From positions 62,001-126,000 of the forward strand of contig NZ_CP100462.1 in assembly GCF_024228675.1 (NCBI RefSeq): a DNA stretch of 64,000 nt. The letters run 5' to 3'. The notes under the pieces were generated by a model that saw only the letters and a list, made by a program, of their open reading frames with translations, searched no databases and was not told the origin of the DNA. Positions 1 through 64,000 of this stretch are shown here, piece by piece (positions within the stretch are counted from its first letter, which is position 1; each line of letters opens with the position of its first letter). Source of the DNA: Salinigranum marinum (GTDB lineage: Archaea; Halobacteriota; Halobacteria; Halobacteriales; Haloferacaceae). Position numbers and translations under genes: made by a program.

Positions 1-1
1 C

Positions 2-655
2 CGCCTGCACGGCCGGGACGTCACGACGCTGTCGGACCGCGAACTCACGGACGCCCGCCGGACGGCCATCGGCTTCGTCTTCCAGGACTTCCACCTCGTG
101 CCGACGCTCACGGCCGCGGAGAACGTCGAACTCCCGACGCTGTTCGCCCACGATCCCGAGGGGATGGCCCGCGCACGCGACCTGCTCCGGCGGGTGGGAC
201 TCGGCGACCGCCTCGACCACCGACCCAAAGAGCTGAGCGGCGGCCAGCAACAGCGCGTCGCCATCGCCCGCGCGCTCGTCAACGAGCCCGCGGTCGTCCT
301 CGCGGACGAACCCACCGGCAACCTCGACCGGGAGACGGGTCGCGCCGTCCTCGAAGAGCTCCGGGAGATCTGCGACGAGGGCGTCGCCGTCGTCGGCGTG
401 ACGCACGACCCGCTCGTCACCGAGTACGCCGACCGGGTCGTCGAACTCGTCGACGGCCACCTCCGGGTGGTCGGCGAGGACGACGACTCCGTCGCCGGCA
501 CCGACGCCACGAACCTGGCGGGGGTCGTCGACCACGGGGGGATCGACACCGATGGGGGCGATGACCCACGCGATCCCACGCCCGAGCCGGGCGACGGACG
601 CCGCGAGGGGACTGACGCCGCGGACGACCGCGTCCAGCGGGGAGACGAACCGTGA
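2..655 (+). CDS. ABC transporter ATP-binding protein, MacB/LolD type (5' end cut by window)
   Basis: The frame is open from base 2, so the N-terminus with Walker A lies before the window; 217 residues are visible. They show the Q-loop (FQDFHL), the ABC signature (LSGGQQQR), Walker B followed by the D-loop (LADEPTGNLD) and the H-loop (GVTHD), all typical of the MacB/LolD/FtsE-like ATPases that power three-component export or lipoprotein-extraction systems. The last ~65 residues are a low-complexity Asp/Gly-rich tail that the core family lacks. Its TGA overlaps the GTG of the permease gene by 4 nt, so the two are almost certainly co-translated and form one transporter at the cytoplasmic membrane. 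The substrate cannot be told from sequence. Confidence 0.93.
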   Translation, partial: RLHGRDVTTLSDRELTDARRTAIGFVFQDFHLVPTLTAAENVELPTLFAHDPEGMARARDLLRRVGLGDRLDHRPKELSGGQQQRVAIARALVNEPAVVLADEPTGNLDRETGRAVLEELREICDEGVAVVGVTHDPLVTEYADRVVELVDGHLRVVGEDDDSVAGTDATNLAGVVDHGGIDTDGGDDPRDPTPEPGDGRREGTDAADDRVQRGDEP

Positions 656-1803
656 GCCGACTCGCGGCGTTCGAGCGGCGCGTCCCGGCCGTCCTGCTGG
701 CGCGACGGAACCTCGCACGGACCCGTCTCCGGTCGGGGCTCGCGGCGCTCGGCATCCTCATCGGCGTCTTCGCCGTCGCCACCCTGGGGATCTTCGGGAC
801 CGTCCTCGAACTGTCGGCGACGAACGAACTCGGCGGTATCGGCAACCAGGTGATCGTGAGCCCCAACGCCGACTCCGGGCTCGAGACGCTCACCTCGCGC
901 GACGTGCAGGCGGTCGAGCGCGTCGCGGAGGGCCGCGGGGAGGTGGTGCCGCTGAAGACCGACGGGACGGTCGTCCGGAGCGGCGGCGACAGCACGTTCG
1001 CCCAGCTGTACGGCCTCGGCCGGCCGCGGGCGCTGTTCGAGGCCGAGTCGGGAACCCTCCCCGAGACCCACCGCCAGGGGGCCATCGTCGGCCGCGAGGT
1101 CGCCGCGCGGCTCGACCTCCAGGTGGGGTCGGTGCTCGAGATTGAGTCCAACCGCTACCGGGTGATCGCCGTCCTCGCCGAGTCCGACAGCATCTCGCCG
1201 ATCCGTCCGGACAACGCCGTGGTGCTCCCCCCCGAAGTGTTCGTCCAGCCGTCGTTCGATCAGGTGGTCGTCCAGGCCGACTCGGGCGCTGACGCCCAGG
1301 CGATCGCGGCGGGGGTCGACGAGCGGCTGAACGCCCGCGAACGGCGCGTGTCGGTGTTCGAGCTGGGGAGCGTCCTCGAACGGATCAACGAGTTCTTCGC
1401 CCTGCTCAACGGCTTCCTGATCGGCCTCGCGGCCGTCTCGCTCGTCGTCGCCGGCGTGAGTATCTTCAACGTGATGTTGATGAGCGTGAACGAGCGCCGC
1501 GCGGAGATCGGCGTGCTCCGCGCCGTCGGTGTCCACCGCCGCGAGGTGCTCTCGATGCTCGTCGTCGAGGCCGGCCTCCTCGGCGTCGTCGGCGGCTTCC
1601 TCGGCGTCGTGTTGAGCGCGCTCGTCACCCTCGGGCTCTGGGCGTTCGTCGACCAGATCGCCCTCGACGTGATCCTCGTCCCGCGCAACGGCCTCACGCT
1701 CCTCGGTGCGTTCGCCTTCGGTGTCGTCGTGAGCCTGCTCTCGGGGGCGTACCCCGCGTGGAAGGCGGCGTCGGAACGGCCCGTCGACGCCCTCCGCTCG
1801 TGA
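652..1803 (+). CDS. ABC transporter permease, MacB/FtsX family
   Basis: A 383-residue membrane protein starting with GTG inside the stop of the ATPase gene. One transmembrane helix lies near residues 28-50, followed by a ~200-residue extracytoplasmic MacB_PCD-like domain and a C-terminal FtsX bundle of three helices (about 258-285, 305-330, 345-368) ending in the family's usual Tyr-Pro-Ala-Trp-Lys-Ala segment. Permeases of this family work as dimers with the adjacent ATPase and move substrates by mechanotransmission. In haloarchaea they are usually annotated as macrolide or lipoprotein exporters without experimental support, and the substrate here is unknown. Confidence 0.92.
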   Translation: MSRLAAFERRVPAVLLARRNLARTRLRSGLAALGILIGVFAVATLGIFGTVLELSATNELGGIGNQVIVSPNADSGLETLTSRDVQAVERVAEGRGEVVPLKTDGTVVRSGGDSTFAQLYGLGRPRALFEAESGTLPETHRQGAIVGREVAARLDLQVGSVLEIESNRYRVIAVLAESDSISPIRPDNAVVLPPEVFVQPSFDQVVVQADSGADAQAIAAGVDERLNARERRVSVFELGSVLERINEFFALLNGFLIGLAAVSLVVAGVSIFNVMLMSVNERRAEIGVLRAVGVHRREVLSMLVVEAGLLGVVGGFLGVVLSALVTLGLWAFVDQIALDVILVPRNGLTLLGAFAFGVVVSLLSGAYPAWKAASERPVDALRS

Positions 1804-1824
1804 GCCAGCGGGGGGTCGCCGGCC

Positions 1825-3483
1825 TCAGCTCCCGTCGCGCTCGGTCCCTGAGTCGTCGTTTTCGACGTCGACGCCGGTGAACTCGAACCGGGCTCCGCCA
1901 CCATCGCCGTCGCGGAGAGAGACGTTCCAGCCGTGGGCCTCGGCGACCTGTGCGACGATCGAGAGGCCGAAGCCGGTCCCGTCCTCGGCGGTCGAGTAGC
2001 CGCTCTCGAACACCTGCTCGCGCTCGCCGGCGGGGATCCCCGGACCGTCGTCCACGACGGCGAAACCGTCGGCGAGCGGTTCGACGCGTACCGTGACGCC
2101 GTCGCTCTCGTCCCCGTCCTCGCTTCCGTCCGTGGCGTCGGCCGACGGTCGACTGCTCGTGGAGCCGTGCTCCACGCTGTTCCGGAACAGGTTCGCGAAC
2201 AGCTGTCGGAGTCGGCTCTCGTCGGCCACCACCGTCCGGTCGGCGTCGACGACGAGCGTCGCGCCGTCCGTCTCGGTCGTCCGCCAGGCGCGGTCGGCGA
2301 CCGCCGACAGCGAGACCGGCTCAGGGTCGTCGATCGTCTCGCCCGCCCGGGCCAGCGACAGCAGGTCGTCGACCAGGCGGTCCATCCGGTCGATCGCGCG
2401 CTGGGCGCGCGCGAAGTGTTCCGCGTCGCCGGTCTCGGCGGCCAGTTCGAGCGACCCCTCGATCACGTTTATCGGGTTGCGGAGGTCGTGGGAGACGACC
2501 GCCGCGAACTGCTCCAACTGGGCGTTCTGCCGTCGGAGCCGATCGGTCGTCCGTCGGCGGGCGAGATCCACGCTCACCCACCGGCTCATGAGGTCGACGA
2601 GCGTCACCTCCCACTCCGAGAAGGGCTCCGCGCGAGGGGTGTCGTCGTAGAAACAGAACGTGCCGTACACCTCCCCGTCGACGGAGACTGGCGCGCCGAG
2701 GTAGCAGACGATCCCCCAGTCAGTGAAGCCCACACGGTCGGTGAGTTCGGGGGCGTCCCGGGCGACGTCCGCGAGCACCAGCGTCCGCTCGGCCGCGACC
2801 GCGCGCTCGCAGTTCGTGGCCGACAGCGACACGCTCTCGCCGGCCCGCACCGCGTCGTCGTCCGCCCGAACCACCTCGAAGACGTACTCCTCGCCGTCGA
2901 TCGACGAGAGCGTCCCGTAGCTCGTTCCGAGTACCCGTCGACCGACGTCGAGCAGCGCCTCGACCCGGTCGGTGAACGACAGCTCGCGGTCCGCCATGAT
3001 CTCGTACGTCTCGCGCAGCACCGCCTCGCGCTCGCCGACGTCGTGCAGCCGCGGCTCCGTGGTGGCCTCCCGACCGACGCAGACGACGAGGTCAGAGCCG
3101 TCCGTGTCGACGGTGCGGTCCGCCAGCCGGCCGACGCTGAGCTCGTACGGGAGCCGCTCGTCGTCGGCCGTCAGGAGCGTCACGGTCACCTCGACCGCCT
3201 CGCGCCCCGGTTCGCGGGCCGCGTCGAGCGCCTCACGAACCCGTTTTCGGTCACCCACCACGACCAGTTCCGGCAGCGTCGTCTCCGCCAGTACGTCGTC
3301 GTCGTAGCCGGTCACCCCACCGGCCGCGTCGTTCCACGCGACGAGCGTCGCTCGCCCGTCGACGGCGAAGACGGGGTCGTCGAGCACGTCGAACGCCGAG
3401 AGCAGTGAGCCCTGAGTCACGGTGCGTCGTCCCCCCGGTTTCCGGTCGCCGGAGTCGTCGCGAGGTAGCGTGTCCGCCGACAT
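1825..3483 (-). CDS. PAS-GAF sensor histidine kinase
   Basis: A soluble 552-residue kinase with no predicted membrane helices. In order it has an N-terminal PAS domain (about 25-130), a GAF domain (about 160-310, containing GAPVSVDGEVYGTFCFYDD, typical of haloarchaeal GAF modules), a HisKA dimerisation domain with the phospho-accepting His in VVSHDLRNP near residue 335, and a HATPase_c domain with N box (LFRNSVEHG), G1 box (DDGPGIP) and G2 box (GTGFGLS). I chose the ATG at 3483 over one 25 codons upstream because the extra residues are Arg-rich and unlike the family. No response regulator is adjacent, so it is an orphan; the signal is unknown. It converges on the ABC permease gene with 21 bp between stops. 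Confidence 0.92.
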   Translation of the reverse strand: MSADTLPRDDSGDRKPGGRRTVTQGSLLSAFDVLDDPVFAVDGRATLVAWNDAAGGVTGYDDDVLAETTLPELVVVGDRKRVREALDAAREPGREAVEVTVTLLTADDERLPYELSVGRLADRTVDTDGSDLVVCVGREATTEPRLHDVGEREAVLRETYEIMADRELSFTDRVEALLDVGRRVLGTSYGTLSSIDGEEYVFEVVRADDDAVRAGESVSLSATNCERAVAAERTLVLADVARDAPELTDRVGFTDWGIVCYLGAPVSVDGEVYGTFCFYDDTPRAEPFSEWEVTLVDLMSRWVSVDLARRRTTDRLRRQNAQLEQFAAVVSHDLRNPINVIEGSLELAAETGDAEHFARAQRAIDRMDRLVDDLLSLARAGETIDDPEPVSLSAVADRAWRTTETDGATLVVDADRTVVADESRLRQLFANLFRNSVEHGSTSSRPSADATDGSEDGDESDGVTVRVEPLADGFAVVDDGPGIPAGEREQVFESGYSTAEDGTGFGLSIVAQVAEAHGWNVSLRDGDGGGARFEFTGVDVENDDSGTERDGS

Positions 3484-3650
3484 AAGTCCGTGGACGACCC
3501 CCGCCGACTGTGAAGGCCCGCCACGGTGTCGTCCGACAGCTGTGCGTGTTCGACCCACGATTGCACCGAGCTACTTATGGGTTCGGTCCAGTTCTCGCCC
3601 GGGGAGAACAGTCGAACCATCCATCGTCGTTCCGGCCCACGTTCACGTGT

Positions 3651-4106
3651 ATGACACGTCCACGACTCGACTCCAGGCGTCGGTTCCTCCAAGTGGCGGG
3701 CGCGGCCGCGGTCGCCAGCGTCGCCGGCTGTGCGGGCGGTGGCGGCGGTGGCGGTGGTGGCGACGAGCCCGAAACCGAAGCCGCGACCGAAGCCGAACCC
3801 GAAACCGAGAGCGGTGACGGGGACGGTGGGCAGGCGACGGAGACGGAGGCCGGAGGGAGCGCCGGTTCGGTCCCCGACGAGTACGCCACGGCGACCGCCC
3901 AGGACGGCACCGAGCGCAACCCCGACAGCGTCGCGACGCAGGAGGCGGTGATGTACCAGTCCGAGCCGAAGGACGGCCAGCAGTGTTCGGGCTGTGCCTT
4001 CTACATCCCCGACAAGAACGGCGACGGCCTCGGCGCCTGTGCGGTCGTCGAGGGGACGATCGAGCCGCAGGCGTGGTGTTCGAGCTACGTCGCGTACGAG
4101 GGCTGA
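3651..4106 (+). CDS. Tat-exported high-potential iron-sulfur (HiPIP)-like protein
   Basis: 151 residues beginning with a twin-arginine signal (SRRRFLQ) and a hydrophobic stretch ending in a lipobox-like Ala-Gly-Cys, then a Gly run and an acidic Glu/Thr/Pro-rich linker to about residue 75. The C-terminal ~55 residues have the spacing of a HiPIP cluster domain: Cys-x2-Cys (CSGC), a third Cys in GACAVV and a fourth in AWCSS, with the aromatic and Asp-Lys-Asn-Gly segment usual for the family. HiPIPs carry a [4Fe-4S] cluster as electron carriers; here it should sit on the outer face, probably lipid-anchored. The ATG at 3651 is the first that puts the Tat motif at the N-terminus. It is divergent from the histidine kinase, with 167 bp between the two starts. 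Confidence 0.85.
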   Translation: MTRPRLDSRRRFLQVAGAAAVASVAGCAGGGGGGGGGDEPETEAATEAEPETESGDGDGGQATETEAGGSAGSVPDEYATATAQDGTERNPDSVATQEAVMYQSEPKDGQQCSGCAFYIPDKNGDGLGACAVVEGTIEPQAWCSSYVAYEG

Positions 4107-4159
4107 GCGCGGGCGGACAGCCGGGACAGCTTAGCGTCTCGGCGCCGTTTCGACACGTG

Positions 4160-5083
4160 ATGCACGAACGGCTCCCCGAGGAACGGGCGGGTGTGGCGGA
4201 CGTCGACCTCTCGGACCGAACGGTGTTCGTCACGGGTTCGACGAGCGGCATCGGCCGCGAGACGGCGCTGGCGCTCGGTCGACTGGGCGCGACCGTGCTC
4301 GTCCACGGCCGCGACCGCGAGAAGGGGCGAGCGACGGTCGACGCGCTGAGCGAGACGGGCGCGACTGCGAGCTTTTACGCCGCGGACTTCGCCGACCTCG
4401 ACGCCGTTCGCGAACTGGCGGCGCGGGTTCGCGCGGCGCACTCGGTCGACGTGCTCGTGAACAACGCGGGCGGATACTTCCCCCGGAGCGGCACCGTCGG
4501 CGGGCTCGACTACACGTTCGTCGTCAACCACTTCGCCCCGTTCGCGCTCACGCTGGGACTCCTCGACGACCTCGGCGGCGCGAGCCGGCGACACGGCACG
4601 CCGGGACGCGTCGTGACCGTCTCGTCGGAGGCACACCGCGGCGGCCGGATCGATCTTAACCGGCTCCGGGCGGGCGACTCGTTCGGCGGCTGGAGCGGTT
4701 ACAGCGCGTCGAAGCTCGCGAACGTGCTGTTCGCCTTCGAGCTCGCCCGGCGGGTCGACGACACGACCTCGAACTGCCTGCATCCGGGCGTCGTCCCCGG
4801 GAGCGGCTTCTTCCGAGCGGTGCCGTTCCCGCTCGAAGCGGCATCGGGACTGTTCGGCCTGGTTCCCGGCGTCGACACCGTCCGCGAGGCCGCCGCGACC
4901 TCGGTGTATCTCGCGGCCGCGCCCGAGGTGGCCGACACCACCGGGGCGTACTTCGACGACTGCGCCGAGCGTCGGGCCGCCCGGACGGCGTCCGATCGCG
5001 GGCTCGCGCGTCGGCTCTTCGAGTTCAGCGCCGAGGTGACCGGTGTTCCGGGCGATCGGGTCCCCACACTCCCGACCGACTGA
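4160..5083 (+). CDS. short-chain dehydrogenase/reductase (SDR), retinol-dehydrogenase-like
   Basis: A 307-residue Rossmann enzyme. It has the NAD(P)-binding motif TGSTSGIG near residue 28, NNAG after the fourth strand, the catalytic Ser in VTVSSEAH and the Tyr-x3-Lys pair in YSASK. The Arg in HGRDRE after beta-2 suggests NADP(H) preference. The arrangement resembles the RDH/WWOX-like branch of SDRs, with a variable C-terminal substrate lobe. The substrate is not predictable. ATG 4160 gives a normal-length N-terminus; the frame stays open upstream but through the HiPIP gene. The stop is 5 bp from the convergent HalOD1 gene. Confidence 0.9.
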   Translation: MHERLPEERAGVADVDLSDRTVFVTGSTSGIGRETALALGRLGATVLVHGRDREKGRATVDALSETGATASFYAADFADLDAVRELAARVRAAHSVDVLVNNAGGYFPRSGTVGGLDYTFVVNHFAPFALTLGLLDDLGGASRRHGTPGRVVTVSSEAHRGGRIDLNRLRAGDSFGGWSGYSASKLANVLFAFELARRVDDTTSNCLHPGVVPGSGFFRAVPFPLEAASGLFGLVPGVDTVREAAATSVYLAAAPEVADTTGAYFDDCAERRAARTASDRGLARRLFEFSAEVTGVPGDRVPTLPTD

Positions 5084-5088
5084 CCCGC

Positions 5089-5403
5089 TCAGCCGCCCGT
5101 CGACGGGTCGAAGTAGACGCTGATCGACGCCGGCGTGACGACGACGGTACACTCCTCGAACTGGAACGCGATCTTGAGCCCGTCGCGCCGACCGATGGGC
5201 CCGTTGAGGAGGTCGTCGAGCGCTTCGGGATCGACCTGCGCCGACAGCGGTTCGAGATCGAGCGGTTGCCGTTTGAGCGCCGTCGACACCGCGTGGACGA
5301 TCGCCATCGCGCTCGGTTCGTCGCCGTCGAGACGGACGGTGTGGACACCGCTGTCGGACGCGTCCTTGGCCGATGGTCGGTCGCCGTCGTCGTGTGAGTT
5401 CAT
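5089..5403 (-). CDS. HalOD1 output-domain protein
   Basis: A 104-residue acidic protein almost entirely made of a HalOD1 domain (about residues 22-100). The domain has an alpha-helical first half (IVHAVSTALKR), the Pro-Leu-Asp-Leu-Glu-Pro-Leu motif, and a beta-rich end (FQFEECTVVVTP). HalOD1 was defined as an output module of halobacterial signal-transduction proteins; its biochemistry is not established. I chose ATG 5403, which gives a short acidic N-terminal tail. A second HalOD1 protein on the same strand lies 185 bp upstream and shares the Pro-Leu-Asp-Leu-Glu-Pro-Leu core, so the two look like a duplication. Confidence 0.88.
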   Translation of the reverse strand: MNSHDDGDRPSAKDASDSGVHTVRLDGDEPSAMAIVHAVSTALKRQPLDLEPLSAQVDPEALDDLLNGPIGRRDGLKIAFQFEECTVVVTPASISVYFDPSTGG

Positions 5404-5588
5404 CGATCGGTATGCCCTGGTCCCTCCGACGCCGGCCCGCACCACGGGCGACCCTCGGGCCCCGTCGGCCGGGTTGATGCTACGACTGACACCAGCCACC
5501 GATATCAACTTACCCCCTCACGGTGACGGGAGCCGACGCCCGGGCGAGGATCGTTCGTGGGGGGGGCAAGCGGGCGGTCGGCGCGTCG

Positions 5589-5891
5589 TCAGTCGTCGGT
5601 GTCCGTGCGCGCGACGCGCACAGCGGCTGGGGTCGCCGCCACGGCACAGCCGGCGAACTCGAACGTGACGACGGGGGTGTCGCCGGACGCGTTCGCCCGG
5701 CCGACGAGCGCGTCGAGCGCCTCCGGATCAAGCCGGTCGAAGAGCGGTTCGAGGTCGAGCGGGGAACAGCCGAGGGACGTGGCAACCGCCGAGACGACCG
5801 TGTGGCTGCACGGGTCGGCCGGGTCACGGTCGTACAGACGGGTCTCACGGGGCAAGTCGGAGTCCGCCTCGGTCGGGTCAGCGCCGTCCAT
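5589..5891 (-). CDS. HalOD1 output-domain protein (paralogue of 5089-5403)
   Basis: 100 residues with the same domain plan as its neighbour: an acidic N-terminal tail, the helical HTVVSAVATSLG segment, SPLDLEPLFDRLDPEALDAL, and a beta-hairpin end (VVTFEFAGCAVAATP). It carries Cys in different places (CSHT, GCSP, GCAV). Both proteins are stand-alone output domains with no receiver or sensor fused, so they may act in trans on other signalling proteins or on transcription; that is inference. The 247-bp region upstream contains a TATA-like element near 6090. Confidence 0.87.
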   Translation of the reverse strand: MDGADPTEADSDLPRETRLYDRDPADPCSHTVVSAVATSLGCSPLDLEPLFDRLDPEALDALVGRANASGDTPVVTFEFAGCAVAATPAAVRVARTDTDD

Positions 5892-6089
5892 CCCGACCGC
5901 CCGTCCGAGTCGTTCGGTCCCCCCGCCCGGGTCCTCGGGTCGGCGGCGGACCCTCCCGTCCGGAGGGGTGTGCGAGGACGACCCGCCGGCTGGCGGGACA
6001 CGACACGTCGACGGCGACCCGGGTGACGCGTTCGGCTTGCATACGTGCTCCCGTCACTGGATGGGTGGAACCCTTCTAACCGCGACACC

Positions 6090-6099
6090 TCATATATCA
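6090..6099 (-). promoter_or_regulatory. TATA-like element upstream of the HalOD1 pair
   Basis: Read on the minus strand this is TTGATATATG, the only A/T-rich block between the HARP stop and the HalOD1 starts. It would place transcription initiation near 6065 and leave a leader of about 170 nt before ATG 5891. A 54-codon frame from ATG 6042 starts inside that leader and ends overlapping the HalOD1 start, but its second half is Arg-rich and not convincing as coding. Confidence 0.3.
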
Positions 6100-6138
6100 A
6101 GTGATACTGACCGTAGCGGCGCGACGAACGTTCTCTGG

Positions 6139-6804
6139 TCAGGCCCCGCCCGGCCCCTCGCCGGCCCGGAGATACTCCTCCAACAGCGTCGGGAACTCCC
6201 GCCCGCGGAGGTAGCGGAGGCCGAAGTCGTCGGCCCACGAGATGATGCCGGTGTCCTCGGTGACCACGCCCGCGTCGAGTTCCCGCGCGAGCAACAGCAG
6301 ATCGAAGTCCTCGCGGGAGTCGATGACGCCACGGCGCAGCGTGGTCCGGTACTCGTCGCGGAGGTCGGAGATGACCTGGTCGACCTCCGTCTTCCCCCCG
6401 GAGCCGTCGGCCGGCGCGTCCCGCGACTGCTCCGCCCGGCGGACGGCCTTCTCGGAGACGCGCAACCCCCGGTCGATCCGGTCTTCGAGTTCGTCGACGA
6501 ACCGGTAGACGAGTTCGGCGGGGACGATCAGTTCCAAGCGCGCGGGGCTCTTGCGGATGACCCAGGTGTTCAGCTTCGAGAAGACCTCCTCGCTCGCGCC
6601 GCGAGATTCGAGCATCACGGTCAGTTCGTCGGCGACCGACGGCGGCATGTAACAGGAGATGTTGTGGCGGAGTTTCGCGGTCGCGACGCTGTCGAGCAGT
6701 CGCGAGACGGCTTCGTCGACGCCCTCGTCCGCGCGACGGATCTCCTCGGTGAGGAACAGTGACGTGTCGAGGACGAACCGCTGCTTGAGCGGGCTCTCGG
6801 GCAT
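6139..6804 (-). CDS. HARP-type protein-only RNase P (UPF0278, 'RNA ligase partner' family)
   Basis: 221 residues with a PIN-like metallonuclease fold. The first acidic residue is in FVLDTS at the N-terminus, a helical insertion spans the middle (about 60-150), and the C-terminus has the conserved [21 protein letters not shown] and ISWADDFG segments that supply the remaining Asp/Glu metal ligands. Members are Homologs of Aquifex RNase P, which can cut pre-tRNA 5' leaders without RNA. Studies in Haloferax volcanii and Methanosarcina mazei found archaeal HARP not to be the main RNase P. I chose ATG 6804 rather than one 15 codons upstream because the family begins right before the FVLDTS strand. 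No RNA ligase gene is adjacent despite the older family name. Confidence 0.9.
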
Positions 6805-6907
6805 ACCGCCGGTACGCACGCCGGCGTAAAGACCTTCGCGTCCGGACACCGGGAGCCACGGCCGCCGAGTTCCCCGGCCGGGAACCGCCGCGCCGCACAG
6901 CGACGGC

Positions 6908-7303
6908 TCAGTCGGAGGGGAGAGCCGTCGGGCTGCGGGCGTCGGCGATGACGGTTGCGAGGCGGTCGACCGGCGGCGACGTGAGCCACCGGTCGCCGAC
7001 CGATGGATGCCGCCAGTCCGTCACCGTCGCCGACCCGGCGTCGTACTCCAACAGCCCCGCGGCGGCCATCCGCGGGAGGTGTGAGTGGTGGAGCTGGGCG
7101 GTGAGGGTGTCGACGACCGACGCCGGCTGTTCGACCGGCCGCTCGTCGGGGCCAGGGACGACTGCGGCGGCGACGTCCGACGCAGTGGGATCGCACGCCG
7201 AGACCGCCCGCGCGAGGTCGACGACGGGGACCGGTGGCTCCTCGCTGTCGAGAAGCGCGATCAGGAGCCGACGGGGCGGGTGGTGCTCGATCGCGACGCC
7301 GTG
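6908..7303 (-). pseudogene. DUF7344 winged-helix regulator, probably N-terminally broken
   Basis: The minus-strand frame 7303-6908 is open for 131 codons and clearly codes for a DUF7344-type protein. It begins with HHPPRRLLIALLDSE, has a middle helix, then LHHSHLPRMAAAGLLEYD and a C-terminal [11 protein letters not shown]. Third positions are nearly all G or C. A TGA lies at 7304-7306 and no ATG, GTG or TTG occurs between it and the conserved core, so no normal start exists. Homologues usually have 10-30 residues before this point. A frameshift or loss of the start, or a sequencing error near 7300, would explain this. The 5' end also faces the divergent isomerase gene 62 bp away. Whether the protein is made is unknown. 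Confidence 0.6.
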
Positions 7304-7365
7304 TCAGGAACCGACGACTACGACACGACGGAACCTCTTTGCACACGGGGGACGGCCATCCGGCC

Positions 7366-8214
7366 ATGATAGACGAGACCATCGCGCGGATCCGCGAGAT
7401 GCGGACCCACAGTGAGTCCGCGGTGGCGGTGGACGCGACGCTGGCGCTGGAGGAGCTCCTCGATCGGGAGTACGTCGGCGTCGAGGAGTTCGAGCGCGAC
7501 CTCGAACGGAACGCGGGGGCGCTCCGTCGGTCGAACCTCTCGCACGCCCTGCTCCACACGGCGATGCAGGAGACGATCCGCGGCGTCGTCGGCGAGGCCG
7601 AGACGCTCGCCGAGGCGAAGGCCCAGCTCCGCGACACCATCGACCGCCTGGTCGACACGATCGAGCGCTCGAAACACGAGGCCGCGACCAACGGTGCCGA
7701 GCGGATCGCGGACGGCGAGACGATCCTCACCCACGAGAACTCGTCGACGGTGATGGAGACGCTCAGGCGGGCGCTCGACGACGGCAAGAAGCTGACGGTG
7801 TACGTCACCGAGACCCGGCCGCGATACATCGGGCGGCTCACCGTCCGCGAACTCGCCACGTGGGACGGCGTCGACGCCCACCTCGTCACCGACAGCGCGG
7901 CCGGCTACTTCATGCACGAGGCCGACCGCGTCCTCCTCGGGATGAACTGCCTCGTCGACGAGACCTACTACAACCGGATCGGGACCTTCCCGCTCTGTGC
8001 GGTCGCGTCGGTGCTCGACTGTCCCGTGACCGTCGTCGCCGCGAGCCGGAAGATCGTCGACGAGGGGTTCGTCTTCGAGAACGACATGCGCTCGCCGAGC
8101 GAGGTGCTGTCGGAACCGGCCGAGGGTTTCACCGTCGAGAACCCCGCGTACGACGCCACCCCCCTGGCGCTCGTCGACACCATCATCACCGAGTCCGGCT
8201 TCCTGTCGTTCTGA
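7366..8214 (+). CDS. ribose-1,5-bisphosphate isomerase / eIF2B-like
   Basis: 282 residues of the eIF2B alpha/beta/delta superfamily, with the helical N-terminal half and the Rossmann-like C-terminal half that ends in ITESGFL. The ETRP strand and the NEE/DETYYNRIGT region match archaeal ribose-1,5-bisphosphate isomerases, which convert ribose-1,5-bisphosphate to ribulose-1,5-bisphosphate for type III RuBisCO in nucleoside or AMP breakdown. Haloarchaea use this pentose bisphosphate route. No RuBisCO or kinase gene is in the window. A genuine translation factor subunit is the alternative, but archaeal single-copy proteins of this length are usually assigned to the isomerase. ATG 7366 is the first start that gives the normal N-terminus. 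Confidence 0.8.
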   Translation: MIDETIARIREMRTHSESAVAVDATLALEELLDREYVGVEEFERDLERNAGALRRSNLSHALLHTAMQETIRGVVGEAETLAEAKAQLRDTIDRLVDTIERSKHEAATNGAERIADGETILTHENSSTVMETLRRALDDGKKLTVYVTETRPRYIGRLTVRELATWDGVDAHLVTDSAAGYFMHEADRVLLGMNCLVDETYYNRIGTFPLCAVASVLDCPVTVVAASRKIVDEGFVFENDMRSPSEVLSEPAEGFTVENPAYDATPLALVDTIITESGFLSF

Positions 8215-8227
8215 CGCCCTCGACTCG

Positions 8228-8731
8228 TCACGCCGCCACGTCGTGAAACGCGACCGCGCCAGTCTCGGTGTCGTAAATCGCGACGGTGTTGTGTTCTGCT
8301 GGCACTGTCGGGAACTGCGCGCCCGGATTGAGGACGACGCAGCCGTCGACCTCGCGGTGGTCGCGTTCGTGGTGGTGACCGTAACAGACCAGGTCGTACG
8401 CGCCCGACGAGGCGAGGTCCTCGACGCGCTCGCGGGACTCGCCGTGGAGGACGGCGACGCGTGCGCCGTCGAACGTGAGTTCGGCGAGGCGACCGTGGAG
8501 TTCGCTGCCGTTGCCGAGCGCTCTGAAGCCGGCTTCGAGCCCGTCGAGTTCGCCGTCGTTGTTGCCGAGCACGCCGTGGACCTCGAACCCCTCGAAGAAC
8601 GGAAGCACCGGCGGGGCGATGACGTCGCCACAGTGGACCAGCGTGTCGACGCCCTCGCGCTCGAAGACGGCGACGGCGCGCTCGACGCTCGCGACGTTGT
8701 CGTGCGTATCGGAGATGACGCCCAGTTTCAT
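8228..8731 (-). CDS. YfcE/MJ0936-family metallophosphoesterase
   Basis: 167 residues with the calcineurin-like metal-binding motifs in order: GVISDTHDN at the N-terminus, HCGDV, GNND, VLHGE, and GHHH near residue 118. Proteins of this family are di-metal phosphodiesterases active on artificial diesters; the physiological substrate is unknown. The start ATG 8731 puts Met-Lys directly before the first strand, as in MJ0936. It is convergent with the isomerase gene, with 13 bp between stops. Confidence 0.9.
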   Translation of the reverse strand: MKLGVISDTHDNVASVERAVAVFEREGVDTLVHCGDVIAPPVLPFFEGFEVHGVLGNNDGELDGLEAGFRALGNGSELHGRLAELTFDGARVAVLHGESRERVEDLASSGAYDLVCYGHHHERDHREVDGCVVLNPGAQFPTVPAEHNTVAIYDTETGAVAFHDVAA

Positions 8732-8927
8732 GCCCGGTCGTTCGACCGCCGCGCGTAAAACCGTGGCTCCGCACTCCCGCATTCCCGTGGTTCCGTACCG
8801 GACGACCACGGACGGGACTGTGCCGTCGTCGTCCCGTGGCTGTTCACGCCCGCATAAGTAACTCGTCTCCGGAAGAGCGGGATTTTACCAGGGGCGTAAC
8901 TAACGCGATCGGTCGCGTACGACCCCC

Positions 8928-9152
8928 GTGAGTACTGAGACGAACACACCGGCGGATAGAAGCGCGATGGGCGTCGCCGAGCGCCCGACCAGTCCGTTCG
9001 AGGCGTGGTACGCGACCGAGGTGCCGTCGATCGTGACGGGGCTGCAGGCGTCGCGGGCCATCTCGGTGTCGACCGCCGAGGTCGCGTGGCGACTCATCGA
9101 CGAGCGGTCCTACGAGCGGGCGCTGGCACTCGTCCTCGGTGAGGCGATCTGA
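8928..9152 (+). CDS. hypothetical 74-residue protein
   Basis: A GTG-started frame with strongly G/C-biased third positions, which supports coding. The first ~20 residues look disordered; the rest is amphipathic-helical, with FEAWYATEVPSIVTG and a C-terminal WRLIDERSYERALALVLGE. I do not recognise the family. The region 8885-8927 before it holds GCGTAACTAAC, a possible TATA-like element. The last codons lie in a perfect 18-bp tandem duplication that continues past the stop. An overlapping minus-strand frame is weaker in codon bias. Confidence 0.5.
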   Translation: MSTETNTPADRSAMGVAERPTSPFEAWYATEVPSIVTGLQASRAISVSTAEVAWRLIDERSYERALALVLGEAI

Positions 9153-9172
9153 ACCGGTGAGGCGATCTGAAC
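9137..9172. repeat. perfect 18-bp tandem duplication across a stop codon
   Basis: Two identical copies of CGGTGAGGCGATCTGAAC stand head to tail at 9137-9154 and 9155-9172. The first copy contains the last codons and TGA of the 74-aa gene; the second repeats them out of the reading frame. This is a simple slippage or unequal-exchange duplication. Confidence 0.95.
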
Positions 9173-9201
9173 GGGCGACCGACACAGCGTCGGTCGCCCG
9201 T
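9171..9201 (+). terminator. 13-bp perfect hairpin downstream of the 74-aa gene
   Basis: ACGGGCGACCGAC (9171-9183) and its exact complement (9189-9201) enclose a 5-nt loop, 19 bases after the stop codon. There is no T tract, only CCCCTACATTATT. Termination is therefore only one reading; a protein-binding site just upstream of the glmU-like promoter box (9208-9218) is the other. Confidence 0.55.
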
Positions 9202-9207
9202 TCCCCT

Positions 9208-9218
9208 ACATTATTACC
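9208..9218 (+). promoter_or_regulatory. TATA-like box of the first glmU-like gene
   Basis: ACATTATTACC sits 24-34 nt before ATG 9242, the spacing expected if transcription starts at or next to the start codon. There is no Shine-Dalgarno sequence, so a leaderless mRNA is likely. Confidence 0.5.
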
Positions 9219-9241
9219 TCCCTGTGTGCTCCTTTTCGCGT

Positions 9242-10447
9242 ATGCAAACAGTCGTACTCGCGGCCGGGGAAGGGACCCGGATGCGGCCGTTGACGGCCTC
9301 ACGCCCCAAACCGATGGTGCCGGTCGCGGACCGCCCGCTGGTCGCGCACACGATCGACGCCGCGGTCGACGCCGGTGCCTCTCACCTGGTATTGGTCGTC
9401 GGCTACGAGGCCGACGCCGTTCGATCGTACTTCGGCGACCACTACCGCGGCGTCCCCGTGACGTTCGCCGTCCAGACCGAACAGCGCGGCACCGCCGACG
9501 CGGTCCGGGTCGCGGCGGCCGAGCTCGACGACGGCCCGTTCGTCGTGCTCAACGGCGACGCGCTGTACGACACGCCCTCGCTGACGCGGCTGTACGAGTC
9601 GGGGCCGGCCGTCGGCTCGTATCGCGTCGACAACCCCTCCTCGTACGGCGTGCTCGTCACCGACGGCGATGGGAGCGACGGCGGGGGGATCCGCGTGACG
9701 GGCGTCATCGAGAAGCCGGCGGAGCCGCCGTCGAACCTGATCAACACGGGTGCGTACCACTTCCCGAGCGAGGCGCAGGCCTGGCTCGACGTGGGCGAGT
9801 CCGAGCGGGGAGAGCTCGAACTCACGGACGTGCTCGAACGGACCTGCGACGCGTTCGACGTCCGGGCGATCCCGTTCGAGCGCTGGCTCGACGTGGGCCG
9901 CCCGTGGGAGCTCCTGGCGGCGAACGAGTGGAAACTGGACGAACTCTCCCCTCGGGTCGACGGCACGGTGGCCGACGACGCGGTGTTGGAAGGGCCCGTC
10001 GTCGTCGAGGCGGGCGCGCGGGTCCGGTCGGGCGTCGTGATCGAGGGCCCCGCGCTGATCCGGGAGCACGCGACGGTCGGCCCGAACGCCTACGTCAGAG
10101 GGGCGACGGTCGTCGGCGAGGAGGCGAAGGTGGGTCACGCCGTCGAGGTGAAGAACTCTATCCTCATGGAAGGGGCGACGGTCGGCCACCTCTCGTACGT
10201 GGGCGACTCCGTCCTCGGCCGCGACGTCAACTTCGGTGCCGGCACGAAGGTGGCGAACCTCCGCCACGACGGGGCCGACGTGAAGCTCACGGTGAAAGGC
10301 GAGCGCGTCGCGACCGGCCGGCGTAAGCTCGGTGTCGTGGTCGGCGACGGCGTCAAGACAGGAATCAACGCCTCACTGAACGCCGGCGTCGTCCTCTCGG
10401 AGGGGTCGCACGTCGCCCCGGGGGAGGTCGTCACGCGGGACCGCTAG
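9242..10447 (+). CDS. glmU: bifunctional sugar-1-phosphate nucleotidyltransferase/acetyltransferase (GlmU-like)
   Basis: 401 residues. The N-terminal nucleotidyltransferase domain (1-235) has the signature LAAGEGTRMRPLT, the Lys-Pro-Met-Val-Pro-Val base contact, LNGDALYD with the metal-binding Asp, and IEKPAEPPSNL. The C-terminal left-handed beta-helix (about 245-395) has hexapeptide repeats ending in VVVGDGVKTGINASLNAG. This matches archaeal GlmU-type enzymes that acetylate GlcN-1-phosphate and form UDP-GlcNAc; related enzymes use other sugars. It stands alone on the plus strand facing glmS and overlaps the convergent HTH gene by 4 nt. Another long GlmU-like gene lies next to glmS, so the division of labour is unclear. 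Confidence 0.85.
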   Translation: MQTVVLAAGEGTRMRPLTASRPKPMVPVADRPLVAHTIDAAVDAGASHLVLVVGYEADAVRSYFGDHYRGVPVTFAVQTEQRGTADAVRVAAAELDDGPFVVLNGDALYDTPSLTRLYESGPAVGSYRVDNPSSYGVLVTDGDGSDGGGIRVTGVIEKPAEPPSNLINTGAYHFPSEAQAWLDVGESERGELELTDVLERTCDAFDVRAIPFERWLDVGRPWELLAANEWKLDELSPRVDGTVADDAVLEGPVVVEAGARVRSGVVIEGPALIREHATVGPNAYVRGATVVGEEAKVGHAVEVKNSILMEGATVGHLSYVGDSVLGRDVNFGAGTKVANLRHDGADVKLTVKGERVATGRRKLGVVVGDGVKTGINASLNAGVVLSEGSHVAPGEVVTRDR

Positions 10448-10923
10448 TCGTCCGTGTACAGCCGGAGGAACGTCTGGAAATCGTCGTCGTCGAACGAGAG
10501 CGTGAGATCGACGGTCCCGGCGTCGCGGTCGTAGCTCAACCGCCGGAGGTCGACGGCCTCTGCGACGAGCCGTAGCGCCGACGCGAGCGCCTCGTCCGGC
10601 GAGCCGTCCGCCGTGACGGCGATCTGGCCCCCGTCGACCGCGACGTAGAGCCCCCGCATCGTCGTGCGGTACGCCCCCTTCGCCTCGGAGACCAGCGGGT
10701 TACAGCGTTCGACGAGACCGAGCGTGTTCAGGCGATCGAGCCGGCGGTAGACGGTCGACTCGGAGACGCCACAGATCGTCGCGAGCTGTTCGACCGTCAC
10801 GGGCGCGCCGGCGGCGGCGGTGAGGATCTCGCGGGAGACGGCGTCGCCGAGCGCGTCGAGCACGGCGGCCGCCTCCGCGTCCCCCCCGAAACCGGGCGTC
10901 TCGGTCGGATCACCGAACACCAT
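10444..10923 (-). CDS. winged-helix transcriptional regulator
   Basis: 159 residues with an N-terminal ArsR-like wHTH (about 20-85: LGDAVSREILTAA, then ICGVSESTVYRRLDRL as the recognition helix) and a ~65-residue C-terminal alpha/beta domain containing LRRLSYDRDAGTVDLTLSF. The second half resembles the C-terminal part of haloarchaeal HTH proteins of unknown ligand. It is tail-to-tail with the glmU-like gene, sharing 4 nt, and lies between the two amino-sugar transcription units. Control of those genes is plausible but not shown by sequence. Confidence 0.82.
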   Translation of the reverse strand: MVFGDPTETPGFGGDAEAAAVLDALGDAVSREILTAAAGAPVTVEQLATICGVSESTVYRRLDRLNTLGLVERCNPLVSEAKGAYRTTMRGLYVAVDGGQIAVTADGSPDEALASALRLVAEAVDLRRLSYDRDAGTVDLTLSFDDDDFQTFLRLYTDD

Positions 10924-11112
10924 CGTCCCTGTGAGCGCACCGGTCCGTCTTAGGTGATGTGGTCACCAGCTATGTCGGGCGGTGCGTCGGACCACCCGGG
11001 CGGCGCACCCTGTGAGCGAGCGGTCCGGTTCTACACTATGTCTGGGCTCCGCCGCCGTACGCGGGAGCCAGTGGACTGTGCGGCCCGCTCTCCGCAGCGC
11101 GTGAGTGTCCGC

Positions 11113-12945
11113 TCACTCGACGGTGACGCACTTCGCGAGGTTGCGCGGCCTGTCGATCGGCCGGTCGAGGAGGCTCGCCGCGTGGTACGCGACGAGCTGG
11201 AGCTGGACGTTGCCGAGGACGCCGGCCACGTCGGGGTGACTCTCGGGGATCGAGAGAACGTAGTCGGCGGCGTCGATGATCGGCCCCTCGCGGGCGCTCG
11301 TGACCGCCACGACGGGCGCGCCGCGCGCCTGGACCTCTTTCACGTTGTTGAGCGTCGCCTCGTCGCCGCGGCCGGTGAACACCGCGAAGACGGGCGTCGC
11401 GGCCGTCACGAGCGCGAGCGGTCCGTGTTTGAGGTCGGAGGCGGCGAAGCCCTCGGCGTGTTCGTAGGAGATCTCCTTGAACTTCAACGCGCCCTCGAGG
11501 GCGACCGGGTGGGCGAGCCCCCGTCCGATGAAGAAGTACGCGTCGCTGCCGGCGAGCGCGGCGGCGACGGCGGCGGCCTCGCTCGTGTCGAGTACCGCCT
11601 GGACCTCCCCTGAGAGCCGGGTGATCGCCGTCAGGAGCGCCTCGCTGTCGACGCTCCACCGGCCCGTGACGTCGTAGACGAGCCGTTCGGCCAACAGCGT
11701 GAGCGCCGTCACCTGCGAGGAGAACGTCTTGGTCGCCGCGACGCCGATCTCGGGGCCGGCCCGGAGGTAGAGCGTGTCGTCGCACTCGCGCGTCACGGAG
11801 GAACCGACGACGTTGGTCACCGCGAGCGTCCGCGCGCCGGCGCTCTTGGCGCGCCGGACCGCGTCGAGAGTGTCGGCCGTCTCGCCCGACTGCGTGACGG
11901 CGACGACGAGCGTCTCCGGCGAGAGCGGCGGGAGGAGTTCGGCGTACTCGCCCGCGACGGCCGCGCGGGCGTCGAACCCGTGCCGGAGCAACAGCGACGA
12001 CGCGAACATCGCCGCGTGGTAGGAGGTGCCCATCGCGACGAGGTGGATCGCGTCGACGTCGGCGAACGCACCTTCGGAGAACTCCGCGAGGTCGACGCGT
12101 CCGTCGAGGGTGTTGACCCGGCCGCGGACCGTCTCGCGCAGCGACACCGGCTGTTCGTTGATCTCCTTCGCCATGAAGTGGTTGTAGCCGGCTTTCGTCG
12201 CGGTCTCGGGGTCCCAGTCGACCGTCTCGACGGCGCGGTCGACGGGGAAACCGGCCGTGTCCGAAAGCGCGTAGCCGTCGGGACGGATCACGAGGAAGTC
12301 ACCGTCGTGGAGGTAGACCACGCGGTCGGTGAAGTCGATGAACGCGGGCACGTCGCTCGCGAGGAACCACTCCCCGTCACCGGGGCCGAACACCAGCGGC
12401 GACCCCATCCGGGTGGCGTAGATGGTCTCCTCGTCGCCGATCAGCGCGGCGATGGCGTAGGAGCCGTCGATCCGGGCGACCGCGTCGCGGAAGGCCGTCT
12501 CGGGCGTCGAGCCGAGCGCCAGTTCGGCCTCGATCAGGTGCGCGATGACCTCGGTGTCGGTCTCGCTGGTGAAGACGTGGCCGGCGGCTGCTAGCTCGCG
12601 ACGGAGCGCGGCGTCGTTGTCGACGATACCGTTGTGGACGACGGCGATCTCGCCGGCGCAGTCGAGGTGCGGGTGTGCGTTGCGATCGGTAACGCCGCCG
12701 TGGGTGGCCCAGCGGGTGTGGCCGATCCCGATGGTGCCGTCGCGCACGCGCCCGCCATCGGTGTCGTTCTCGACGGCGTCGACCAGGGCGTCGACCTCGC
12801 CGACCCGCTTGACGACGCCGACGCCCTCACCGTCGCGTACGGCGATGCCGGCGGAGTCGTAGCCGCGGTATTCGAGTCGGCGCAGGCCGGTCAGCAGGGG
12901 GGTGACCACACCGTCCGGTACGAGACAGGCGGTGATCCCGCACAT
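11113..12945 (-). CDS. glmS: glutamine-fructose-6-phosphate aminotransferase (isomerizing)
   Basis: 610 residues, full length for GlmS. The N-terminal glutaminase (class II amidotransferase) starts MCGI, whose Cys after Met removal is the nucleophile, with GHTRWATHG and DNDAALRREL further on. Two SIS isomerase domains follow, with the sugar-phosphate-binding segments SQSGETADT and ATKTFSSQ, and the C-terminal KCVTVE. It makes glucosamine-6-phosphate from fructose-6-phosphate and glutamine, the first step to UDP-GlcNAc. Its ATG shares one base with the TGA of the upstream GlmU-like gene (TGATG), so the two are co-translated. No glmS ribozyme-like leader is possible in this arrangement. Confidence 0.97.
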   Translation of the reverse strand: MCGITACLVPDGVVTPLLTGLRRLEYRGYDSAGIAVRDGEGVGVVKRVGEVDALVDAVENDTDGGRVRDGTIGIGHTRWATHGGVTDRNAHPHLDCAGEIAVVHNGIVDNDAALRRELAAAGHVFTSETDTEVIAHLIEAELALGSTPETAFRDAVARIDGSYAIAALIGDEETIYATRMGSPLVFGPGDGEWFLASDVPAFIDFTDRVVYLHDGDFLVIRPDGYALSDTAGFPVDRAVETVDWDPETATKAGYNHFMAKEINEQPVSLRETVRGRVNTLDGRVDLAEFSEGAFADVDAIHLVAMGTSYHAAMFASSLLLRHGFDARAAVAGEYAELLPPLSPETLVVAVTQSGETADTLDAVRRAKSAGARTLAVTNVVGSSVTRECDDTLYLRAGPEIGVAATKTFSSQVTALTLLAERLVYDVTGRWSVDSEALLTAITRLSGEVQAVLDTSEAAAVAAALAGSDAYFFIGRGLAHPVALEGALKFKEISYEHAEGFAASDLKHGPLALVTAATPVFAVFTGRGDEATLNNVKEVQARGAPVVAVTSAREGPIIDAADYVLSIPESHPDVAGVLGNVQLQLVAYHAASLLDRPIDRPRNLAKCVTVE

Positions 12946-14105
12946 CAGGCGGTCACCTCGGCGGGGTCGCGGGCCGGATCAGTCACGATCGACCCCGCGC
13001 GGACGGTGGCGTCGGCGTCGACCTGGGAGCCCGGTTCCAGCGTGACGTTCGGGCCGATCACCGCGCGATCGGCGACGACGCTCCCGAGCCGGCGGTTCGC
13101 GTGCAGCGTCCCGCCGAGGCGCACGTCGACGAGCCCCCCCGGCGAGACGACGCCGTCACCCAGTTGGACGCCGGGACCGACGACCGAATCGCGGACGACC
13201 GCGCCCGCGCCGACCCGCGCGTCGGTCAGCAGGACCGACCGTTCGACGACGGCGTTCGGGCCGACGTGGACGTTCTCCTGCAGGCAGGTCCCGCCGCGGA
13301 CGACCGCCCCGGGGCCGAGTTCGCAGTCGGGTCCGACGACGACGTGTCCCTCGACGACCGCGGTCGGGTGGATGCGCGCCGACGCATGGACCGAGTTCGT
13401 GCCGTCGCGGGCGAGCAGGGCCTCCGTCACGGTGAGCAGTTGCCACGGGTTCGACGGGTCGAGCCAGCCCTCCCCGACCAGCACGGAGGTCACCGGGCCG
13501 TCGAGGTGGTCGAGGGCGTCGGTCAGGCGGAGCTCGTCGCCCCACCGCGGCGTGCGGTCAAGCGCGGCGAACACCGAGCGGTCGAAGACGTACACACCCG
13601 CGTTCACGAGGTAGGTGTCGCTCTCTGTGGGGTGCTCGTCGATGTCGGCGATCCGGCCGTGGTCGACGACGACGACGCCGTACGCCTCGGGCGTCTCCGA
13701 GTGGGCGACCGCGACGGTCGCGACAGCGTCGGTCTCTACCCCCCGGGCGATCGTCGCTCGGACGGTGTCCGCGTCGACGACGTTGTCGCCGTTGACGACG
13801 AGGAAACGCTCACCGACGTGCGCTGCGGCCGCGAGGAGCGCGTGGCCGCTCCCGAGTCGGCGCTCCTGGCGGACGAACGCGAGATCGAGATCGGGGTAGC
13901 GCTTCGTCAGGTGCGTCTGGATGCGGTCGGCGCGGTGGCCGACGACGCAGACGATTCGTTCGACACCGGCCGCGACGAGCGCGTCGACGACGTACTCGAC
14001 GACGGGCCGGTTCGCCACTGGGAGCATCGGCTTCGGCTGGTACTTCGTCAGCGGGCGGAGCCGGCGGCCCTCACCCGCGGCGAGGACGACTGCCTCCGCG
14101 ATCAC
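12945..14105 (-). CDS. second GlmU-like sugar nucleotidyltransferase with beta-helix domain
   Basis: 386 residues. The nucleotidyltransferase domain has LAAGEGRRLRPLT, KYQPKPMLPVANRP, VVNGDNVVD and a GVVVVDHGRI stretch; the C-terminal hexapeptide helix runs from about residue 245 (SARIHPTAVVEG) to the end. The start is a GTG at 14105, just before the first strand; residues that would precede it in frame are Arg-rich and implausible. It is the first gene of an operon with glmS (1-nt overlap). Compared with the 9242 gene, the terminal GDGVKTGIN segment is absent, so the acetyltransferase half may differ in substrate or be structural. A possible 18-codon leader ORF ends on its start codon. Confidence 0.85.
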   Translation of the reverse strand: MIAEAVVLAAGEGRRLRPLTKYQPKPMLPVANRPVVEYVVDALVAAGVERIVCVVGHRADRIQTHLTKRYPDLDLAFVRQERRLGSGHALLAAAAHVGERFLVVNGDNVVDADTVRATIARGVETDAVATVAVAHSETPEAYGVVVVDHGRIADIDEHPTESDTYLVNAGVYVFDRSVFAALDRTPRWGDELRLTDALDHLDGPVTSVLVGEGWLDPSNPWQLLTVTEALLARDGTNSVHASARIHPTAVVEGHVVVGPDCELGPGAVVRGGTCLQENVHVGPNAVVERSVLLTDARVGAGAVVRDSVVGPGVQLGDGVVSPGGLVDVRLGGTLHANRRLGSVVADRAVIGPNVTLEPGSQVDADATVRAGSIVTDPARDPAEVTA

Positions 14106-14158
14106 GGTCTCTCGCCCCCGGCGGAGGCGGCTGGAACGGCCAGGACGCTCGTATGCAT
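14102..14158 (-). CDS. possible 18-codon leader ORF overlapping the glmU-like start
   Basis: An ATG at 14158 opens a frame of 18 codons whose TGA (14104-14102) overlaps the GTG start of the nucleotidyltransferase as GTGA. The predicted peptide starts MHTSVLAVPAAS. A TATA-like box sits 25-35 nt before this ATG, so a leaderless transcript would begin at the leader ORF rather than at the enzyme. This would make translation of the operon depend on termination-reinitiation. It could be chance; nothing about the peptide is recognisable. Confidence 0.3.
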   Translation of the reverse strand: MHTSVLAVPAASAGGERP

Positions 14159-14435
14159 ACTGCAGAAAGCGGCCTGAACTGGTATTGTTATGGACGCTGG
14201 ACCAGCGCAGCCGCCGACCGTTAGGCACTTCAACACCGTCGCGATGGTGGTGGCGAGCCGCACGTCGCGGTCGATCCGGGCGGTAGGATGGTCGTAACCG
14301 TCGCCGGTGTACGACTGGAGTGTCGGGGCCCGGACACCCAGCCGAGGCGTGTGGTGTCACTCGCCGTCGCCCCGACGAACGGGGATCGAAGGGCGGCCGG
14401 CGGACAGAATAAAACTCTCGTCGAACCGGACCGGA
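14106..14435. other. 330-bp intergenic region between glmU-like operon and DUF7344 gene
   Basis: The right-hand end of the amino-sugar operon: the leader ORF, a TATA-like box at 14183-14193, then about 240 bp of ordinary GC-rich sequence up to the stop of the DUF7344 gene. I see no further gene or repeat in it. Confidence 0.6.
14183..14193 (-). promoter_or_regulatory. TATA-like box of the glmU-like/glmS operon
   Basis: On the minus strand this reads CCATAACAATA. It is 25-35 nt before the leader ATG 14158 and 78 nt before the enzyme's GTG. Closely similar CATAACAAT/CTTACAAT/CATTACAAT boxes precede three other sugar-related genes in this window (18774, 32541, 39332). Confidence 0.45.
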
Positions 14436-15056
14436 TCAGGCCCGGGGAGCGGGACGGTTCGCCTCCAGGGCGGTGAGTGCGGCGAGCGTCCCCACACTGA
14501 GGAGCGCCCAGGCGACGTCGGGAACGAGCACGAAACCCGGGACGCCGGCGATCGACGCGACGACGCTCGCACCCAGCCCGCCGGCGATCACGAGGTCGCG
14601 CCCGGCGTGAGTCCGCCGGCCGGCCGTCGTGCCCGCCCCGTCCTCGAGGTAGACGTCGAGCTGGGACGCCTCGGGTCTGAGCGCGATATCACCACGGTTC
14701 TTGTCGAAGTCGACGACGCCCGCCGTGGCCATCTTCGGGAGGTGACACTGGTAGAGACCGATGTACACCCGCTTGCGCTGTTTGGACGACAGCGCGCCCA
14801 GTTCGACGCCGTTCTCCCTGGCAGCGATGTACTCGGCCATCTCGCCGAGCTTCGCCGTTCCCCCGTTCAGTTTCAGATACGCGAGTGCCTCCCGGCGGCG
14901 TCGGTTCTTCAGGATCTCGAAGAGCGTATTCTTCGAGAGGCCGGCGGCGGTGGTCGAACCGCCCGCTTCGGTCGGCTCGACCGACCTGGTGTTGGCTCCG
15001 TCGGTCGCGGTCGTCGGTCGGATCGGTTCGTTGGTATCAATAGCTGTCTGACTCAT
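14436..15056 (-). CDS. DUF7344 winged-helix protein with C-terminal membrane helices
   Basis: 206 residues. After a ~40-residue Thr-rich N-terminus comes a DUF7344 wHTH-like core (about 43-145): LFEILKNRRRREALAYL, a middle helix, then YIGLYQCHLPKMATAGVVDFDK. Two hydrophobic segments near the C-terminus (LVIAGGLGASVVASIAGV and AWALLSVGTLAALTALEA) suggest membrane anchoring. The family is widespread in haloarchaea and thought to be regulatory, with no known target. It is a paralogue of 16065-16604, with the same order of DNA-binding-like core and two or more helices. Its leader contains an 11-bp hairpin. Confidence 0.85.
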   Translation of the reverse strand: MSQTAIDTNEPIRPTTATDGANTRSVEPTEAGGSTTAAGLSKNTLFEILKNRRRREALAYLKLNGGTAKLGEMAEYIAARENGVELGALSSKQRKRVYIGLYQCHLPKMATAGVVDFDKNRGDIALRPEASQLDVYLEDGAGTTAGRRTHAGRDLVIAGGLGASVVASIAGVPGFVLVPDVAWALLSVGTLAALTALEANRPAPRA

Positions 15057-15111
15057 ATCGTGTTCCCCCTCGGCAGACAAGACAACGCGACGCACACCCC
15101 CATGTGCAGTC

Positions 15112-15139
15112 AGGACGGGACCGACCGGGGTCCCGTCCT
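15112..15139 (-). promoter_or_regulatory. 11-bp hairpin in the leader of the DUF7344 gene
   Basis: AGGACGGGACC (15112-15122) and its exact complement (15129-15139) enclose a 6-nt loop, 56-83 nt before ATG 15056. If transcription starts 25-30 nt after the TATA-like block at 15189-15200, the hairpin lies inside a leader of ~110 nt, which is long for a haloarchaeon. It may be an RNA element or a dyad operator. Confidence 0.5.
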
Positions 15140-15188
15140 CGCGTCGTATACGCTCGTACCGCACGAGGTCGACTATACGTTCTCTCGG

Positions 15189-15200
15189 TGATAATAAATA
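15189..15200 (-). promoter_or_regulatory. TATA-like element of the DUF7344 gene
   Basis: Minus-strand TATTTATTAT inside otherwise GC-rich sequence, about 135 nt before the start codon. It is the strongest TATA match in the region. Confidence 0.45.
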
Positions 15201-15469
15201 CGTTGCTGACGGTCGCAAGAACTGAATCGTGGGTCGTGCTGACCAGTAAGTTTAGCAGTATATCGTGATGAATTAACTGTCCCGGGCCCCGAGAACCGAG
15301 AGCCGGTGGGGAACCGAGCGAGCCGTCCCTGCTCCTCTCAATCCGTGCGATTCCGGCGGCCGGTTGGGTGAGGTGGCGATCGGAATCCGCGGGAAAGAGA
15401 GGGACCATCGCTGATCACCCCGTCCGACGTGACGGCACGCGGCGGCGGAGCCACGCGCCGGAGACGGCT

Positions 15470-15949
15470 TCAACTGTCGGAGCGGACGGCCGGGAGGTAG
15501 TCGTCGAGCGACAGCGCGAACGGTTCGGCGGTCGGGAGGTCGACCCAGAAGTACTCGAACCGCTGTCCGCGTTCGTCCCCGGAGCCGGTGACGACGTGGA
15601 CCCACCGGTCCCGGCGCTCGTCGATCTCCGCGTGGTAGAAGTGGCGGACGTACTTCGTCGGCGGGCCGGGTCGGCGGGTCCAGACGTCCGAGACGACACG
15701 GCGCGGGTGGTCGACGGTGAGGCCGCTCTCCTCTGTGACCTCCCGCCGGAGTGCCGCCTCGAGCGACTCACCCGGCTCGACTGTCCCCTTGGGCACCTGC
15801 AGGCCGTCGGAGCCGGGGGCACGGAACACGAGCAGTTGGCTCCGGCCGCGGCGGGTGAGATACGCACACACCTTGGGCACGTACGTCGCCTCACGGCGGG
15901 GGTCCAGCGGCGGCGTCCGCGTGACGACAAGTGGGCTGTCGGTGTCCAT
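15470..15949 (-). CDS. NUDIX hydrolase
   Basis: 159 residues with a complete Nudix box starting at GTVEPGESLEAALRREV and ending EESGL, i.e. Gly-x5-Glu-x7-Arg-Glu-x2-Glu-Glu-x-Gly. The VPKG before the box and the FEYFWVDLP stretch near the C-terminus resemble diadenosine-tetraphosphate or (deoxy)nucleotide-hydrolysing members, but substrate prediction in this superfamily is unreliable. It is preceded by 115 bp containing a T/A-rich TAACACGGTGC segment. It does not overlap its neighbours. Confidence 0.92.
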   Translation of the reverse strand: MDTDSPLVVTRTPPLDPRREATYVPKVCAYLTRRGRSQLLVFRAPGSDGLQVPKGTVEPGESLEAALRREVTEESGLTVDHPRRVVSDVWTRRPGPPTKYVRHFYHAEIDERRDRWVHVVTGSGDERGQRFEYFWVDLPTAEPFALSLDDYLPAVRSDS

Positions 15950-16064
15950 ACCGGTCTGTGGCGCGAGTGTCTCATAGTTACACCCGGTGTAACACGGTGC
16001 AGGTGTGGGTTACCGGCCGTTACACGGCTGCTAACGCGAGCGTGACGGCCGCTGGGGCGACGAC

Positions 16065-16604
16065 TTACTCGACGAGCATCTCGTAGCCGCCCGTCTCCTC
16101 GTCCGACTCCCCGCGTTCGTCGAGGTACTGGAGCGTCACGAGCACCGACAGCCCGAGCGAGACGGCCAGCGCGACACCGGCCCACCCGAGCAGGGAGACG
16201 GCCGGAACCGCCAGCCAGACGCCGACGACGAGCAGCCAGCTCGCGACCGAGAACGCGAGGTAGTACCGGAGCCACCCCGGCGACTCTCCCGCTGTCTCCA
16301 TCCAGAAAAAGCCCGACTCGCGGAGGTCGTTCGTGAGCACGACCGTCCGTTCGTCCTCGTCGTAGACGGCGATATCCGCCTCTTCGAGCTTCGGGAGGTG
16401 CGTCTGGTACAGCGATATGTAGACGCGCTGTCGCTCCTCGGACGTGATCTCCGACTCGGGCGTCCCGCTCTCGGCGGCAGCGATCTTCGTCGCGAGCTCC
16501 TTGAGGCTCAACTCCTCGTCCGCCTGTGAGAGGTAGTAGATGATGTAGCGGCGTCGGGAGTTGCTCAGTATCTGGAAGAGGTCGTCTTTTGATCGTGTCG
16601 TCAT
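16065..16604 (-). CDS. DUF7344 winged-helix protein with C-terminal membrane helices
   Basis: 180 residues. The DUF7344 core (about 8-110) reads LFQILSNSRRRYIIYYL, then VYISLYQTHLPKLEEADIAVYDED. Two or three hydrophobic helices follow (about 125-165: YYLAFSVASWLLVVGVWLAV and VALAVSLGLSVLVTL), then an acidic tail. It is a paralogue of 14436-15056 with the same organisation. ATG 16604 is preferred over an upstream in-frame ATG because it sits right before the core. It is divergent from a PadR-like gene across a 293-bp A/T-richer spacer. Confidence 0.87.
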   Translation of the reverse strand: MTTRSKDDLFQILSNSRRRYIIYYLSQADEELSLKELATKIAAAESGTPESEITSEERQRVYISLYQTHLPKLEEADIAVYDEDERTVVLTNDLRESGFFWMETAGESPGWLRYYLAFSVASWLLVVGVWLAVPAVSLLGWAGVALAVSLGLSVLVTLQYLDERGESDEETGGYEMLVE

Positions 16605-16682
16605 CGATGTAGTGTCCTTGATCGGCCCCGTTCTTCGATGAGAGGCGAGACGAGCGGGTGACATTGTTGATACCACACGTGA

Positions 16683-16690
16683 TTTTAAAG
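16683..16690 (-). promoter_or_regulatory. TATA-like box upstream of the DUF7344 gene at 16604
   Basis: Minus-strand CTTTAAAA lies 79-86 nt before the start codon, predicting a leader of about 50 nt. The sequence AACAATG, seen in other boxes of this region, follows at 16661-16667. Confidence 0.45.
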
Positions 16691-16897
16691 CTTTGTTATC
16701 GGTGAGCTATCGGTAGCCTATCTGGAACACGCCGTCGCGACTGCTGGCGGCGATGCGAGTCGACATGGGGGCAGAGCGGTACGTCACGCGTCGAGAACGT
16801 CTCCGCGAGCGGGAAGCCCCGTCTTAAAGCCCGAATCGGAGATGTTCCCGGGTGGCTAACAAAACCGGTTGGGAGAGAGTGATATACAGAGAGACAC

Positions 16898-17182
16898 ATG
16901 AGTATGTTCGATCTGACAGGGTTCCAGCGAGACCTGCTGTACGTGATCGCCGGTGCGGACCGGCCATCGGGACAGCAGATCAAAGAATCGATCAGCGAGG
17001 ACGTCGGCGAGGTCAACCACGGCCGCCTCTACCCGAACCTGGACACGCTCGTCGAGCGCGGATTCGTCAACAAAGGCCAACACGACCGTCGGACGAACTA
17101 CTACCAGATATCCGACGAGGGGCGAACGGCGATCAGCGAGCGGCGCGAGTGGGAAGAGCGGTACGTCTCGTTCGACGAGTAA
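16898..17182 (+). CDS. PadR-family-like winged-helix regulator
   Basis: 94 residues: a short N-terminus, then FQRDLLYVIAGADRPSGQQI, the recognition region VNHGRLYPNLDTLVERGFV and the wing (RRTNYYQISDEG). This is the compact PadR-like form found in many haloarchaea, lacking the C-terminal dimerisation helix of bacterial PadR. It presumably binds DNA as a dimer. ATG 16898 is used; an ATG two codons further on is also possible. It shares a spacer with the divergent DUF7344 gene, and targets are unknown. Confidence 0.87.
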   Translation: MSMFDLTGFQRDLLYVIAGADRPSGQQIKESISEDVGEVNHGRLYPNLDTLVERGFVNKGQHDRRTNYYQISDEGRTAISERREWEERYVSFDE

Positions 17183-17430
17183 CGCGCCTCGCTCCCCCGC
17201 CCACTTGTGTAAGAATAGCTGTACGTTCGACGAAATCTGCTCGCAACGCGTGCGAACTGGGGGCGCGGGGACACAAATCACTCTTCATTATGATACCATT
17301 AAAACGCGCTGAGAGTCCTCAAAACACGATTTTCTTCGATTTGCACACTTACCGAGCGGATCGTATGTTCGTCGGCTTCTAATTTTCTAACCGGACAATC
17401 AGGAGATCCAACTACTGTAACCACCGCAAC

Positions 17431-17440
17431 ACTTATTTTG
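17431..17440 (+). promoter_or_regulatory. TATA-like box of the small Tat-protein gene
   Basis: ACTTATTTTG sits 22-31 nt before ATG 17462, consistent with a leaderless transcript. The 280 bp before the gene are clearly more A/T-rich than the surroundings. Confidence 0.5.
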
Positions 17441-17461
17441 TTAATCCCTCATTAGTGGAGT

Positions 17462-17863
17462 ATGGCACGCGAACAGGCGCGGAAACAGACGCGTAGTACC
17501 AACCCAGTAAGTCGGCGAAACTACCTCCGGTTGAGTGGCGCACTCACCCTCGGCGTCGCCGGCGCGGCAGCGAGCGAGCGAGTCGAGAACTACGACGCGG
17601 GTCCGGGGAACGTCCTCTCGATCGTCGGAACGACCCCCGCACCGACTACCTACGAAGTGACGGTAAGCGATGAGATCGTCCCCGGACGGCACACGGACGC
17701 GCTGAGCGTCCTCGGGACGACCGGCCAGAGCGCGGAGGACGCGATCGGTGACGGCGTCCGGAGCTACCGGTTCAGCGGCGAGATCACGGACCTCAGACTC
17801 GACGACGGAGCGACCGTCTTCGTGAACGGCGCGCGGATCGCCCCCAAGGCGCTCGACCAGTAA
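17462..17863 (+). CDS. small Tat-signal protein of unknown function
   Basis: 133 residues. An N-terminal MAREQAR tail leads to a twin-arginine-like motif (SRRNYLRLSG) and a hydrophobic stretch, so export by Tat is likely. The mature part has a beta-rich module seen in haloarchaeal exported proteins: VLSIVGTTPAPTTYEVTVS, then SYRFSGEITDLRLDDGATVFVNG. I know it only as an uncharacterised domain. The leader and first codons resemble those of the Tat protein at 34226 (both start MAR(E/D) and share SRR(N/S)YL). It lies between regulators and a nucleotide-sugar gene, so a cell-surface role is a guess. Confidence 0.8.
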   Translation: MAREQARKQTRSTNPVSRRNYLRLSGALTLGVAGAAASERVENYDAGPGNVLSIVGTTPAPTTYEVTVSDEIVPGRHTDALSVLGTTGQSAEDAIGDGVRSYRFSGEITDLRLDDGATVFVNGARIAPKALDQ

Positions 17864-17877
17864 CGATCGCTTCTGTG

Positions 17878-17896
17878 CCACCACGCTCCGTGGTGG
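17878..17896 (+). terminator. 8-bp hairpin after the small Tat-protein gene
   Basis: CCACCACG and CGTGGTGG flank a 3-nt loop, 14 bases after the TAA. There is no T tract, so assignment as a terminator is tentative. Confidence 0.4.
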
Positions 17897-17985
17897 TGTG
17901 GGCCCGGACCGCCGAGCGGCGCGACCGACCACCATGTTTCGAGACCCAGAAAACGACGCCGCGACGACCGACCGGTCCGCGCGGA

Positions 17986-18750
17986 TCAGTTCTCTGTGAC
18001 CTGGGCACCCCGGACGCCCCGGTCGGTCGCGCTCGTGTCGACCGCGTTGAGTCGGCGTTCGGCCTCGTCGCGGTCGGCGGGGTAGCCGACGTCGATGCGC
18101 CACCCCTCCATCCGGATAGCGTCGATCGTCCGGCCCGATCGGAGCAGGAGTCCGATCGCGTCGGGGAGTTCGTACTCGCCGCGGGCCGACGGCTGGACGA
18201 GGTGACAGGCGTGGAAGATCGCCGGCGTGAACGTGTAAAAGCCCGTCATGACCAGGTTCGACGGCGGGTCAGCGGGCTTTTCGACCACCCCGACGACAGC
18301 GTCGTCCTCGTCGGTGAGACAGACGCCGTAACGCGAGGCTTCCGCCCAGGGGACCTCCTCGACGAGGACCGCGGCGTCGACGTCACCGCACCGCTGTCGG
18401 GCGACGACCGCCGCGAGGTTCGCCTCGAAGACGTTGTCGCCGAGCATCAGGACGAACGCCCCATCGACGTGTTCCTCGGCGGTGAGGAGCGCGTGGGCGA
18501 GCCCCAGTCGCTCGCGCTGGTAGGTGTACGTTACCGGGATCCCCTGGAACTCGTCACCCAGGTAGTCGATGACCTGTTCGGCCCGGTAGCCGACGACGAC
18601 GACGAAACCATCGACGCCGAGCGCGGCGAGCTGTTCGAGACAGTGCACGAGAATGGGCTTCCCGGCGACTTCCACGAGTGCCTTCGGCCGCGTCTCGGTG
18701 AGCGGGCGGAGCCTGGTGCCTTCACCGGCGGCGAGCACAACGGCTTGCAT
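17986..18750 (-). CDS. glucose-1-phosphate nucleotidyltransferase, AglF/RmlA-like
   Basis: 254 residues, nucleotidyltransferase domain only. Motifs: LAAGEGTRLRPLTETRPK with the catalytic Arg/Lys, VVVGYRAEQ, LMLGDNVFE with a metal-binding Asp, GVVEKPADPPSNLVMTGFY, and GWRIDVGYPAD. It has no beta-helix extension. In Haloferax, AglF of this type supplies UDP-glucose for S-layer glycoprotein N-glycosylation; dTDP-glucose synthesis is the alternative. It is monocistronic, with a TATA-like box 24-33 nt before the start. The next gene upstream, glmM, is on the same strand 270 bp away. Confidence 0.85.
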   Translation of the reverse strand: MQAVVLAAGEGTRLRPLTETRPKALVEVAGKPILVHCLEQLAALGVDGFVVVVGYRAEQVIDYLGDEFQGIPVTYTYQRERLGLAHALLTAEEHVDGAFVLMLGDNVFEANLAAVVARQRCGDVDAAVLVEEVPWAEASRYGVCLTDEDDAVVGVVEKPADPPSNLVMTGFYTFTPAIFHACHLVQPSARGEYELPDAIGLLLRSGRTIDAIRMEGWRIDVGYPADRDEAERRLNAVDTSATDRGVRGAQVTEN

Positions 18751-18773
18751 GACCGACTGACGCGCCGACGAGA

Positions 18774-18783
18774 CATTGTTATG
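18774..18783 (-). promoter_or_regulatory. TATA-like box of the aglF-like gene
   Basis: Minus-strand CATAACAATG, 24-33 nt before ATG 18750, predicting a leaderless mRNA. The same box precedes the glmU-like/glmS operon. A better TATA match (ATTTATAT near 18945-18955 on the minus strand) lies 200 nt upstream and could drive a second, longer transcript. Confidence 0.5.
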
Positions 18784-19020
18784 CGACTGATACTCGCCGG
18801 GACCGGAACCGACACACGCGGCTCGTCGAAGCCCCGGAGCCGTCGCTCACGTATCGAAAGCGGGTGTTCCGGGGAAAGAAGCGCAATTCGTTGGCACGCG
18901 AACCAGCGCACGAGACCCGGAACGTCTGGTATGACGACGTATGCAGATATAAATGTTGTGCGAGCGGTGAGTGTCTGCCGTGACCGGTAACCAGCGGTGT
19001 CGGGGCCGAGCCGCGGGCGG

Positions 19021-20346
19021 TCAGCCCTCGAGTTCGACGGCCTCGTCGACGACCCCTTTCGCCACCGAGTGGAGCCGTTCGGCGGCGGCCGCGTCGCGGG
19101 CTTCGGCGGTGACGCGGACGAGCGGTTCGGTGCCGCTGGCTCGGACGAGGAACCAGCCGTCCTCGGCGTCGACGCGGATCCCGTCGAGCGTCAACACGTC
19201 GTCGTCCGTCTCCGTGAGCCGAGCCGACACCCGCTCCATGACCGCGCGCTTGCGGTCCGTCGGGACGTTCTCCCGGCGGGTCTCGTAGCTCGGCACGTCG
19301 GTCACGAGCGCCGAGAGTGGCCCCGAGTCGGCGACCAGCGCCGCCAGTTCCAAGGCGGCGAAGTGCGCGTCCGGACAGAGCGTCTCGGTCGGCCAGATCC
19401 ACGCACCGCTTGGCTCACCCCCGAAGACGTACCCCGCCGTCGCGACCTGCTCGGCGACATGGACGTCGCCGACGCGGGTGTACGTCACCGTCCCGCCGGC
19501 GTCGCTCACGACGTCGCTCACCAGGAGGCTCGTGTCGACCGGAACCGCGACACTGCCACCACTCTCGGCGAGCGCCCGCCGCGCGAAGAGCGCTAGGAGC
19601 ACGTCGCCGGGGACGAACGTCCCCTCGTCGGTGACGGCCATCATCCGGTCGGCGTCGCCGTCGTGGGCGACGCCGAGGTCGGCGTCGAGGGCCGCCACCG
19701 TCCGACAGAGGCCGCCGAGCGAGTCGGCGTTCGGCTCCGACTTCCGGGTTGGAAAGCGCCCGTCGGCCTGCGCGTTGAGCGTCGTCACCTCGGCGTCGAG
19801 CGCGACGAGCGCGTCGACGGTGGGGCGACCGGTCCCGTTGCCGAGGTCGACCACGACCGACAGCTCCTCGAACGACGGGAACCGCTCCGCGAGGTGGGCG
19901 ACCTGCCGGTCGGCCGCCCCCTCGTGGCTCGTCTGTGTGCCCAACGTCCGGTACCCCTGGAGGTCGTACGCGCCGTCGTCGATCCGGCGCTCGACCGCGT
20001 CGGTCGCGGCCGCGTCGAACGCCTGACCGCTCGGCGTCCACAGTTTGAGTCCGTTGTCGGGCGCGGGGTTGTGCGAGGCGGTCACGCCGACCGCGGCGTC
20101 CGCGTCGAGCCAGCCGACGTGTCGGGCGAGCACCGGCGTCGACACGACCCCGAGTCGGACGACGTCCGCGCCGCACTCCCGGAGCCCCGCGCTGACGGCG
20201 TCGGCGAGGAGCGCACCGCTGTCGCGGACGTCGCGCCCCACGAGGACCCGCTCGGCGTCGGAGCCGACCGCACGGCCGACCCGCAGGGCCAACTCGGCCG
20301 TGATCTCCTCGCCGACGGTGCCGCGAACGCCGCTGGTTCCGAACAT
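19021..20346 (-). CDS. glmM: phosphoglucosamine mutase (phosphohexomutase family)
   Basis: 441 residues, full length for the alpha-D-phosphohexomutase family. The start is MFGTSGVRG. The active-site phosphoserine lies in VTASHNPAPDNG near residue 93, the metal loop is DGDADRMM, the sugar-binding loop FGGEPSGAWIW, and the phosphate-binding loop RASGTEPLVRV. The enzyme converts glucosamine-6-P to glucosamine-1-P, between GlmS and GlmU; archaeal members may also use mannose or glucose phosphates. ATG 20346 is 25-34 nt after a TATA-like box. Confidence 0.9.
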   Translation of the reverse strand: MFGTSGVRGTVGEEITAELALRVGRAVGSDAERVLVGRDVRDSGALLADAVSAGLRECGADVVRLGVVSTPVLARHVGWLDADAAVGVTASHNPAPDNGLKLWTPSGQAFDAAATDAVERRIDDGAYDLQGYRTLGTQTSHEGAADRQVAHLAERFPSFEELSVVVDLGNGTGRPTVDALVALDAEVTTLNAQADGRFPTRKSEPNADSLGGLCRTVAALDADLGVAHDGDADRMMAVTDEGTFVPGDVLLALFARRALAESGGSVAVPVDTSLLVSDVVSDAGGTVTYTRVGDVHVAEQVATAGYVFGGEPSGAWIWPTETLCPDAHFAALELAALVADSGPLSALVTDVPSYETRRENVPTDRKRAVMERVSARLTETDDDVLTLDGIRVDAEDGWFLVRASGTEPLVRVTAEARDAAAAERLHSVAKGVVDEAVELEG

Positions 20347-20370
20347 GTCTGGTACGGTGTAGACGAGACG

Positions 20371-20380
20371 AGTATAAGAG
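20371..20380 (-). promoter_or_regulatory. TATA-like box of glmM
   Basis: Minus-strand CTCTTATACT, 25-34 nt before ATG 20346; leaderless initiation is expected. Confidence 0.5.
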
Positions 20381-20427
20381 TCCGGGCGGTCGTTCACGCC
20401 GACCGATCGGGCGGCGTGGCGGACGCG

Positions 20428-23049
20428 CTAGTTCACCAGCACTTCGGCCGCCGAGATGGCCCGTTCGGCCTCGCTGTCGGCGACACCGTGGGGGCTGAAC
20501 GCCGCCCGCTCGTACGCCGTGGTCAGCGCGCTGACGGCGTCGGCCACCTCGTAGCCGCCCTCGCGGACCGCACGCAGGAACTCGCGGTGGGTGACCCGTC
20601 GCGGAAGCGGGCGCTCCGCCGAGAGCTGTCTGCGGGCGGCGACGTAGGCGTACTCGGTCGCGAGCCGTGGGTTCGAGGCCGCGAGCGCGCTCCGGGCCGC
20701 CCGGAGATACACCCCCGGCGGTGTCGGATCCGTCGCGTCGGTCGGGTCCGGCCGGCCGCCCCGGAGGAGTTCCGCGGCCGCGGCGTCGCCGAGTCGCCGT
20801 CGACCGGCTACGCTGACCGGGCCGGTCCGGCGACGCCGGGAGGCGACGGCCACGAGCACGCCCAGCCCGACGACGACGAGGCCGACGGTCCCGGCGAGCA
20901 GGTCCGGAGAGACGCCGAGGTCGACGACCGGCAGGACCACGAGCACCTCGCCGACGCCGAGCGCCTCGCGGAGTCGGGCGACGGCCGGGACCTCCGCCGC
21001 CGGCTCCACGCGGGGCTCGGGAAGCCCGACCACCGCCGGCGCGCTCTCGGCGGGCGCGAGGTTGGTCGTCGGGGTGTCGAAGCCGGCGACGACACTGACG
21101 GTCGTGCGCACCCCGTCGCGGTCGGGGAGCGAGAGCGACGCCGCGAACGCGCCGTCGTCATCGGTCCGGGCCGTCTCGACGACCCCGCCGTCGACGCGGA
21201 GTTCGACCTGCTGGCCGGGGAGCGGCGTTCCGTCCGCCGTCGCGAGCGTCCCGGCGACGAGCAGCTCACGGCCGCGCGTCACCGTCTCGTCGAGCCGAAC
21301 CCGCGTCGGCGTCGTCCGGACGGCCACGCTCGTCGCGGCCGCGGTCGGCGCGAGCGCCCGGTCGGCGTCGACGAGCACGACGCGGACGGGTTGGCTCCCA
21401 CGGCGGATGTCGGGCGGGACCGTCGTCGTGAACCGGTAGGTGCCGTCGGTCCCGGTCTCGGCCGTCCCGAGACGGCGGTCGCCGACGACGACAAGCAGGC
21501 TCACGTTCGCCGCACCGACGAACTCCGTCGGGAGGGGCTCGCGCAACGCCGGCGGGAGCGGGATGGCCTCGACCGCGGTCTCGTTCACGACGACGGTCGC
21601 GTTTTCGGCGGTCAGCACGGAAGGATTCGTGACGGTCGCGAGGTCGGTCACGTTCACCGCGACCGTCACCGGTCCCGCCGTACTGACCGTCGAGAGGCCC
21701 GTCGTGTCTACCACCAGCGTCCGAGTGACGGGTGGCGTCGCGTTCGTCGCGGCCGCCATTCGTGCCTCGGCTTCGACCGCCGCCCGGAGCCTGTCGCGGA
21801 ACACGTTGCCGTCGCGGGTCCGCTCCTGGAGGCGGGTCGCGTTCGGAACGTCCCCGCCGACGACCCCCGAGACGACGAGTTCGTCGCCGAAGCCGACGGT
21901 GGGCTGCGTCGCGACGGTGACCGTCGGCGTCTCCTGCCTGACGAAGAGCTCGACCGTCGTCCGGTCGCCGAGATACGCCGACTGCTCGTCGACGACGAAG
22001 CGCGCCTCGACCGTGACAGGCCCGTCGGGGACGGTCGTCGGGCGGTAGAGCACCGCGAACGTTCCGTTCGCGTCCGTCTCGACCGCAGAGCGCTGCCCGC
22101 CGACGGTGAGCCAGCCCGTCTCGTTCGAGAGCGGCGTGCCGTCGGCGGTGGTGACCCGCCCGAGCAGCCGGTACGGGGACGCGAACGACCCCGTGGTGTT
22201 CGGGACGCTGATCTCGAGTCGGGTGTCGACGAACTGCTGGTCGCGGACGGTCGACTGGAGCGCGCGCACACGGTCGGCCTGTCGGTCGACGAGCCGGACC
22301 GTCTCGTTCTGTCGGTCCCCGCCCATCGCCGTCATGAGCGTGTAGTTGGCGACGAGGTTGTCGCGGCTCTCGGCCACGGTTTCGGCCTGCAGTTCCATCT
22401 CGCGCGCCAGCCGTCGCGCGTGGAACGAGTCGGCGTCGCGCCTGGCTTCGAGGTAGTCCTCGCGGACGAGCCCGTAGCGCTCAACGGCGTCGATGTACCG
22501 GAGCTGTTCGTCGCGGACGACCGCGAAGCGCGCCGCGTCCTCCGGACGCGTCCCGACGTCGCCCCGGACGTCGTCGTACCGCTCGTAGAGACTCTCGTAG
22601 TCGGCTCCGAGGACGGCGCGGGCCTCGGGATACTCGCCGCGGTTGAGGAGGCGGGTGCTCCCCGCGAGCCGGTTCGACATCGACCCGACGAGGTAGGCGT
22701 CGACCGACTGGACGCTGCCGCGACCGAGCGCCGTCCGCGGGTCCTCGTGGTCGACGACGGGCACCGTCTCGTTCGGAGCCGTGCCGTTCGCTGCGGTCGT
22801 CTCGTTCACCGCCGGCGGGGCCACCTGTTCCCGACTGGTCGCGCCGGACGCGCCGGACGCGCCGGACGCGAGATCGCCGTTCGACGCGGGGTCGGACGCG
22901 AACGGTGCACCCGCCGCCGCGCCGACGGTCGATCCGACCAGCAGGACGCAGACGAACAGGGTCGCGAGGGCGGTCACCGACCGGGCGACGCCTCCGGAGT
23001 GACCGCTCGGCGTGGTGCCGGATGTCGTGCCGTTCGGGGCCGGGGTCAC
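20428..23049 (-). CDS. large exported/membrane protein with Ig-like repeats and C-terminal DUF4129-like domain
   Basis: 873 residues. A signal or anchor helix (about 22-47) is followed by a Gly/Ala/Ser low-complexity stretch, a helical region (about 105-260), a series of Ig-like or carboxypeptidase-regulatory-like beta-domains with the recurrent TTADGTPLSNETG / TADGTPLPGQQVELRVDG pattern, a transmembrane helix near 695-715, and a cytoplasmic C-terminal domain (about 785-870) with REFLRAVREGG and YERAAFSPHG typical of DUF4129. Such proteins accompany MoxR and DUF58 in haloarchaea. The stop of the upstream DUF1616 gene is downstream of its start by 4 nt (ATGA), so the two are coupled. Function is unknown; an envelope-folding or quality-control role with MoxR is inferred. 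Confidence 0.82.
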   Translation of the reverse strand: MTPAPNGTTSGTTPSGHSGGVARSVTALATLFVCVLLVGSTVGAAAGAPFASDPASNGDLASGASGASGATSREQVAPPAVNETTAANGTAPNETVPVVDHEDPRTALGRGSVQSVDAYLVGSMSNRLAGSTRLLNRGEYPEARAVLGADYESLYERYDDVRGDVGTRPEDAARFAVVRDEQLRYIDAVERYGLVREDYLEARRDADSFHARRLAREMELQAETVAESRDNLVANYTLMTAMGGDRQNETVRLVDRQADRVRALQSTVRDQQFVDTRLEISVPNTTGSFASPYRLLGRVTTADGTPLSNETGWLTVGGQRSAVETDANGTFAVLYRPTTVPDGPVTVEARFVVDEQSAYLGDRTTVELFVRQETPTVTVATQPTVGFGDELVVSGVVGGDVPNATRLQERTRDGNVFRDRLRAAVEAEARMAAATNATPPVTRTLVVDTTGLSTVSTAGPVTVAVNVTDLATVTNPSVLTAENATVVVNETAVEAIPLPPALREPLPTEFVGAANVSLLVVVGDRRLGTAETGTDGTYRFTTTVPPDIRRGSQPVRVVLVDADRALAPTAAATSVAVRTTPTRVRLDETVTRGRELLVAGTLATADGTPLPGQQVELRVDGGVVETARTDDDGAFAASLSLPDRDGVRTTVSVVAGFDTPTTNLAPAESAPAVVGLPEPRVEPAAEVPAVARLREALGVGEVLVVLPVVDLGVSPDLLAGTVGLVVVGLGVLVAVASRRRRTGPVSVAGRRRLGDAAAAELLRGGRPDPTDATDPTPPGVYLRAARSALAASNPRLATEYAYVAARRQLSAERPLPRRVTHREFLRAVREGGYEVADAVSALTTAYERAAFSPHGVADSEAERAISAAEVLVN
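22841..22867. repeat. three tandem 9-bp units inside the DUF4129-type gene
   Basis: GCGCCGGAC occurs three times in a row and encodes the Gly-Ala-Ser repeats just after the signal helix. It is in frame and harmless, but a likely site of length variation. Confidence 0.9.
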
Positions 23050-24149
23050 GGCTCGGCCGACCCGGCCGCGGTCGCGGTCTCGTTAGTCGCGGTCCCGTCG
23101 GTCGCGGGATCGGCCGGGAGTCGCGTCGTTCCGGCCGCGGTCGTGCCGCCGGCGGCGGTACCGAGCCCCGGCACCGGCCCGTCCAGCGGGTCAAGCACGT
23201 CCATCCAGAGGTGGACCGAGTCGTCCGCCGCCGCCTGCGAGACGGCGGTCGGCACGCGGTCGACGTAGAGGAGGTACGCGACGCGGACGTTGACGCCGGT
23301 CCACGCGGGCGTGAACTCGTGGCGGACGCCCCACGCGTCGCCGTCGGCGACGGTCGTCGTGTAGCGCTGGAACTCCTCCTGGCGGAGGACCTCGCCCGTG
23401 TCGAGGTCGACCTGTTGGGCGACGGCGACGACCGTGTAGGTCGTGTCGGTGCCGCGGTGGTTGTCGAGGCCGACGTACAGTCGGGCGGGCTCGCCCAGGG
23501 TGAGGCTGCTGGGGTAGTTGTCGGCCAGCAGGCTCCCGTCGTCCTGGACAGCGAGCACGTAGAACTCCGTGATGTCCTCGCCGCCGCGGGCGGTCGTCGT
23601 CGCGTAGCCGACGCTGCTGACGGCGACCACGACCGCGACGGCGACCACGACGACGAGCAGCCGGTCGGCCATCGTGCTCGCACGGAGCGGCGCGACGGTG
23701 AACTGATACCGGAGTCCGGGCGGGAGCGCGCGCCAGCGGACGGCGGCGACGGCCGTCGCGGCCAGGGTGAGCGCCCCGAGGACCACGAGGACGGGCGTGC
23801 GGTCGATCCCCACGACGGTCGTCCGGAGCGCGAACGCGACGAACGGGGCGACGACGACGCTCGTCCCGACGCCGAGCGCCAGCCGCTCGGGGAAGTCGAG
23901 CCCGCGCACGTCGAGTCGGTGGCCCTCGCTGGTTTCGGCGGCGCGACGGGCGGGGAACAGCGCCGAGACGATGGCGTAGCCGGGGGCGACGAGGACGAAA
24001 ATGACCGCGATGGGGACGACGAGCGGGTTGCCCGGCGAGAGCGCGAACGGGATCGTCAGCCAGGTGACCGCGACGACGACCACGAGCGCGGCGAGATCCG
24101 GCGGAACCGCCCGGCCCGCGCGGGAGAAGCGACGACGTGGAGAACTCAT
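23046..24149 (-). CDS. DUF1616-type membrane protein
   Basis: 367 residues. Five N-terminal hydrophobic helices (about 17-38, 42-66, 87-108, 113-133, 157-178) are followed by an extracytoplasmic C-terminal domain with GLDNHRGTDTTYTVVAVAQQV and the late WTGVNVRVAYLLYVD segment, the DUF1616 pattern. A Thr/Ala-rich tail ends the protein. It is the first gene of a two-gene minus-strand unit and is divergent from the DUF58 gene. ATG 24149 is used; more upstream starts add hydrophilic sequence before helix 1. Archaeal DUF1616 proteins are often near surface-polysaccharide or MoxR genes; no activity is known. Confidence 0.85.
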   Translation of the reverse strand: MSSPRRRFSRAGRAVPPDLAALVVVVAVTWLTIPFALSPGNPLVVPIAVIFVLVAPGYAIVSALFPARRAAETSEGHRLDVRGLDFPERLALGVGTSVVVAPFVAFALRTTVVGIDRTPVLVVLGALTLAATAVAAVRWRALPPGLRYQFTVAPLRASTMADRLLVVVVAVAVVVAVSSVGYATTTARGGEDITEFYVLAVQDDGSLLADNYPSSLTLGEPARLYVGLDNHRGTDTTYTVVAVAQQVDLDTGEVLRQEEFQRYTTTVADGDAWGVRHEFTPAWTGVNVRVAYLLYVDRVPTAVSQAAADDSVHLWMDVLDPLDGPVPGLGTAAGGTTAAGTTRLPADPATDGTATNETATAAGSAEP

Positions 24150-24262
24150 TGGGTGAGACACACCGGCGGGGAGAAAAAGTATGGAGCGACTATCGCCCGA
24201 ATCCGGCCGGTAGGCTTTTGATAACCGGGAAGAACGGGGGGCGAGCAGACCGGCATCGACAG

Positions 24263-24270
24263 CATATTGA
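24263..24270 (+). promoter_or_regulatory. TATA-like box of the DUF58 operon
   Basis: CATATTGA is 28-35 nt before ATG 24298. The A/T-rich GGCTTTTGATAACC at 24213-24226 may serve the divergent DUF1616 gene or be a second element. Confidence 0.4.
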
Positions 24271-24297
24271 TCTACCTGCCCGGCGTCCACTCAGCGA

Positions 24298-25746
24298 ATG
24301 AACTACACTCGGCGTCTCTGGGGGGTTGTCGCGCTGATCGGCCTATTCGCCGTCGCCGCGGCCGCCCTGGTACAGCCCGTCTTTCTCCTCTGTGCCGCCG
24401 GCCTCCTCGCGTGGCTCCTCGCGGGCGGCTACCGGTTCGTCTCGGCGGTCCGGTGGCTCGACGGGGCGCTCGTGGTCGAACAGACGCCCACCTCGCCGAC
24501 GTTCGTCGACGAGGGCCGCCCGTTCGCCGTCGACGTGTCGCTTCTCCGACCCGCCGACGTCGGCCTCCGCGTCGAACCGCGCGTCCCCGTCGCGGGCGAC
24601 ACGGGCGTGGTGCCCGTCGAACTCGGCCCCGACGAGACGACCGGGACGTCGACGGGCGAACTCACCTGGCGTGTCGCCGGCGAACACCACCTCCCGCCCG
24701 CGGTCGTCCACGTCACCGACCGCTGGGGCCTGTTCGCGACGTCGTTCCGCGCGGGGTCGACCCCGACGGTCCGGGTCGGCCCACCGCGACCGCGCGCCAG
24801 AGACGTCACCGCGGGCGGTGCCGACCTCCTGACGACGCTCGGGCGGCGACGGACCGTCCTCCGGGGGAACGGCTTCGACCTCGGCGAGGTCCGCGAGTAC
24901 GTCCCCGGCGACCCGATCACCCGGGTGGACTGGAAGGCGACGGCGCGGCTCGACGACCTCCACGTCCGCGAGTTCGAGTCCGAGACGGCCGTCGTCACGA
25001 CGATGATCCTCGACGCGCGGGTAGGGATGGGCGCGGGACCAGCGGGGTCGACGAAGTTCGACTACCTCCGGCAGGTCGCTCTGGCGCTCGTCGGCGAGTC
25101 GCGGCGGGCGGGCGAGCCAATCGGCCTGTACGTCGTCGACGACGCCGGGGTCTCGGGGCTCCCCGCTCGCGCGACCCAAGCGCAGTACGAACGTCTGCGC
25201 GAGCGGCTGTACACGACCGTCCCCGGCGGCGGCGACGCCACGACGGGGCCGCGTCGGATCCACCGACGGAGCCGCCGGATGGCGCGCCGGATGGCCGGGA
25301 CGCTCGACGACGACAGCGCGTTCGCCCGGACACTCCGGCCGTTCCTCGCGGACCGGGGGAGCGCCACGGGCGTCGCGGACGATCCCCTCTACCGAGTGAT
25401 CGCGAGCGGCCGAGCCCGGACAACGCTCGCTGGCGGCGGGACGGTTCTCACCGTGGTGTTGACCGACGACGAGAACCGCGCCGCGGTGCGAGAGAGCGCC
25501 CGTCTCGCCCGGCGGCGCGACGGCCGCGTCGTGGTGTTTCTCACCCCGACGGCGCTGTTCGGGGCGGACGCGACCGACGCCGACGCCGAGACGACGTACG
25601 ACCGGCTCCGCGAGTTCGACCGGTTCCGGCGCGAACTGGCCGGGATCGCGGGCGTCTCCGCGTTCGAGGTGGGGCCGGGCCACCGCCTCGAACGCGCCGT
25701 CACCGAGGCGGCGCACCGACGACAGCCCGTGGAGGCGCGCCGATGA
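24298..25746 (+). CDS. DUF58 domain protein
   Basis: 482 residues. Two N-terminal membrane helices (about 8-25 and 28-43) are followed by a beta-rich region and the DUF58 core (about 195-260) with EVREYVPGDPITRVDWKATA. The C-terminal part is VWA-like, with MILDARVGMG and VLTDDENRAA. DUF58 proteins occur with MoxR ATPases and are thought to be their adaptors or substrates. The first gene of a three-gene operon; its TGA shares ATGA with the next start. Confidence 0.92.
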   Translation: MNYTRRLWGVVALIGLFAVAAAALVQPVFLLCAAGLLAWLLAGGYRFVSAVRWLDGALVVEQTPTSPTFVDEGRPFAVDVSLLRPADVGLRVEPRVPVAGDTGVVPVELGPDETTGTSTGELTWRVAGEHHLPPAVVHVTDRWGLFATSFRAGSTPTVRVGPPRPRARDVTAGGADLLTTLGRRRTVLRGNGFDLGEVREYVPGDPITRVDWKATARLDDLHVREFESETAVVTTMILDARVGMGAGPAGSTKFDYLRQVALALVGESRRAGEPIGLYVVDDAGVSGLPARATQAQYERLRERLYTTVPGGGDATTGPRRIHRRSRRMARRMAGTLDDDSAFARTLRPFLADRGSATGVADDPLYRVIASGRARTTLAGGGTVLTVVLTDDENRAAVRESARLARRRDGRVVVFLTPTALFGADATDADAETTYDRLREFDRFRRELAGIAGVSAFEVGPGHRLERAVTEAAHRRQPVEARR

Positions 25747-26246
25747 CCGGGCGAGGCGCGTTCGCGACACCGCACCCCCGAAGCCGGGCGGCGCGGCTCC
25801 GGGAGCTGGTGCTCGGGCTCTGTGGGACCGTCGTGCTCGGGGCCGTGTTGTTCACCGCCTTCGGCGCCGACGGCCTCGGCGGTGCGGCCGCCGTCGGCCT
25901 CGTCTGGCTCGTCCTGGGCGGGCCGTACGGCTACGCGGTCGGGCAGGTGCTCGTCGCGACCGTCCTTTCGATCCCCCTCGATGCACCCGCGTTCCTCCCC
26001 GTGCAGGCCGCGCTGCTGGTCGTCTGTTTCGGGCGGCTCTTAGCGTCGGTCCGCCCGCTGGCGGCGGTCGCGAGCGCGGTCGCGAGCGTCGTCGTCGCGG
26101 GTGCACTGGTCGTCGTCTCGCTCGGGTCGGTCGGGTCGCTCTGGGGAGCGAGCGCGGCGCTCGTGGCGGCGACCGCCGTCGTGGTCGCGCTGTTCCGCTG
26201 GTACGAGCCCGTGACCGGAGCCGCGGCCGTGGAGGGGTCGCGGTGA
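25743..26246 (+). CDS. small polytopic membrane protein of the DUF58 operon
   Basis: 167 residues with about five hydrophobic helices (about 22-42, 46-68, 72-98, 102-124, 132-150) and short basic termini. It overlaps the genes on both sides by 4 nt (ATGA and GTGA), so all three are co-translated. No family is recognised. Confidence 0.8.
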   Translation: MTGRGAFATPHPRSRAARLRELVLGLCGTVVLGAVLFTAFGADGLGGAAAVGLVWLVLGGPYGYAVGQVLVATVLSIPLDAPAFLPVQAALLVVCFGRLLASVRPLAAVASAVASVVVAGALVVVSLGSVGSLWGASAALVAATAVVVALFRWYEPVTGAAAVEGSR

Positions 26247-27133
26247 GCGAGACAGTCGCGGACGCGAGCGCGAGAGACTCCGAGACGCAGGTGTCGGAAG
26301 TCGACCTCACGCGCGAGGAACTCCTCGGCGAGGTGCAGTTACTGGCCGAGGAGAACGCCCGACTCCGCGCCCAGCGCGAGACGCGGGTCCGGCGGTCGTA
26401 CCGCCGGGCCGCAGTCGGGTTCGCGGTGCTCGGCCTGCTCGCGGCCCTTGCAGCCGTCGCCATCCCCGAGTCGCAGTCGGTGCTGTTCTCGCTCGCCGGC
26501 GTCGGCCTCTTCACCGCCGTCCTCACGTTCTGGCTGACGCCGTCGCGGGTCATCGCCGCGCCCGTCGGCGACCGGGTGTACGGCGCGTACGCGGCGACGG
26601 GCCGTGCCCTCGTCGCGGAGCTCGACCTCCAGGAGACGTCGGTCTACGTTCCGGCGGCGACCCACTCCCCCGACACGGCGGACGTCCGGCTGTTCGTCCC
26701 CCAGTCACGGGAGTTCGTGATCCCGGACCCCATCGCGCTCGAATCGCTGTTCATCGTCGCCGACGACGAGCGCGCACGGGGCATCTCGCTCGTGCCGACG
26801 GGCGCACCGCTGGTGACCGAGTTCGAGCGCGGCGGGGAGCGGGCGGGCACGACGGAGGAGCTCGCGAGCCAGCTGGCGGACGCGCTCGTCGAGGGGTTCG
26901 AGCTCGTCGACCGGGCGACCGCGACGGTCGACCCCGACGGCGGCGCGGTCACCATCGGCGTCCGCGGGAGCACCTTCGGCGCGATCGACCGCTTCGACCA
27001 CCCGGTCGGCTCGTTCGTCGCGACGGCGCTCGCGCGCGAACTCGGCGTCCCCGTCAGCATGGAGATCCGACCGGCCGACGACCGTCGTGCGGAGGTCGTC
27101 GTCGACTGTCGGTGGGGCGACGTGGCGGCGTAG
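26243..27133 (+). CDS. DUF7982-like membrane-associated protein
   Basis: 296 residues with a GTG start. An acidic N-terminal tail and a short coiled coil (ELLGEVQLLAEENARLRAQ, about 27-45) precede two membrane helices (about 57-76 and 80-98). A ~190-residue domain follows with ETSVYVPAATHSPDTADVRLF and a C-terminal REL…RAEVVVDCRWGD. The family is conserved next to DUF58/MoxR genes in haloarchaea but is uncharacterised. It is the last gene of the operon, ahead of the structured 590-bp gap. Confidence 0.78.
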   Translation: MSETVADASARDSETQVSEVDLTREELLGEVQLLAEENARLRAQRETRVRRSYRRAAVGFAVLGLLAALAAVAIPESQSVLFSLAGVGLFTAVLTFWLTPSRVIAAPVGDRVYGAYAATGRALVAELDLQETSVYVPAATHSPDTADVRLFVPQSREFVIPDPIALESLFIVADDERARGISLVPTGAPLVTEFERGGERAGTTEELASQLADALVEGFELVDRATATVDPDGGAVTIGVRGSTFGAIDRFDHPVGSFVATALARELGVPVSMEIRPADDRRAEVVVDCRWGDVAA

Positions 27134-27293
27134 ACCGGGAGTCGCAAGACGGGAGTGTGTAGCGAGCCGTCCAGCCCGTCGAGATCGAGACGGCGTTCGC
27201 AGCTGTGACCCGGAGGTGACTGAGGAGCGTCGGGAGCGAACGGAAAGCGAAACGACCGCCGGAGCGGTGTCAGCCTCGATCCTCCCCAGCCGG

Positions 27294-27319
27294 GTGCTCG
27301 CGCACGGAGGCGCGAGCAC
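27294..27319. terminator. 10-bp perfect hairpin downstream of the DUF58 operon
   Basis: GTGCTCGCGC and its exact complement flank the 6-nt loop ACGGAG. It lies 160 nt after the operon's last stop and is followed by AGTCCCCCC with no T tract. Confidence 0.4.
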
Positions 27320-27644
27320 AGTCCCCCCGCGCGCCGCGCGTTCGTCGTACTCACTCGCCCGACCGTTACGCGGTGGTGCGTGACGGCGCGACCCCTGCGG
27401 GAGCGCCTCACGCGCGAGGGGTGAGGAGCACAGGGCACGACTGAAGAGAGTGCCCGAGCACCACGATCGGCTGGGGAGGCCGTGGCCGCGTCGCGCGCCG
27501 GATACCGTGCGGTCTTCCCGCTGTTCCTGCTGTTGTTCGGTCGGTCGAGGCTCTCTCGATCGTGCGTCTGCGAACGATCACAGTCGTCCACGGCAAGCCG
27601 CCACACCGTCCACTCACGCGGACACCGGTGGGTTCGATGGCGCG

Positions 27645-27723
27645 TACGGACTGCTGTCAGTCACGACCGGATCGATCTGGGTACGGCCCGCGATCAACCG
27701 GGATCCAGTGACAGCAGTCCGTA
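27645..27723. repeat. 15-bp perfect inverted repeat with 49-bp spacer next to the moxR stop
   Basis: TACGGACTGCTGTCA (27645-27659) recurs as its exact complement at 27709-27723, directly against the moxR stop codon (27724-27726). The arm length and the spacer are those of a small palindromic element (MITE or REP-like) or an attenuator. No target-site duplication is obvious. Confidence 0.85.
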
Positions 27724-28692
27724 TCACGCCGAGTCGGGGGCGACCTCGTCGACGCTCGGCGGCGCGACCCGCTCGGTGATCTCGGCGACGACGTCGCGCT
27801 CGCTCGCGTCGCCCAGCAGCGCGTCGGGGGTGAGCCCGAGGCGGTGGGAGAGCACCGCGGGCGCGAGCGCCTTCACGTCGTCGGGGACGACGTAGTCGCG
27901 GCCCTCGATCGCGGCCAGCGCCTTCGAGCCGTGGAGCAACGAGAGCGACCCGCGGGGGGAGACGCCGTAGGCGACGTCGGAGTGACGGCGCGTCTCCGTG
28001 ACGAGGTCGAGGATGTACCGCTTGACCTTCGCGTCGACGTAGACGGCCTGTACTTCCGCCCGAGCCCGATCGATCGCCGCGGGAGTGACGACCTGCTCGA
28101 CGTCCGACGCGTCGAGCTCCGGGTCGGCGTCGAACCGGTCGAGCATCCGGAGTTCCTCCTCGGCCGTGGGGAGGTCGAGGACGTACTTCAGCATGAAGCG
28201 GTCGCGCTGGGCCTTCGGGAGCTCGAAGGTGCCCTCGATCTCGATCGGGTTCTGCGTCGCCACGACGACGAACGGCTGTGGCAGCGCGAACGTCTCCCCT
28301 TCGATGGTGACCGTCCCCTCCTCCATCGCCTCTAAGAGGGCGGACTGGGTCTTCGGCGTCGCGCGGTTGATCTCGTCGGTGACGACGACGTTGGCGAAGA
28401 CGGGACCTTTCGTCACCTCGAACGTCCCGGTGCCCTGGCGGTACACTTTCGTCCCGGTGATGTCGGCGGGGAGCACGTCGGGCGTCATCTGGATGCGGCG
28501 GTGATCGAGGCCGGACGCGCGGGCGAAGAGGCTCGCAAGCGTCGTCTTCGCGACGCCGGGCACTCCCTCCAAGAGGACGTGCCGGCGCGTGAGAAGCCCG
28601 ATCGTCAACCCTCTGACGACCTCCTCGCGGCCGACGAGCACGACGCCGATCTCGTCGACGAGGCGGTCGTACAGCTCGGATGCGGCGGTCAT
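27724..28692 (-). CDS. MoxR-family AAA+ ATPase
   Basis: 322 residues. AAA_3 core with Walker A (EGVPGVAKTT), the MoxR-specific VKRGPVF-like VTKGPVFANVVVTDEINR containing Walker B, sensor 1 (VVATQNPIEIEGTF), the Arg-finger region PKAQRDRF and the lid domain with YGVSPRGSLSLL. Haloarchaeal MoxR ATPases act with DUF58/VWA partners as chaperone-like assembly factors. ATG 28692 is preferred over an upstream in-frame start, since it lies 23-31 nt after a TATA-like box. The DUF58 partner is ~2 kb away on the opposite strand. Confidence 0.95.
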   Translation of the reverse strand: MTAASELYDRLVDEIGVVLVGREEVVRGLTIGLLTRRHVLLEGVPGVAKTTLASLFARASGLDHRRIQMTPDVLPADITGTKVYRQGTGTFEVTKGPVFANVVVTDEINRATPKTQSALLEAMEEGTVTIEGETFALPQPFVVVATQNPIEIEGTFELPKAQRDRFMLKYVLDLPTAEEELRMLDRFDADPELDASDVEQVVTPAAIDRARAEVQAVYVDAKVKRYILDLVTETRRHSDVAYGVSPRGSLSLLHGSKALAAIEGRDYVVPDDVKALAPAVLSHRLGLTPDALLGDASERDVVAEITERVAPPSVDEVAPDSA

Positions 28693-28714
28693 TGGCGTCG
28701 GTTCGCCACACCGG

Positions 28715-28722
28715 AAGATAAG
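28715..28722 (-). promoter_or_regulatory. TATA-like box of moxR
   Basis: Minus-strand CTTATCTT, 23-30 nt before ATG 28692. It also falls inside the 3' spacer of the upstream DUF4350 gene, so moxR can be transcribed alone. Confidence 0.4.
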
Positions 28723-28765
28723 CGTTGGCGACACGTTCCGCCCGCCGGACGGGACGGCCGACCCA

Positions 28766-29848
28766 TCAGTCGGCCCCCCCGCGTACGTCACGCTCGTCGC
28801 GCCGGGCGTCCGTCATTCGGCGGGCGACGACCATCGCGACCCGGTCGACGTTCGCCTCGTCCCAGTCGGGGTGTGCGCGGCGGAGCGACGCCCGGAGCGT
28901 CGACTCGTCGCCGATCGCGAGGGGCGTGGGCCGGCGAGCGCGGCCGCGGCGACGCGCGCGGATCCCGGGGACGACGACCCAGCCAGCGACCACGCCGACG
29001 CCGCCGACGAGGACGAGCGCCTGCAGGAGCGGGGCGTGCTGGAGGACGTCGACGGCGACGACGAACGGCGGGACGGTCGCGCCGTGAGAGAAGTCGAGGA
29101 TCACGTGCTCGTCCGCCGACACGACGTTGTCGGCGAAGCGGGCGTTGTCCGATCGATCGAGCATCCCGTTGAGGAAGAGGCTCGGGTCGGAGACGACGAC
29201 AACCCGCCCGTCGCCGATCCGCTCGGTCGTGACGACCGGGTACGACCGTAGCTCCTCTTCGAGATCGAGCACCGCGTTGCGTTCCGTGTCGAGGTACGCG
29301 AAGCCCGAGGTGGCCGCGAGCACGCGTGCACCGTTCGGCTCGACCGCGGTGGGGTGGTTGAACACGAGTTCGTCGACGCCCTCGGTGAGCGGGTCGTCGC
29401 GGATGTCGCGGACCACGGGCAGCGCGGCGGTCCGGAAGAAGGCGCGCTCGTCGCGGAGCGGCCGCCCGTCGACCCGCGCGGCCGCGCCGACGCCGTCGAG
29501 CAGTCGGTTAGCGGCGGCCGAATCGGCGGCGACGACGAGCGTCCCGCCGGCGGTCACGAACGAGCGGACCGTCGCGAGTTCGCCCGCGGTGTACGGCTCC
29601 GTGGGCGCGACGACGACCGCGACGGTCGCCTTGGCGTCGGCCGTGCGGTACGCGCGCGTCCCGGCCGCGACCGTCTGGTCGCCGGCAGCGGCGTTCGCAC
29701 GGAGTCTGAGCTCGGAGGTGCCGTCCCAGTCGCTGTTGTACGCGCTGTACGTCGTCGGCGAGGTGGTCGCCCCCGCGGTGGCGGCCAGCAACAACACGAC
29801 CGCGAACAGCGCGAGCGCCGCTCGCGGCGGGAGCGTCTCCCGGTTCAC
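28766..29848 (-). CDS. DUF4350 domain membrane protein
   Basis: 360 residues with GTG start 29848, coupled by GTGA to the upstream small membrane gene. A signal or anchor helix (about 8-30) leads to a DUF4350-like region: YRTADAKATVAVVVAP, GGTLVVAADS, and FADNVVSAD. A second helix (about 285-305) precedes a short basic cytoplasmic tail with STLRASLRRAHPDWDEANVDRVAMV. DUF4350 proteins are constant companions of MoxR/DUF58 clusters. Longer in-frame upstream starts run through Arg-rich sequence and the neighbouring gene and are rejected. Confidence 0.85.
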   Translation of the reverse strand: MNRETLPPRAALALFAVVLLLAATAGATTSPTTYSAYNSDWDGTSELRLRANAAAGDQTVAAGTRAYRTADAKATVAVVVAPTEPYTAGELATVRSFVTAGGTLVVAADSAAANRLLDGVGAAARVDGRPLRDERAFFRTAALPVVRDIRDDPLTEGVDELVFNHPTAVEPNGARVLAATSGFAYLDTERNAVLDLEEELRSYPVVTTERIGDGRVVVVSDPSLFLNGMLDRSDNARFADNVVSADEHVILDFSHGATVPPFVVAVDVLQHAPLLQALVLVGGVGVVAGWVVVPGIRARRRGRARRPTPLAIGDESTLRASLRRAHPDWDEANVDRVAMVVARRMTDARRDERDVRGGAD

Positions 29849-30114
29849 GTCGGCACCGCCAGGATCGCCTGGATCCGTGTGACGACGAGGTACGCGAAGC
29901 CCAGAAAGCCCGCGACGGCGATCAGGCCGAGCCGCGAGCGCCACTGCTGGATCCGGTTCAGCGGCGCCGTCAGCTCCGTCACGACCAGGAAGCCGATGAG
30001 CGAGACGACGTAGAACAGGTCGTAGTTCAGCGATCCGAACCACGACAGCACGACCAGCGCCACGAGCAGCCACGCGACGAGCAGGTAGAGGAACCGGAGA
30101 CGCGCAGAGAGCAT
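29845..30114 (-). CDS. small membrane protein of the MoxR cluster
   Basis: 89 residues with three hydrophobic helices (about 8-26, 28-47, 62-82) and little else. It overlaps the DUF4350 gene by 4 nt. ATG 30114 is preferred; a GTG four codons upstream is possible. Haloarchaeal DUF7519/DUF4350 neighbours of this size are common but unnamed. Confidence 0.75.
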   Translation of the reverse strand: MLSARLRFLYLLVAWLLVALVVLSWFGSLNYDLFYVVSLIGFLVVTELTAPLNRIQQWRSRLGLIAVAGFLGFAYLVVTRIQAILAVPT

Positions 30115-30241
30115 GCGAACAGTCACGCTCGCCGGAAGCTTCTCTCTTGCTGGCCCCGTGTCCGCACGGCACACGGGCGGGGCGGCGCGGAGTGAGCGGC
30201 CGCCGGAACAGACCCGGTTCGGGGGTGAACGGTCGGGTCCA

Positions 30242-31132
30242 TCACCGGCTCGGCGGGGTGGGAGACGACGGCTGTGGTTCGTGCTCGCCGGTCGGGCCAC
30301 GCACGGGGCGGGGGTCGACACGGGCGGACGGGCCGACGCGGAGGTACTTCGCCCGGAGCCGCCAGCAGGAGGCGTGGAAGAGGAGCCGTGAGAGCCGGGG
30401 GACGAACGTCGAGTAGCGGATGCCGGACTCCTCGTCGCCGTAGCGGGCACGCATCGCGACGTTAGTGACGCGGAGGTCGTGGACGTTCAGGTGGACGAGC
30501 AGGTCGTTGAGGAAGCCGTACCCGTCGTACAGTTCGTCGAGGTCGATCGTCTCCAAGGCCCGCCGCGAGATCGCCGTATACCCGTTCTGGGGATCCGACA
30601 GCGACCAGTAGCCGCTGGCGGCGCGGGTGAGCAGCGTGAGGACGAGGTTGCCGAACAGGCGGAACGGCGGCATTCCTACCCACGCGCTCGGCCCGCCGAG
30701 GCGGTTGCCGACGGCATAGTCGGCCTCGTCGCGGACGACGGGGCTGACGATGTCGTGGAGGATCGCCGGGTCCATCTGCCCGTCGGCGTCCATCACGGCG
30801 ACGACGTCAATACCGTCGGCGAGCGCGCGGCGGTAGCCGTTCTTGATCGCGGCGCCACGCCCCCGGTTCGCGGGATGGTGGACCGTGACGATCCGCGGCT
30901 CGAACGAGACGCCGCCGTCGCCGACGACCCCGACGGGGAGCGACTCGGCGTCGGCCGACCGGTTCGCGGCCTCGGCGTGGGCGATCATCTCGATCCACGT
31001 CCCGTCCGTCGAGCAGTCGTCGACGACGTACGCACGGTCGACGAACGACGGGAACGTGTCGATGACGCGGCCGACGAACGTCCCCTCGTTGTACGCGGGG
31101 ACGACGACGCCGACGGTCTTACCGGCGAGCAC
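30242..31132 (-). CDS. GT2 family glycosyltransferase, dolichyl-phosphate sugar synthase-like
   Basis: 296 residues. The GT-A fold has PAYNEGTFVGRVIDT, DDCSTDGT, NRGRGAAIKNGY and the DMDADGQMDP-type motif (MDADGQM near residue 120), and SDPQNGYTAISRRAL. This matches polyprenyl-phosphate hexosyltransferases of the DPM1/AglJ type acting at the membrane's inner face. The C-terminal ~40 residues are disordered and Pro-rich. Start is a GTG at 31132, 21-28 nt after a TATA-like box; no stronger start exists. It is one of three glycosyltransferases in the region. Confidence 0.88.
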   Translation of the reverse strand: MLAGKTVGVVVPAYNEGTFVGRVIDTFPSFVDRAYVVDDCSTDGTWIEMIAHAEAANRSADAESLPVGVVGDGGVSFEPRIVTVHHPANRGRGAAIKNGYRRALADGIDVVAVMDADGQMDPAILHDIVSPVVRDEADYAVGNRLGGPSAWVGMPPFRLFGNLVLTLLTRAASGYWSLSDPQNGYTAISRRALETIDLDELYDGYGFLNDLLVHLNVHDLRVTNVAMRARYGDEESGIRYSTFVPRLSRLLFHASCWRLRAKYLRVGPSARVDPRPVRGPTGEHEPQPSSPTPPSR

Positions 31133-31152
31133 GCCGAGCCTCCGAGGACGTG

Positions 31153-31160
31153 AGTATAAC
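31153..31160 (-). promoter_or_regulatory. TATA-like box of the GT2 gene
   Basis: Minus-strand GTTATACT, 21-28 nt before GTG 31132. Confidence 0.4.
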
Positions 31161-31267
31161 GGCAGTGGTCATGTTCTCTCGGACACTCCGAGGACGAGGA
31201 CGGACTTTGTTAGTTCCACCCGTCTACCCCTAACACCGGGCTAACCGGTTCGAGACGGCCGTTTTTG

Positions 31268-31334
31268 AGGAGTTAGTCGACTCCTGAGGGTGACGAGGCG
31301 GAGACACGACATAAAAAAAGAGTCGGCGGGCTCA
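31268..31334 (-). terminator. T7 tract and hairpin downstream of the GT4 gene
   Basis: On the minus strand the stop of the GT4 gene is followed after 13 nt by seven T residues (31319-31313), the kind of U tract that ends archaeal transcripts. A 6-bp stem (AGGAGT/ACTCCT at 31268-31273 and 31280-31285) and a T5/A5 run come next. Confidence 0.7.
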
Positions 31335-32516
31335 GCGCGCCGCCGCGCGCGGGTCGTTCGGCGTCTCGGGGACGCCGACACGGCCGTCGTCGACGCCGAC
31401 GAGGTCGGCGTACAGCGACTCGATAGTGGCGGCGATGGTGGTCCAGTCGAAGCGCTCGCGGACGAGCGCCTGGTTGCGAGCGCCCGCGAGCGCGCGGACG
31501 TCCGCGTCGGCGAGGAGCGGGTCGAGGGCCGCCGCGAGTTCGTCTGGGGTCGCGTCGACCGGGACGATCGCGCCGTGGTCCTCGGTGAGGAACTCGGGGA
31601 CGGCACCGACGGGCGTCGCGACGACCGGGAGTCCCGCGTTCATCGCCTCGAGGACGACCGTCGGGAGCCCCTCCGAGACCGAGAGGAGGACGAAGACGTC
31701 GGCGGCGCCGTACGCGGCGAGCACCTCGTCGTACGGGAGCGCGCCGGTGAACCGGACGCGGTCGTCGGCGCTGGCCGCCAGCCGGTCGGCGTACGCGTCG
31801 TCGCCCACGCCGACGACGACCGCCTGACAGTCGACGTCACACAACGGGCCGGCGAGCGTCTCGACGAGTAGTTGCGGGTTCTTCTCGGGGACGAGCCGAC
31901 CGACGAACAGGACCGTCGGGACGGCGGGATCGAGGTCGTACCGGCGGCGGAACGCGTCGACCGCCTCGGGGGGAGCCGACGTCGCGTCGAGGTCGATCCC
32001 GTTGGGCACGACGACGACCTTCGAGGCCGGCACGTCGAACTCGCGGTGGAGCCGCGCGGCGTCCGTCTCACCGAGGACGATGACCGCGTCGGCACGCGCG
32101 AACACGCGCTGGGCGAACGGACGGTACGCGCGCGAGACGAGGCGAGCGAGCCGGCCGGGAAACGGCTGGAAGCCGTGGAGGGTGACGACGACGGGCACGT
32201 CGCGCGGCAGGGCGGCCACCGCTTCGAGCGACGAGAGCGTCCACGGGCTGTGGAGGTGGTAGACGTCGGCGTCGCTCGCGCGGAGCCGGCGGAACAGTTC
32301 GAGCGAGAACGGGTTGCGGAGGATCGAGGCGTTCGTCCGGCAGTAGGTCACGTCGCCGAGTTCGACCGGGGGGTACGCCCGGCCGAGACTCTCGTCGGTC
32401 GTGAGCACCGTGGTCCGGTGGCCCAGCAGATCGAGCGACGCACAGAGCCGGTGCGTGTAATGTTCCAGCCCCCCGACCATCGGTAGGTAGTGGTGAGCGA
32501 CGTGCGTGATCTTCAT
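31332..32516 (-). CDS. GT4 family glycosyltransferase
   Basis: 394 residues, GT-B fold. N-terminal domain with MVGGLEHYTHRLCASL and GHRTTVLTTDE; C-terminal domain with VVPNGIDLDA, LFVGRLVPEKNPQLLVE, LSVSEGLPTVVLEAMNAGLPVVAT and the EX7E motif. It transfers a sugar from a nucleotide donor during surface-glycan or N-glycan assembly; donor and acceptor are not predictable. ATG 32516 is 25-33 nt after a TATA-like box. It is divergent from another GT4 across ~140 bp and ends at a strong T tract. Confidence 0.92.
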   Translation of the reverse strand: MKITHVAHHYLPMVGGLEHYTHRLCASLDLLGHRTTVLTTDESLGRAYPPVELGDVTYCRTNASILRNPFSLELFRRLRASDADVYHLHSPWTLSSLEAVAALPRDVPVVVTLHGFQPFPGRLARLVSRAYRPFAQRVFARADAVIVLGETDAARLHREFDVPASKVVVVPNGIDLDATSAPPEAVDAFRRRYDLDPAVPTVLFVGRLVPEKNPQLLVETLAGPLCDVDCQAVVVGVGDDAYADRLAASADDRVRFTGALPYDEVLAAYGAADVFVLLSVSEGLPTVVLEAMNAGLPVVATPVGAVPEFLTEDHGAIVPVDATPDELAAALDPLLADADVRALAGARNQALVRERFDWTTIAATIESLYADLVGVDDGRVGVPETPNDPRAAAR

Positions 32517-32540
32517 CGACCACGGGAGGCGTCCGAGACA

Positions 32541-32549
32541 CATTGTAAG
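32541..32549 (-). promoter_or_regulatory. TATA-like box of the GT4 gene
   Basis: Minus-strand CTTACAATG at -25 to -33 from ATG 32516, resembling the CATAACAATG box of the aglF-like gene. Confidence 0.5.
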
Positions 32550-32619
32550 CGCGTCGGTAGCGCCCGTTAGCGGCGTACTACCGCCGGAAGGCGCCGGCAC
32601 GGCGGCGGCGGTACGAGTA

Positions 32620-32630
32620 GAATAACTAAC
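32620..32630 (+). promoter_or_regulatory. TATA-like box of the divergent GT4 gene
   Basis: GAATAACTAAC is 23-33 nt before a GTG (32653) and 29-39 nt before the ATG 32659. If the mRNA is leaderless, the GTG would be the start. Confidence 0.45.
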
Positions 32631-32658
32631 GCGCTCACGGCCGATCGAGCGGGTGAGC

Positions 32659-33861
32659 ATGAACCAACGGATCAGCGCGGCCGACAGGCCCGAAGCCGAC
32701 CGCCGACAGTCGGGAACGGTGACGCTCTGGTACTTCATCGGCGCGCTCGCCGTCGGCGGTGCCGAGCGAACGCTCGTCGACCTCGTCAACAACGTCGACC
32801 GCGAGCGGTACGACGTGACAGTCTGGACGCTGTTCGACGAGAACGTCCTCGCCCCCGACGTCGACCCCGCGATCCCGATCCGGACGCTCGGCGTGCGGAG
32901 CGTCGGCGGGGGCGACACGTTCGTCGGCGGGGTCGCGAACCCACTGGACTACGTCCGTGGCCCCCTGCGGTTCCTGCGGGCCGTGCGCCGGGAACGACCC
33001 GATGTCGTCCAGTCGTTCCTGTTCGTCGATAACACGATCGCCCGCGTCGCCGGCCTGTTCTCCCCCGAGACCGTCGTGGTGACCGGCGCGCGCGGCCTGC
33101 AGAACCGGACGAACCCGCTCGTCCGCGCCGTCGACCGTCTGCTCATTCCGCTGTCGGACTACATCGCGTCGAACTCGGCGTCGGGCGCGGCGGCGTACGT
33201 CGACCGCGGGGCCGCCCCCGACCGGGTCGGCGTCGTGTACAACGGCCGCGACCTTGACGCGTTCGTCGACGCGGAGCCCGCACCGCTCCGCGAGCAGTTC
33301 GACGTCCCCGCCGACGCGCCGCTCGTCGGCATGGTGAGCCGACTCCACCCGATCAAGGGCCAGCCGGATCTCGTCGCCGCGTGGCCGGCCGTCCGGTGCG
33401 CGGTCCCCGACGCCCACCTCGTGTTCGTGGGTGATGGCCCCGAGCGCGCGGCGCTGGAGGCGGCGGTCGCGGCCACGGGCGAGACCGCGTCCGTCCACTT
33501 CACCGGGAACCGCGACGACGTCCCGGGGGTGCTCGCGGCGCTCGACGCGTTCGTCTTCACCTCCTACCGGGAGGGGCAGTCGGGCGCACTCTTGGAGGCG
33601 ATGGCCGCCGGCAAGCCGATCGTCGCCACCGACATCGTGGAGAACCGTGAACTCGTCTCCGATGGAGAGACGGCGGTGCTCGTCCCGACCGCCGAGCCGG
33701 CGGCGCTGTCGGCGGCGATCGTCGGACTGCTCCGCGACCCCGCCCGCGCCGCCGCACTCGGGGCGGCGGCGCGGGCCGACGCGATCGCACGCTTCTCGCT
33801 CGATCGGATGGTCGAGAACTTCGAGGCGTTGTACGAGTCGGTCGTCGCCAGCGACGACTGA
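32659..33861 (+). CDS. GT4 family glycosyltransferase
   Basis: 400 residues from ATG 32659 (402 from GTG 32653). It has the GT-B pattern: WYFIGALAVGGAERTLVDLVN, VVYNGRDLDAF, MVSRLHPIKGQPDLV, FVGDGPERAAL, YREGQSGALLEAMAAGKPIVATDIVENRELV. It is related to, but clearly different from, the convergent neighbour and is more like enzymes that build exopolysaccharide. The N-terminal ~22 residues are hydrophilic and may be partly untranslated. A 364-bp A/T-rich gap follows. Confidence 0.92.
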   Translation: MNQRISAADRPEADRRQSGTVTLWYFIGALAVGGAERTLVDLVNNVDRERYDVTVWTLFDENVLAPDVDPAIPIRTLGVRSVGGGDTFVGGVANPLDYVRGPLRFLRAVRRERPDVVQSFLFVDNTIARVAGLFSPETVVVTGARGLQNRTNPLVRAVDRLLIPLSDYIASNSASGAAAYVDRGAAPDRVGVVYNGRDLDAFVDAEPAPLREQFDVPADAPLVGMVSRLHPIKGQPDLVAAWPAVRCAVPDAHLVFVGDGPERAALEAAVAATGETASVHFTGNRDDVPGVLAALDAFVFTSYREGQSGALLEAMAAGKPIVATDIVENRELVSDGETAVLVPTAEPAALSAAIVGLLRDPARAAALGAAARADAIARFSLDRMVENFEALYESVVASDD

Positions 33862-34225
33862 CCGACCGACTTGCCCGGCGCGACCCGACGTGTCGGCGTC
33901 TCACTCGCCGACCGGTCCGTCCGCTCGTCCCGTATCCGGGCCGCCGCGCTCGGGGGAGAACGGCCCGCGAATTCGCACCTCCAAGAGAATCACATGTGAG
34001 AACTACAGGAGTTCGAAGAGATCAACGAACGTGAAAGTCAGTCGATAGTAAAACAGGTTATTCGATAATTATAGTTCTAATGGTCGTCGAAAACCGTTGG
34101 ATAGCGCCGGTGCCGACTGAAATCACACACGGCCGTGAGAATTACACTATTACTTGAAATTCACGGATCTCTGAATACTTTTCGAACAATAAGTTTATGT
34201 AATTAAGGTCGTCATAACCGAGTGG
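33862..34225. other. 364-bp A/T-rich intergenic region
   Basis: From about 33990 the base composition falls well below the surroundings, with CACATGTG at 33991-33998, GGTTATTCGATAATTATAG near 34055-34073 and the promoter of the next gene at its end. No gene is seen. Low G+C next to a polysaccharide locus is compatible with transferred DNA or with a large control region. Confidence 0.5.
34191..34200 (+). promoter_or_regulatory. TATA-like box of the Tat/PPC-like gene
   Basis: AAGTTTATGT sits 26-35 nt before ATG 34226; leaderless initiation is expected. Confidence 0.5.
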
Positions 34226-34960
34226 ATGGCACGCGACACGCAACGAGACTCCAGCCGATCCAAACCGGAACGCATCCGGCTGAGCCGCCGCTCGTACCTG
34301 AAGATGAGTGGGACGGCACTCGCCGTGACGGCGGCCCTCGCCGGCCACGACGCCGCCACGGCCGTTCCCGAAGAGGCGGCGCTCTCGCTCCACGGCTACG
34401 GGGGGATGCCCGTCGTCGAACAGCACGGCTCCGAAACCACCAACGCCCTCGCGGGTGCGACCCGAGCGGACCTCTCGACAGTAAGCGAGACCGAACCGAA
34501 CGACACCAAAGCGACCGCACAACACGTCGGGGTCGGCTCCACGGTCGACGCGACGCTCGCGGACGCCGAGGTCGACTGGTACGCCTTCGAGGCCGCGCGG
34601 GGGAGTCGGGTCGTCCTCGAACTCGACCGGGCGACCGCGTCGGGCATCGCCGCGCTGATCCTCTACGGGCCGGAGGGCGACTACGTCGACTTGCGCTACA
34701 CGGGCAGCGACGCCCCCGCGCGGGTCGACCTCGACGACGCGCCGGTGTCGGCGACCTACTACGCACAGGTGGTCGACATCCAAGACGGTAGCGGCGACTA
34801 CACGCTCGGCGTGACCGACGGGGAGGAGGCAACATCCACCGCGACGCCCACCCCGACACCGACACCGACGCCCACCCCCACCCCCACCCCGACGCCGGTC
34901 GACGACTCGTTCGGGGAGCAGGGCTACGGCGAGTACGGCTACGGCGGCATCACCCAGTAA
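34226..34960 (+). CDS. Tat-exported protein with PPC-like domain, Thr-Pro linker and GYG tail
   Basis: 244 residues. A twin-arginine motif (LSRRSYLKMSG, about 18-28) and hydrophobic helix direct export. A ~115-residue beta-sandwich follows that begins TEPNDTKATAQHVGVGSTVDATL and has VDWYAFEAARGSRVVLELD, the pattern of bacterial pre-peptidase C-terminal (PPC) or DVUA-like domains. A Thr-Pro repeat linker then leads to a short Gly-Tyr-rich tail (GEQGYGEYGYGG). The linker looks like a cell-surface spacer and the tail like an adhesive or sorting end. It starts like the small Tat protein at 17462. It is the first gene of the trio with the tail-fibre-like and beta-helix genes. Confidence 0.82.
   Translation: MARDTQRDSSRSKPERIRLSRRSYLKMSGTALAVTAALAGHDAATAVPEEAALSLHGYGGMPVVEQHGSETTNALAGATRADLSTVSETEPNDTKATAQHVGVGSTVDATLADAEVDWYAFEAARGSRVVLELDRATASGIAALILYGPEGDYVDLRYTGSDAPARVDLDDAPVSATYYAQVVDIQDGSGDYTLGVTDGEEATSTATPTPTPTPTPTPTPTPTPVDDSFGEQGYGEYGYGGITQ
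34848..34897. repeat. Thr-Pro-encoding simple repeat
   Basis: About eight ACC/ACG-CCC/CCG units in a row encode the Pro-Thr linker. A similar Val-Gly-encoding stretch appears at the C-terminus of the GT-C-like gene. Such repeats often vary in length between strains. Confidence 0.85.
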
Positions 34961-34965
34961 GACAC

Positions 34966-34987
34966 GATCCGCGACGGCACGCGGATC
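34966..34987 (+). terminator. 8-bp hairpin just after the Tat/PPC-like gene
   Basis: GATCCGCG (34966-34973) and its complement (34980-34987) flank a 6-nt loop, 5 nt after the TAA. It separates the Tat gene from the 101-aa gene by a possible partial terminator or processing site. Confidence 0.45.
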
Positions 34988-35035
34988 ACGACGAGGCACG
35001 CGAACCAGCAAGACGGCACACGAACGCACGAGACC

Positions 35036-35341
35036 ATGACGGACAACCACGAGTACACGACACCCGAGCCCGGAACGCTCGACTGGCACAGACCCCTGAA
35101 CGACAACTTCGCCAAACTCGACACGGACGTCGAGATCCGCGGCCCGGACGCGGACCGATCGGCCTACGAACCGAAGGCGGGCGCGAAGTACTTCGCGACG
35201 GACACGCGGCGGGTGTACGTCGGCGACGGCAGTTCGTGGAGCCACGTGGGCGACGTCGCGAAGCTCCCCGGCGACGTCTACGTCGGCTCGACGGAACCCG
35301 CCGACGCGTCCGAGGGCGACATCTGGATCCAGACCGAGTAG
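35036..35341 (+). CDS. 101-residue protein resembling phage tail-fibre modules
   Basis: 101 residues, no signal peptide. It opens with PEPGTLDWHRPLNDNFAKLDTDVEIRG, a segment seen at the N-terminus of haloarchaeal proteins next to beta-helix genes, and continues with KYFATDTRRVYVGDGSSWSHVG and a C-terminal TEPADASEGDIWIQT. The last two patterns recall the small folded units of tailed-phage fibre or baseplate proteins. The next gene starts 7 nt after its stop. Function is unknown; a trimerisation or attachment adaptor for the beta-helix is inferred. Confidence 0.75.
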   Translation: MTDNHEYTTPEPGTLDWHRPLNDNFAKLDTDVEIRGPDADRSAYEPKAGAKYFATDTRRVYVGDGSSWSHVGDVAKLPGDVYVGSTEPADASEGDIWIQTE

Positions 35342-35347
35342 TTCGCC

Positions 35348-37276
35348 ATGACGACGTACTACATCGACCCGGCCGACGGGAGCGACGCGAACGGCGGGAC
35401 CGCGGTCGACGACGCGTTCGCCAGCTTCGGCCCCGTCGAGAGCGACGGCGCTCACTCGCTGGGCCCGGGCGACACGGTCAAACTCCGCGACACTGCGGTG
35501 CTGTACCCGTCCTCGAAGCCGGTGTGGTGGCAGACTGCGGGCACCGCCGCCGAGCCGATCACGGTCGAGGCTTACGGGGACGAGCGCCCGGTGGTCGACT
35601 GCTCGAACTACGACGGCCACGGCATCGACCTGTGGGGCGTCCAGCACATGATCTGGCGCGGCATCGAGGTGCGCAACGTCGGCGAGAACGCCATCCGGTG
35701 TTCGGGCACCGACGGCCAGGCCGCCCGCGAGTGCACGTTCGAGGGGATGGAGATCCACCACTACGGGAAGACCTCCGAGTGGAACGGCAACGCGCTCATC
35801 TTCTACGGCCGGTCGTACGACCACACAGTGCGCGACGTCGTCGCCCACCACGGCGGCGACAGCGGCGACTCCGACGGCTTCTACATCGGTGGCTCGAACA
35901 GCGCCGGCCGGAGCGGCGGACACACGTTCATCCGGTGTGAAGCGTACCGCAACGCCGACGACGGCTTCGACTTCTTCGACAACGACCCCGACCGACCCTC
36001 GGTGCTGATCGACTGTCTCGCCCACCACAACGGGACGGACGGCGAGGGGGCGACGGGCGACGGCAACGGCTTCAAGACCGGCGGCGGCTGGGAGACGGGC
36101 GGCAACGTGCTCAAGCGCTGTCTCGCCTGGGAGAACACCACGCGCGGCTTCGACACCAACGGCTCGTCGGTGCGCAACGAGTTCCTCCACTGCACCGCGT
36201 GGAACAACGGCACCTACGGGTTTCACTTCACCGGCGACGACGTCCACTACGCCCGCAACTGTGCCTCCTTCGGCAACGGGAACGCGGCGGTCGGCTCGCT
36301 CTGGAACGCCGACAGCGCCTCGAACACGTGGGACCTCGACATCGAGCGCGCGTCGTTCGTCACGACCGACGCCGACTCGTCGGACTTTCTCAGACCGACC
36401 GCGGACAGCCCGCTCGTCGACGCCGGCACCGACGTCGGCATGGACTTTTCCGGTGATGCGCCGGACCTCGGTGCCGTCCCCGCGGGGGAGGCGGTCGAAC
36501 CGGCCCCGGCGGCGACGCTCATGGTCGGCGACGGCGGGAGCTACGTCGAACCGGTCGGCGTGCGCTACTTCGACGGCGACTCGTGGACGGGTGCGGCGAT
36601 GAGCGTGATGAACGACGGGGGGTTCGTCGGGGCGATCGAGTCGGTTCCGTACGACGGGGCGACGGACGGCTCGTCGGGATCGGGCTCCGGCGACGGTTCG
36701 GACGACGGCTCCGGTACCGAGCCGTCGGGCGTGCTCGAAGACTTCGAGGCCGCGGATCCGCTGTCGAACTACGCCGGCGACACCGGGACGTTCTCGGTCT
36801 CGTCCAGCCGTCCGTTCGCGGGCGACGGCTTCCTCGAGTCGGCCGGCAAGGGCGCGGTCTGGCACACGGGTCTCGACACGGAGCTCGGGGCGACGTACGA
36901 CGCGCGCGTCTGGCAGTTCGCCGGGACGTTCGCTCGGCTGCTGTGCTGTATCGACGAGGCGTCGACCGGCGCGGCCGACCTGTCGGGCTACGGCGTCGAG
37001 GTCGACTTCGGCTGGAGCAAGGAGCTCTCGATCGTCCGGTACGACGACGGGGTGGCCACGACGCTGGCCACCACGACGTGCGAGCAGTACCCCGAAGACT
37101 GGAACCGGGTCACGTTCTCCGTCGGCGCGGACGGCGCGATCACTGCCACCGCGTTCACCGAGGGCGGGAGCGAGTTCGCGACCGTCTCGGCGACGGACAC
37201 GACGTACGCTGGCGGAACGCTCGGCTTCGGTACCGACAACTCCTCGGTCGGCTTCGACGACCTCCGGAAGCGCTGA
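35348..37276 (+). CDS. right-handed parallel beta-helix protein, pectate-lyase-like
   Basis: 642 residues, no signal peptide visible. The N-terminal YYIDPADGSDANGGT motif starts many beta-helix proteins. A long solenoid follows (about 40-380), with recurring Asn/Gly-rich rungs (NNGTYGFHFTGDD, CASFGNGNAA) like polysaccharide lyase family 9 and right-handed repeat families. After a Gly/Ser-rich linker (about 435-460) comes a ~175-residue jelly-roll-like module (LEDFEAADPLSNYAG … GTDNSSVGFDD). Sugar binding or cleavage is likely from the fold. It follows the 101-aa gene by 7 nt. Without its own signal it may be exported with the neighbour or stay on a particle. Confidence 0.83.
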   Translation: MTTYYIDPADGSDANGGTAVDDAFASFGPVESDGAHSLGPGDTVKLRDTAVLYPSSKPVWWQTAGTAAEPITVEAYGDERPVVDCSNYDGHGIDLWGVQHMIWRGIEVRNVGENAIRCSGTDGQAARECTFEGMEIHHYGKTSEWNGNALIFYGRSYDHTVRDVVAHHGGDSGDSDGFYIGGSNSAGRSGGHTFIRCEAYRNADDGFDFFDNDPDRPSVLIDCLAHHNGTDGEGATGDGNGFKTGGGWETGGNVLKRCLAWENTTRGFDTNGSSVRNEFLHCTAWNNGTYGFHFTGDDVHYARNCASFGNGNAAVGSLWNADSASNTWDLDIERASFVTTDADSSDFLRPTADSPLVDAGTDVGMDFSGDAPDLGAVPAGEAVEPAPAATLMVGDGGSYVEPVGVRYFDGDSWTGAAMSVMNDGGFVGAIESVPYDGATDGSSGSGSGDGSDDGSGTEPSGVLEDFEAADPLSNYAGDTGTFSVSSSRPFAGDGFLESAGKGAVWHTGLDTELGATYDARVWQFAGTFARLLCCIDEASTGAADLSGYGVEVDFGWSKELSIVRYDDGVATTLATTTCEQYPEDWNRVTFSVGADGAITATAFTEGGSEFATVSATDTTYAGGTLGFGTDNSSVGFDDLRKR

Positions 37277-37321
37277 GTTCCGACGCCGACGGGCCGCTCC
37301 GAACCCGAACGACCGAGCCGA

Positions 37322-39259
37322 TCAGGCGGCCCCGGTCGGACGGGCCGTGGCGTTTTCACTCCCGGTCCCGACCCCGACCCCGACCCCGACACCGGCAGCA
37401 GCGGCCGCCGGCGCCGGCTTGTCGTCGGTCCAGCGGACGAACCAGCCCTCGAACCCGCCGTTGGAGTAGATCTTCTGGACCGTCCGGTCGCGGCTCATCC
37501 GGTCGAGCGTCGCCCGATCGTGGAGGAACAGTTCCTCCCGCTGTGTGTCGGTGAAGAAGGACGAGTCGAGGTACCGCCGGTCGAACTCCTGGGTGGCGAG
37601 GTACCCCGTGCCGTAGCTGACCGACGCCGAGGTGGCGGTGTCGTAGCCGAGCCCCGGCGTGAGCGAGAAGCGCTCGTACCGCGGGTCGTCGTCCGTCCGC
37701 ATGAGCGTCCGGTCGTGTCTGACGTCGCTCGCGGCGGTGGTGTAGTACTGGGTCTTCTGGGTGAGCGAGTGCGACCGGACGACGTGGTCGCCGGTAGCGT
37801 GTTCGAGCAGGAAGAACGCGCCCTCGTACTCGCTTTGGGTCATGTGTTTGTTCGGGTCGTACACCGTGAAGGCCCCAAGAACCGACGCCGAGAGCAGGAG
37901 ACACGTCACCGCCACGGCGACGGCGGTGCGGACGAGACCCGGCCGCCACGACAGCACCCGGACGAACAGCAGCGCCGTCAGGATCATCGCCATCAGGATC
38001 ATGTACCGCGAGATCCGGATGGGGCCGTTGGCGACGAGCGACAGCCCGATGAACGCGACGGCGATCCCCGCGCCGATGACGAACTCGGTGGCGACGTAGC
38101 TCTCGGCGTACCGCGGACGGCGACGCAGCTGGTCCGCGAGCACGAGCAGACAGACGACACCGGCGATCGCGAAGAGAACGAAGACTGCGCCGTACAGTTC
38201 GACGAACCGGACGACGATCTCGTCGGGGGTGAGCACCGTGTTCGCCAGCAGGTCGGCCTGTTTGTCGGCCGCGCTCTCGCCCTCGGCGGCGAAGACCTCG
38301 CGGATGTTCTCCTGGGTGCGGGGGAAGCCGATATACCAGATGAACGTCGCCGGGAGGATGGCAAAGGCCAGCCGGGCACGGAGGGTGCGGACGCGGTCGC
38401 CGCTCACGAGCCGGTAGCCGTGGCCGAAGGCGTAGGTGCTCGTGATGAGCACCACGAGGAGCATCGCGGTCACTGGGTGGAAGAAGACCATCGCGAGCCC
38501 GTACACCGTCGCGAGCGCGACGTAGCGCTGGGCGTTGGTCCGGCGACCCCGTTCGAGCATCAGCAGGACGAGCGGGAAGAGCAAAAACGAGAGGATCGAC
38601 GGGTGTAGCTGGGTGTAGAACTTCGAGAAGACGAGCGGCATCCCCGCGGCGATGCCGAAGGGGAGGCCGGCGGGCGTCCCCGTGAGTTCGCGGACGAACA
38701 GCCCGACGCCGCCGATGAACACCAGCGCGAAGACGAACGGAACGAGGCTCACGAGCGACTCGACGGGGACGCCGACGAGCACGAGTTCGGTGAAGAGGAA
38801 GTGCTCGTGGGGGTAGAAGACGCGTTCGGAGAGCAGGCCGCTGTAGACGAGTTCTTTCACCGCGGTGAGGTGAAACAGCGAGTCGGACTTGCCCCGGCCG
38901 TAGAGGAAGTAGCCGCGGACCATCGGCAAGGAGAAGAGGACGCCGTACTGCGCCGCGAGCAGGACGAAGCCGTGTTTCCAGTAGCCGCTGCCGGTCGCGC
39001 CCGAGCCGACGAACGTGACGAGGAGCGCGGCGAGGCCGACGCCGAACGCGACCCAGAAAGTGAGGGGAAACGCCTCGATCAGCGACGGCTCGTACGCCGT
39101 CGCCGCCGGGAGCGCCACGACGTAGCCCGAGAGGACGACGACGCAGACGGCCGCGGCGACCACGGCCGCCCGCTGGGCGGTTCGGCCGTAGAGCACGGAG
39201 ACGGTCGTGGGGATGAGCGTCACCTGCCGCCGCGTGGGCGTCAGGAGATCAGGAGCCAC
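37322..39259 (-). CDS. large polytopic membrane protein, GT-C glycosyltransferase-like
   Basis: 645 residues with about 12 hydrophobic helices. Between helices 3 and 4 lies YGRGKSDSLFHLTAVKEL, an acidic-residue loop of the type used by GT-C membrane glycosyltransferases. After the last helix (about 470) there is a ~150-residue extracytoplasmic part with EGAFFLLEHATGDHVVRSHS, and a low-complexity Gly-Val/Ala tail. Membership in the GT-C superfamily is inferred, not certain; DUF2206/6541-like polysaccharide enzymes are an alternative. Start is GTG 39259; no upstream in-frame start exists. It is convergent with the beta-helix gene, 45 bp between stops. Confidence 0.75.
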   Translation of the reverse strand: MAPDLLTPTRRQVTLIPTTVSVLYGRTAQRAAVVAAAVCVVVLSGYVVALPAATAYEPSLIEAFPLTFWVAFGVGLAALLVTFVGSGATGSGYWKHGFVLLAAQYGVLFSLPMVRGYFLYGRGKSDSLFHLTAVKELVYSGLLSERVFYPHEHFLFTELVLVGVPVESLVSLVPFVFALVFIGGVGLFVRELTGTPAGLPFGIAAGMPLVFSKFYTQLHPSILSFLLFPLVLLMLERGRRTNAQRYVALATVYGLAMVFFHPVTAMLLVVLITSTYAFGHGYRLVSGDRVRTLRARLAFAILPATFIWYIGFPRTQENIREVFAAEGESAADKQADLLANTVLTPDEIVVRFVELYGAVFVLFAIAGVVCLLVLADQLRRRPRYAESYVATEFVIGAGIAVAFIGLSLVANGPIRISRYMILMAMILTALLFVRVLSWRPGLVRTAVAVAVTCLLLSASVLGAFTVYDPNKHMTQSEYEGAFFLLEHATGDHVVRSHSLTQKTQYYTTAASDVRHDRTLMRTDDDPRYERFSLTPGLGYDTATSASVSYGTGYLATQEFDRRYLDSSFFTDTQREELFLHDRATLDRMSRDRTVQKIYSNGGFEGWFVRWTDDKPAPAAAAAGVGVGVGVGTGSENATARPTGAA

Positions 39260-39308
39260 GGTCGACGCCTCCGGAGATGGGTGTCGGGCCGCGAGAGAGG
39301 AGAGTCAC
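39249..39308 (-). CDS. possible 19-codon leader ORF overlapping the GT-C-like start
   Basis: GTG 39308 opens a 19-codon frame whose TGA (39251-39249) lies inside the first codons of the GT-C-like gene, 8 nt past its GTG. A CATTACAAT box sits 24-32 nt before 39308. The layout copies that of the glmU-like operon. GTG starts on 5' mRNA ends are rarer, so this could be chance. Confidence 0.22.
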   Translation of the reverse strand: MTLLSRGPTPISGGVDRGS

Positions 39309-39331
39309 GGCGGGAGTAGGGCGGAGTCGGG

Positions 39332-39340
39332 CATTGTAAT
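39332..39340 (-). promoter_or_regulatory. TATA-like box of the GT-C-like gene
   Basis: Minus-strand ATTACAATG, 73-81 nt before GTG 39259 and 24-32 nt before the leader GTG 39308. Confidence 0.4.
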
Positions 39341-39666
39341 GGAGCGAGTAACCGTCCCGGATGCCGCGTACCGCCCGCTCTGGCCACCGGCAGGGACGCC
39401 GTACCACCGGCTCGGGACGCGGATCGTGTCCGCCGCGAGCGCGTGGGAACAACGCCGGCGGTGGACCGGACCGCGGACACGTTCAAAAAGGACAAATCTC
39501 AGAATGATATGCTACCGGCCGTCGCCTCGGCCGGTGCCGAAATCGGGCAGTGTCGTACAGAACCGACCGGAGAAAACACAGAACGGTCCATCGACAACCA
39601 CGACCGGGTTGTGTTCACGGCCGTACCGTCGTGAACGACCGTGACAGAAGTGTCAGGGAGATAGAA

Positions 39667-39675
39667 AACTTATAT
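39667..39675 (+). promoter_or_regulatory. TATA box of the 35-codon microgene
   Basis: AACTTATAT is a strong archaeal TATA match 27-35 nt before ATG 39702. Confidence 0.55.
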
Positions 39676-39701
39676 CCGAGTAAATCTTTTGTGCGAGTGT
39701 A

Positions 39702-39809
39702 ATGTACTGGAAGCACAAGCGAAACCGGTCGACGGCCGAGGCGAAGAAGCACGAGCCCCGCACGGGAACCAGGTGGTCCTTCGTCGCGGCGGCCGTCACC
39801 ATCGCGTAG
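39702..39809 (+). CDS. 35-residue basic microprotein candidate
   Basis: From ATG 39702 to TAG 39807-39809. The peptide starts MYWKHKRNRSTAEAKKHE and ends in a hydrophobic WSFVAAAVTIA. Thirty-three of 35 codons end in G or C, as in real genes here, although the immediate flanks are A/T-rich. A TATA box at the right distance implies a leaderless mRNA. Lys/Arg-rich N-terminus with hydrophobic end fits a membrane-associated small protein; no family is recognised. An overlapping minus-strand frame lacks these signals. Confidence 0.55.
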   Translation: MYWKHKRNRSTAEAKKHEPRTGTRWSFVAAAVTIA

Positions 39810-39922
39810 ACGCCCCCCGGCCCTCGACAGTCCGGAACGCCCTTTCTCACCGGAGTGAACCAGCGCGACGAGCGGCGGCGCGGTCGCGGCCGACCGGAGC
39901 GACGGCCACGCGCCGGCGCGCC

Positions 39923-41077
39923 TCAGAACTGGTCGCGTCGCCAGTGGGCAACGAGTTCGCGGTCGCCCGTCCGCACGACGACCCCGGGAGCGAGCGCGAG
40001 ACCCCGCGGGCGCGTGTCGATCGGCGGGCGCCAGCGCTCCGTCCCGTCGGGAGCGACGCCGAACAGTCGACGGTCGGTGGCGACGAACACCCCCGCGGAC
40101 GTCGCCACGGGACCGGCGCTGAAGCGCCGACCGACGTCGCCGCCGTCGGGGAGGCCGAACGTCCAGCGCTCGCGGCCGTCGAGCGAAACCGCCGACAACC
40201 CTGAGCGTTCGAGGAGGTAACACCGGTCGCCGGCGACCGCGAGCCCGGACGGGGACGCGACCGGCACCGACCACTGGTCGACACCGTCTTCGAGCGACAC
40301 CGAGACGAGGCCACGCTCCGAGGCGGCGAGGAGCCGGCCGTCCGTCACGACCGGCGGGATCCGACGGACGGGACCGAATCCCGCGTCGCGTCGCGTCCAC
40401 CGCACGGTGCCGTCGGCGGCGACGGCGACGACTCGTGGGCGCGAGTGTCCGAGTTGGACGACGGCGACGCCGGACGAGACCGCGAGCACGGCGTCGCGGG
40501 CGACCGCCGGGGACGACCCCTCCGTGTCCGTGTCGTCGGATGCGGCCGCGGGCGCCCGGTCGCTCTCGACGACCGGCGTCGTCCACCGCCGCGTCCCGTC
40601 GGTGTCGAACGCCGCGAGCCTCCCATCGTCGGCGAGGGCGACGACGCGGTGGCCGTCGCTGTCGACCGCCACGGGCGACGCGTCGAGGGCGGTCCGCCAG
40701 CGCTCCGTTCCGTCTGCCCCCACCGCGACGAGCGCGGTCTCGGTGCCGAGGTAGGCGCTCGACTCGCCCGCACAGTCACGGCGGATGACTTCGGTGGTGG
40801 TCGCCGCTCGCCGCTCCCCGTCCATGGGGTCGTACGCGGTGACGACGCCGCCGTCGAGCCACGTCTCCCGCTCGACGTCGTACCGCCGGACGGAGCGCGA
40901 GACGGCGAGCACCCCACCCGACGGCCCGTAGACAGCCTCGCCGTCGCCGAACGCTCCCGTCGCGTCCGACGTGGTCCAGCGGACGTCGCCGCCGCCGGGG
41001 CGGTAGCCACAGCCCGCGAGTGCCGCCAGGCCGAGCGCGCCCGCGAGGAGCCGACGGCGGGGGACGCGCCACGTCAC
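39923..41077 (-). CDS. PQQ-like beta-propeller lipoprotein
   Basis: 384 residues, GTG start. Three Arg residues (VPRRRLLAGALG) precede a hydrophobic stretch and lipobox LAGC, so Tat or Sec export with lipid anchoring is likely. The mature protein is a chain of PQQ-like blades with the recurrent VVALADDGRLAAFDTDGTRRW pattern and Trp-rich strands, like BamB or quinoprotein propellers but without recognisable cofactor residues. Its start overlaps the htpX stop as GTGA, so the pair is co-translated. A protein-assembly role next to the HtpX protease is inferred. Confidence 0.85.
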   Translation of the reverse strand: MTWRVPRRRLLAGALGLAALAGCGYRPGGGDVRWTTSDATGAFGDGEAVYGPSGGVLAVSRSVRRYDVERETWLDGGVVTAYDPMDGERRAATTTEVIRRDCAGESSAYLGTETALVAVGADGTERWRTALDASPVAVDSDGHRVVALADDGRLAAFDTDGTRRWTTPVVESDRAPAAASDDTDTEGSSPAVARDAVLAVSSGVAVVQLGHSRPRVVAVAADGTVRWTRRDAGFGPVRRIPPVVTDGRLLAASERGLVSVSLEDGVDQWSVPVASPSGLAVAGDRCYLLERSGLSAVSLDGRERWTFGLPDGGDVGRRFSAGPVATSAGVFVATDRRLFGVAPDGTERWRPPIDTRPRGLALAPGVVVRTGDRELVAHWRRDQF

Positions 41078-42108
41078 GGGCCGGCCTCGGCGGACGCCGC
41101 GAGCTCCTCCAGTCGGTCGATCCGGTCGCGGGTCGGCGGGTGCGTCGCCGGGAAGATGTCGCTGGAGAGCAGTTCGCGGTCCCCCCCGAACTGGTAGGTG
41201 TCGATCGGCGCGACGTACAGCGCCTCCAGCCCGCCGTCCTGTTCGCGGAGGTCGGCGTCGGGGAGATCGCCCATCGACTCGTCGAGCGTCCGGAGCGCGC
41301 TCGACAGCGCCAGCGGATCGCCCGTGATGGCGGCCGCCCCGCGGTCGGCGGCGTACTCGCGGTACTGCGACAGGAGCCGAAAGAGCAGGAAACTGCCGGC
41401 CCAGAACAGCGCCGATACCGCGAGCGTGAGGATCGCGCTCACCACGAGGACGACGATGATCGCCACCAGCCCCTTCGCGCCGTCGCCGTCGACGTCCTCG
41501 AACGCGCCGGCGGTGTGGAACACCCCGCGAAGGACGAAGAACGCCGCGATCGCGACGGCGTACGTCAGCGTCGGCAGGAAGTACGCGAGCGTCATCACGG
41601 TCACGTCGCGGTTCTTCACGTGGGCGAGTTCGTGTGCCAGCACCGCCTCGCGCTCGCGCTCGGCGAGCGTGTCGAGCAGGCCGCGCGTGACCACCAACGT
41701 CGCCTCCTGGGGGCGGCGACCGACGGTGAAGGCGTTGGGGACGGAGCTCTCGGTCACGGCGAGATCGGGGACGGGCGCGTCGGCTTGGGCGGCCAGCCGC
41801 GAGAGCGTCGCGTGCAGGGCCGGCTCCGACTTCTCGGAGACGCGACGCGCGCCGACGGCGCGGAGCGCCATCCGCTCGCCGAAGACGTACTGGACGACGA
41901 ACCCCCCGGCGACGACCGGGACGACGGTCCACAGCGGCACCACGAGCCGACCGTTCCACGGCCGGTCGGTTGCCCACGCGAGGAGTTCGAAGCCGACGGC
42001 GTTGACGAGAAAGACCATCGTGTAGACGAACGCGACCGGCATGACCGCGACGACGACGAGCGCACCGAGGACGCGCAGTCGGAGGCCGTCGTCGCGTTCC
42101 CACTGCAT
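41074..42108 (-). CDS. htpX: HtpX-family membrane metalloprotease
   Basis: 344 residues, M48 family. Two N-terminal helices (about 8-30 and 48-70), a soluble domain with the zinc motif HELAH near residue 180, then two more helices (about 200-225 and 235-260) and the third zinc ligand in YREYAADRGA. HtpX degrades misfolded membrane proteins. ATG 42108 is used. It is divergent from the aminotransferase gene across 289 bp with no obvious box. Coupled to the propeller lipoprotein downstream. Confidence 0.95.
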   Translation of the reverse strand: MQWERDDGLRLRVLGALVVVAVMPVAFVYTMVFLVNAVGFELLAWATDRPWNGRLVVPLWTVVPVVAGGFVVQYVFGERMALRAVGARRVSEKSEPALHATLSRLAAQADAPVPDLAVTESSVPNAFTVGRRPQEATLVVTRGLLDTLAEREREAVLAHELAHVKNRDVTVMTLAYFLPTLTYAVAIAAFFVLRGVFHTAGAFEDVDGDGAKGLVAIIVVLVVSAILTLAVSALFWAGSFLLFRLLSQYREYAADRGAAAITGDPLALSSALRTLDESMGDLPDADLREQDGGLEALYVAPIDTYQFGGDRELLSSDIFPATHPPTRDRIDRLEELAASAEAGP

Positions 42109-42397
42109 CACGACCACCGCCGCGAGTGAGGGGCGTTCGCGGGCCGCAGTGTGAGCCGACCGACGCCACGGCGGCCACGACGCGTGCGGTTCGGACGACT
42201 GCCGGGGGGAGGGACGGAGACCATGTCGGTCCGAGGGTGTGAGGGCGACGCAAATAAATCGTCGTGACTGTCCGCGTTCGATGGATGCCCGCGCGACCCC
42301 GGGGCGGTCGTTCCGTCGGCGCATGAGGTGCGAAGAGGGGCGTCCATCGTGCCGGAGACGCAACGCCGAACACCCCGGGGACCGAACCCGTCGGTAG

Positions 42398-43519
42398 ATG
42401 AATCCGACCGAACTGCGTGCGTCCATCCCCGCCCTCGAAGAGGTCGTCTATCTGAACACCGGCGCGAGCGCGCCGCTCCCCCGGCCGATCGCCGAGAGTG
42501 TCCAGCAGTGCGTCGAAGGGCACGGCTACGACTCGCCGACGGGCGAGGGGATGTACCAGTACGCCTTCGACGTGTACGACGAGGCACGGGCGGCGGTCGC
42601 CGGCCTCGTCGGCGCGACGGAGTCCGAGATCGCGCTCACGCAGTCGACCACCGACGGGATCAACCGCATCGCCTGCGCCAGCGAGTGGGAGCCCGGCGAC
42701 GCCGTCGTGACGACCGACGTCGAACACAGCGCGGGCGAACTCCCGTGGCGTCGCCTCGCGGACATCCACGGCATCGAGGTCCGCGTGGTCGAGACCGACC
42801 ACGGCCGACTCGACCCCGACGACGTCGCCGCCGTCCTCGACGACGACGTCCGGCTGGTGTCGCTGTCGGCCATCGACTGGGAGTACGGCCGCCGGTTGCC
42901 CGTCGAGGCCGTGGCCGACCTCGCACACGACGCCGGGGCGCGCCTCCTCGTCGACGCGGTCCAGGCCGTCGGACAGCGCCCCGTCGACTTCGCCGAGTGG
43001 GGCGCGGACTTCGTCGCCGCCGCCGGCCACAAGTGGCTCCTCGGGCCCTGGGGCGCGGGCTTCCTCTACGTCAGCGCGGGCGCGGAGGAGTGGCTCACGC
43101 CCCGACAGATCGGCTACCGCAGCGTCGCCGCCCACGGCGACGGAGCCTACGAGTACAAGTCCGGAGCCCAGCAACTCGAAGTCGCCACCGCCAACCCCGC
43201 CCCCTACGCCGGACTCGTCGAGGCGATCGAGCACGCACGCGCCAACGGGGTCGACGCCCGCGCCGCGCGGATCGAAGAGCTCACCGACTACCTCAAGTCC
43301 CGGATCGCCGACGACCACCTCCTGAGCCCGCGGGCGTACCACTCGGGGCTCGTGACCGTCGAAGTCGACGACCCCGCGGGCGTGGTCGAGCGGCTCGACG
43401 AGCGCGGGGTGAAGGTCCGCGTCATCCCCAGCATCGACTGCGTGCGCGCCTCGGTCCACGCGTTCAACACCCGCGACGACCTCGACCGGTTCGTCGAGGG
43501 CGCGGGTCTGGCCGAGTGA
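42398..43519 (+). CDS. class-V aminotransferase, cysteine-desulfurase-like
   Basis: 373 residues, PLP fold type I. It has NTGASAPLPRPIAESVQ, QSTTDGINRIA, EHSAGELPW, VDAVQAVGQRPVDFAEWGADFVAAAGHKWLLGPWGAGFLYV with the PLP lysine in AGHKWLLG near residue 210. A conserved Cys loop typical of active SufS/NifS desulfurases is not evident, so selenocysteine-lyase-like or isopenicillin-epimerase-like transaminases are alternatives. No Fe-S assembly genes are adjacent. Confidence 0.9.
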   Translation: MNPTELRASIPALEEVVYLNTGASAPLPRPIAESVQQCVEGHGYDSPTGEGMYQYAFDVYDEARAAVAGLVGATESEIALTQSTTDGINRIACASEWEPGDAVVTTDVEHSAGELPWRRLADIHGIEVRVVETDHGRLDPDDVAAVLDDDVRLVSLSAIDWEYGRRLPVEAVADLAHDAGARLLVDAVQAVGQRPVDFAEWGADFVAAAGHKWLLGPWGAGFLYVSAGAEEWLTPRQIGYRSVAAHGDGAYEYKSGAQQLEVATANPAPYAGLVEAIEHARANGVDARAARIEELTDYLKSRIADDHLLSPRAYHSGLVTVEVDDPAGVVERLDERGVKVRVIPSIDCVRASVHAFNTRDDLDRFVEGAGLAE

Positions 43520-43603
43520 ACGAGGCGGCCGAGTTCGGGGCGGCCCCGACAGGACGCCGCTAACCACCCGCTGGAGCCGACGCCGGTGAACCGTTAGGCA
43601 GTC

Positions 43604-43613
43604 CATGTTAATG
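43604..43613 (+). promoter_or_regulatory. TATA-like box of the alkaline-phosphatase-superfamily gene
   Basis: CATGTTAATG, 25-34 nt before ATG 43638. Confidence 0.4.
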
Positions 43614-43637
43614 CCGAGATCACGCCTCTGAGGGGCA

Positions 43638-45350
43638 ATGACCCGGCCAACGGTCCTCCTCATCGGTGTCGACGCCGCCTGTTTCGAGCAGCTCGACCCA
43701 CTCGTTGCGGCGGGCGAACTCCCGACGATCGAAGCGCTCGTGGCGCGCGGGGCCGCCAGCGAACTACGGACGACGTTCCCGCCGTGGACGCCCTCGGCGT
43801 GGCCGTCGGTCGTGACGGGCGTCGAGCCGTGGCGGCACGGCGTCTACGACTTCCACTCGTACGACGGCCCGACGCGGCTCGTCAGCGCGGCCGACGTCCG
43901 CGTCCCGTTCCTCTGGGAGACGCTGTCGGCGCACGGCCACTCGTCGATCGTCGTGAACGTCCCAGTGACCCACCCGCTGCACGCGTTCGACGGCTCGCTC
44001 GTCCCCGGCTACCTCGCGCCGGAGGGGCCGACGGTGCTGGTCGACGGCGTGGAACGGACGCTCGCTGAGCTCGGACTGGACGACTACAGCGTCTACGGCC
44101 GCGACGCCGGGTCGAGAGGGGAGCGCGTCGCCGAGTACGAGCGGCTGGTCGACTCGCGGGTCGCCGTCGCCGAACGGCTCGCCGCCGAGCACGACTGGGC
44201 GTTCATGATGGTACAGTTCCAGGCCCCCGACTCGGTGTTCCACACCGACGGCACCGACCCGGAGGCCGTCGCCCGCGTCTACCGCCGGGTCGACGCCGGT
44301 GTGAAGCGCCTGGTCGACCTCGCGGGCGAGGACTGCGACGTGTTGCTCGTCTCGGACCACGGCATCCAGCAGTACTCGCGGGTGCTCTACCTCAACGCAT
44401 GGCTCCGCGACCGCGGCGACCTCGTCACCGCCGTGGCCGCGACGCGACACGTCTGGAACGAGGGCGAGAAACACGCACTCAGGGAGGGGGACGCCGGCGG
44501 CGACGACCGCGGGAGGGGAACCGATCGGGAGCGAGCGACGCGACGTGGACGGGTCGCGCCCCGCGCGCTCGCCGGACTCGCCCGCGTCGGCTTCACCCCG
44601 GCGCGGGCCGAACGCCTCCTCGCCCGCGTCGGCCTCGACGAGGTCGTCGCGCGGGCACTGCCCGAGTCGGTGCTCCTGGAAGTCGTCGACGCGAGCGCGC
44701 ACGTCGACACCGAGCGCTCGGCGGCGTACTGCCGCTCGCTCTCGTCGCTCGGGATCCGGTGTAACGTCGCGGGCCGCGATCCCGGCGGCGTGATCCCCGC
44801 GGCGGCGTTCGACGCGTTCCGCGCCGCGCTCGTCGACGACCTCCGCGCGCTCCGCGCGCCCGATGGCTCGCCCGTGTTCGAGGCCGTCGAGGACCGCCAC
44901 GCCCTCGTCGGCGCCGTCGCGAACGAGGCGAGCGCCCCGGACGTCCTGCTCCGGCCTGCGGGCATGCGCTGGAAGGTCTCCGACGTCGTTCGTGAACGCG
45001 TTTTCGGCGAGACCGACGAGTTCAGCCACACCTGGACCGGGCTCGTCGTCGCCGCGGGGCCGAGCGTGACTGGCGAGTTCGCCGTCGAGTCGCCCTCCGT
45101 GGTCGATATCGCCCCGACCGTGCTCCGGCTGTTCGGCATCGACCCGAGCGGACTCGACGGCAGGTCGCTCCTCGCCGACGGGGACGGCGTCGAACCGCGG
45201 GCCGACGACGGGGTGGAGCGACGGTTCATCGGCGGCGCGGGCACGAGCGACGGGGTGGCCGCGACCGCCGGAGTGAGTGGGGACGACGGCGACGAAGACG
45301 ACTACGACGTCGTGGCCGATCGACTCAAACAGATGGGGTATCTCGACTGA
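43638..45350 (+). CDS. alkaline-phosphatase-superfamily phosphodiesterase
   Basis: 570 residues. Type I phosphodiesterase/nucleotide-pyrophosphatase fold: IGVDAACFEQL with the first metal Asp, TFPPWTPSAWPSVVTGVEPWRHGVYDF carrying the nucleophile Thr/Ser region, FQAPDSVFH, VSDHGIQQY with metal ligands, and FSHTWTGLVVAAGPSV near the C-terminus. A Gly/Arg-rich insertion lies around residues 285-310. Haloarchaea have many such proteins near surface-glycan genes. Substrates such as nucleotide-sugars or glycolipid head groups are possible but unproven. Confidence 0.9.
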   Translation: MTRPTVLLIGVDAACFEQLDPLVAAGELPTIEALVARGAASELRTTFPPWTPSAWPSVVTGVEPWRHGVYDFHSYDGPTRLVSAADVRVPFLWETLSAHGHSSIVVNVPVTHPLHAFDGSLVPGYLAPEGPTVLVDGVERTLAELGLDDYSVYGRDAGSRGERVAEYERLVDSRVAVAERLAAEHDWAFMMVQFQAPDSVFHTDGTDPEAVARVYRRVDAGVKRLVDLAGEDCDVLLVSDHGIQQYSRVLYLNAWLRDRGDLVTAVAATRHVWNEGEKHALREGDAGGDDRGRGTDRERATRRGRVAPRALAGLARVGFTPARAERLLARVGLDEVVARALPESVLLEVVDASAHVDTERSAAYCRSLSSLGIRCNVAGRDPGGVIPAAAFDAFRAALVDDLRALRAPDGSPVFEAVEDRHALVGAVANEASAPDVLLRPAGMRWKVSDVVRERVFGETDEFSHTWTGLVVAAGPSVTGEFAVESPSVVDIAPTVLRLFGIDPSGLDGRSLLADGDGVEPRADDGVERRFIGGAGTSDGVAATAGVSGDDGDEDDYDVVADRLKQMGYLD

Positions 45351-45412
45351 GCCGACGGCGACCGATCGACCCGCCGACACGGGCGTGACCGCCACCGCGG
45401 CCGCCGAGGTGG

Positions 45413-47707
45413 TCACTCCTCGACGTCTGCGGTCGTGACATCGATGTCGACGACGTCCCTCGCGGTCGTGTCCTCGGGGAGTCCGATCTCGTACAGCATG
45501 ACGAGCCGTTTCGGTGCCGCGTCGTTCGCGCCGAACGCGAAGACGACGATCGCCTGGTTGCTCGCGAGGGTGAAGGTGTCGTTCGCGTCGACGAGCGCGT
45601 CGCTCGTGCCCTGTTTGAGCGTATCGTTGCGGATGTCGCCGTCCCACCAGGCGCTCGACTCGTCGATCAGGGGGCCGGCGTCGTCGCCGTCCAGATACAC
45701 CGTGACGTTCGAGGGCGGCACCTCGGTGCCCGACGACTCGTCGATGTCGGTACAGCGCAGCTCCACCAGGTCGGCCGCAGTGGCGTTCTGTTGGACGATG
45801 TCGGTGACACCGTACTCCTCGCAGTTGTACGACGTCGCGTTGATGTCGGTGAGGTTCCCGTCGGCCGCGGTCAACGAGAAGCGGAAGTCGGGGGCCGTCG
45901 GGTCGTTCACGTTGACGTTCGGCGCTCCGTCCTCGGTGACCGTCGCGACGTAGTCGGCGTTCCCGCCGAGCGACGGCTGGTAGACGCTCCCACCCGTGCC
46001 CGCCGACAGCGTCACCGGCTGGTTCACGACGACGTCCGTCTCCGCGATCGTCGCGAACACCTCGGAGAACACGTCGCTGAGGTCGTCGTCCTCGGCGGCG
46101 TAGTGGTACGTCCCGCCGGTCTCGTCGGCGATCGCTTCGAGCGTCGCGTTGTCCGCGCCGTCGCCGAAACCGACCGTGTGGATCGTGACGTTGTTTTCGG
46201 CCGCGACCGCCGCCTCGTCGATCGGGTCCGATGCGTCGTAGTCGTCCTGTCCGTCGCTCAGGAGGACGACGATCGGCTCGCCGGCGCTTTCGCCCTTGAG
46301 ATCGTGGACGACGTTCGCACGGTGGATCCCGGTCGCGCTCTCGGTCCCGCCGCCGGTGACCAGCCGGTCGATGCTGCCGTTGAGGCCCGAACTCCCGAAG
46401 TCGTCGGTCATGTACTTCCCGTTCGGCGTCGTCACGTACCGCGTGTACTCGCTGCTGGAGAAGCCGACAACGCCGCCGCGATCGCGGGACTCGTTCATCA
46501 GGCTGACGAACGTCTTCGCGGCCGCCTTCGCGCGGTCCATCCGCGTCTCACAGCCCGGGTCGTTGGTCTGTCCCCAGCGGTTCCCCGGGCCGTTGATCGG
46601 ATTGAGCGACGAATCGGTGCAGTAGGTGTTCGCGTCGTCGTCGTAGTTCATCGATCCCGACTCGTCGAAGACGAACACCACGTCGATCGGCCGGCGGTAC
46701 GCGACGTTCGTCTCGAACTTCTTGACCGAGCTCACCTGCACTCCCTCGGCGAGCGGCCGAGCCGTCGCAGTGTACCGGTTCGAGGCGTTCTTGTCCACCA
46801 TGATCGCCGCCCTCGTCGTTTCGACCGTCGTGTTCGGGTTCGAGACCGAGAGGTTGACCACCGCGTTGCGGCTGTCGTCGGTGCTCGCGGGTAGGTCCGC
46901 GCTCGTGAGCTCGACCGCGACCGTGTTGGGACCGGTAGACTGCGCGGGGTTTCCGGTCTCCCGTTCGAGGTACGCCGCCCAGCCGCGGTGGTACTCGCTG
47001 GTGACTGCGATCGTGACGTTGTCAGGCCGGCGACACTCCTGCGCTCCGGTGAACAGCCTGTCCTCGAAGGTGGCGCTCTGCGTCGCCGAGAACGCACCGC
47101 GTTTGATCACGGTCGCGCGGTCACCCCCGACGCCGCTGGTGAGGTTCAGCAACGAGACGTCGACCGTCCCGTCCGCGACCGTGATGTCGGGCGGAGAGAC
47201 CACCGCCACCCCGAGCCCGCCGTCGGAAACGCGGAAGATGCCGCCACCCTCGTAGACGGTCGTCTGTCCACGCTCGTCGTAGCGGATCGAGCTCATTGGG
47301 AGCGTCACGCTGCAAGCCCCGCCGCTGACTGACACGCTGACCGTGCCCCCGGCGCTGCCGTTCCGCACGTCGATTGATTCGACGGAGTTCTGTGCGAACG
47401 ACAGTTCGGCGGAGGTCGCTCCACTCCTCGACAGTGACGAGAGTCGGCTGTCGACCTCCCGGACCTGGAGCTCGTTTTCCTCCTGGTCGATGTCGGTCTG
47501 CAGCGAGTTGAGCACGCCCGCGCCCGCGACGGAGACGACGACGATGCCCGTGGCGACCATCCCGATGAGCAACACGGTCCCGACCGTCTCGCTGGCCGCC
47601 CGGACGTCCGACCCGAAGTCGGGTCGCGTCCCCGAGTCGTCTACTCCCGGCGGAGTCTCGTCGTCGGTGCGGTCGTCGTCTGCCGTCGAGTGTGTGGGTT
47701 CGTCCAT
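45413..47707 (-). CDS. pilin-like DUF7289 protein with von Willebrand A domain
   Basis: 764 residues, last gene of the six-gene operon. After a ~30-residue acidic N-terminus comes a DUF7289/archaellin-like hydrophobic helix (SETVGTVLLIGMVATGIVV, about 40-66) and a DUF7289 beta-region. A VWA domain runs from about 345 to 560 with an intact MIDAS (FDESGSMNYD, TESATGIH, and LLSDGQDDYD). A C-terminal beta-rich domain follows. The helix suggests membrane anchoring or assembly into a pseudopilus by type IV pilus machinery. The gap to the gene before it is 6 nt. Confidence 0.88.
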   Translation of the reverse strand: MDEPTHSTADDDRTDDETPPGVDDSGTRPDFGSDVRAASETVGTVLLIGMVATGIVVVSVAGAGVLNSLQTDIDQEENELQVREVDSRLSSLSRSGATSAELSFAQNSVESIDVRNGSAGGTVSVSVSGGACSVTLPMSSIRYDERGQTTVYEGGGIFRVSDGGLGVAVVSPPDITVADGTVDVSLLNLTSGVGGDRATVIKRGAFSATQSATFEDRLFTGAQECRRPDNVTIAVTSEYHRGWAAYLERETGNPAQSTGPNTVAVELTSADLPASTDDSRNAVVNLSVSNPNTTVETTRAAIMVDKNASNRYTATARPLAEGVQVSSVKKFETNVAYRRPIDVVFVFDESGSMNYDDDANTYCTDSSLNPINGPGNRWGQTNDPGCETRMDRAKAAAKTFVSLMNESRDRGGVVGFSSSEYTRYVTTPNGKYMTDDFGSSGLNGSIDRLVTGGGTESATGIHRANVVHDLKGESAGEPIVVLLSDGQDDYDASDPIDEAAVAAENNVTIHTVGFGDGADNATLEAIADETGGTYHYAAEDDDLSDVFSEVFATIAETDVVVNQPVTLSAGTGGSVYQPSLGGNADYVATVTEDGAPNVNVNDPTAPDFRFSLTAADGNLTDINATSYNCEEYGVTDIVQQNATAADLVELRCTDIDESSGTEVPPSNVTVYLDGDDAGPLIDESSAWWDGDIRNDTLKQGTSDALVDANDTFTLASNQAIVVFAFGANDAAPKRLVMLYEIGLPEDTTARDVVDIDVTTADVEE

Positions 47708-47713
47708 ATACGT

Positions 47714-48442
47714 TCACTCCAGCGTGACCGAGACCGTCGTCCGTCGCACGAACACGCGGTCGGTCGAACACGTGTACGTGTCGGGCCCCGAGACCGTCCA
47801 CGAGGGCCGTGAGTCGAAGTACTGCTGCCACCGCGGGTCCGACGTGGTGACGGAGACGCCGGTCACCGACTGTGGGGCGCGGGACTCGGGGAACACGAGG
47901 GTCGACTCGGACCGGAAGAACGCGGCCTGTGCGGTCCCCCCGCCGACAGAACTGGTGTCGAGGGTGTCCAGCCGGACGATCGACACCGTAGCGTGGTCGG
48001 CCGCACACCGGATCGACGGTGACGAGACGACGACCGTCCCGCCGTCTTGCGTGCGGAAGACGGCTCCCCCGACGTAGGAGACGACCGTGTCGCTCGTCCG
48101 GTACGCCAGCCCGCCGGTCTGGATCGTCTCGGAGACGCCGGTGCCGCCGACGTCGACGGTGAGCGAGGTGCCCGTCGTCACGGCGAGCGAGGCGTCGGTC
48201 AGCGAGATCTCCCCCGTCCGGGCCGGGCTCTGACCCGCCTCCAGTTCGTCGACGCCCTCGGCGAGCGTGACGAACCCCCGTTCGGCGGCCTCCGCGCTGG
48301 CCCCGTCCCTGACGTCGGTCAGCGATGACATGCCGAACACGGTCACGAGGCCGACGCCGCTGACGATGAGCGCGAACACGAGGACGAACGAGACCGTGTC
48401 GCTGACCGCGCGGTCGTCGCGCGGGGAGCGATCACGAGCCAT
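47714..48442 (-). CDS. pilin-like DUF7289 protein
   Basis: 242 residues. The N-terminus AVSDTVSFVLVFALIVSGVGLVTV (about 12-35) is the archaellin/pilin-like helix of DUF7289, followed by SLTDVRDGASAEAAERGFVTLAEGVDELEAG and a beta-rich domain with two Cys near the end. It overlaps the preceding gene by 11 nt. Confidence 0.88.
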   Translation of the reverse strand: MARDRSPRDDRAVSDTVSFVLVFALIVSGVGLVTVFGMSSLTDVRDGASAEAAERGFVTLAEGVDELEAGQSPARTGEISLTDASLAVTTGTSLTVDVGGTGVSETIQTGGLAYRTSDTVVSYVGGAVFRTQDGGTVVVSSPSIRCAADHATVSIVRLDTLDTSSVGGGTAQAAFFRSESTLVFPESRAPQSVTGVSVTTSDPRWQQYFDSRPSWTVSGPDTYTCSTDRVFVRRTTVSVTLE

Positions 48443-50477
48443 CGTCGACCTCCCGGACGACGACCGCGGAGAGGGTAGCGTGGCCGCCCCCGTAGTACGA
48501 GGCCCCCTCGACCGTGATCGTGAGGCCGTTCTCCACGTCGACGGTGAACGTCCGGTCGTACGCGGTGTTCTGTCCGCCGGCCACCCCGCTGATGTCCTGA
48601 TACGAGCCCCGTTGCTGGTCTTCGATTTCGACGCCGACGTAGCCGTAGGCGTCGACGTCGGACGGGTCGTTGAACTTCAGCGTAACCTCGTACGTGCCGT
48701 CCGGAATCGCCTTCGAGTACGTCAGGTCGTTGTAGTAGTCGCTCTCGCCGGTCTGATACACGTAGTCGTCCTGGGTGTCGGCCACCGGCTGCGAGGTGGA
48801 CCAAGCGTCGTACCACGGGACCGGCAGCGCCTCGTACCTGACCCCGTCCTGTGAGGTGTACTCCCCGCCGTTGACGTTCGCCGCCCAGACGATGTCGTCG
48901 TCCTCGACGAACACGAGCCGCGTCGTCGAGTCCCGGTAGCCGTCGTCGTCGGTGACGGTCAGCTCGACGACGTAGAGCCCCGGCGAGGTGTAGTTGTGGT
49001 TCGTCGTCTGCCCCGTGCCGGTCGAGCCGTCGCCGAAGTCCCACTCGTAGGCGGTGATCGACCCCTGGGGGTCGTCAGAGCCGGCCGCGTTGAACGTCAC
49101 GGGGTTGTCGACCGTCGGACCCCCGGGAGCGAAGCCGAACTCGGCGTTCGGCCCGCTGATCGGCTCGATGACGAACCGCGAGGCGTAGTACGTCCCGTTG
49201 ACCGAGTAGCGGAGCCCGACGGTGACGTTCCGGCCGACCATGCTGACGTTCTCGCGGAACTCGGTGAGCTCGACGGTCCCGACGGAGTTCTGCGTGATAC
49301 GCGCGCGCTCGTCGTCGGTCTCGATCCGCGGTGACGACTGGTCGTCCGTCAGCGCGACGAGCTTCCCGCCCGCGTCGAGCGACATCCCCGCGGCGTCGTC
49401 CGTGTCACCGTCCTGGCCGTAGTCGGCCCAGCCGGCGTCGTTGCCGCCCACGTACACCTCGACGCTGTCGCGTGCGGTCCCGTCGCTGAGGAGTTCCCGT
49501 GAGTCGCGGTCGCTCAACGAGCCCACGGTCGAGACGTTGGCCTCGGGGTCGACGAGGACGTCCTCGACGTACACCGGCTGGTCGAAGTCGTTCCGGACGC
49601 TGAAACTCACGCCGCCCTGGAAGCCGTCGCCGTCGGCGTCGAACGCGAGCGCATCCTTCTGGTAGACGAGCCCCGACACGACGACCTGCTTCGTGACGTT
49701 GTCGGTCGCCCCCTCGCTGTCGGTCGCGGTGAGCGTGACCGTGTACCGACCCGGCTCGTCGTACGAGTGGGTGACGACCCCGCCGCTCGTCTTCGGGGAG
49801 CCGTCGCCGAAGTCCCACGTGAACGAGTCGAGGTTGCCGTCGAGGTCGGCCGTGTCGTTGACGAACAGGACCGTCTCGTTCGGGAAGGGGATGTACGGAT
49901 CGTAGGCGAAGCCGGGGATCGGCGCGCGGTTCGTCGGGTCGACGGTGTCGCGGAGCGAGCCGCGCCGCGAGACGCCCCGACCGATCCCGACGTTCGGCCC
50001 GACCGTCTCCGTCCGGGGGACCGCCTCGGTCGCCACCCCCGTCGCGTTCGCGGTGATCCGCCACCCGTCGGTCAGCCGGCCGAGCGACAGCGGCGTCTCG
50101 TTGGCGACGGGCACGACGACTGTCACCGACGGACCGGCGCTCCGGAGTTCGAGACACGTGTCCGCTCCGGGCGGGCAGTCCGTCGTCAGGGCCGCGGTGT
50201 AGGACGCGGCCGTCGACAGGTCGGGCTGGTCGGCCCGGAGCGTGACGTTCGTCCCCTGCTGCCCGAGCCGGTCCGCCTCGGCGATGTCCGCCGCGAGCGC
50301 GTTGCCGACCGTCTCCAGCTCCGCGCGGACGGCCCGCTCGCGCCGGTCGTCGACGTAGCCCGAGGCCGTGACGAGGAGGCTGCTGACGAGGATCGTCGTG
50401 AGCGCGATCGCGAGCACGTAGTTGACGGTCGTCGCCACCGCGCGGCCGTCGCGCCGGAACGCGCGCGGCGGGCTCAC
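48432..50477 (-). CDS. pilin-like DUF7266 protein with two PKD domains and a malectin-like domain
   Basis: 681 residues from GTG 50477, which overlaps the upstream stop as GTGA. The N-terminus AVATTVNYVLAIALTTILVSSLLVT (about 12-36) is a pilin-like helix. A ~110-residue DUF7266-type region follows. PKD domains with WDFGDGSPKT and EWDFGDGSTG lie near 245-325 and 475-550, separated by a beta-region. The C-terminal ~145 residues (VWAANVNGGEYTSQDGVRYEA … YVGVEIEDQQ) have the pattern of a malectin sugar-binding domain. This is a good adhesin tip candidate. The coupling of helix, PKD stalk and malectin in one chain is unusual. Confidence 0.85.
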   Translation of the reverse strand: MSPPRAFRRDGRAVATTVNYVLAIALTTILVSSLLVTASGYVDDRRERAVRAELETVGNALAADIAEADRLGQQGTNVTLRADQPDLSTAASYTAALTTDCPPGADTCLELRSAGPSVTVVVPVANETPLSLGRLTDGWRITANATGVATEAVPRTETVGPNVGIGRGVSRRGSLRDTVDPTNRAPIPGFAYDPYIPFPNETVLFVNDTADLDGNLDSFTWDFGDGSPKTSGGVVTHSYDEPGRYTVTLTATDSEGATDNVTKQVVVSGLVYQKDALAFDADGDGFQGGVSFSVRNDFDQPVYVEDVLVDPEANVSTVGSLSDRDSRELLSDGTARDSVEVYVGGNDAGWADYGQDGDTDDAAGMSLDAGGKLVALTDDQSSPRIETDDERARITQNSVGTVELTEFRENVSMVGRNVTVGLRYSVNGTYYASRFVIEPISGPNAEFGFAPGGPTVDNPVTFNAAGSDDPQGSITAYEWDFGDGSTGTGQTTNHNYTSPGLYVVELTVTDDDGYRDSTTRLVFVEDDDIVWAANVNGGEYTSQDGVRYEALPVPWYDAWSTSQPVADTQDDYVYQTGESDYYNDLTYSKAIPDGTYEVTLKFNDPSDVDAYGYVGVEIEDQQRGSYQDISGVAGGQNTAYDRTFTVDVENGLTITVEGASYYGGGHATLSAVVVREVDDGS

Positions 50478-51427
50478 GGATACACCGCCACCGTCCGGGT
50501 CGTGTTCGCGGTCGTCTCCCCCGTCTCGGACGTCGTCGTGATCGTCGCTTCCCAGACGACGGGCGCGTTGCAGGGACCGGTGCCGACCGGACACGACGAC
50601 AGCCCGTTCGGCGGCGACCCCTCGGTGACGAACGCGTACTTCCCCGTCGCGTTCTCGCCGTTCTCGATCCGGATGTCGTAGGTGTCGTCGAGGGGTTCGG
50701 TCAGGTTGAACGAGCAGTCGCCGCCGAAGGCGGTGCCGCGCCGCAGGTCGAGCAGGAGCCGCCCCCGCGACGGCGTACACGGCTGTGCGGCGGTCCCGTT
50801 GCCGCTCGACAGCGCCGTCTCGACGTCGACTGTCTCGGAGTCCGCCCCGGTCGTCGTGTTGCGCGAGAGGTACAGCACGCTGGTGTCGGTGCCGTCGTCG
50901 AGGACCACCCTGGCCCGGTCCGAGCCGGTCGCGTCGGAGACGTTCGCCGCGTCGAGGTTCAGGACGGCCCAGCCGACGCGCCGGGACGTATCGACAGGCT
51001 CCCAGTCGGTGGCGCCGCCCGCGGAGCCGTCCGCGGTGAACGCCCCGTCCGTCGACTGGAGGACGCGCGTCCCGTCCGCCCAGTCGTGCAGGGAGACGTT
51101 CACCACGCCCGGCCGTTCGCGCAGCCGCGACTCCGCGTGGAGCCGCGCGTACGTCGACACGTTTGCCCTGACGGCCGCGTCGAGCGCCGCCTGGTCGGCG
51201 TACGGCCTGCGGTGGTTGACGTACAGCAGGAGCCGCGGAACCTCGCCGGCGGCCGCCCGGTCGAACCCCTCCGCGACATCGAGGTCCGCTCGGGCCTCCG
51301 AGTCGGCGAGCGAGTCTGCGAACAACACGCCGTTGAACGCGACGGCGAGCGTCACCACGACGAACGCCAGGGCGATGCTCCCGACGAGGATGAGCTGGCC
51401 GGCGTCGTCGTCGCGGAGGCTCACCAT
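50474..51427 (-). CDS. DUF7261 pilin-like protein
   Basis: 317 residues with N-terminal DDAGQLILVGSIALAFVVVTLAVAF (about 7-31), the DUF7261 signature, followed by a helical part (SLADSEARADLDVAEGFDRAA), then a beta-rich domain with two Cys. It overlaps the next gene by 4 nt and the previous one by 7 nt. Confidence 0.85.
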   Translation of the reverse strand: MVSLRDDDAGQLILVGSIALAFVVVTLAVAFNGVLFADSLADSEARADLDVAEGFDRAAAGEVPRLLLYVNHRRPYADQAALDAAVRANVSTYARLHAESRLRERPGVVNVSLHDWADGTRVLQSTDGAFTADGSAGGATDWEPVDTSRRVGWAVLNLDAANVSDATGSDRARVVLDDGTDTSVLYLSRNTTTGADSETVDVETALSSGNGTAAQPCTPSRGRLLLDLRRGTAFGGDCSFNLTEPLDDTYDIRIENGENATGKYAFVTEGSPPNGLSSCPVGTGPCNAPVVWEATITTTSETGETTANTTRTVAVYP

Positions 51428-52065
51428 ACGGTCAGGCGCACCTCCACGACGTTGTAGATCGGGCTGGCCGGGGCCGCGTCCGGGATCGGGAAGTACCCGT
51501 CACCGTCGTCCGGGTCGGTGTCGTACTCCCAGAGCTGGCGCTCGTCGTCGTTGACCGCCTGGTCGAGCGTCGTGTTGTCGAACAGCGTCACGCGCTGGCT
51601 CGCCGACACCGCGTCCGGCCCGGGCGGTCCCCGGTACACCAGCGGGATCGATCCCCCGCCGTCGCTCACGTTCGAGACGTTCCCCCCGCGGTAGTGGAGC
51701 ACCAGGTTGTAGGTGTAGCCGTTCTCGGCGAACGTCTCCTCGAACGCACCGTCGAACAGCTCCGGTGGGGGGCCGTCGGCCCCGTAGCCCGACGACGCGT
51801 CGACGGCCCCCGCGAACGTCTGGTCGGTCGCGTCCCACTGCCGGATCGCCGCCGCGAAGTTCGTCTCGGGATCGTCGGCGAGCGTGCGCAACAGGTCGGT
51901 CGCCTCCGTCGAGAGCTGTGCCCGCGCCGACTCCGACACCTGTCCGCCCGTCGTCGGCGTGGCGACCGTCGCCTGGAGCGCGAACAGGACGGCCGAGAGG
52001 AGGACGATCGAGCCGACGAACCCCTCTAGCGTGAACGCCTGGCCGCGCTCGTCGGGAGTCACCAC
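51421..52065 (-). CDS. DUF7288 pilin-like protein
   Basis: 214 residues. N-terminal RGQAFTLEGFVGSIVLLSAVLFALQAT (about 7-33) matches DUF7288; the remainder is beta-rich with no known motif. Start overlaps the previous gene by 7 nt. Confidence 0.85.
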   Translation of the reverse strand: MVTPDERGQAFTLEGFVGSIVLLSAVLFALQATVATPTTGGQVSESARAQLSTEATDLLRTLADDPETNFAAAIRQWDATDQTFAGAVDASSGYGADGPPPELFDGAFEETFAENGYTYNLVLHYRGGNVSNVSDGGGSIPLVYRGPPGPDAVSASQRVTLFDNTTLDQAVNDDERQLWEYDTDPDDGDGYFPIPDAAPASPIYNVVEVRLTVW

Positions 52066-52499
52066 ACTCTCACCACCAGTCGGTAGCGGACGTCGTCGAC
52101 CACGACGAGCCGCGTCGTCGTCGCGGCCCGCTGGTCGTGGTAGTCGGCTCCCGCAGTCACGTCCCGCCCCGCGACGGCCGTCCCGTTCGCGTGCTCGAGG
52201 GTGACGTTCGCGAGCGTCGTATCGCGCAGGTCGTAGTCGCTTCGGAGCGCCGACATCGACCCGTTCGCGAAGAACGCCGTGACCGACGAGGAGTCGAGCC
52301 TGGTCGGGTAACCCTCGACGGAGAGGTTCGCCACCAGATCGGTCGAGAGCCGGTCGGCGACCGCCGCGTTGGAGCCGCCGGCTCCGGCCTCCACCGTCCC
52401 AAGCGCGGAGGGGACGTACGCGAAGACGAACGCGACGGTGAGGAGGAACACGCCGATCCCGACGGCGAAGTCCTGGGTGGTCTGAGCGCGATCAGTCAT
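52059..52499 (-). CDS. DUF7287 pilin-like protein
   Basis: 146 residues. N-terminal AQTTQDFAVGIGVFLLTVAFVFAYVPS (about 4-30) is the DUF7287 helix; the rest is mixed alpha/beta. First gene of the operon; ATG 52499. Promoter elements near the start are not clear. Confidence 0.85.
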   Translation of the reverse strand: MTDRAQTTQDFAVGIGVFLLTVAFVFAYVPSALGTVEAGAGGSNAAVADRLSTDLVANLSVEGYPTRLDSSSVTAFFANGSMSALRSDYDLRDTTLANVTLEHANGTAVAGRDVTAGADYHDQRAATTTRLVVVDDVRYRLVVRVW

Positions 52500-52905
52500 C
52501 TGACGGTGGATCGTGATCGCCCCCGTGTCGGGGAGCAGTCGATCGCCCGCCACCGGAGCCACGGCGGGGTGTCGGTCCACTCGGGGACGGAACGCTCGCT
52601 GTCTCGCGGTTACCGGGGGAGGGCGGTCCGCGTGCCCGGTTCATTGAACGTCCGTTCAGTTCGGTGGCACTTAGTCGTATCCCAATGAGTATCAGAATAG
52701 ATAACAAGGCTGCTCGCGGGCAGGTGACGGCCGCGGGAGTTCGGGGGGTGTAAGAAGCTCGTTCGTGGGACCCGACCGGCATTCCCCTCCAGGGCACGGG
52801 GTCGGATCGGACCGACCGTAGGGGCGACGAGCGCGGGGACGACGGCCCGTCGCTCGTCGCCCCGGTCGTGTGGCAGGTCGAGGGGCGGTGTCTGTGGACC
52901 GTGAC
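52500..52905. other. 406-bp intergenic region upstream of the pilin-like operon
   Basis: Upstream of the operon and downstream of ridA, both minus strand. It has an A/T-rich segment near 52670-52715 (TTATCTATTCTGATACTC on the minus strand) and a short palindrome (52645-52658), both about 150-210 nt before ATG 52499. No gene is recognised. Confidence 0.5.
52645..52658. promoter_or_regulatory. TGAACG-TC-CGTTCA palindrome
   Basis: Inverted repeat with 6-bp arms and 2-bp centre in the upstream region of the pilin-like operon, close to its A/T-rich segment. It has the form of a dimeric-regulator operator. Confidence 0.35.
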
Positions 52906-53286
52906 TCACTCGACGGCCGCGATGGCCTCGATCTCGAGGGCCGCTCCTTTCGGGACGTTCCCGACCTCGATGGCGCTTCGTGCCGGGGGTTCGTCGTCGA
53001 AGAAGCTCCCGTACGTCTCGTTCATCTCGTCGAAGTCGTCGATATCGTCGAGGAAGATCGTCACCTTGAGCACGTCGCCGAGGTCGAGCCCCTCGCTATC
53101 GAGGATGGCGGCGACGTTCTCCAGACACTGTTCGGTCTGTGTGGCGACCGACTCGTCGTCGAGCAGTTCGCCCTCCGGCGTGAGCGGGAGCTGGCCCGCG
53201 GTGAACAGGAGGTCGTCGGTCGCGGTCGCCTGGCTGTACGCGCCGACTGCGGCGGGTGCGGCGTCGGTGCTGATGACGCGTTTCAT
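52906..53286 (-). CDS. ridA: RidA/YjgF-family enamine/imine deaminase
   Basis: 126 residues, full length. Typical features: AAPAAVGAYSQAT, LFTAGQLPLTPEG, QTEQCLENVAAIL, the conserved Arg in PPARSAIEVGNVPKGA and a terminal EIEAIA. RidA hydrolyses reactive 2-aminoacrylate/2-aminocrotonate formed by serine/threonine dehydratases such as IlvA, which is also in this window. ATG 53286. It is divergent from glyA. Confidence 0.95.
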   Translation of the reverse strand: MKRVISTDAAPAAVGAYSQATATDDLLFTAGQLPLTPEGELLDDESVATQTEQCLENVAAILDSEGLDLGDVLKVTIFLDDIDDFDEMNETYGSFFDDEPPARSAIEVGNVPKGAALEIEAIAAVE

Positions 53287-53434
53287 GCGAGAGAGACGTC
53301 TCGGCGCGACCACATAAATCGGGCGAAACGGGCACGCTCGGCGGCGCGTACGACCGGATCACGGCGTTCGGAGTCGTGTCAAATACGCCTCAGCTGAGAC
53401 ACACCGACACGGATGCCGCCGCGGTCGTTGGGCC

Positions 53435-54706
53435 ATGGTACGGATGACGAGCGAGTTGACGGATCCACTGCAGGAGACGGACCCGCAGGTGCGGGCGGCG
53501 CTCGACGACGAGCGCGCCCGTCAGGAGTCGACGCTGGGGATGATCGCGAGCGAGAACCACGTCTCGGAGGCCGTCCTCGAAGCGCAAGGCTCCGTGCTCA
53601 CGAACAAGTACGCCGAGGGCTACCCCGGGTCGCGGTACTACGGCGGCTGCGAGTACGCCGACGAAGTCGAACGGCTCGCCATCGAGCGCGCGACGGAGCT
53701 GTGGGGGGCCGAACACGTCAACGTCCAGCCTCACTCGGGGACGCAGGCCAACATGGCGGTGTACTTCGCCGCCCTCGACCCCGGCGACCGGATCCTCTCG
53801 TTGAACCTCACACACGGCGGCCACCTCTCGCACGGCCACCACGTCAACTTCTCCGGCCAACTGTACGAGGTCGAACAGTACGACGTCGACCCCGACTCCG
53901 GCTACATCGACTACGAGGGGCTCCGCCGAATGACAGAGGAGTTCGAGCCCGACGTGATCGTCTCGGGCTTCTCGGCGTACCCCCGCGAGGTCGACTTCGA
54001 GCGCGTCCAGGCGGCGGCCGACGACGTGGGCGCGTTCCACCTCGCGGACATCGCCCACATCACGGGGCTCGTCGCCGCCGGGGTGCACGCCTCGCCCGTG
54101 GGCGTCGCCGACTTCGTCACCGGCTCGACGCACAAGACCGTCCGCGCGGGCCGCGGCGGCATCATCATGACCGAGGAGGAACACGCCGACGCCGTCGATA
54201 CGGCGGTGTTCCCCGGCGGCCAGGGCGGCCCGCTCATGCACAACGTCGCGGGCAAGGCCGTCGGGTTCAAGGAGGCGCTCCAGCCCGCGTTCGTCGACTA
54301 CGCCGAGCAGGTCGTCTCGAACGCGAAGACGCTGGCCGGAGTGCTCCGCGAACGCGGCTTCTCGCTCGTCTCGGGGGGCACCGATACGCATCTCGTCCTG
54401 GTCGACCTCCGCGACAGCCACCCGGCGCTCACGGGCGCGGACGCCGAGGCGGCGCTGGACGAAGTGGGCGTCGTGGTGAACAAGAACACCGTCCCCGGTG
54501 AGACCCGCTCGCCGTTCGTCACGAGCGGCGTCCGGATCGGCACGCCGGGGATCACGACCCGCGGCTTCGGCGAGTCCGAGACCGAGCGGCTCGCGGAACT
54601 CGTCGCCGACGTCCTCGACGCTCCCGACGACGAGGCGACGATCGACCGCGTGGGCGAGGAAGTCGACGCGCTCTGCGCCGACTATCCGGTGTACGGCGGG
54701 GCGTGA
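53435..54706 (+). CDS. glyA: serine hydroxymethyltransferase
   Basis: 423 residues. PLP enzyme with SENHVSEAVLEAQGS, NKYAEGYPGSRYYGGCEY, the nucleotide contacts SGTQANMAVY, DIAHITGLVAAG, and the PLP lysine in TGSTHKTVRAGRGG. It interconverts serine and glycine with a one-carbon carrier (tetrahydrofolate in haloarchaea). An in-frame ATG three codons further (53444) is an equally possible start. Divergent from ridA over 148 bp. Confidence 0.97.
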   Translation: MVRMTSELTDPLQETDPQVRAALDDERARQESTLGMIASENHVSEAVLEAQGSVLTNKYAEGYPGSRYYGGCEYADEVERLAIERATELWGAEHVNVQPHSGTQANMAVYFAALDPGDRILSLNLTHGGHLSHGHHVNFSGQLYEVEQYDVDPDSGYIDYEGLRRMTEEFEPDVIVSGFSAYPREVDFERVQAAADDVGAFHLADIAHITGLVAAGVHASPVGVADFVTGSTHKTVRAGRGGIIMTEEEHADAVDTAVFPGGQGGPLMHNVAGKAVGFKEALQPAFVDYAEQVVSNAKTLAGVLRERGFSLVSGGTDTHLVLVDLRDSHPALTGADAEAALDEVGVVVNKNTVPGETRSPFVTSGVRIGTPGITTRGFGESETERLAELVADVLDAPDDEATIDRVGEEVDALCADYPVYGGA

Positions 54707-54822
54707 GCGGCGACGCGACGGCGCCCGTCGAGTCGACCTGTGGGGCTGCCCGGGCGCGGCAGGCCGGCCGCGATGAAGCCGGAGGCACGGACGCGGCCGT
54801 CGATGGGTCGTCGGCCGGGAGG

Positions 54823-56745
54823 TCAGTCGTCCTCGGGCGGCGCGTCGGCGTCGCCGGTGTCGTCGGTCTCGCGGGACGGCTCGGGAGGGTCGTCGGGGCC
54901 GAGCGTCCGCGGGAGCGCCGGCACGGTCGGGAATGCCGACAGCCACGGGAGCCAGGGTCGGTCGAACCCTTCCGTCCGGTAGAACGAAAGCGTCAGCCCG
55001 GCGAGCGCGACCAGCGCGAGGAGCGCGAACGGGCCGCCCGTCAGCACCGCGACGGCCTGGAGCGCCTCGCCGCCGCCGACGAGGAGGACGCCGACGGCGA
55101 CGCTGCCCTGGACGAGGCCCCAAAAGAGGATGCTCCCGCTCGTCGGCGCGAGTTCGCGCCGCGTCGCGAGGATGGAGACGACGAGCGTCGAGGTGTCCGC
55201 GGAGGTGACGATGAAGACGACGATGAGCGCGAGGAAACAGAAGACGAGCAGCCGACTCAGGGGCAGCGCCGCCAGGAGCGGGAAGCCTGCGACCGCTTCG
55301 CTGCCGCCGTACGCCTCGATCGTCCCGAGGATGTCCGCCCGGCCGGAGTGCTGTAACGAGAGGGAGGTCCCGCCGACGAGGACGAACCAGACGACGGTCG
55401 CGGCCGACGTGGCGACACCACCCGTGAGGACGACCGTCCGAACCCGCCGGCCCTTCGAGAGCGCCGCGAGGAACAGGCCGGCGAAGGGGGCCCACGAGAA
55501 CCACCACGACCAGTTCCACACGGTCCACGCCGCGACCCACGGCCCGTCGAAAAAGAAGCTCATCGGCACGAAGTTGCCGAGGTAGGAGCCGAGGGCAGCG
55601 GTGCCGACGTCGACGACCGCCGAGCGTGGGCCGACGCCGACCAGGAGGAGCGCGAACAGGCCGAACAGCGCGAGGTTGACGCCCGAGATCCGTCGGATCC
55701 CCCGCTGGACGCCGCTCTCGGCGGAGACGACGTAGATGAGCGTCAGCCCGGCGACGAACACCACGGGGCCGAGATCGCCGTAGGCGACGCCCCACTGGAA
55801 GTCGATGCCCGCGAGGAACTGCTGGGCGACGAACGCGATCGAGGTGGCGATCCCGCCGATAGTCGCGAAGATGGCCAGGACGTCCACGAGCGTCGCCCAC
55901 CGTCCGGAGAGCCCGTCGACCCCGAGGAACGGGGCCAGGATGGTCGACACCCGCAGGGGCGCGCCGCGCTGGTAGGTGAAGTACGCGATCGGCACGCCGA
56001 TGACGAGGTAAGCGCTCCAGGCCGACAGCCCCCAGTGGAACAGCGCGTACGTCAACGCGGCGACGACGGCGGCGTCCGAGCGGGGGGCGACGTCGAAGAA
56101 CGGCGGCGGCGACCGGTAGTGAAACAGCGCCTCCGCCGGCCCCCAGAAGACGATGCCGGCGGCGATGCCGGCGGTGAAGAACATCGCGAAGTACGTCGGG
56201 TAGGTGTAGGTCGGTTCGGCGTCGGGCCCGCCGAGTCTGACGTCGCCCCACGGGCCGAAGAGCAAGAAGAGACAGTACGCCACGCAGAGGACCATCGCGC
56301 CGAGGAACACCCAGCCGAGCTCTTCGAGCAAGAGCGTCTCGGCGGTGGCGACGGCGCGTCCGGTCGCCACCGGCAGCGCGAACTGCGCGCAAAAAAAGAG
56401 CGCCAGCACGGCCACCGGCACGCCGAACGTCAACGGGTCTTGTTGGGCGAGAAAGCGCCGGAGCTCCGTCAGGGGCGAGAGATGCCGGACGCGGAGCAGA
56501 TAGGGCGCGCTCTGACGGTCGTCGCCGGTGTCGATCTCGTCTTCGACCGGCAGGAGCGCGAGATACGCCAGCCCCGAGCCGAAAAAGAGCAGGGCGGCGA
56601 CGAGCCAGGCTCGTCCCGGGATGACCGACCCGACGAACAACGGGAAGAAAAAGCCCGTGACGACCAACACGCCGGAGAGCGCACACACCGGGAGCAGCGT
56701 CTTCCGGACGGCCGTCTCCACGGCGCTGTACCCGTGTGTTGCCAT
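54823..56745 (-). CDS. BCCT-family transporter
   Basis: 640 residues, ~12 helices. The conserved family regions are TAGIAAGIVFWGPAEALFHY and the Trp-rich WTVWNWSWWFSWAPFAGLFLAALSKGRRVR. It has a longer N-terminus than the second BCCT (60640) and a short acidic C-terminus. BCCT proteins import betaine, choline or related quaternary ammonium compounds with Na+ or H+; haloarchaea use them for osmoadaptation. ATG 56745. It is divergent from a K+ channel gene. Confidence 0.92.
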   Translation of the reverse strand: MATHGYSAVETAVRKTLLPVCALSGVLVVTGFFFPLFVGSVIPGRAWLVAALLFFGSGLAYLALLPVEDEIDTGDDRQSAPYLLRVRHLSPLTELRRFLAQQDPLTFGVPVAVLALFFCAQFALPVATGRAVATAETLLLEELGWVFLGAMVLCVAYCLFLLFGPWGDVRLGGPDAEPTYTYPTYFAMFFTAGIAAGIVFWGPAEALFHYRSPPPFFDVAPRSDAAVVAALTYALFHWGLSAWSAYLVIGVPIAYFTYQRGAPLRVSTILAPFLGVDGLSGRWATLVDVLAIFATIGGIATSIAFVAQQFLAGIDFQWGVAYGDLGPVVFVAGLTLIYVVSAESGVQRGIRRISGVNLALFGLFALLLVGVGPRSAVVDVGTAALGSYLGNFVPMSFFFDGPWVAAWTVWNWSWWFSWAPFAGLFLAALSKGRRVRTVVLTGGVATSAATVVWFVLVGGTSLSLQHSGRADILGTIEAYGGSEAVAGFPLLAALPLSRLLVFCFLALIVVFIVTSADTSTLVVSILATRRELAPTSGSILFWGLVQGSVAVGVLLVGGGEALQAVAVLTGGPFALLALVALAGLTLSFYRTEGFDRPWLPWLSAFPTVPALPRTLGPDDPPEPSRETDDTGDADAPPEDD

Positions 56746-56825
56746 GTCGTGACCCTCGGTCGCATTCGGGTTAGACCTGTCGCCGAGCCGACCGACCGCG
56801 GTGGGGACGGGTCGGTCGCGCAGAC

Positions 56826-56835
56826 TTTTATATAA
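56826..56835 (+). promoter_or_regulatory. TATA box of the K+ channel gene
   Basis: TTTTATATAA is the best TATA match of the window, 25-34 nt before the first GTG (56860), so the mRNA should be leaderless. Confidence 0.65.
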
Positions 56836-56859
56836 CGTCACCCGGTATCACTGAGCACG

Positions 56860-58107
56860 GTGGTGAACGACCCGTCGGAGCCCCAGGCACGCGAGACGCG
56901 GACGGACGCGACCCTCCGCGAACTGTTCTCCCACGGCGAGCGCGTCCCGCTCGTCTACTGGCGGCGCTTTTCGGGCGCGAAGACGACCGTGCTCGCGACC
57001 GGGACGGTCGCCGTCCTCGCGTTTATCACCGGACTGTCGCACCTGAGCCAGGGGGCCGCCGGCTTCGACGGCCCCCTCGGGACGCTCGTTCCGAGCGGGG
57101 CGGCCGGCGTCGTCCAGTTCGTGGGGGTGCTGGTGGGGTTCGTCCTCGGGGGCGTCGCGGCGGGACTCCAGCGCCGCTACCGCGTCGCCTGGTGGGGGGC
57201 GGTCGCAACGCTCCCGCTCGCGACGGTGCTCCCGCTCGTGACCGCCGAGGCGACCGACGCTCTGCTGTTCGCCTGTGCAGCGGGCACGCTCCCGCTGGTC
57301 GTCCGCAATCGGGGGCAGTTCGACCGCCGCCTCGACCTCTCGCCGTTCCAGCTCGCCGCGCTGACCACGCTCGTCGCGGTGCAGGTGTACGGGACGGTCG
57401 GCGCGTACGTCCTCCGCGACCAGTACACGGGGATCGAGACGTGGACCGACGCCTTCTACTATATCGTCGTCACCGGCACCACGGTCGGCTACGGGGACGC
57501 CACGCCGACGACCGGGGACGCGAAACTGTTCACCCTCTCGGTGCTCATCGTCGGCACGGCGGCGTTCGGCGCGGCGTTCGGGTCGTTCATCGTCCCGGCG
57601 CTCGAAACGAGGCTCACGGCCGCATTCGGAACCATGACCGCTTCGGAACTCACCCTGCTCGAGGACCACGTCATCGTCCTCGGCTCCGGCGACCTCACTG
57701 AACCGCTTCTCGACGAACTCGACGCCGAAGACGTCGTCGTGATCACGCTCGACACCGAGGCCGCCTCGGCGCTCCGCGAACGCGACGTCAGCGTGCTCAC
57801 CGACGACCCCACCGACACCGAGGCGCTGTTGGACGCCCGGGTCGACGCCGCCCGTGGCGTCGTCGCCGCGACCGACGACGACGCCCGGAACACCCTCGCG
57901 ATCATCGCCACCCGGCAGGCGAACCCCGACGTCCGGATCGTCGCGGCGGCGACCGACCAGCGGCACGTCGACAAACTCGAGGGCGTCGGCGCGGACGCGG
58001 TGATCAGCCCGGCGGTCATCGGCGGGCAGTTGCTCGGGCGGTCGGTCCGGGGCGAGACGGACCCGTTGTTGGCCGACGAGGACGACGACGCCGCGGCGGG
58101 GACGTAG
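56860..58107 (+). CDS. potassium channel with RCK (TrkA-N) domain
   Basis: 415 residues. Several N-terminal helices (about 44-60, 82-105, 112-140), then a pore module (about 165-245) with the filter TTVGYGD in place. The C-terminal RCK/TrkA-N domain starts VIVLGSGDLTEPLLDEL, with binding pocket VITLDTE and DAARGVVAATDDD, and ends at a TrkA-C-like stretch. Extra helices before the pore make it longer than classic 2-TM channels. GTG 56860 and a second GTG at 56863 are possible starts. Confidence 0.92.
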   Translation: MVNDPSEPQARETRTDATLRELFSHGERVPLVYWRRFSGAKTTVLATGTVAVLAFITGLSHLSQGAAGFDGPLGTLVPSGAAGVVQFVGVLVGFVLGGVAAGLQRRYRVAWWGAVATLPLATVLPLVTAEATDALLFACAAGTLPLVVRNRGQFDRRLDLSPFQLAALTTLVAVQVYGTVGAYVLRDQYTGIETWTDAFYYIVVTGTTVGYGDATPTTGDAKLFTLSVLIVGTAAFGAAFGSFIVPALETRLTAAFGTMTASELTLLEDHVIVLGSGDLTEPLLDELDAEDVVVITLDTEAASALRERDVSVLTDDPTDTEALLDARVDAARGVVAATDDDARNTLAIIATRQANPDVRIVAAATDQRHVDKLEGVGADAVISPAVIGGQLLGRSVRGETDPLLADEDDDAAAGT

Positions 58108-58170
58108 ACCCCTCCGACGCGACGCGGCACAGCGCGTCGAGTACGGCGTCGGGAACTTTCGGCTCCCAAA

Positions 58171-58179
58171 GGTATTTAG
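58171..58179 (+). promoter_or_regulatory. TATA-like box of the universal stress protein gene
   Basis: GGTATTTAG, 35-43 nt before ATG 58214, predicting a leader of ~10 nt. Confidence 0.45.
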
Positions 58180-58213
58180 TTCGGATCAGAAAACACTCAC
58201 CGGGTGTCGACAG

Positions 58214-58654
58214 ATGTATGAGAAGATTTTGATCCCGTTCGACGGGAGCAAGGAGGCGCGAAAGGGAGCACAAGAGGGTATCGAACTCGCAGCCGCACTC
58301 GGCGCGACCGTCCACGCGCTGTACGTCATCGATCTCCCGGGGGCACCCAGGACGGTGTACCTCAGGGACGACGAAGAGGAACTGCGCGAGGAGTACCGGA
58401 CGTACGGCGAGGACGTCACCGAGGAGGTCTGCGAGATGGCCGAGACGGCCGGCATCGACTGCGTCTCCGCGATCCGGACCGGGAAGCCAGCCGAGGACAT
58501 CGTCGAGTACGCCGAGGACGAGGAGATGGACGCCATCGTCCTCGGGAGCGCGTACAAGGGCAAGTTCAGGGCGCTCTTGGGGAGCACCGCCGAGAACGTG
58601 GTCCGGACGTCGACCGTGCCCGTGATCACGACCCGGATGGGGTTCGACGAGTAG
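58214..58654 (+). CDS. universal stress protein (UspA family)
   Basis: 146 residues with ILIPFDGSKEARKG at the start and the ATP-binding loop GSAYKGKFRALLGSTAENV near the C-terminus, so nucleotide binding is expected. USPs are often near transporters in archaea; it probably modulates one of the adjacent transport genes or a general stress response. Confidence 0.95.
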   Translation: MYEKILIPFDGSKEARKGAQEGIELAAALGATVHALYVIDLPGAPRTVYLRDDEEELREEYRTYGEDVTEEVCEMAETAGIDCVSAIRTGKPAEDIVEYAEDEEMDAIVLGSAYKGKFRALLGSTAENVVRTSTVPVITTRMGFDE

Positions 58655-58750
58655 CGGACTCGTCGCGACGGCCGTGAGCGGGGTGGCGTCCGGCGACCGG
58701 GACGCCCCGCCCGTCACCGGCCACGATCCGAACCCGAACCAGCCGGCGAT

Positions 58751-58921
58751 TCAGACCCCGGAGCCGCCGCGCTGGAGCCACTTCGCCCGCAGGTAGATCA
58801 CGAGGCTCGCGCTCAGGAAACTCACGCCGGCGATCGCGGTGTCCCCCGCCGCCATCGACAGGAGCGCGACCCCGATTAGCGCCACCACGACGAGCGCCAG
58901 CGCCGTCGGGATCAGCTTCAT
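58751..58921 (-). CDS. 56-residue two-helix membrane protein
   Basis: From ATG 58921. Two hydrophobic helices (KLIPTALALVVVALIGVALL and TAIAGVSFLSASLVIYLRA) and a basic end. Family not recognised; small proteins of this form are common in haloarchaea. Confidence 0.65.
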   Translation of the reverse strand: MKLIPTALALVVVALIGVALLSMAAGDTAIAGVSFLSASLVIYLRAKWLQRGGSGV

Positions 58922-59020
58922 GATTGCCTCACGTGCCACGGTGTCCGTCACGGGGGCGAGCGTCAATAGTGTGTCCCCGACGGCCGGCCCGCCACGCCGG
59001 ACGCGGGCAGTCGGCGGGAC

Positions 59021-59437
59021 TCAAAAGGAGTGTTTGAACTCCCAGTGGTACCGACAGCCGTGACACGTGGCCCACTCCGGCACGTCGAGCCTGTCGGGGT
59101 GGCGCTGTCCGTGTTCCATGCGGGTCCGACAGACCGGACACTCCAAGTAGAGCAACTCCAGCTTGGGGAACTCCTCGGGCGGAAACTCGGCGAGACAGCG
59201 TGGGCAGTCGATGACGTCGTGTGGGTCGGACTGGCGGATCTCGCTGTCGCACTGTCGACAGCGCACCTGGGCCGGCGGGCGGGTGCTCCAGCCCGTATCG
59301 CCCTCGATGGTGGTGGTGTGCGTCTCCGGGATCGACAGGCGGAAGTTCTCGAGGTCGTCGTCCGCCCGGAGCGGGTCGACCAGTCGGTCGACCGCCCGCC
59401 GGAGCGTCTCGAACAACACCTGTAGGAAGCCAGTCAC
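59021..59437 (-). CDS. four-CxxC zinc-ribbon protein
   Basis: 138 residues with four Cys-x2-Cys motifs (CRQC, CPRC, CPVC, CHGC) arranged as two zinc ribbons in the C-terminal ~80 residues, after a helical N-terminus (VLFETLRRAVDRLVDPLR). The last ends WEFKHSF. No function is known; nucleic-acid binding or protein assembly is possible. Confidence 0.8.
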   Translation of the reverse strand: MTGFLQVLFETLRRAVDRLVDPLRADDDLENFRLSIPETHTTTIEGDTGWSTRPPAQVRCRQCDSEIRQSDPHDVIDCPRCLAEFPPEEFPKLELLYLECPVCRTRMEHGQRHPDRLDVPEWATCHGCRYHWEFKHSF

Positions 59438-59590
59438 GTCGTGGATATTCGACTCGAGAGATATAGTTCACCCGGCGGTGTGGCGGGTGCGTGCACGACG
59501 GCCGGCCCCTGCGGGGCGTCAGCGCCGCCCGACGACGCGGGAGCGCGGCCCGGCGACAGGTTTTCCCCCCCGGCCGCGGAACGGTGGCAC

Positions 59591-60160
59591 ATGATACCGG
59601 GCGTCCGGCGGTTAGTCGCCGTGGCGGCGCAGTCCGTCGGCCCGTCGGCCGTCGTCGACGCGTCGCCCGCGGTCCGGGCCGCGGCCTCGTTCGTGCTCGT
59701 GTTGCTGTTCGGGGGCGCGTTGCTGTACCGCTACGGCGCGTTCGTCGACCGCTCGGTCGACTCCTCGAAGGAACGGCCACTCGTGTCGGTGGTGTACGGA
59801 GCGATCGGCTACGGGCTCGTCGGCTTCGTCTGTCTGTACGCCTACACCCAGCTGTTCCGCCTCGGCCTCGGGGGGGAGGTCCTCTCGACGGTCGGCGTGG
59901 TGGTGGTCGCCTGCATCGCGCTCGTCCTGGCGGGGCTGGGCTTCCTCGTGGTCGGGACGCTGTTGACCGAGCTCAACGGGCAACGACAGCCGTGGTCCGG
60001 GCTCTTCGTCGGCGCGGTGGTGAGCGCAGTCGCGTGGCTCGCGCTCCCGCTTCTCGCGAGCGTGGTGGCCTGGTTCGTCGTCACCGCGGTCGGCATCGGC
60101 GGCCCGACCCGAAAGTGGGTCCACGCCTCGCGGGCCGAACGCGTGCGAGCGGAACAGTAA
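59591..60160 (+). CDS. four-helix membrane protein
   Basis: 189 residues with hydrophobic segments at about 33-50, 66-90, 100-130 and 145-175, then a short basic tail. Seen in other haloarchaea as a conserved hypothetical. ATG 59591 is supported by the proximity of helix 1. Confidence 0.75.
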   Translation: MIPGVRRLVAVAAQSVGPSAVVDASPAVRAAASFVLVLLFGGALLYRYGAFVDRSVDSSKERPLVSVVYGAIGYGLVGFVCLYAYTQLFRLGLGGEVLSTVGVVVVACIALVLAGLGFLVVGTLLTELNGQRQPWSGLFVGAVVSAVAWLALPLLASVVAWFVVTAVGIGGPTRKWVHASRAERVRAEQ

Positions 60161-60225
60161 AGCCCCACCCCGCCACGACGCGCGACACGGACAACGCTCT
60201 TTTCCGTGAGTCCCGTACACCGTCC

Positions 60226-60456
60226 ATGACGCCTGTCGCACTCCAGCTCGGTGGCTCGGGGGCGTTCGAATCCGTCGCCGGTGCCGCCGTCACCGCCGGC
60301 GCGCTCGTGTTACTGCTCGCGCTCGTCGCGCTCGGGGCGTTCGCGTACAAGAACCTCCGGGGCGACGGGATCCGGTGGCCGGACGACGTCGACGACGAGG
60401 CCACGGACAGCGAGGCCCGGCGCGGCAGTTCCGACGACGAGTGGAAGTACTACTGA
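60226..60456 (+). CDS. 76-residue single-helix membrane protein
   Basis: One hydrophobic helix (about 16-41) followed by an acidic C-terminal tail ending DEWKYY. No family recognised. Good codon bias. It lies 65 bp after the previous gene. Confidence 0.65.
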   Translation: MTPVALQLGGSGAFESVAGAAVTAGALVLLLALVALGAFAYKNLRGDGIRWPDDVDDEATDSEARRGSSDDEWKYY

Positions 60457-60639
60457 CCCGACCGCGTCGCCGTGGCCGGCGACGCGACCAGCGAGCGGGC
60501 CGGCGTCTCGACGGCAAAACGGGACGGAGCGCCGTCTCACCGGTCGCTCCGCGAGACGTGGCAGCACCGAGAAAGAAAGGAAGGGAGGCAGGAACGAGAG
60601 GGTCGTAAATCGAGACGGGCGTCCGACGGCCCGGTGGCG

Positions 60640-62391
60640 TCAGTCGCCGCTGGCCGTATCTTCTCCCTCCCTGATGCTCGTCACGGTCGCATCGCCGGAG
60701 GTGACTACCTCCACCTCGCCCTCGGCCGTGAGGTCCTCGATACGCTGGGCGAACGCCTCGCTCTCGAGGATCGAGTGCTCGTTATCGAGCCCCAGATAGA
60801 CGGTGTAACACATCAGGCACAGGATCACCGCGAACGGTAAGCCGGTGGTGATCGCGGCCGTCTGGAGCGCGCTGAGGCCGCCGCCGTACAGCAGGATGGC
60901 CGCGACCGCGCCCTCGGTGACGGCCCAGAAGATACGCTGGGTCTTCGGGACGTCGTGCTTGCCGCCGGAGGTCAGGTGGTCGATGACCAGCGACCCCGAG
61001 TCCGAGGAGGTGACGAAGAACGTGACCACGAGCAGCGTTGCGAGGATGCCCGTCAGCGCGCCGAGCGGGAACTGCTCCAGCATGGCGAACATCGCGATCG
61101 TCTGCCCCTGTGCGTTGTACAGTTCGAGGATGCCGCCGGCACCCTGCAGCTGGACGAACAGCGCGCTGCCGCCGAACGTCGACAGCCAGACGAACGAGAA
61201 CAGCGCCGGCAGGAACAGCACGCCGAGGACGAACTCGCGGACGGTCCGTCCCTTCGAGATGCGTGCGATGAACATCCCGACGAACGGCGACCAGGCGATC
61301 CACCAGCCCCAGTAGAAGACGGTCCAGGCGGTGACGGTCGAGCCGCCCGCGCCCATGGTGCCGGTGAAGAAGCTCAGCGCGAGGAAGTTACCGAAGTACG
61401 CGCCGAGGCCCTCGACCCACGCGCCGAAGATGTACACCGTCGGGCCGACGACGAGCAGGAAGCCGAGCAGCGCGAGCATGAGGTAGAGGTTGAGCGTGCT
61501 CAGGCGCTTGACACCGCCGTCGAGGCCCGCCGCCACGGAGGCGGTCGCGATCGCCGTGATGCCGGCGATGAGAAGCACCTGCGGGAGCGTCCCGGTGGGG
61601 ATGCTGACGAGACCGAGGAGGTCACCGCCGACGTACGAGAGGCCGGTGTTGACCTGTGCGACCCCGAGGCCGAGCGACGTCGCCAGGCCGAACAGGGTCG
61701 CGAAGACGGTCACGAGGTCGATGATGTGGCCCGGCCAGCCGTAGATCCGCTCGCCCAGGAGCGGCCAGAAGATCGACCGGAACGTCAGCGGCAGTCCCCG
61801 GTTGAACGAGAAGAACGCGAGACCCAGGCCCACGAGCCCGTAGATCGCCCACGGGTGGAAGCCCCAGTGGAAGAACGTCTGCGCCATCGCGGCCGACGCC
61901 GCGGCGCCACTCTGTGCTTCGGCACCGAAGAAGCCAGGAACGTTCTGGAAGTAGTACAGTGGTTCGGAGACGCTGAAGAACATGAGGCCGATCCCCATGC
62001 CGGCGCTGAACAGCATCGCCATCCACGAGAAGTCGTCGAACTCCTTTTCGGCTTCGACACCGCCGATCCTGATCCCGCCGTACTTTCCGAAGGCGAAGTA
62101 CAGGATCGTGACAATGAAGATGTTCACTGCGAGGATGTAGAACCAGCCGAACGTGCCGTTGACGAAGTTGAAGATGGCGGTGTACGCCGAGGCTGCCTGG
62201 TCGCCCAGCAGGATCGTGACCGCGATGAACACCGCGATGATCACCAGGGCGACCGGGAAGACGACCGGGTGGATGTCGAATCCCCACTTCACGATGTTGG
62301 TGTCGCCGGGTTCCCGGTCGGAGTCCGGGTGGAACAGCTCCACCTGGAGCCCGTCGGACATCTCCCCCGTGGTGTTCTCGCCGTCAGCCAT
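60640..62391 (-). CDS. BCCT-family transporter
   Basis: 583 residues. The glycine-rich GMGIGLMFFSVSEPLYYF and Trp-rich WTVFYWGWWIAWSPFVGMFIARISKGRTVREFV motifs are those of betaine/carnitine/choline transporters; ~12 helices. The strong GGGAGGTAA before its ATG suggests translation from a leader. It is a clear paralogue of 54823-56745 but closer to the bacterial type, and the two may differ in substrate or affinity. Confidence 0.94.
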   Translation of the reverse strand: MADGENTTGEMSDGLQVELFHPDSDREPGDTNIVKWGFDIHPVVFPVALVIIAVFIAVTILLGDQAASAYTAIFNFVNGTFGWFYILAVNIFIVTILYFAFGKYGGIRIGGVEAEKEFDDFSWMAMLFSAGMGIGLMFFSVSEPLYYFQNVPGFFGAEAQSGAAASAAMAQTFFHWGFHPWAIYGLVGLGLAFFSFNRGLPLTFRSIFWPLLGERIYGWPGHIIDLVTVFATLFGLATSLGLGVAQVNTGLSYVGGDLLGLVSIPTGTLPQVLLIAGITAIATASVAAGLDGGVKRLSTLNLYLMLALLGFLLVVGPTVYIFGAWVEGLGAYFGNFLALSFFTGTMGAGGSTVTAWTVFYWGWWIAWSPFVGMFIARISKGRTVREFVLGVLFLPALFSFVWLSTFGGSALFVQLQGAGGILELYNAQGQTIAMFAMLEQFPLGALTGILATLLVVTFFVTSSDSGSLVIDHLTSGGKHDVPKTQRIFWAVTEGAVAAILLYGGGLSALQTAAITTGLPFAVILCLMCYTVYLGLDNEHSILESEAFAQRIEDLTAEGEVEVVTSGDATVTSIREGEDTASGD

Positions 62392-62394
62392 GGG

Positions 62395-62403
62395 TTACCT
62401 CCC
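62395..62403 (-). promoter_or_regulatory. strong ribosome-binding site of the BCCT gene
   Basis: Minus-strand GGGAGGTAA, 4-12 nt before ATG 62391, complementary to the haloarchaeal 16S rRNA 3' end. Most genes here lack such a site, so this mRNA has a true leader. Confidence 0.7.
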
Positions 62404-62787
62404 TATTCTGTACGATCGGATAGTCGTTCGTGTCGGTCATGAGTGATCGGTTACTGTGTTGTGAGGTGTCCGTGATCGACCGCGTATCCGCCGTGTTTTC
62501 GTCGCACTACACTCGTCGTCCGCACACCAGTCGTCGTCGACGCCCGTCGCCGCTTCGACGGGTCGTCGCCCGCGAGTCTCTCGTTCATCCCGGCCGAACG
62601 GCGATACAACTGCTGGTGTCGTTCACCGAACGCAGGTCGGTTGTATGAACGATGCCCGTGAGCACGACACCGGACTGTCGCGTCCTGTCGACCGCGCAGG
62701 ACTCCCCCGATGGCGGCGGGAGAGCCCTTCGTAGCGTGGCAGCCGCTTGTCTCCTCGAACGGGATCGACTCCCGTCGTGAGCACTGC

Positions 62788-62852
62788 AAGCTCGTGTCAT
62801 GACACTGGGCCACACAGGTCTGTTTGTAGTACATCATAAAAAAGCTCGTGTC
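62788..62852. repeat. 11-bp direct repeat with adjacent 12-bp palindrome
   Basis: AAGCTCGTGTC occurs at 62788-62798 and 62842-62852 in the same orientation; the first overlaps GTGTCATGACAC, a perfect 12-nt palindrome at 62794-62805. The pattern suggests an operator region. Confidence 0.6.
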
Positions 62853-62964
62853 TGTATATAGTGGTATTTATTACCCGAACTTGATCGACAGCTAGAATGT
62901 CCAGTGAGAGAGGAGACGTCCCGAGTGCGAGCCAGAGGAGTGAGAACCCCCGGCATCGATCGTT

Positions 62965-64000
62965 TCAGGCGTTGAGGTGCCTGACTTCATAGCCGTGGCC
63001 GCGGATCGAGCGGATGATCGCCCGCGCCTGGCTCGCGCCGCTGGTCTCGACGGTGAACACCAGATACGCCTCGCCGACGTCGAGTTCGGCCGAAGAGCGG
63101 TCGTGGCGGACGTTCTGGATGTTGGCCCCGTGGTCGGCGATGACGCCCGAGAGCTCCTGGAGCTTCCCGGGGCGATCGTTGATCCGCACGCGCAGGCGGA
63201 GGAGTTGCTCGCGCTCGGTGAGCGCGTGAACCAGAACAGTCTGTAACATCGTCATGTCGAGGTTGCCGCCGCAGAGCAACGGCATCACCGTCTCGCCCGT
63301 GACGTCGAGTTCGTCGCTCAGCAGGGCGGCGACGCTCGCGGCACCGGCCCCCTCGACCACCTGTTTGGCGCGCTCCAAAAGGAGGAGCACTGCCCGCGCG
63401 ATCTCGCCGTCGGTGACGGTGACGACTTCGTCGACGTGGCGCTGGATGAGCGACAGGGTCAGCTCCGAGATGCCGCCGGTTGCGATGCCGTCGGCGATCG
63501 TGTCGACGGAGTCGAGCGTCTGCGGGATCCCCTTGTCGAGGCTCCGAGGGACCGTCGCCGCGCCCGACGCCTGCACGCCCACGATGCGCGTCTCGGACGA
63601 CAGTTCGGCGAAGGCGGTGGAGATTCCCGAGATGAGCCCGCCGCCTCCGATCGGGACGATCACCGTGTCCACGTCGGGCAGGTCCTCGTACATCTCGATA
63701 CCGAGCGTGCCCTGGCCGGCGACGATGGCTGGGTCGTCGTACGCGTGGACGAACGCGACGGTGTCGTCGCCTCTGACGAGCCCCTGCGCGTAGTTCATCG
63801 CCTCGCGGAAGTCCTGGCCGACGAGTTCGACGTCGGCACCGTACCCCCGCGTGGCGTCGACCTTCGTCTGCGGGGCGGTCTTCGGCATCACGATCGTCGA
63901 GCTGACCCCGAGTTTCGTCGCCGCCAGTGCCACGCCCTGTGCGTGGTTGCCGGCGCTGGCGGCGACGACCCGTTCGACGCCGGTGCCGTCGACGTCCGCT
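62965..64000 (-). CDS. ilvA: threonine ammonia-lyase with C-terminal ACT domain (5' end cut by window)
   Basis: Open from 64000 to the stop at 62965, so about 344 residues are visible and the N-terminus with the PLP lysine is missing. It begins near SAGNHAQGVALAAT and has PKTAPQTKVDATRGYGA, the phosphate-binding GGGGLISG, and CGGN near the end of the PLP domain. A C-terminal ACT domain follows (about 70 residues with VRINDRPGKLQELSG). Single-ACT forms are usually the biodegradative or archaeal-type enzymes. It makes 2-oxobutyrate from threonine and yields the enamine intermediates that RidA clears. Confidence 0.95.
   Translation of the reverse strand, partial: ADVDGTGVERVVAASAGNHAQGVALAATKLGVSSTIVMPKTAPQTKVDATRGYGADVELVGQDFREAMNYAQGLVRGDDTVAFVHAYDDPAIVAGQGTLGIEMYEDLPDVDTVIVPIGGGGLISGISTAFAELSSETRIVGVQASGAATVPRSLDKGIPQTLDSVDTIADGIATGGISELTLSLIQRHVDEVVTVTDGEIARAVLLLLERAKQVVEGAGAASVAALLSDELDVTGETVMPLLCGGNLDMTMLQTVLVHALTEREQLLRLRVRINDRPGKLQELSGVIADHGANIQNVRHDRSSAELDVGEAYLVFTVETSGASQARAIIRSIRGHGYEVRHLNA

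Follow-up and report, generated by a model that had tools for sequence, protein, structure and literature searches.

A probable modular pilin gene in a six-gene operon

The window analysed here, a stretch of 64,000 nt from Salinigranum marinum (NZ_CP100462.1) within which all positions are counted, carries on its minus strand six adjoining pilin-like genes in the order DUF7287-DUF7288-DUF7261-modular pilin-DUF7289-DUF7289+VWA, with ends that overlap or almost touch. The fourth gene (48432..50477, minus strand) encodes the modular pilin, a protein of 681 aa and exactly the open reading frame delimited in an earlier, sequence-only reading of this DNA; its GTG start codon overlaps the stop codon of the gene upstream (GTGA). 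On the upstream side lie the genes for a DUF7287 pilin-like protein (52059..52499, minus strand; Pfam, with the start set at MTDRAQTTQDF), a DUF7288 pilin-like protein (51421..52065, minus strand; Pfam and homology) and a DUF7261-like pilin-like protein (50474..51427, minus strand), whose Pfam match of 19 bits is below the cut-off and which was assigned via synteny and homology. These are followed, on the downstream side of the modular pilin, by the genes for a DUF7289 pilin-like protein (47714..48442, minus strand; Pfam and leader scan) and for a DUF7289 pilin moiety fused to a VWA domain (45413..47707, minus strand; Pfam) with an intact DxSxS MIDAS. In the plasmid collection, the operon is covered by no record; a search for near relatives retrieved nothing beyond RidA (5% of the query) and a stretch of PKD, and the protein search gave partial matches only.

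Further genes were observed on both sides of the operon. Downstream, an open reading frame of 1246 aa (39923-45350) has a PQQ_2 stretch at its C-terminus and adjoins a type I phosphodiesterase-like gene. Two BCCT-family transporters, probably for compatible solutes, are encoded within 8 kb of each other, at 54823-56841 and 60640-62391 (minus strand).

The N-terminus of the modular pilin has the features of an archaeal pilin precursor. A pattern scan with the leader motif given in PMC9934059 found a clean [D/R]-R-A|hydrophobic leader at residues 1-13 (VSPPRAFRRDGRA; 50439..50477, minus strand), with PibD-type cleavage predicted after Ala13. A class III signal peptide, defined here as a hydrophilic leader ending in Gly or Ala and followed by about 21 hydrophobic residues, is evident as GRA|VATTVNYVLAIALTTILV, with a best 18-residue mean hydropathy of 2.3, and is present in all 14 DUF7266 proteins examined. 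The pilin moiety itself is a match to DUF7266 (PF23928; residues 10-127, 50097..50450, minus strand) of 62 bits against a cut-off of 27.6. An N-terminal helix (residues 14-72; 50262..50438, minus strand) was placed by the pattern scan and by the secondary structure of a low-confidence full-length AlphaFold2 model, which was made from two sequences (pLDDT 36.9), shows this one helix followed by beta strands, and was excluded from all fold claims. The pilin-like helix proposed from the sequence alone is borne out by family match and leader, and the low-confidence model would fit it; the DUF7266 family, the surrounding pilin operon and a middle domain described below had been missed.

Gly or Ala stands directly ahead of the hydrophobic stretch in all six pilins of the operon. 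An acidic residue is absent from mature positions 1-6 of the modular pilin and of every DUF7266 protein examined (14/14). Across eight related clusters, Glu3 is present in seven of eight VWA pilins, and position 3 is Asp or Glu in six of eight DUF7289 proteins; these counts exclude DUF7287 and DUF7288, in which the leader scan cut too late. In bacterial filaments, the tip pilins K and PilA likewise lack Glu5 (PMC9934059).

Behind the pilin moiety, two PKD domains flank a domain without a Pfam family. PKD domain 1 (residues ~185-268; 49674..49925, minus strand) and PKD domain 2 (residues 455-520; 48918..49115, minus strand) are both covered by PKD_4 stretches, with limits taken from an alignment. 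The two PKD domains recognized earlier were recovered as two PKD_4 stretches at E 2.8e-39, and PF18911 and PF00801 also pass their cut-offs (133 and 107 bits, two stretches each). The middle domain (residues 266-443; 49149..49682, minus strand) is kept in orthologues, and weaker counterparts of it recur among other pilin-like proteins; judged from its sequence matches, it resembles a module, as yet unnamed, from which pilin-like proteins of haloarchaea are built. Of the 392 genomes sampled from the order, 112 (in 36 of 96 genera) contain such matches, frequently within frames of 600-900 aa, several of which have another pilin-like N-terminus.

The malectin-fold domain and its sugar-contact residues

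The protein ends in a malectin-fold domain (residues 525-681; 48435..48905, minus strand) delimited by a PF11721 match at 48525-48890 and by its predicted fold. In the Pfam scan of the whole protein, PF11721 matches residues 530-651 with 19.9 bits (E 7.8e-4), below the cut-off of 23; a scan of the isolated domain gives 23.7 bits (E 5.4e-5), a borderline value just above that cut-off, and one that includes its frame neighbours gives 23.3 bits. The orthologue from the same genus (G464) scores 44.4 bits and that of Haloprofundus marisrubri SB9 (G207) 108 bits, which argues that the S. marinum match, the sole malectin match in its genome, is not a chance one. An AlphaFold2 model of the 157 residues, built on an alignment of the S. 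marinum domain with 57 relatives from genome contigs, has a pLDDT of 86.7 and a pTM of 0.85. Foldseek ranked human malectin first among the PDB matches of this model (E 8e-9, TM 0.81), and structural comparison gave Z 17.5 for human malectin (9ikp; rmsd 2.4 over 151 residues), up to 17.9 for malectin-like parts of bacterial beta-glucuronidases, about 16 for the plant proteins FERONIA and ANXUR, and near 10 for CBM35/36 and other modules. Clear malectins dominate the alignment and may bias the model towards their fold, so that model and sequence match are not independent evidence. A malectin fold is thus confirmed by prediction, and the malectin-type C-terminus of the sequence-only reading agrees with the predicted fold, with the score of the isolated domain and with the stronger orthologues; in the comparison with PF11721 that it had proposed, only the whole-protein score fell short. 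Comparison with a viral fold library gave weak matches only (best TMq 0.53), such as one with TMq 0.35 to a Haloarcula tailed-virus virion component.

The fold does not bring the known sugar site with it. The proposed diglucose contacts of Xenopus malectin are Y67, Y89, Y116, F117 and D186 (PMC7783096), and the letters of the structure chain fit this numbering at a constant offset of 27. Column 116 is aromatic in 55 of the 57 relatives and Ser in S. marinum; at column 186, 52 of 57 have D, N, E or Q (28 of them Asp itself), against Gly in S. marinum; and the Glu of the FAE motif, present in 52 of 57, is Asp. Column 117 is variable across the family, the placement of site 89 is uncertain owing to a local insertion, and site 67 is not placeable in the alignment. 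According to the alignment, the same-genus orthologue also lacks the aromatic residue at 116 and Asp-Asn at 186, and in the Haloprofundus orthologue both positions are retained (116 as Phe, 186 as Asp). The contact set of a diglucose lectin is therefore not complete in the S. marinum domain. The sequence-only reading had taken a lack of sugar-contact residues to speak against its carbohydrate-binding tip, and with 116 and 186 gone this is largely the case: the pilin scaffold, the PKD spacers and the malectin-fold end of that proposal stand, and sugar binding in the manner of malectin is not supported for the S. marinum protein.

These residues bear on the possibility that the tip is a true carbohydrate-binding malectin for alpha-glucans or glycoprotein glycans, as in animals. 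The predicted fold would fit such a function, a lectin of the LamG type occupies the same place in one related cluster (G307), and orthologues such as that of Haloprofundus may bind in this way. The Ser, Gly and Asp substitutions in S. marinum speak against it, as do poplar malectin domains in which only Y67 and F117 are kept (PMC7783096), which indicates that the malectin fold alone does not predict a ligand. Carbohydrate binding is accordingly a weak proposition for the S. marinum domain, judged from its residues, and the animal-like version is improbable. The glucose disaccharide bound by animal malectin is probably not what the S. marinum domain binds; the expected ligand is a different surface glycan or a protein of other cells. 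The tyrosine content of the S. marinum domain exceeds that of any of the 57 relatives, with aromatic loop residues at W31, Y32, Y57, Y58, Y87, Y102, Y137 and Y138 (domain numbering), and a new aromatic surface on the tip is therefore possible. A malectin fold whose sugar site is lost calls for caution in equating "malectin" with glucose binding.

Malectin domains among haloarchaea

The sequence-only reading considered malectin on a haloarchaeal surface surprising in itself, which overstates the matter: 59 of the 392 genomes sampled from the order (29 of 96 genera) contain PF11721, among other places in Tat-secreted GH16 enzymes, so malectin as such is ruled out as the surprise. What is notable instead is its position on a minor pilin linked to PilB/PilC, at a tip that is exchanged between species.

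Other haloarchaeal carriers show a range of arrangements. Two Tat-type secreted GH16 enzymes (L068:8042-9904 and L074:9907-11274) have an N-terminal malectin, which is an ordinary use as a carbohydrate-binding module. Secreted-type proteins at seven further loci (L084-L088, L090 and L091) contain three to five malectin domains each, most of them being 2000-2700 aa long. Two Pilin_N (PF07790) proteins combine PKD with a strong malectin match (L073:9163-11277 in G221 and L076:7919-10504 in G266; P0008 and P0009). With these two proteins, the idea that malectin was fused to a pilin-like anchor just once in haloarchaea is rejected; the fusion took place more than once. A protein of 1711 aa from Halorubellus salinus (L101:4580-9715) has a pilin-like N-terminus, several PKD domains, one malectin domain and stretches resembling the middle domain.

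Exchange and divergence of the tip

Eight clusters, picked as full-length or best middle-domain matches, were compared: those of S. marinum, its congener G464, G207 (Haloprofundus), G349, G192, G370, G199 and G307. The six-pilin set is complete in all eight, and each VWA pilin has the DxSxS MIDAS; the VWA gene is inverted in five clusters and moved to the front in G307. The tail of the modular pilin changes between clusters. It consists of PKD, middle domain, PKD and malectin in S. marinum and G464; PKD, middle domain and malectin in G207, from which PKD domain 2 is missing; PKD and middle domain only in G349 and G192; and PKD, middle domain and a short tail without a confident family in G370 and G199. 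In G307 (L172:7706-10294), PKD and the middle domain are followed by a Laminin_G_3/ConA-like lectin (69 bits) in the place of malectin. The tips are thus malectin in three clusters, a LamG/ConA-type lectin in one and not confidently named in two, and two clusters have no tail.

Between the two Salinigranum species, the malectin domain is also the most divergent part of the protein. Identity between S. marinum and G464 is 97% in PKD domain 1, 80-81% in the middle domain and PKD domain 2, 75% in leader and helix and 68% in the head; it is lowest, at 56%, in the malectin domain, where dN peaks as well (0.34, NG86). Divergence of this kind, together with the orphan position of the operon described below, could reflect a decaying duplicate that has lost PilB-PilC and whose malectin domain is degenerating. 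All six frames are nevertheless open in S. marinum and the sister species, the MIDAS of the VWA pilin is intact, and dN/dS, estimated by NG86 only, takes values of 0.05-0.4 outside the malectin domain and about 0.5 within it, which together make decay very unlikely.

The history of the malectin tip was followed in a tree from which rows L109 and L121 were left out and to which G464, G221 and G266 were added. In the best tree, the malectins of S. marinum, G464 and Haloprofundus do not form one clade, and that of Haloprofundus groups with G221 (82/76); forcing the three together was not rejected (p-AU 0.337). The tree would fit acquisition of the tip once or twice.

The pilins were also compared with their short counterparts. 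The S. marinum chromosome C1 carries a paralogous, canonical cluster with the order PilB-PilC-DUF7287-DUF7288-DUF7261-DUF7266-DUF7289-(DUF7289+DUF7308), in which the DUF7266 protein is a pilin of 167 aa without cargo, and G464 has a similar cluster. In a DUF7288 tree of 15 proteins, the eight modular clusters group together with moderate support (89/88), apart from six canonical ones, and a short cluster of G221 is a long-branched neighbour of the modular group. A scan for presence only detected DUF7266 in 368 of the 392 genomes sampled from the order. Within the canonical (short) clade, one cluster of G307 encodes an additional DUF7266 protein, 357 aa long and matching PKD, which means that tails are not limited to one clade. 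DUF7266 tails would thus have arisen more than once or been swapped.

Linkage to PilB/PilC and possible filament assembly

In five of the eight orthologous clusters (G207, G349, G192, G370 and G199), the genes for PilB and PilC, a secretion ATPase and a T2SSF/TadC platform protein, lie directly upstream of the pilin set. No such linked pair is present at the S. marinum cluster: neither PilB nor PilC was found near the modular pilin or on its contig, C2, and all four secretion ATPase matches of the genome are on C1. In G464, the ATPase matches are on C1 and C4 and the modular cluster is on C5; in G307, the nearest ATPase is about 140 kb from the modular cluster. With no PilB/PilC gene nearby or on its contig, assembly of the S. 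marinum modular pilin into a filament is putative. It has been reported that PilB3-C3 of H. volcanii can replace PilB1-C1, rescuing a pilB1-C1 deletion that has an adhesion defect (PMC6491452), which makes assembly in trans plausible, and combinatorial pilin sets have been proposed for archaea (PMC4858521).

The orphan position leaves room for a membrane-anchored surface protein outside any filament, with the helix in the membrane and the PKD and malectin-fold domains reaching through the S-layer. Malectin joined to a pilin-like N-terminus elsewhere without this gene set, as in P0008 and P0009, or in a very large protein, as in Halorubellus salinus, would agree with such an anchor. The six-pilin set stays together in all clusters, however, and stands behind PilB-PilC in five of eight, which renders a filament-free anchor unlikely. 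The preferred reading, to which a probability of roughly two in three is given, is that the protein serves as a modular minor pilin in a type IV pilus system of the haloarchaeal PilB/PilC type. Its architecture, its operon, the linkage of its orthologues to PilB/PilC and the exchange of its cargo are established at the level of sequence comparison.

If the protein is such a minor pilin, PibD would cleave its leader, the six pilins of the operon would form a complex at the pilus tip, and PilB/PilC encoded at another locus would assemble the S. marinum set in trans. The PKD domains would then hold the malectin-fold and VWA modules outward as two adhesive arms, comparable to PilC and PilB of S. 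sanguinis, the placement at the tip being suggested by analogy. A broader proposal is that haloarchaeal PilB/PilC pili have an exchangeable two-armed tip, one arm being a DUF7266 pilin that bears malectin, LamG or a different module and the other a DUF7289-VWA pilin. Such a tip would be an archaeal equivalent, independently evolved, of the PilABC tip of S. sanguinis. In this genus, a second set would have shed its motor genes and borrow PilB/PilC, and its fast-changing malectin-fold tip, having lost the ancestral sugar site, would serve species-specific cell-to-cell recognition. Taken as a whole, this scenario is tentative and rather doubtful.

To our knowledge, neither the tip subunit nor the specificity determinant of archaeal type IV pili is known. 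The conserved gene set, in which the lectin-like module is exchangeable and its VWA partner constant, offers specific candidates from five DUF families without known function.

Comparison with known systems

Human malectin has the same fold as the S. marinum domain at about 20% identity, and its contacts 116 and 186 are lost in S. marinum. The S. marinum domain is predicted to be extracellular, whereas animal malectin resides in the ER. The malectin-like receptors FERONIA and ANXUR of plants are alike in fold, but theirs are receptor-kinase ectodomains of unrelated architecture. In CAZy, malectin (PF11721) is classified as CBM57 (PMC7783096).

Haloarchaeal PilB-PilC loci resemble the clusters described here in combining a secretion ATPase, a TadC-like platform and several minor pilin genes (PMC4858521, PMC6491452). 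They differ in that no PKD or malectin pilin is named in the available parts of these papers, the term PKD occurring 0 times in that of PMC4858521. Modular pilins are common in bacteria, with more than 1200 proteins in 264 architectures counted on the motif IPR012902 (PMC8179133). In the searched literature, which lacks most subscription papers, no paper on malectin pilins and none naming the five DUFs was found; none on archaeal modular pilins was recognized from titles and abstract beginnings, and none on archaeal malectin from titles.

The closest parallel is the system of S. sanguinis, in which a VWA pilin and a lectin pilin are encoded in one operon and have been proposed to form a pilus cap with PilA (PMC9934059, PMC8179133). 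In both systems, a VWA pilin and a lectin-fold pilin share an operon; as in S. sanguinis PilB (VWA) and PilC (ConA-like lectin), a class III leader and a pilin moiety are joined to an adhesive module (PMC8179133), and a tip pilin, putative in haloarchaea, lacks the usual acidic residue (PMC9934059). The LamG/ConA-like lectin superfamily of the G307 tip is also that of S. sanguinis PilC (PMC8179133). In contrast to the bacterial set, the haloarchaeal one consists of archaeal pilin families (DUF7266, DUF7289) with archaeal-type PilB/PilC, and it carries a malectin fold on PKD spacers instead of Ig and ConA lectin domains; its tip position and binding are putative, and the S. marinum copy has no adjoining PilB/PilC. 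This comparison suggests that bacteria and archaea separately reached one design, in which a VWA pilin is paired with a lectin-fold pilin.
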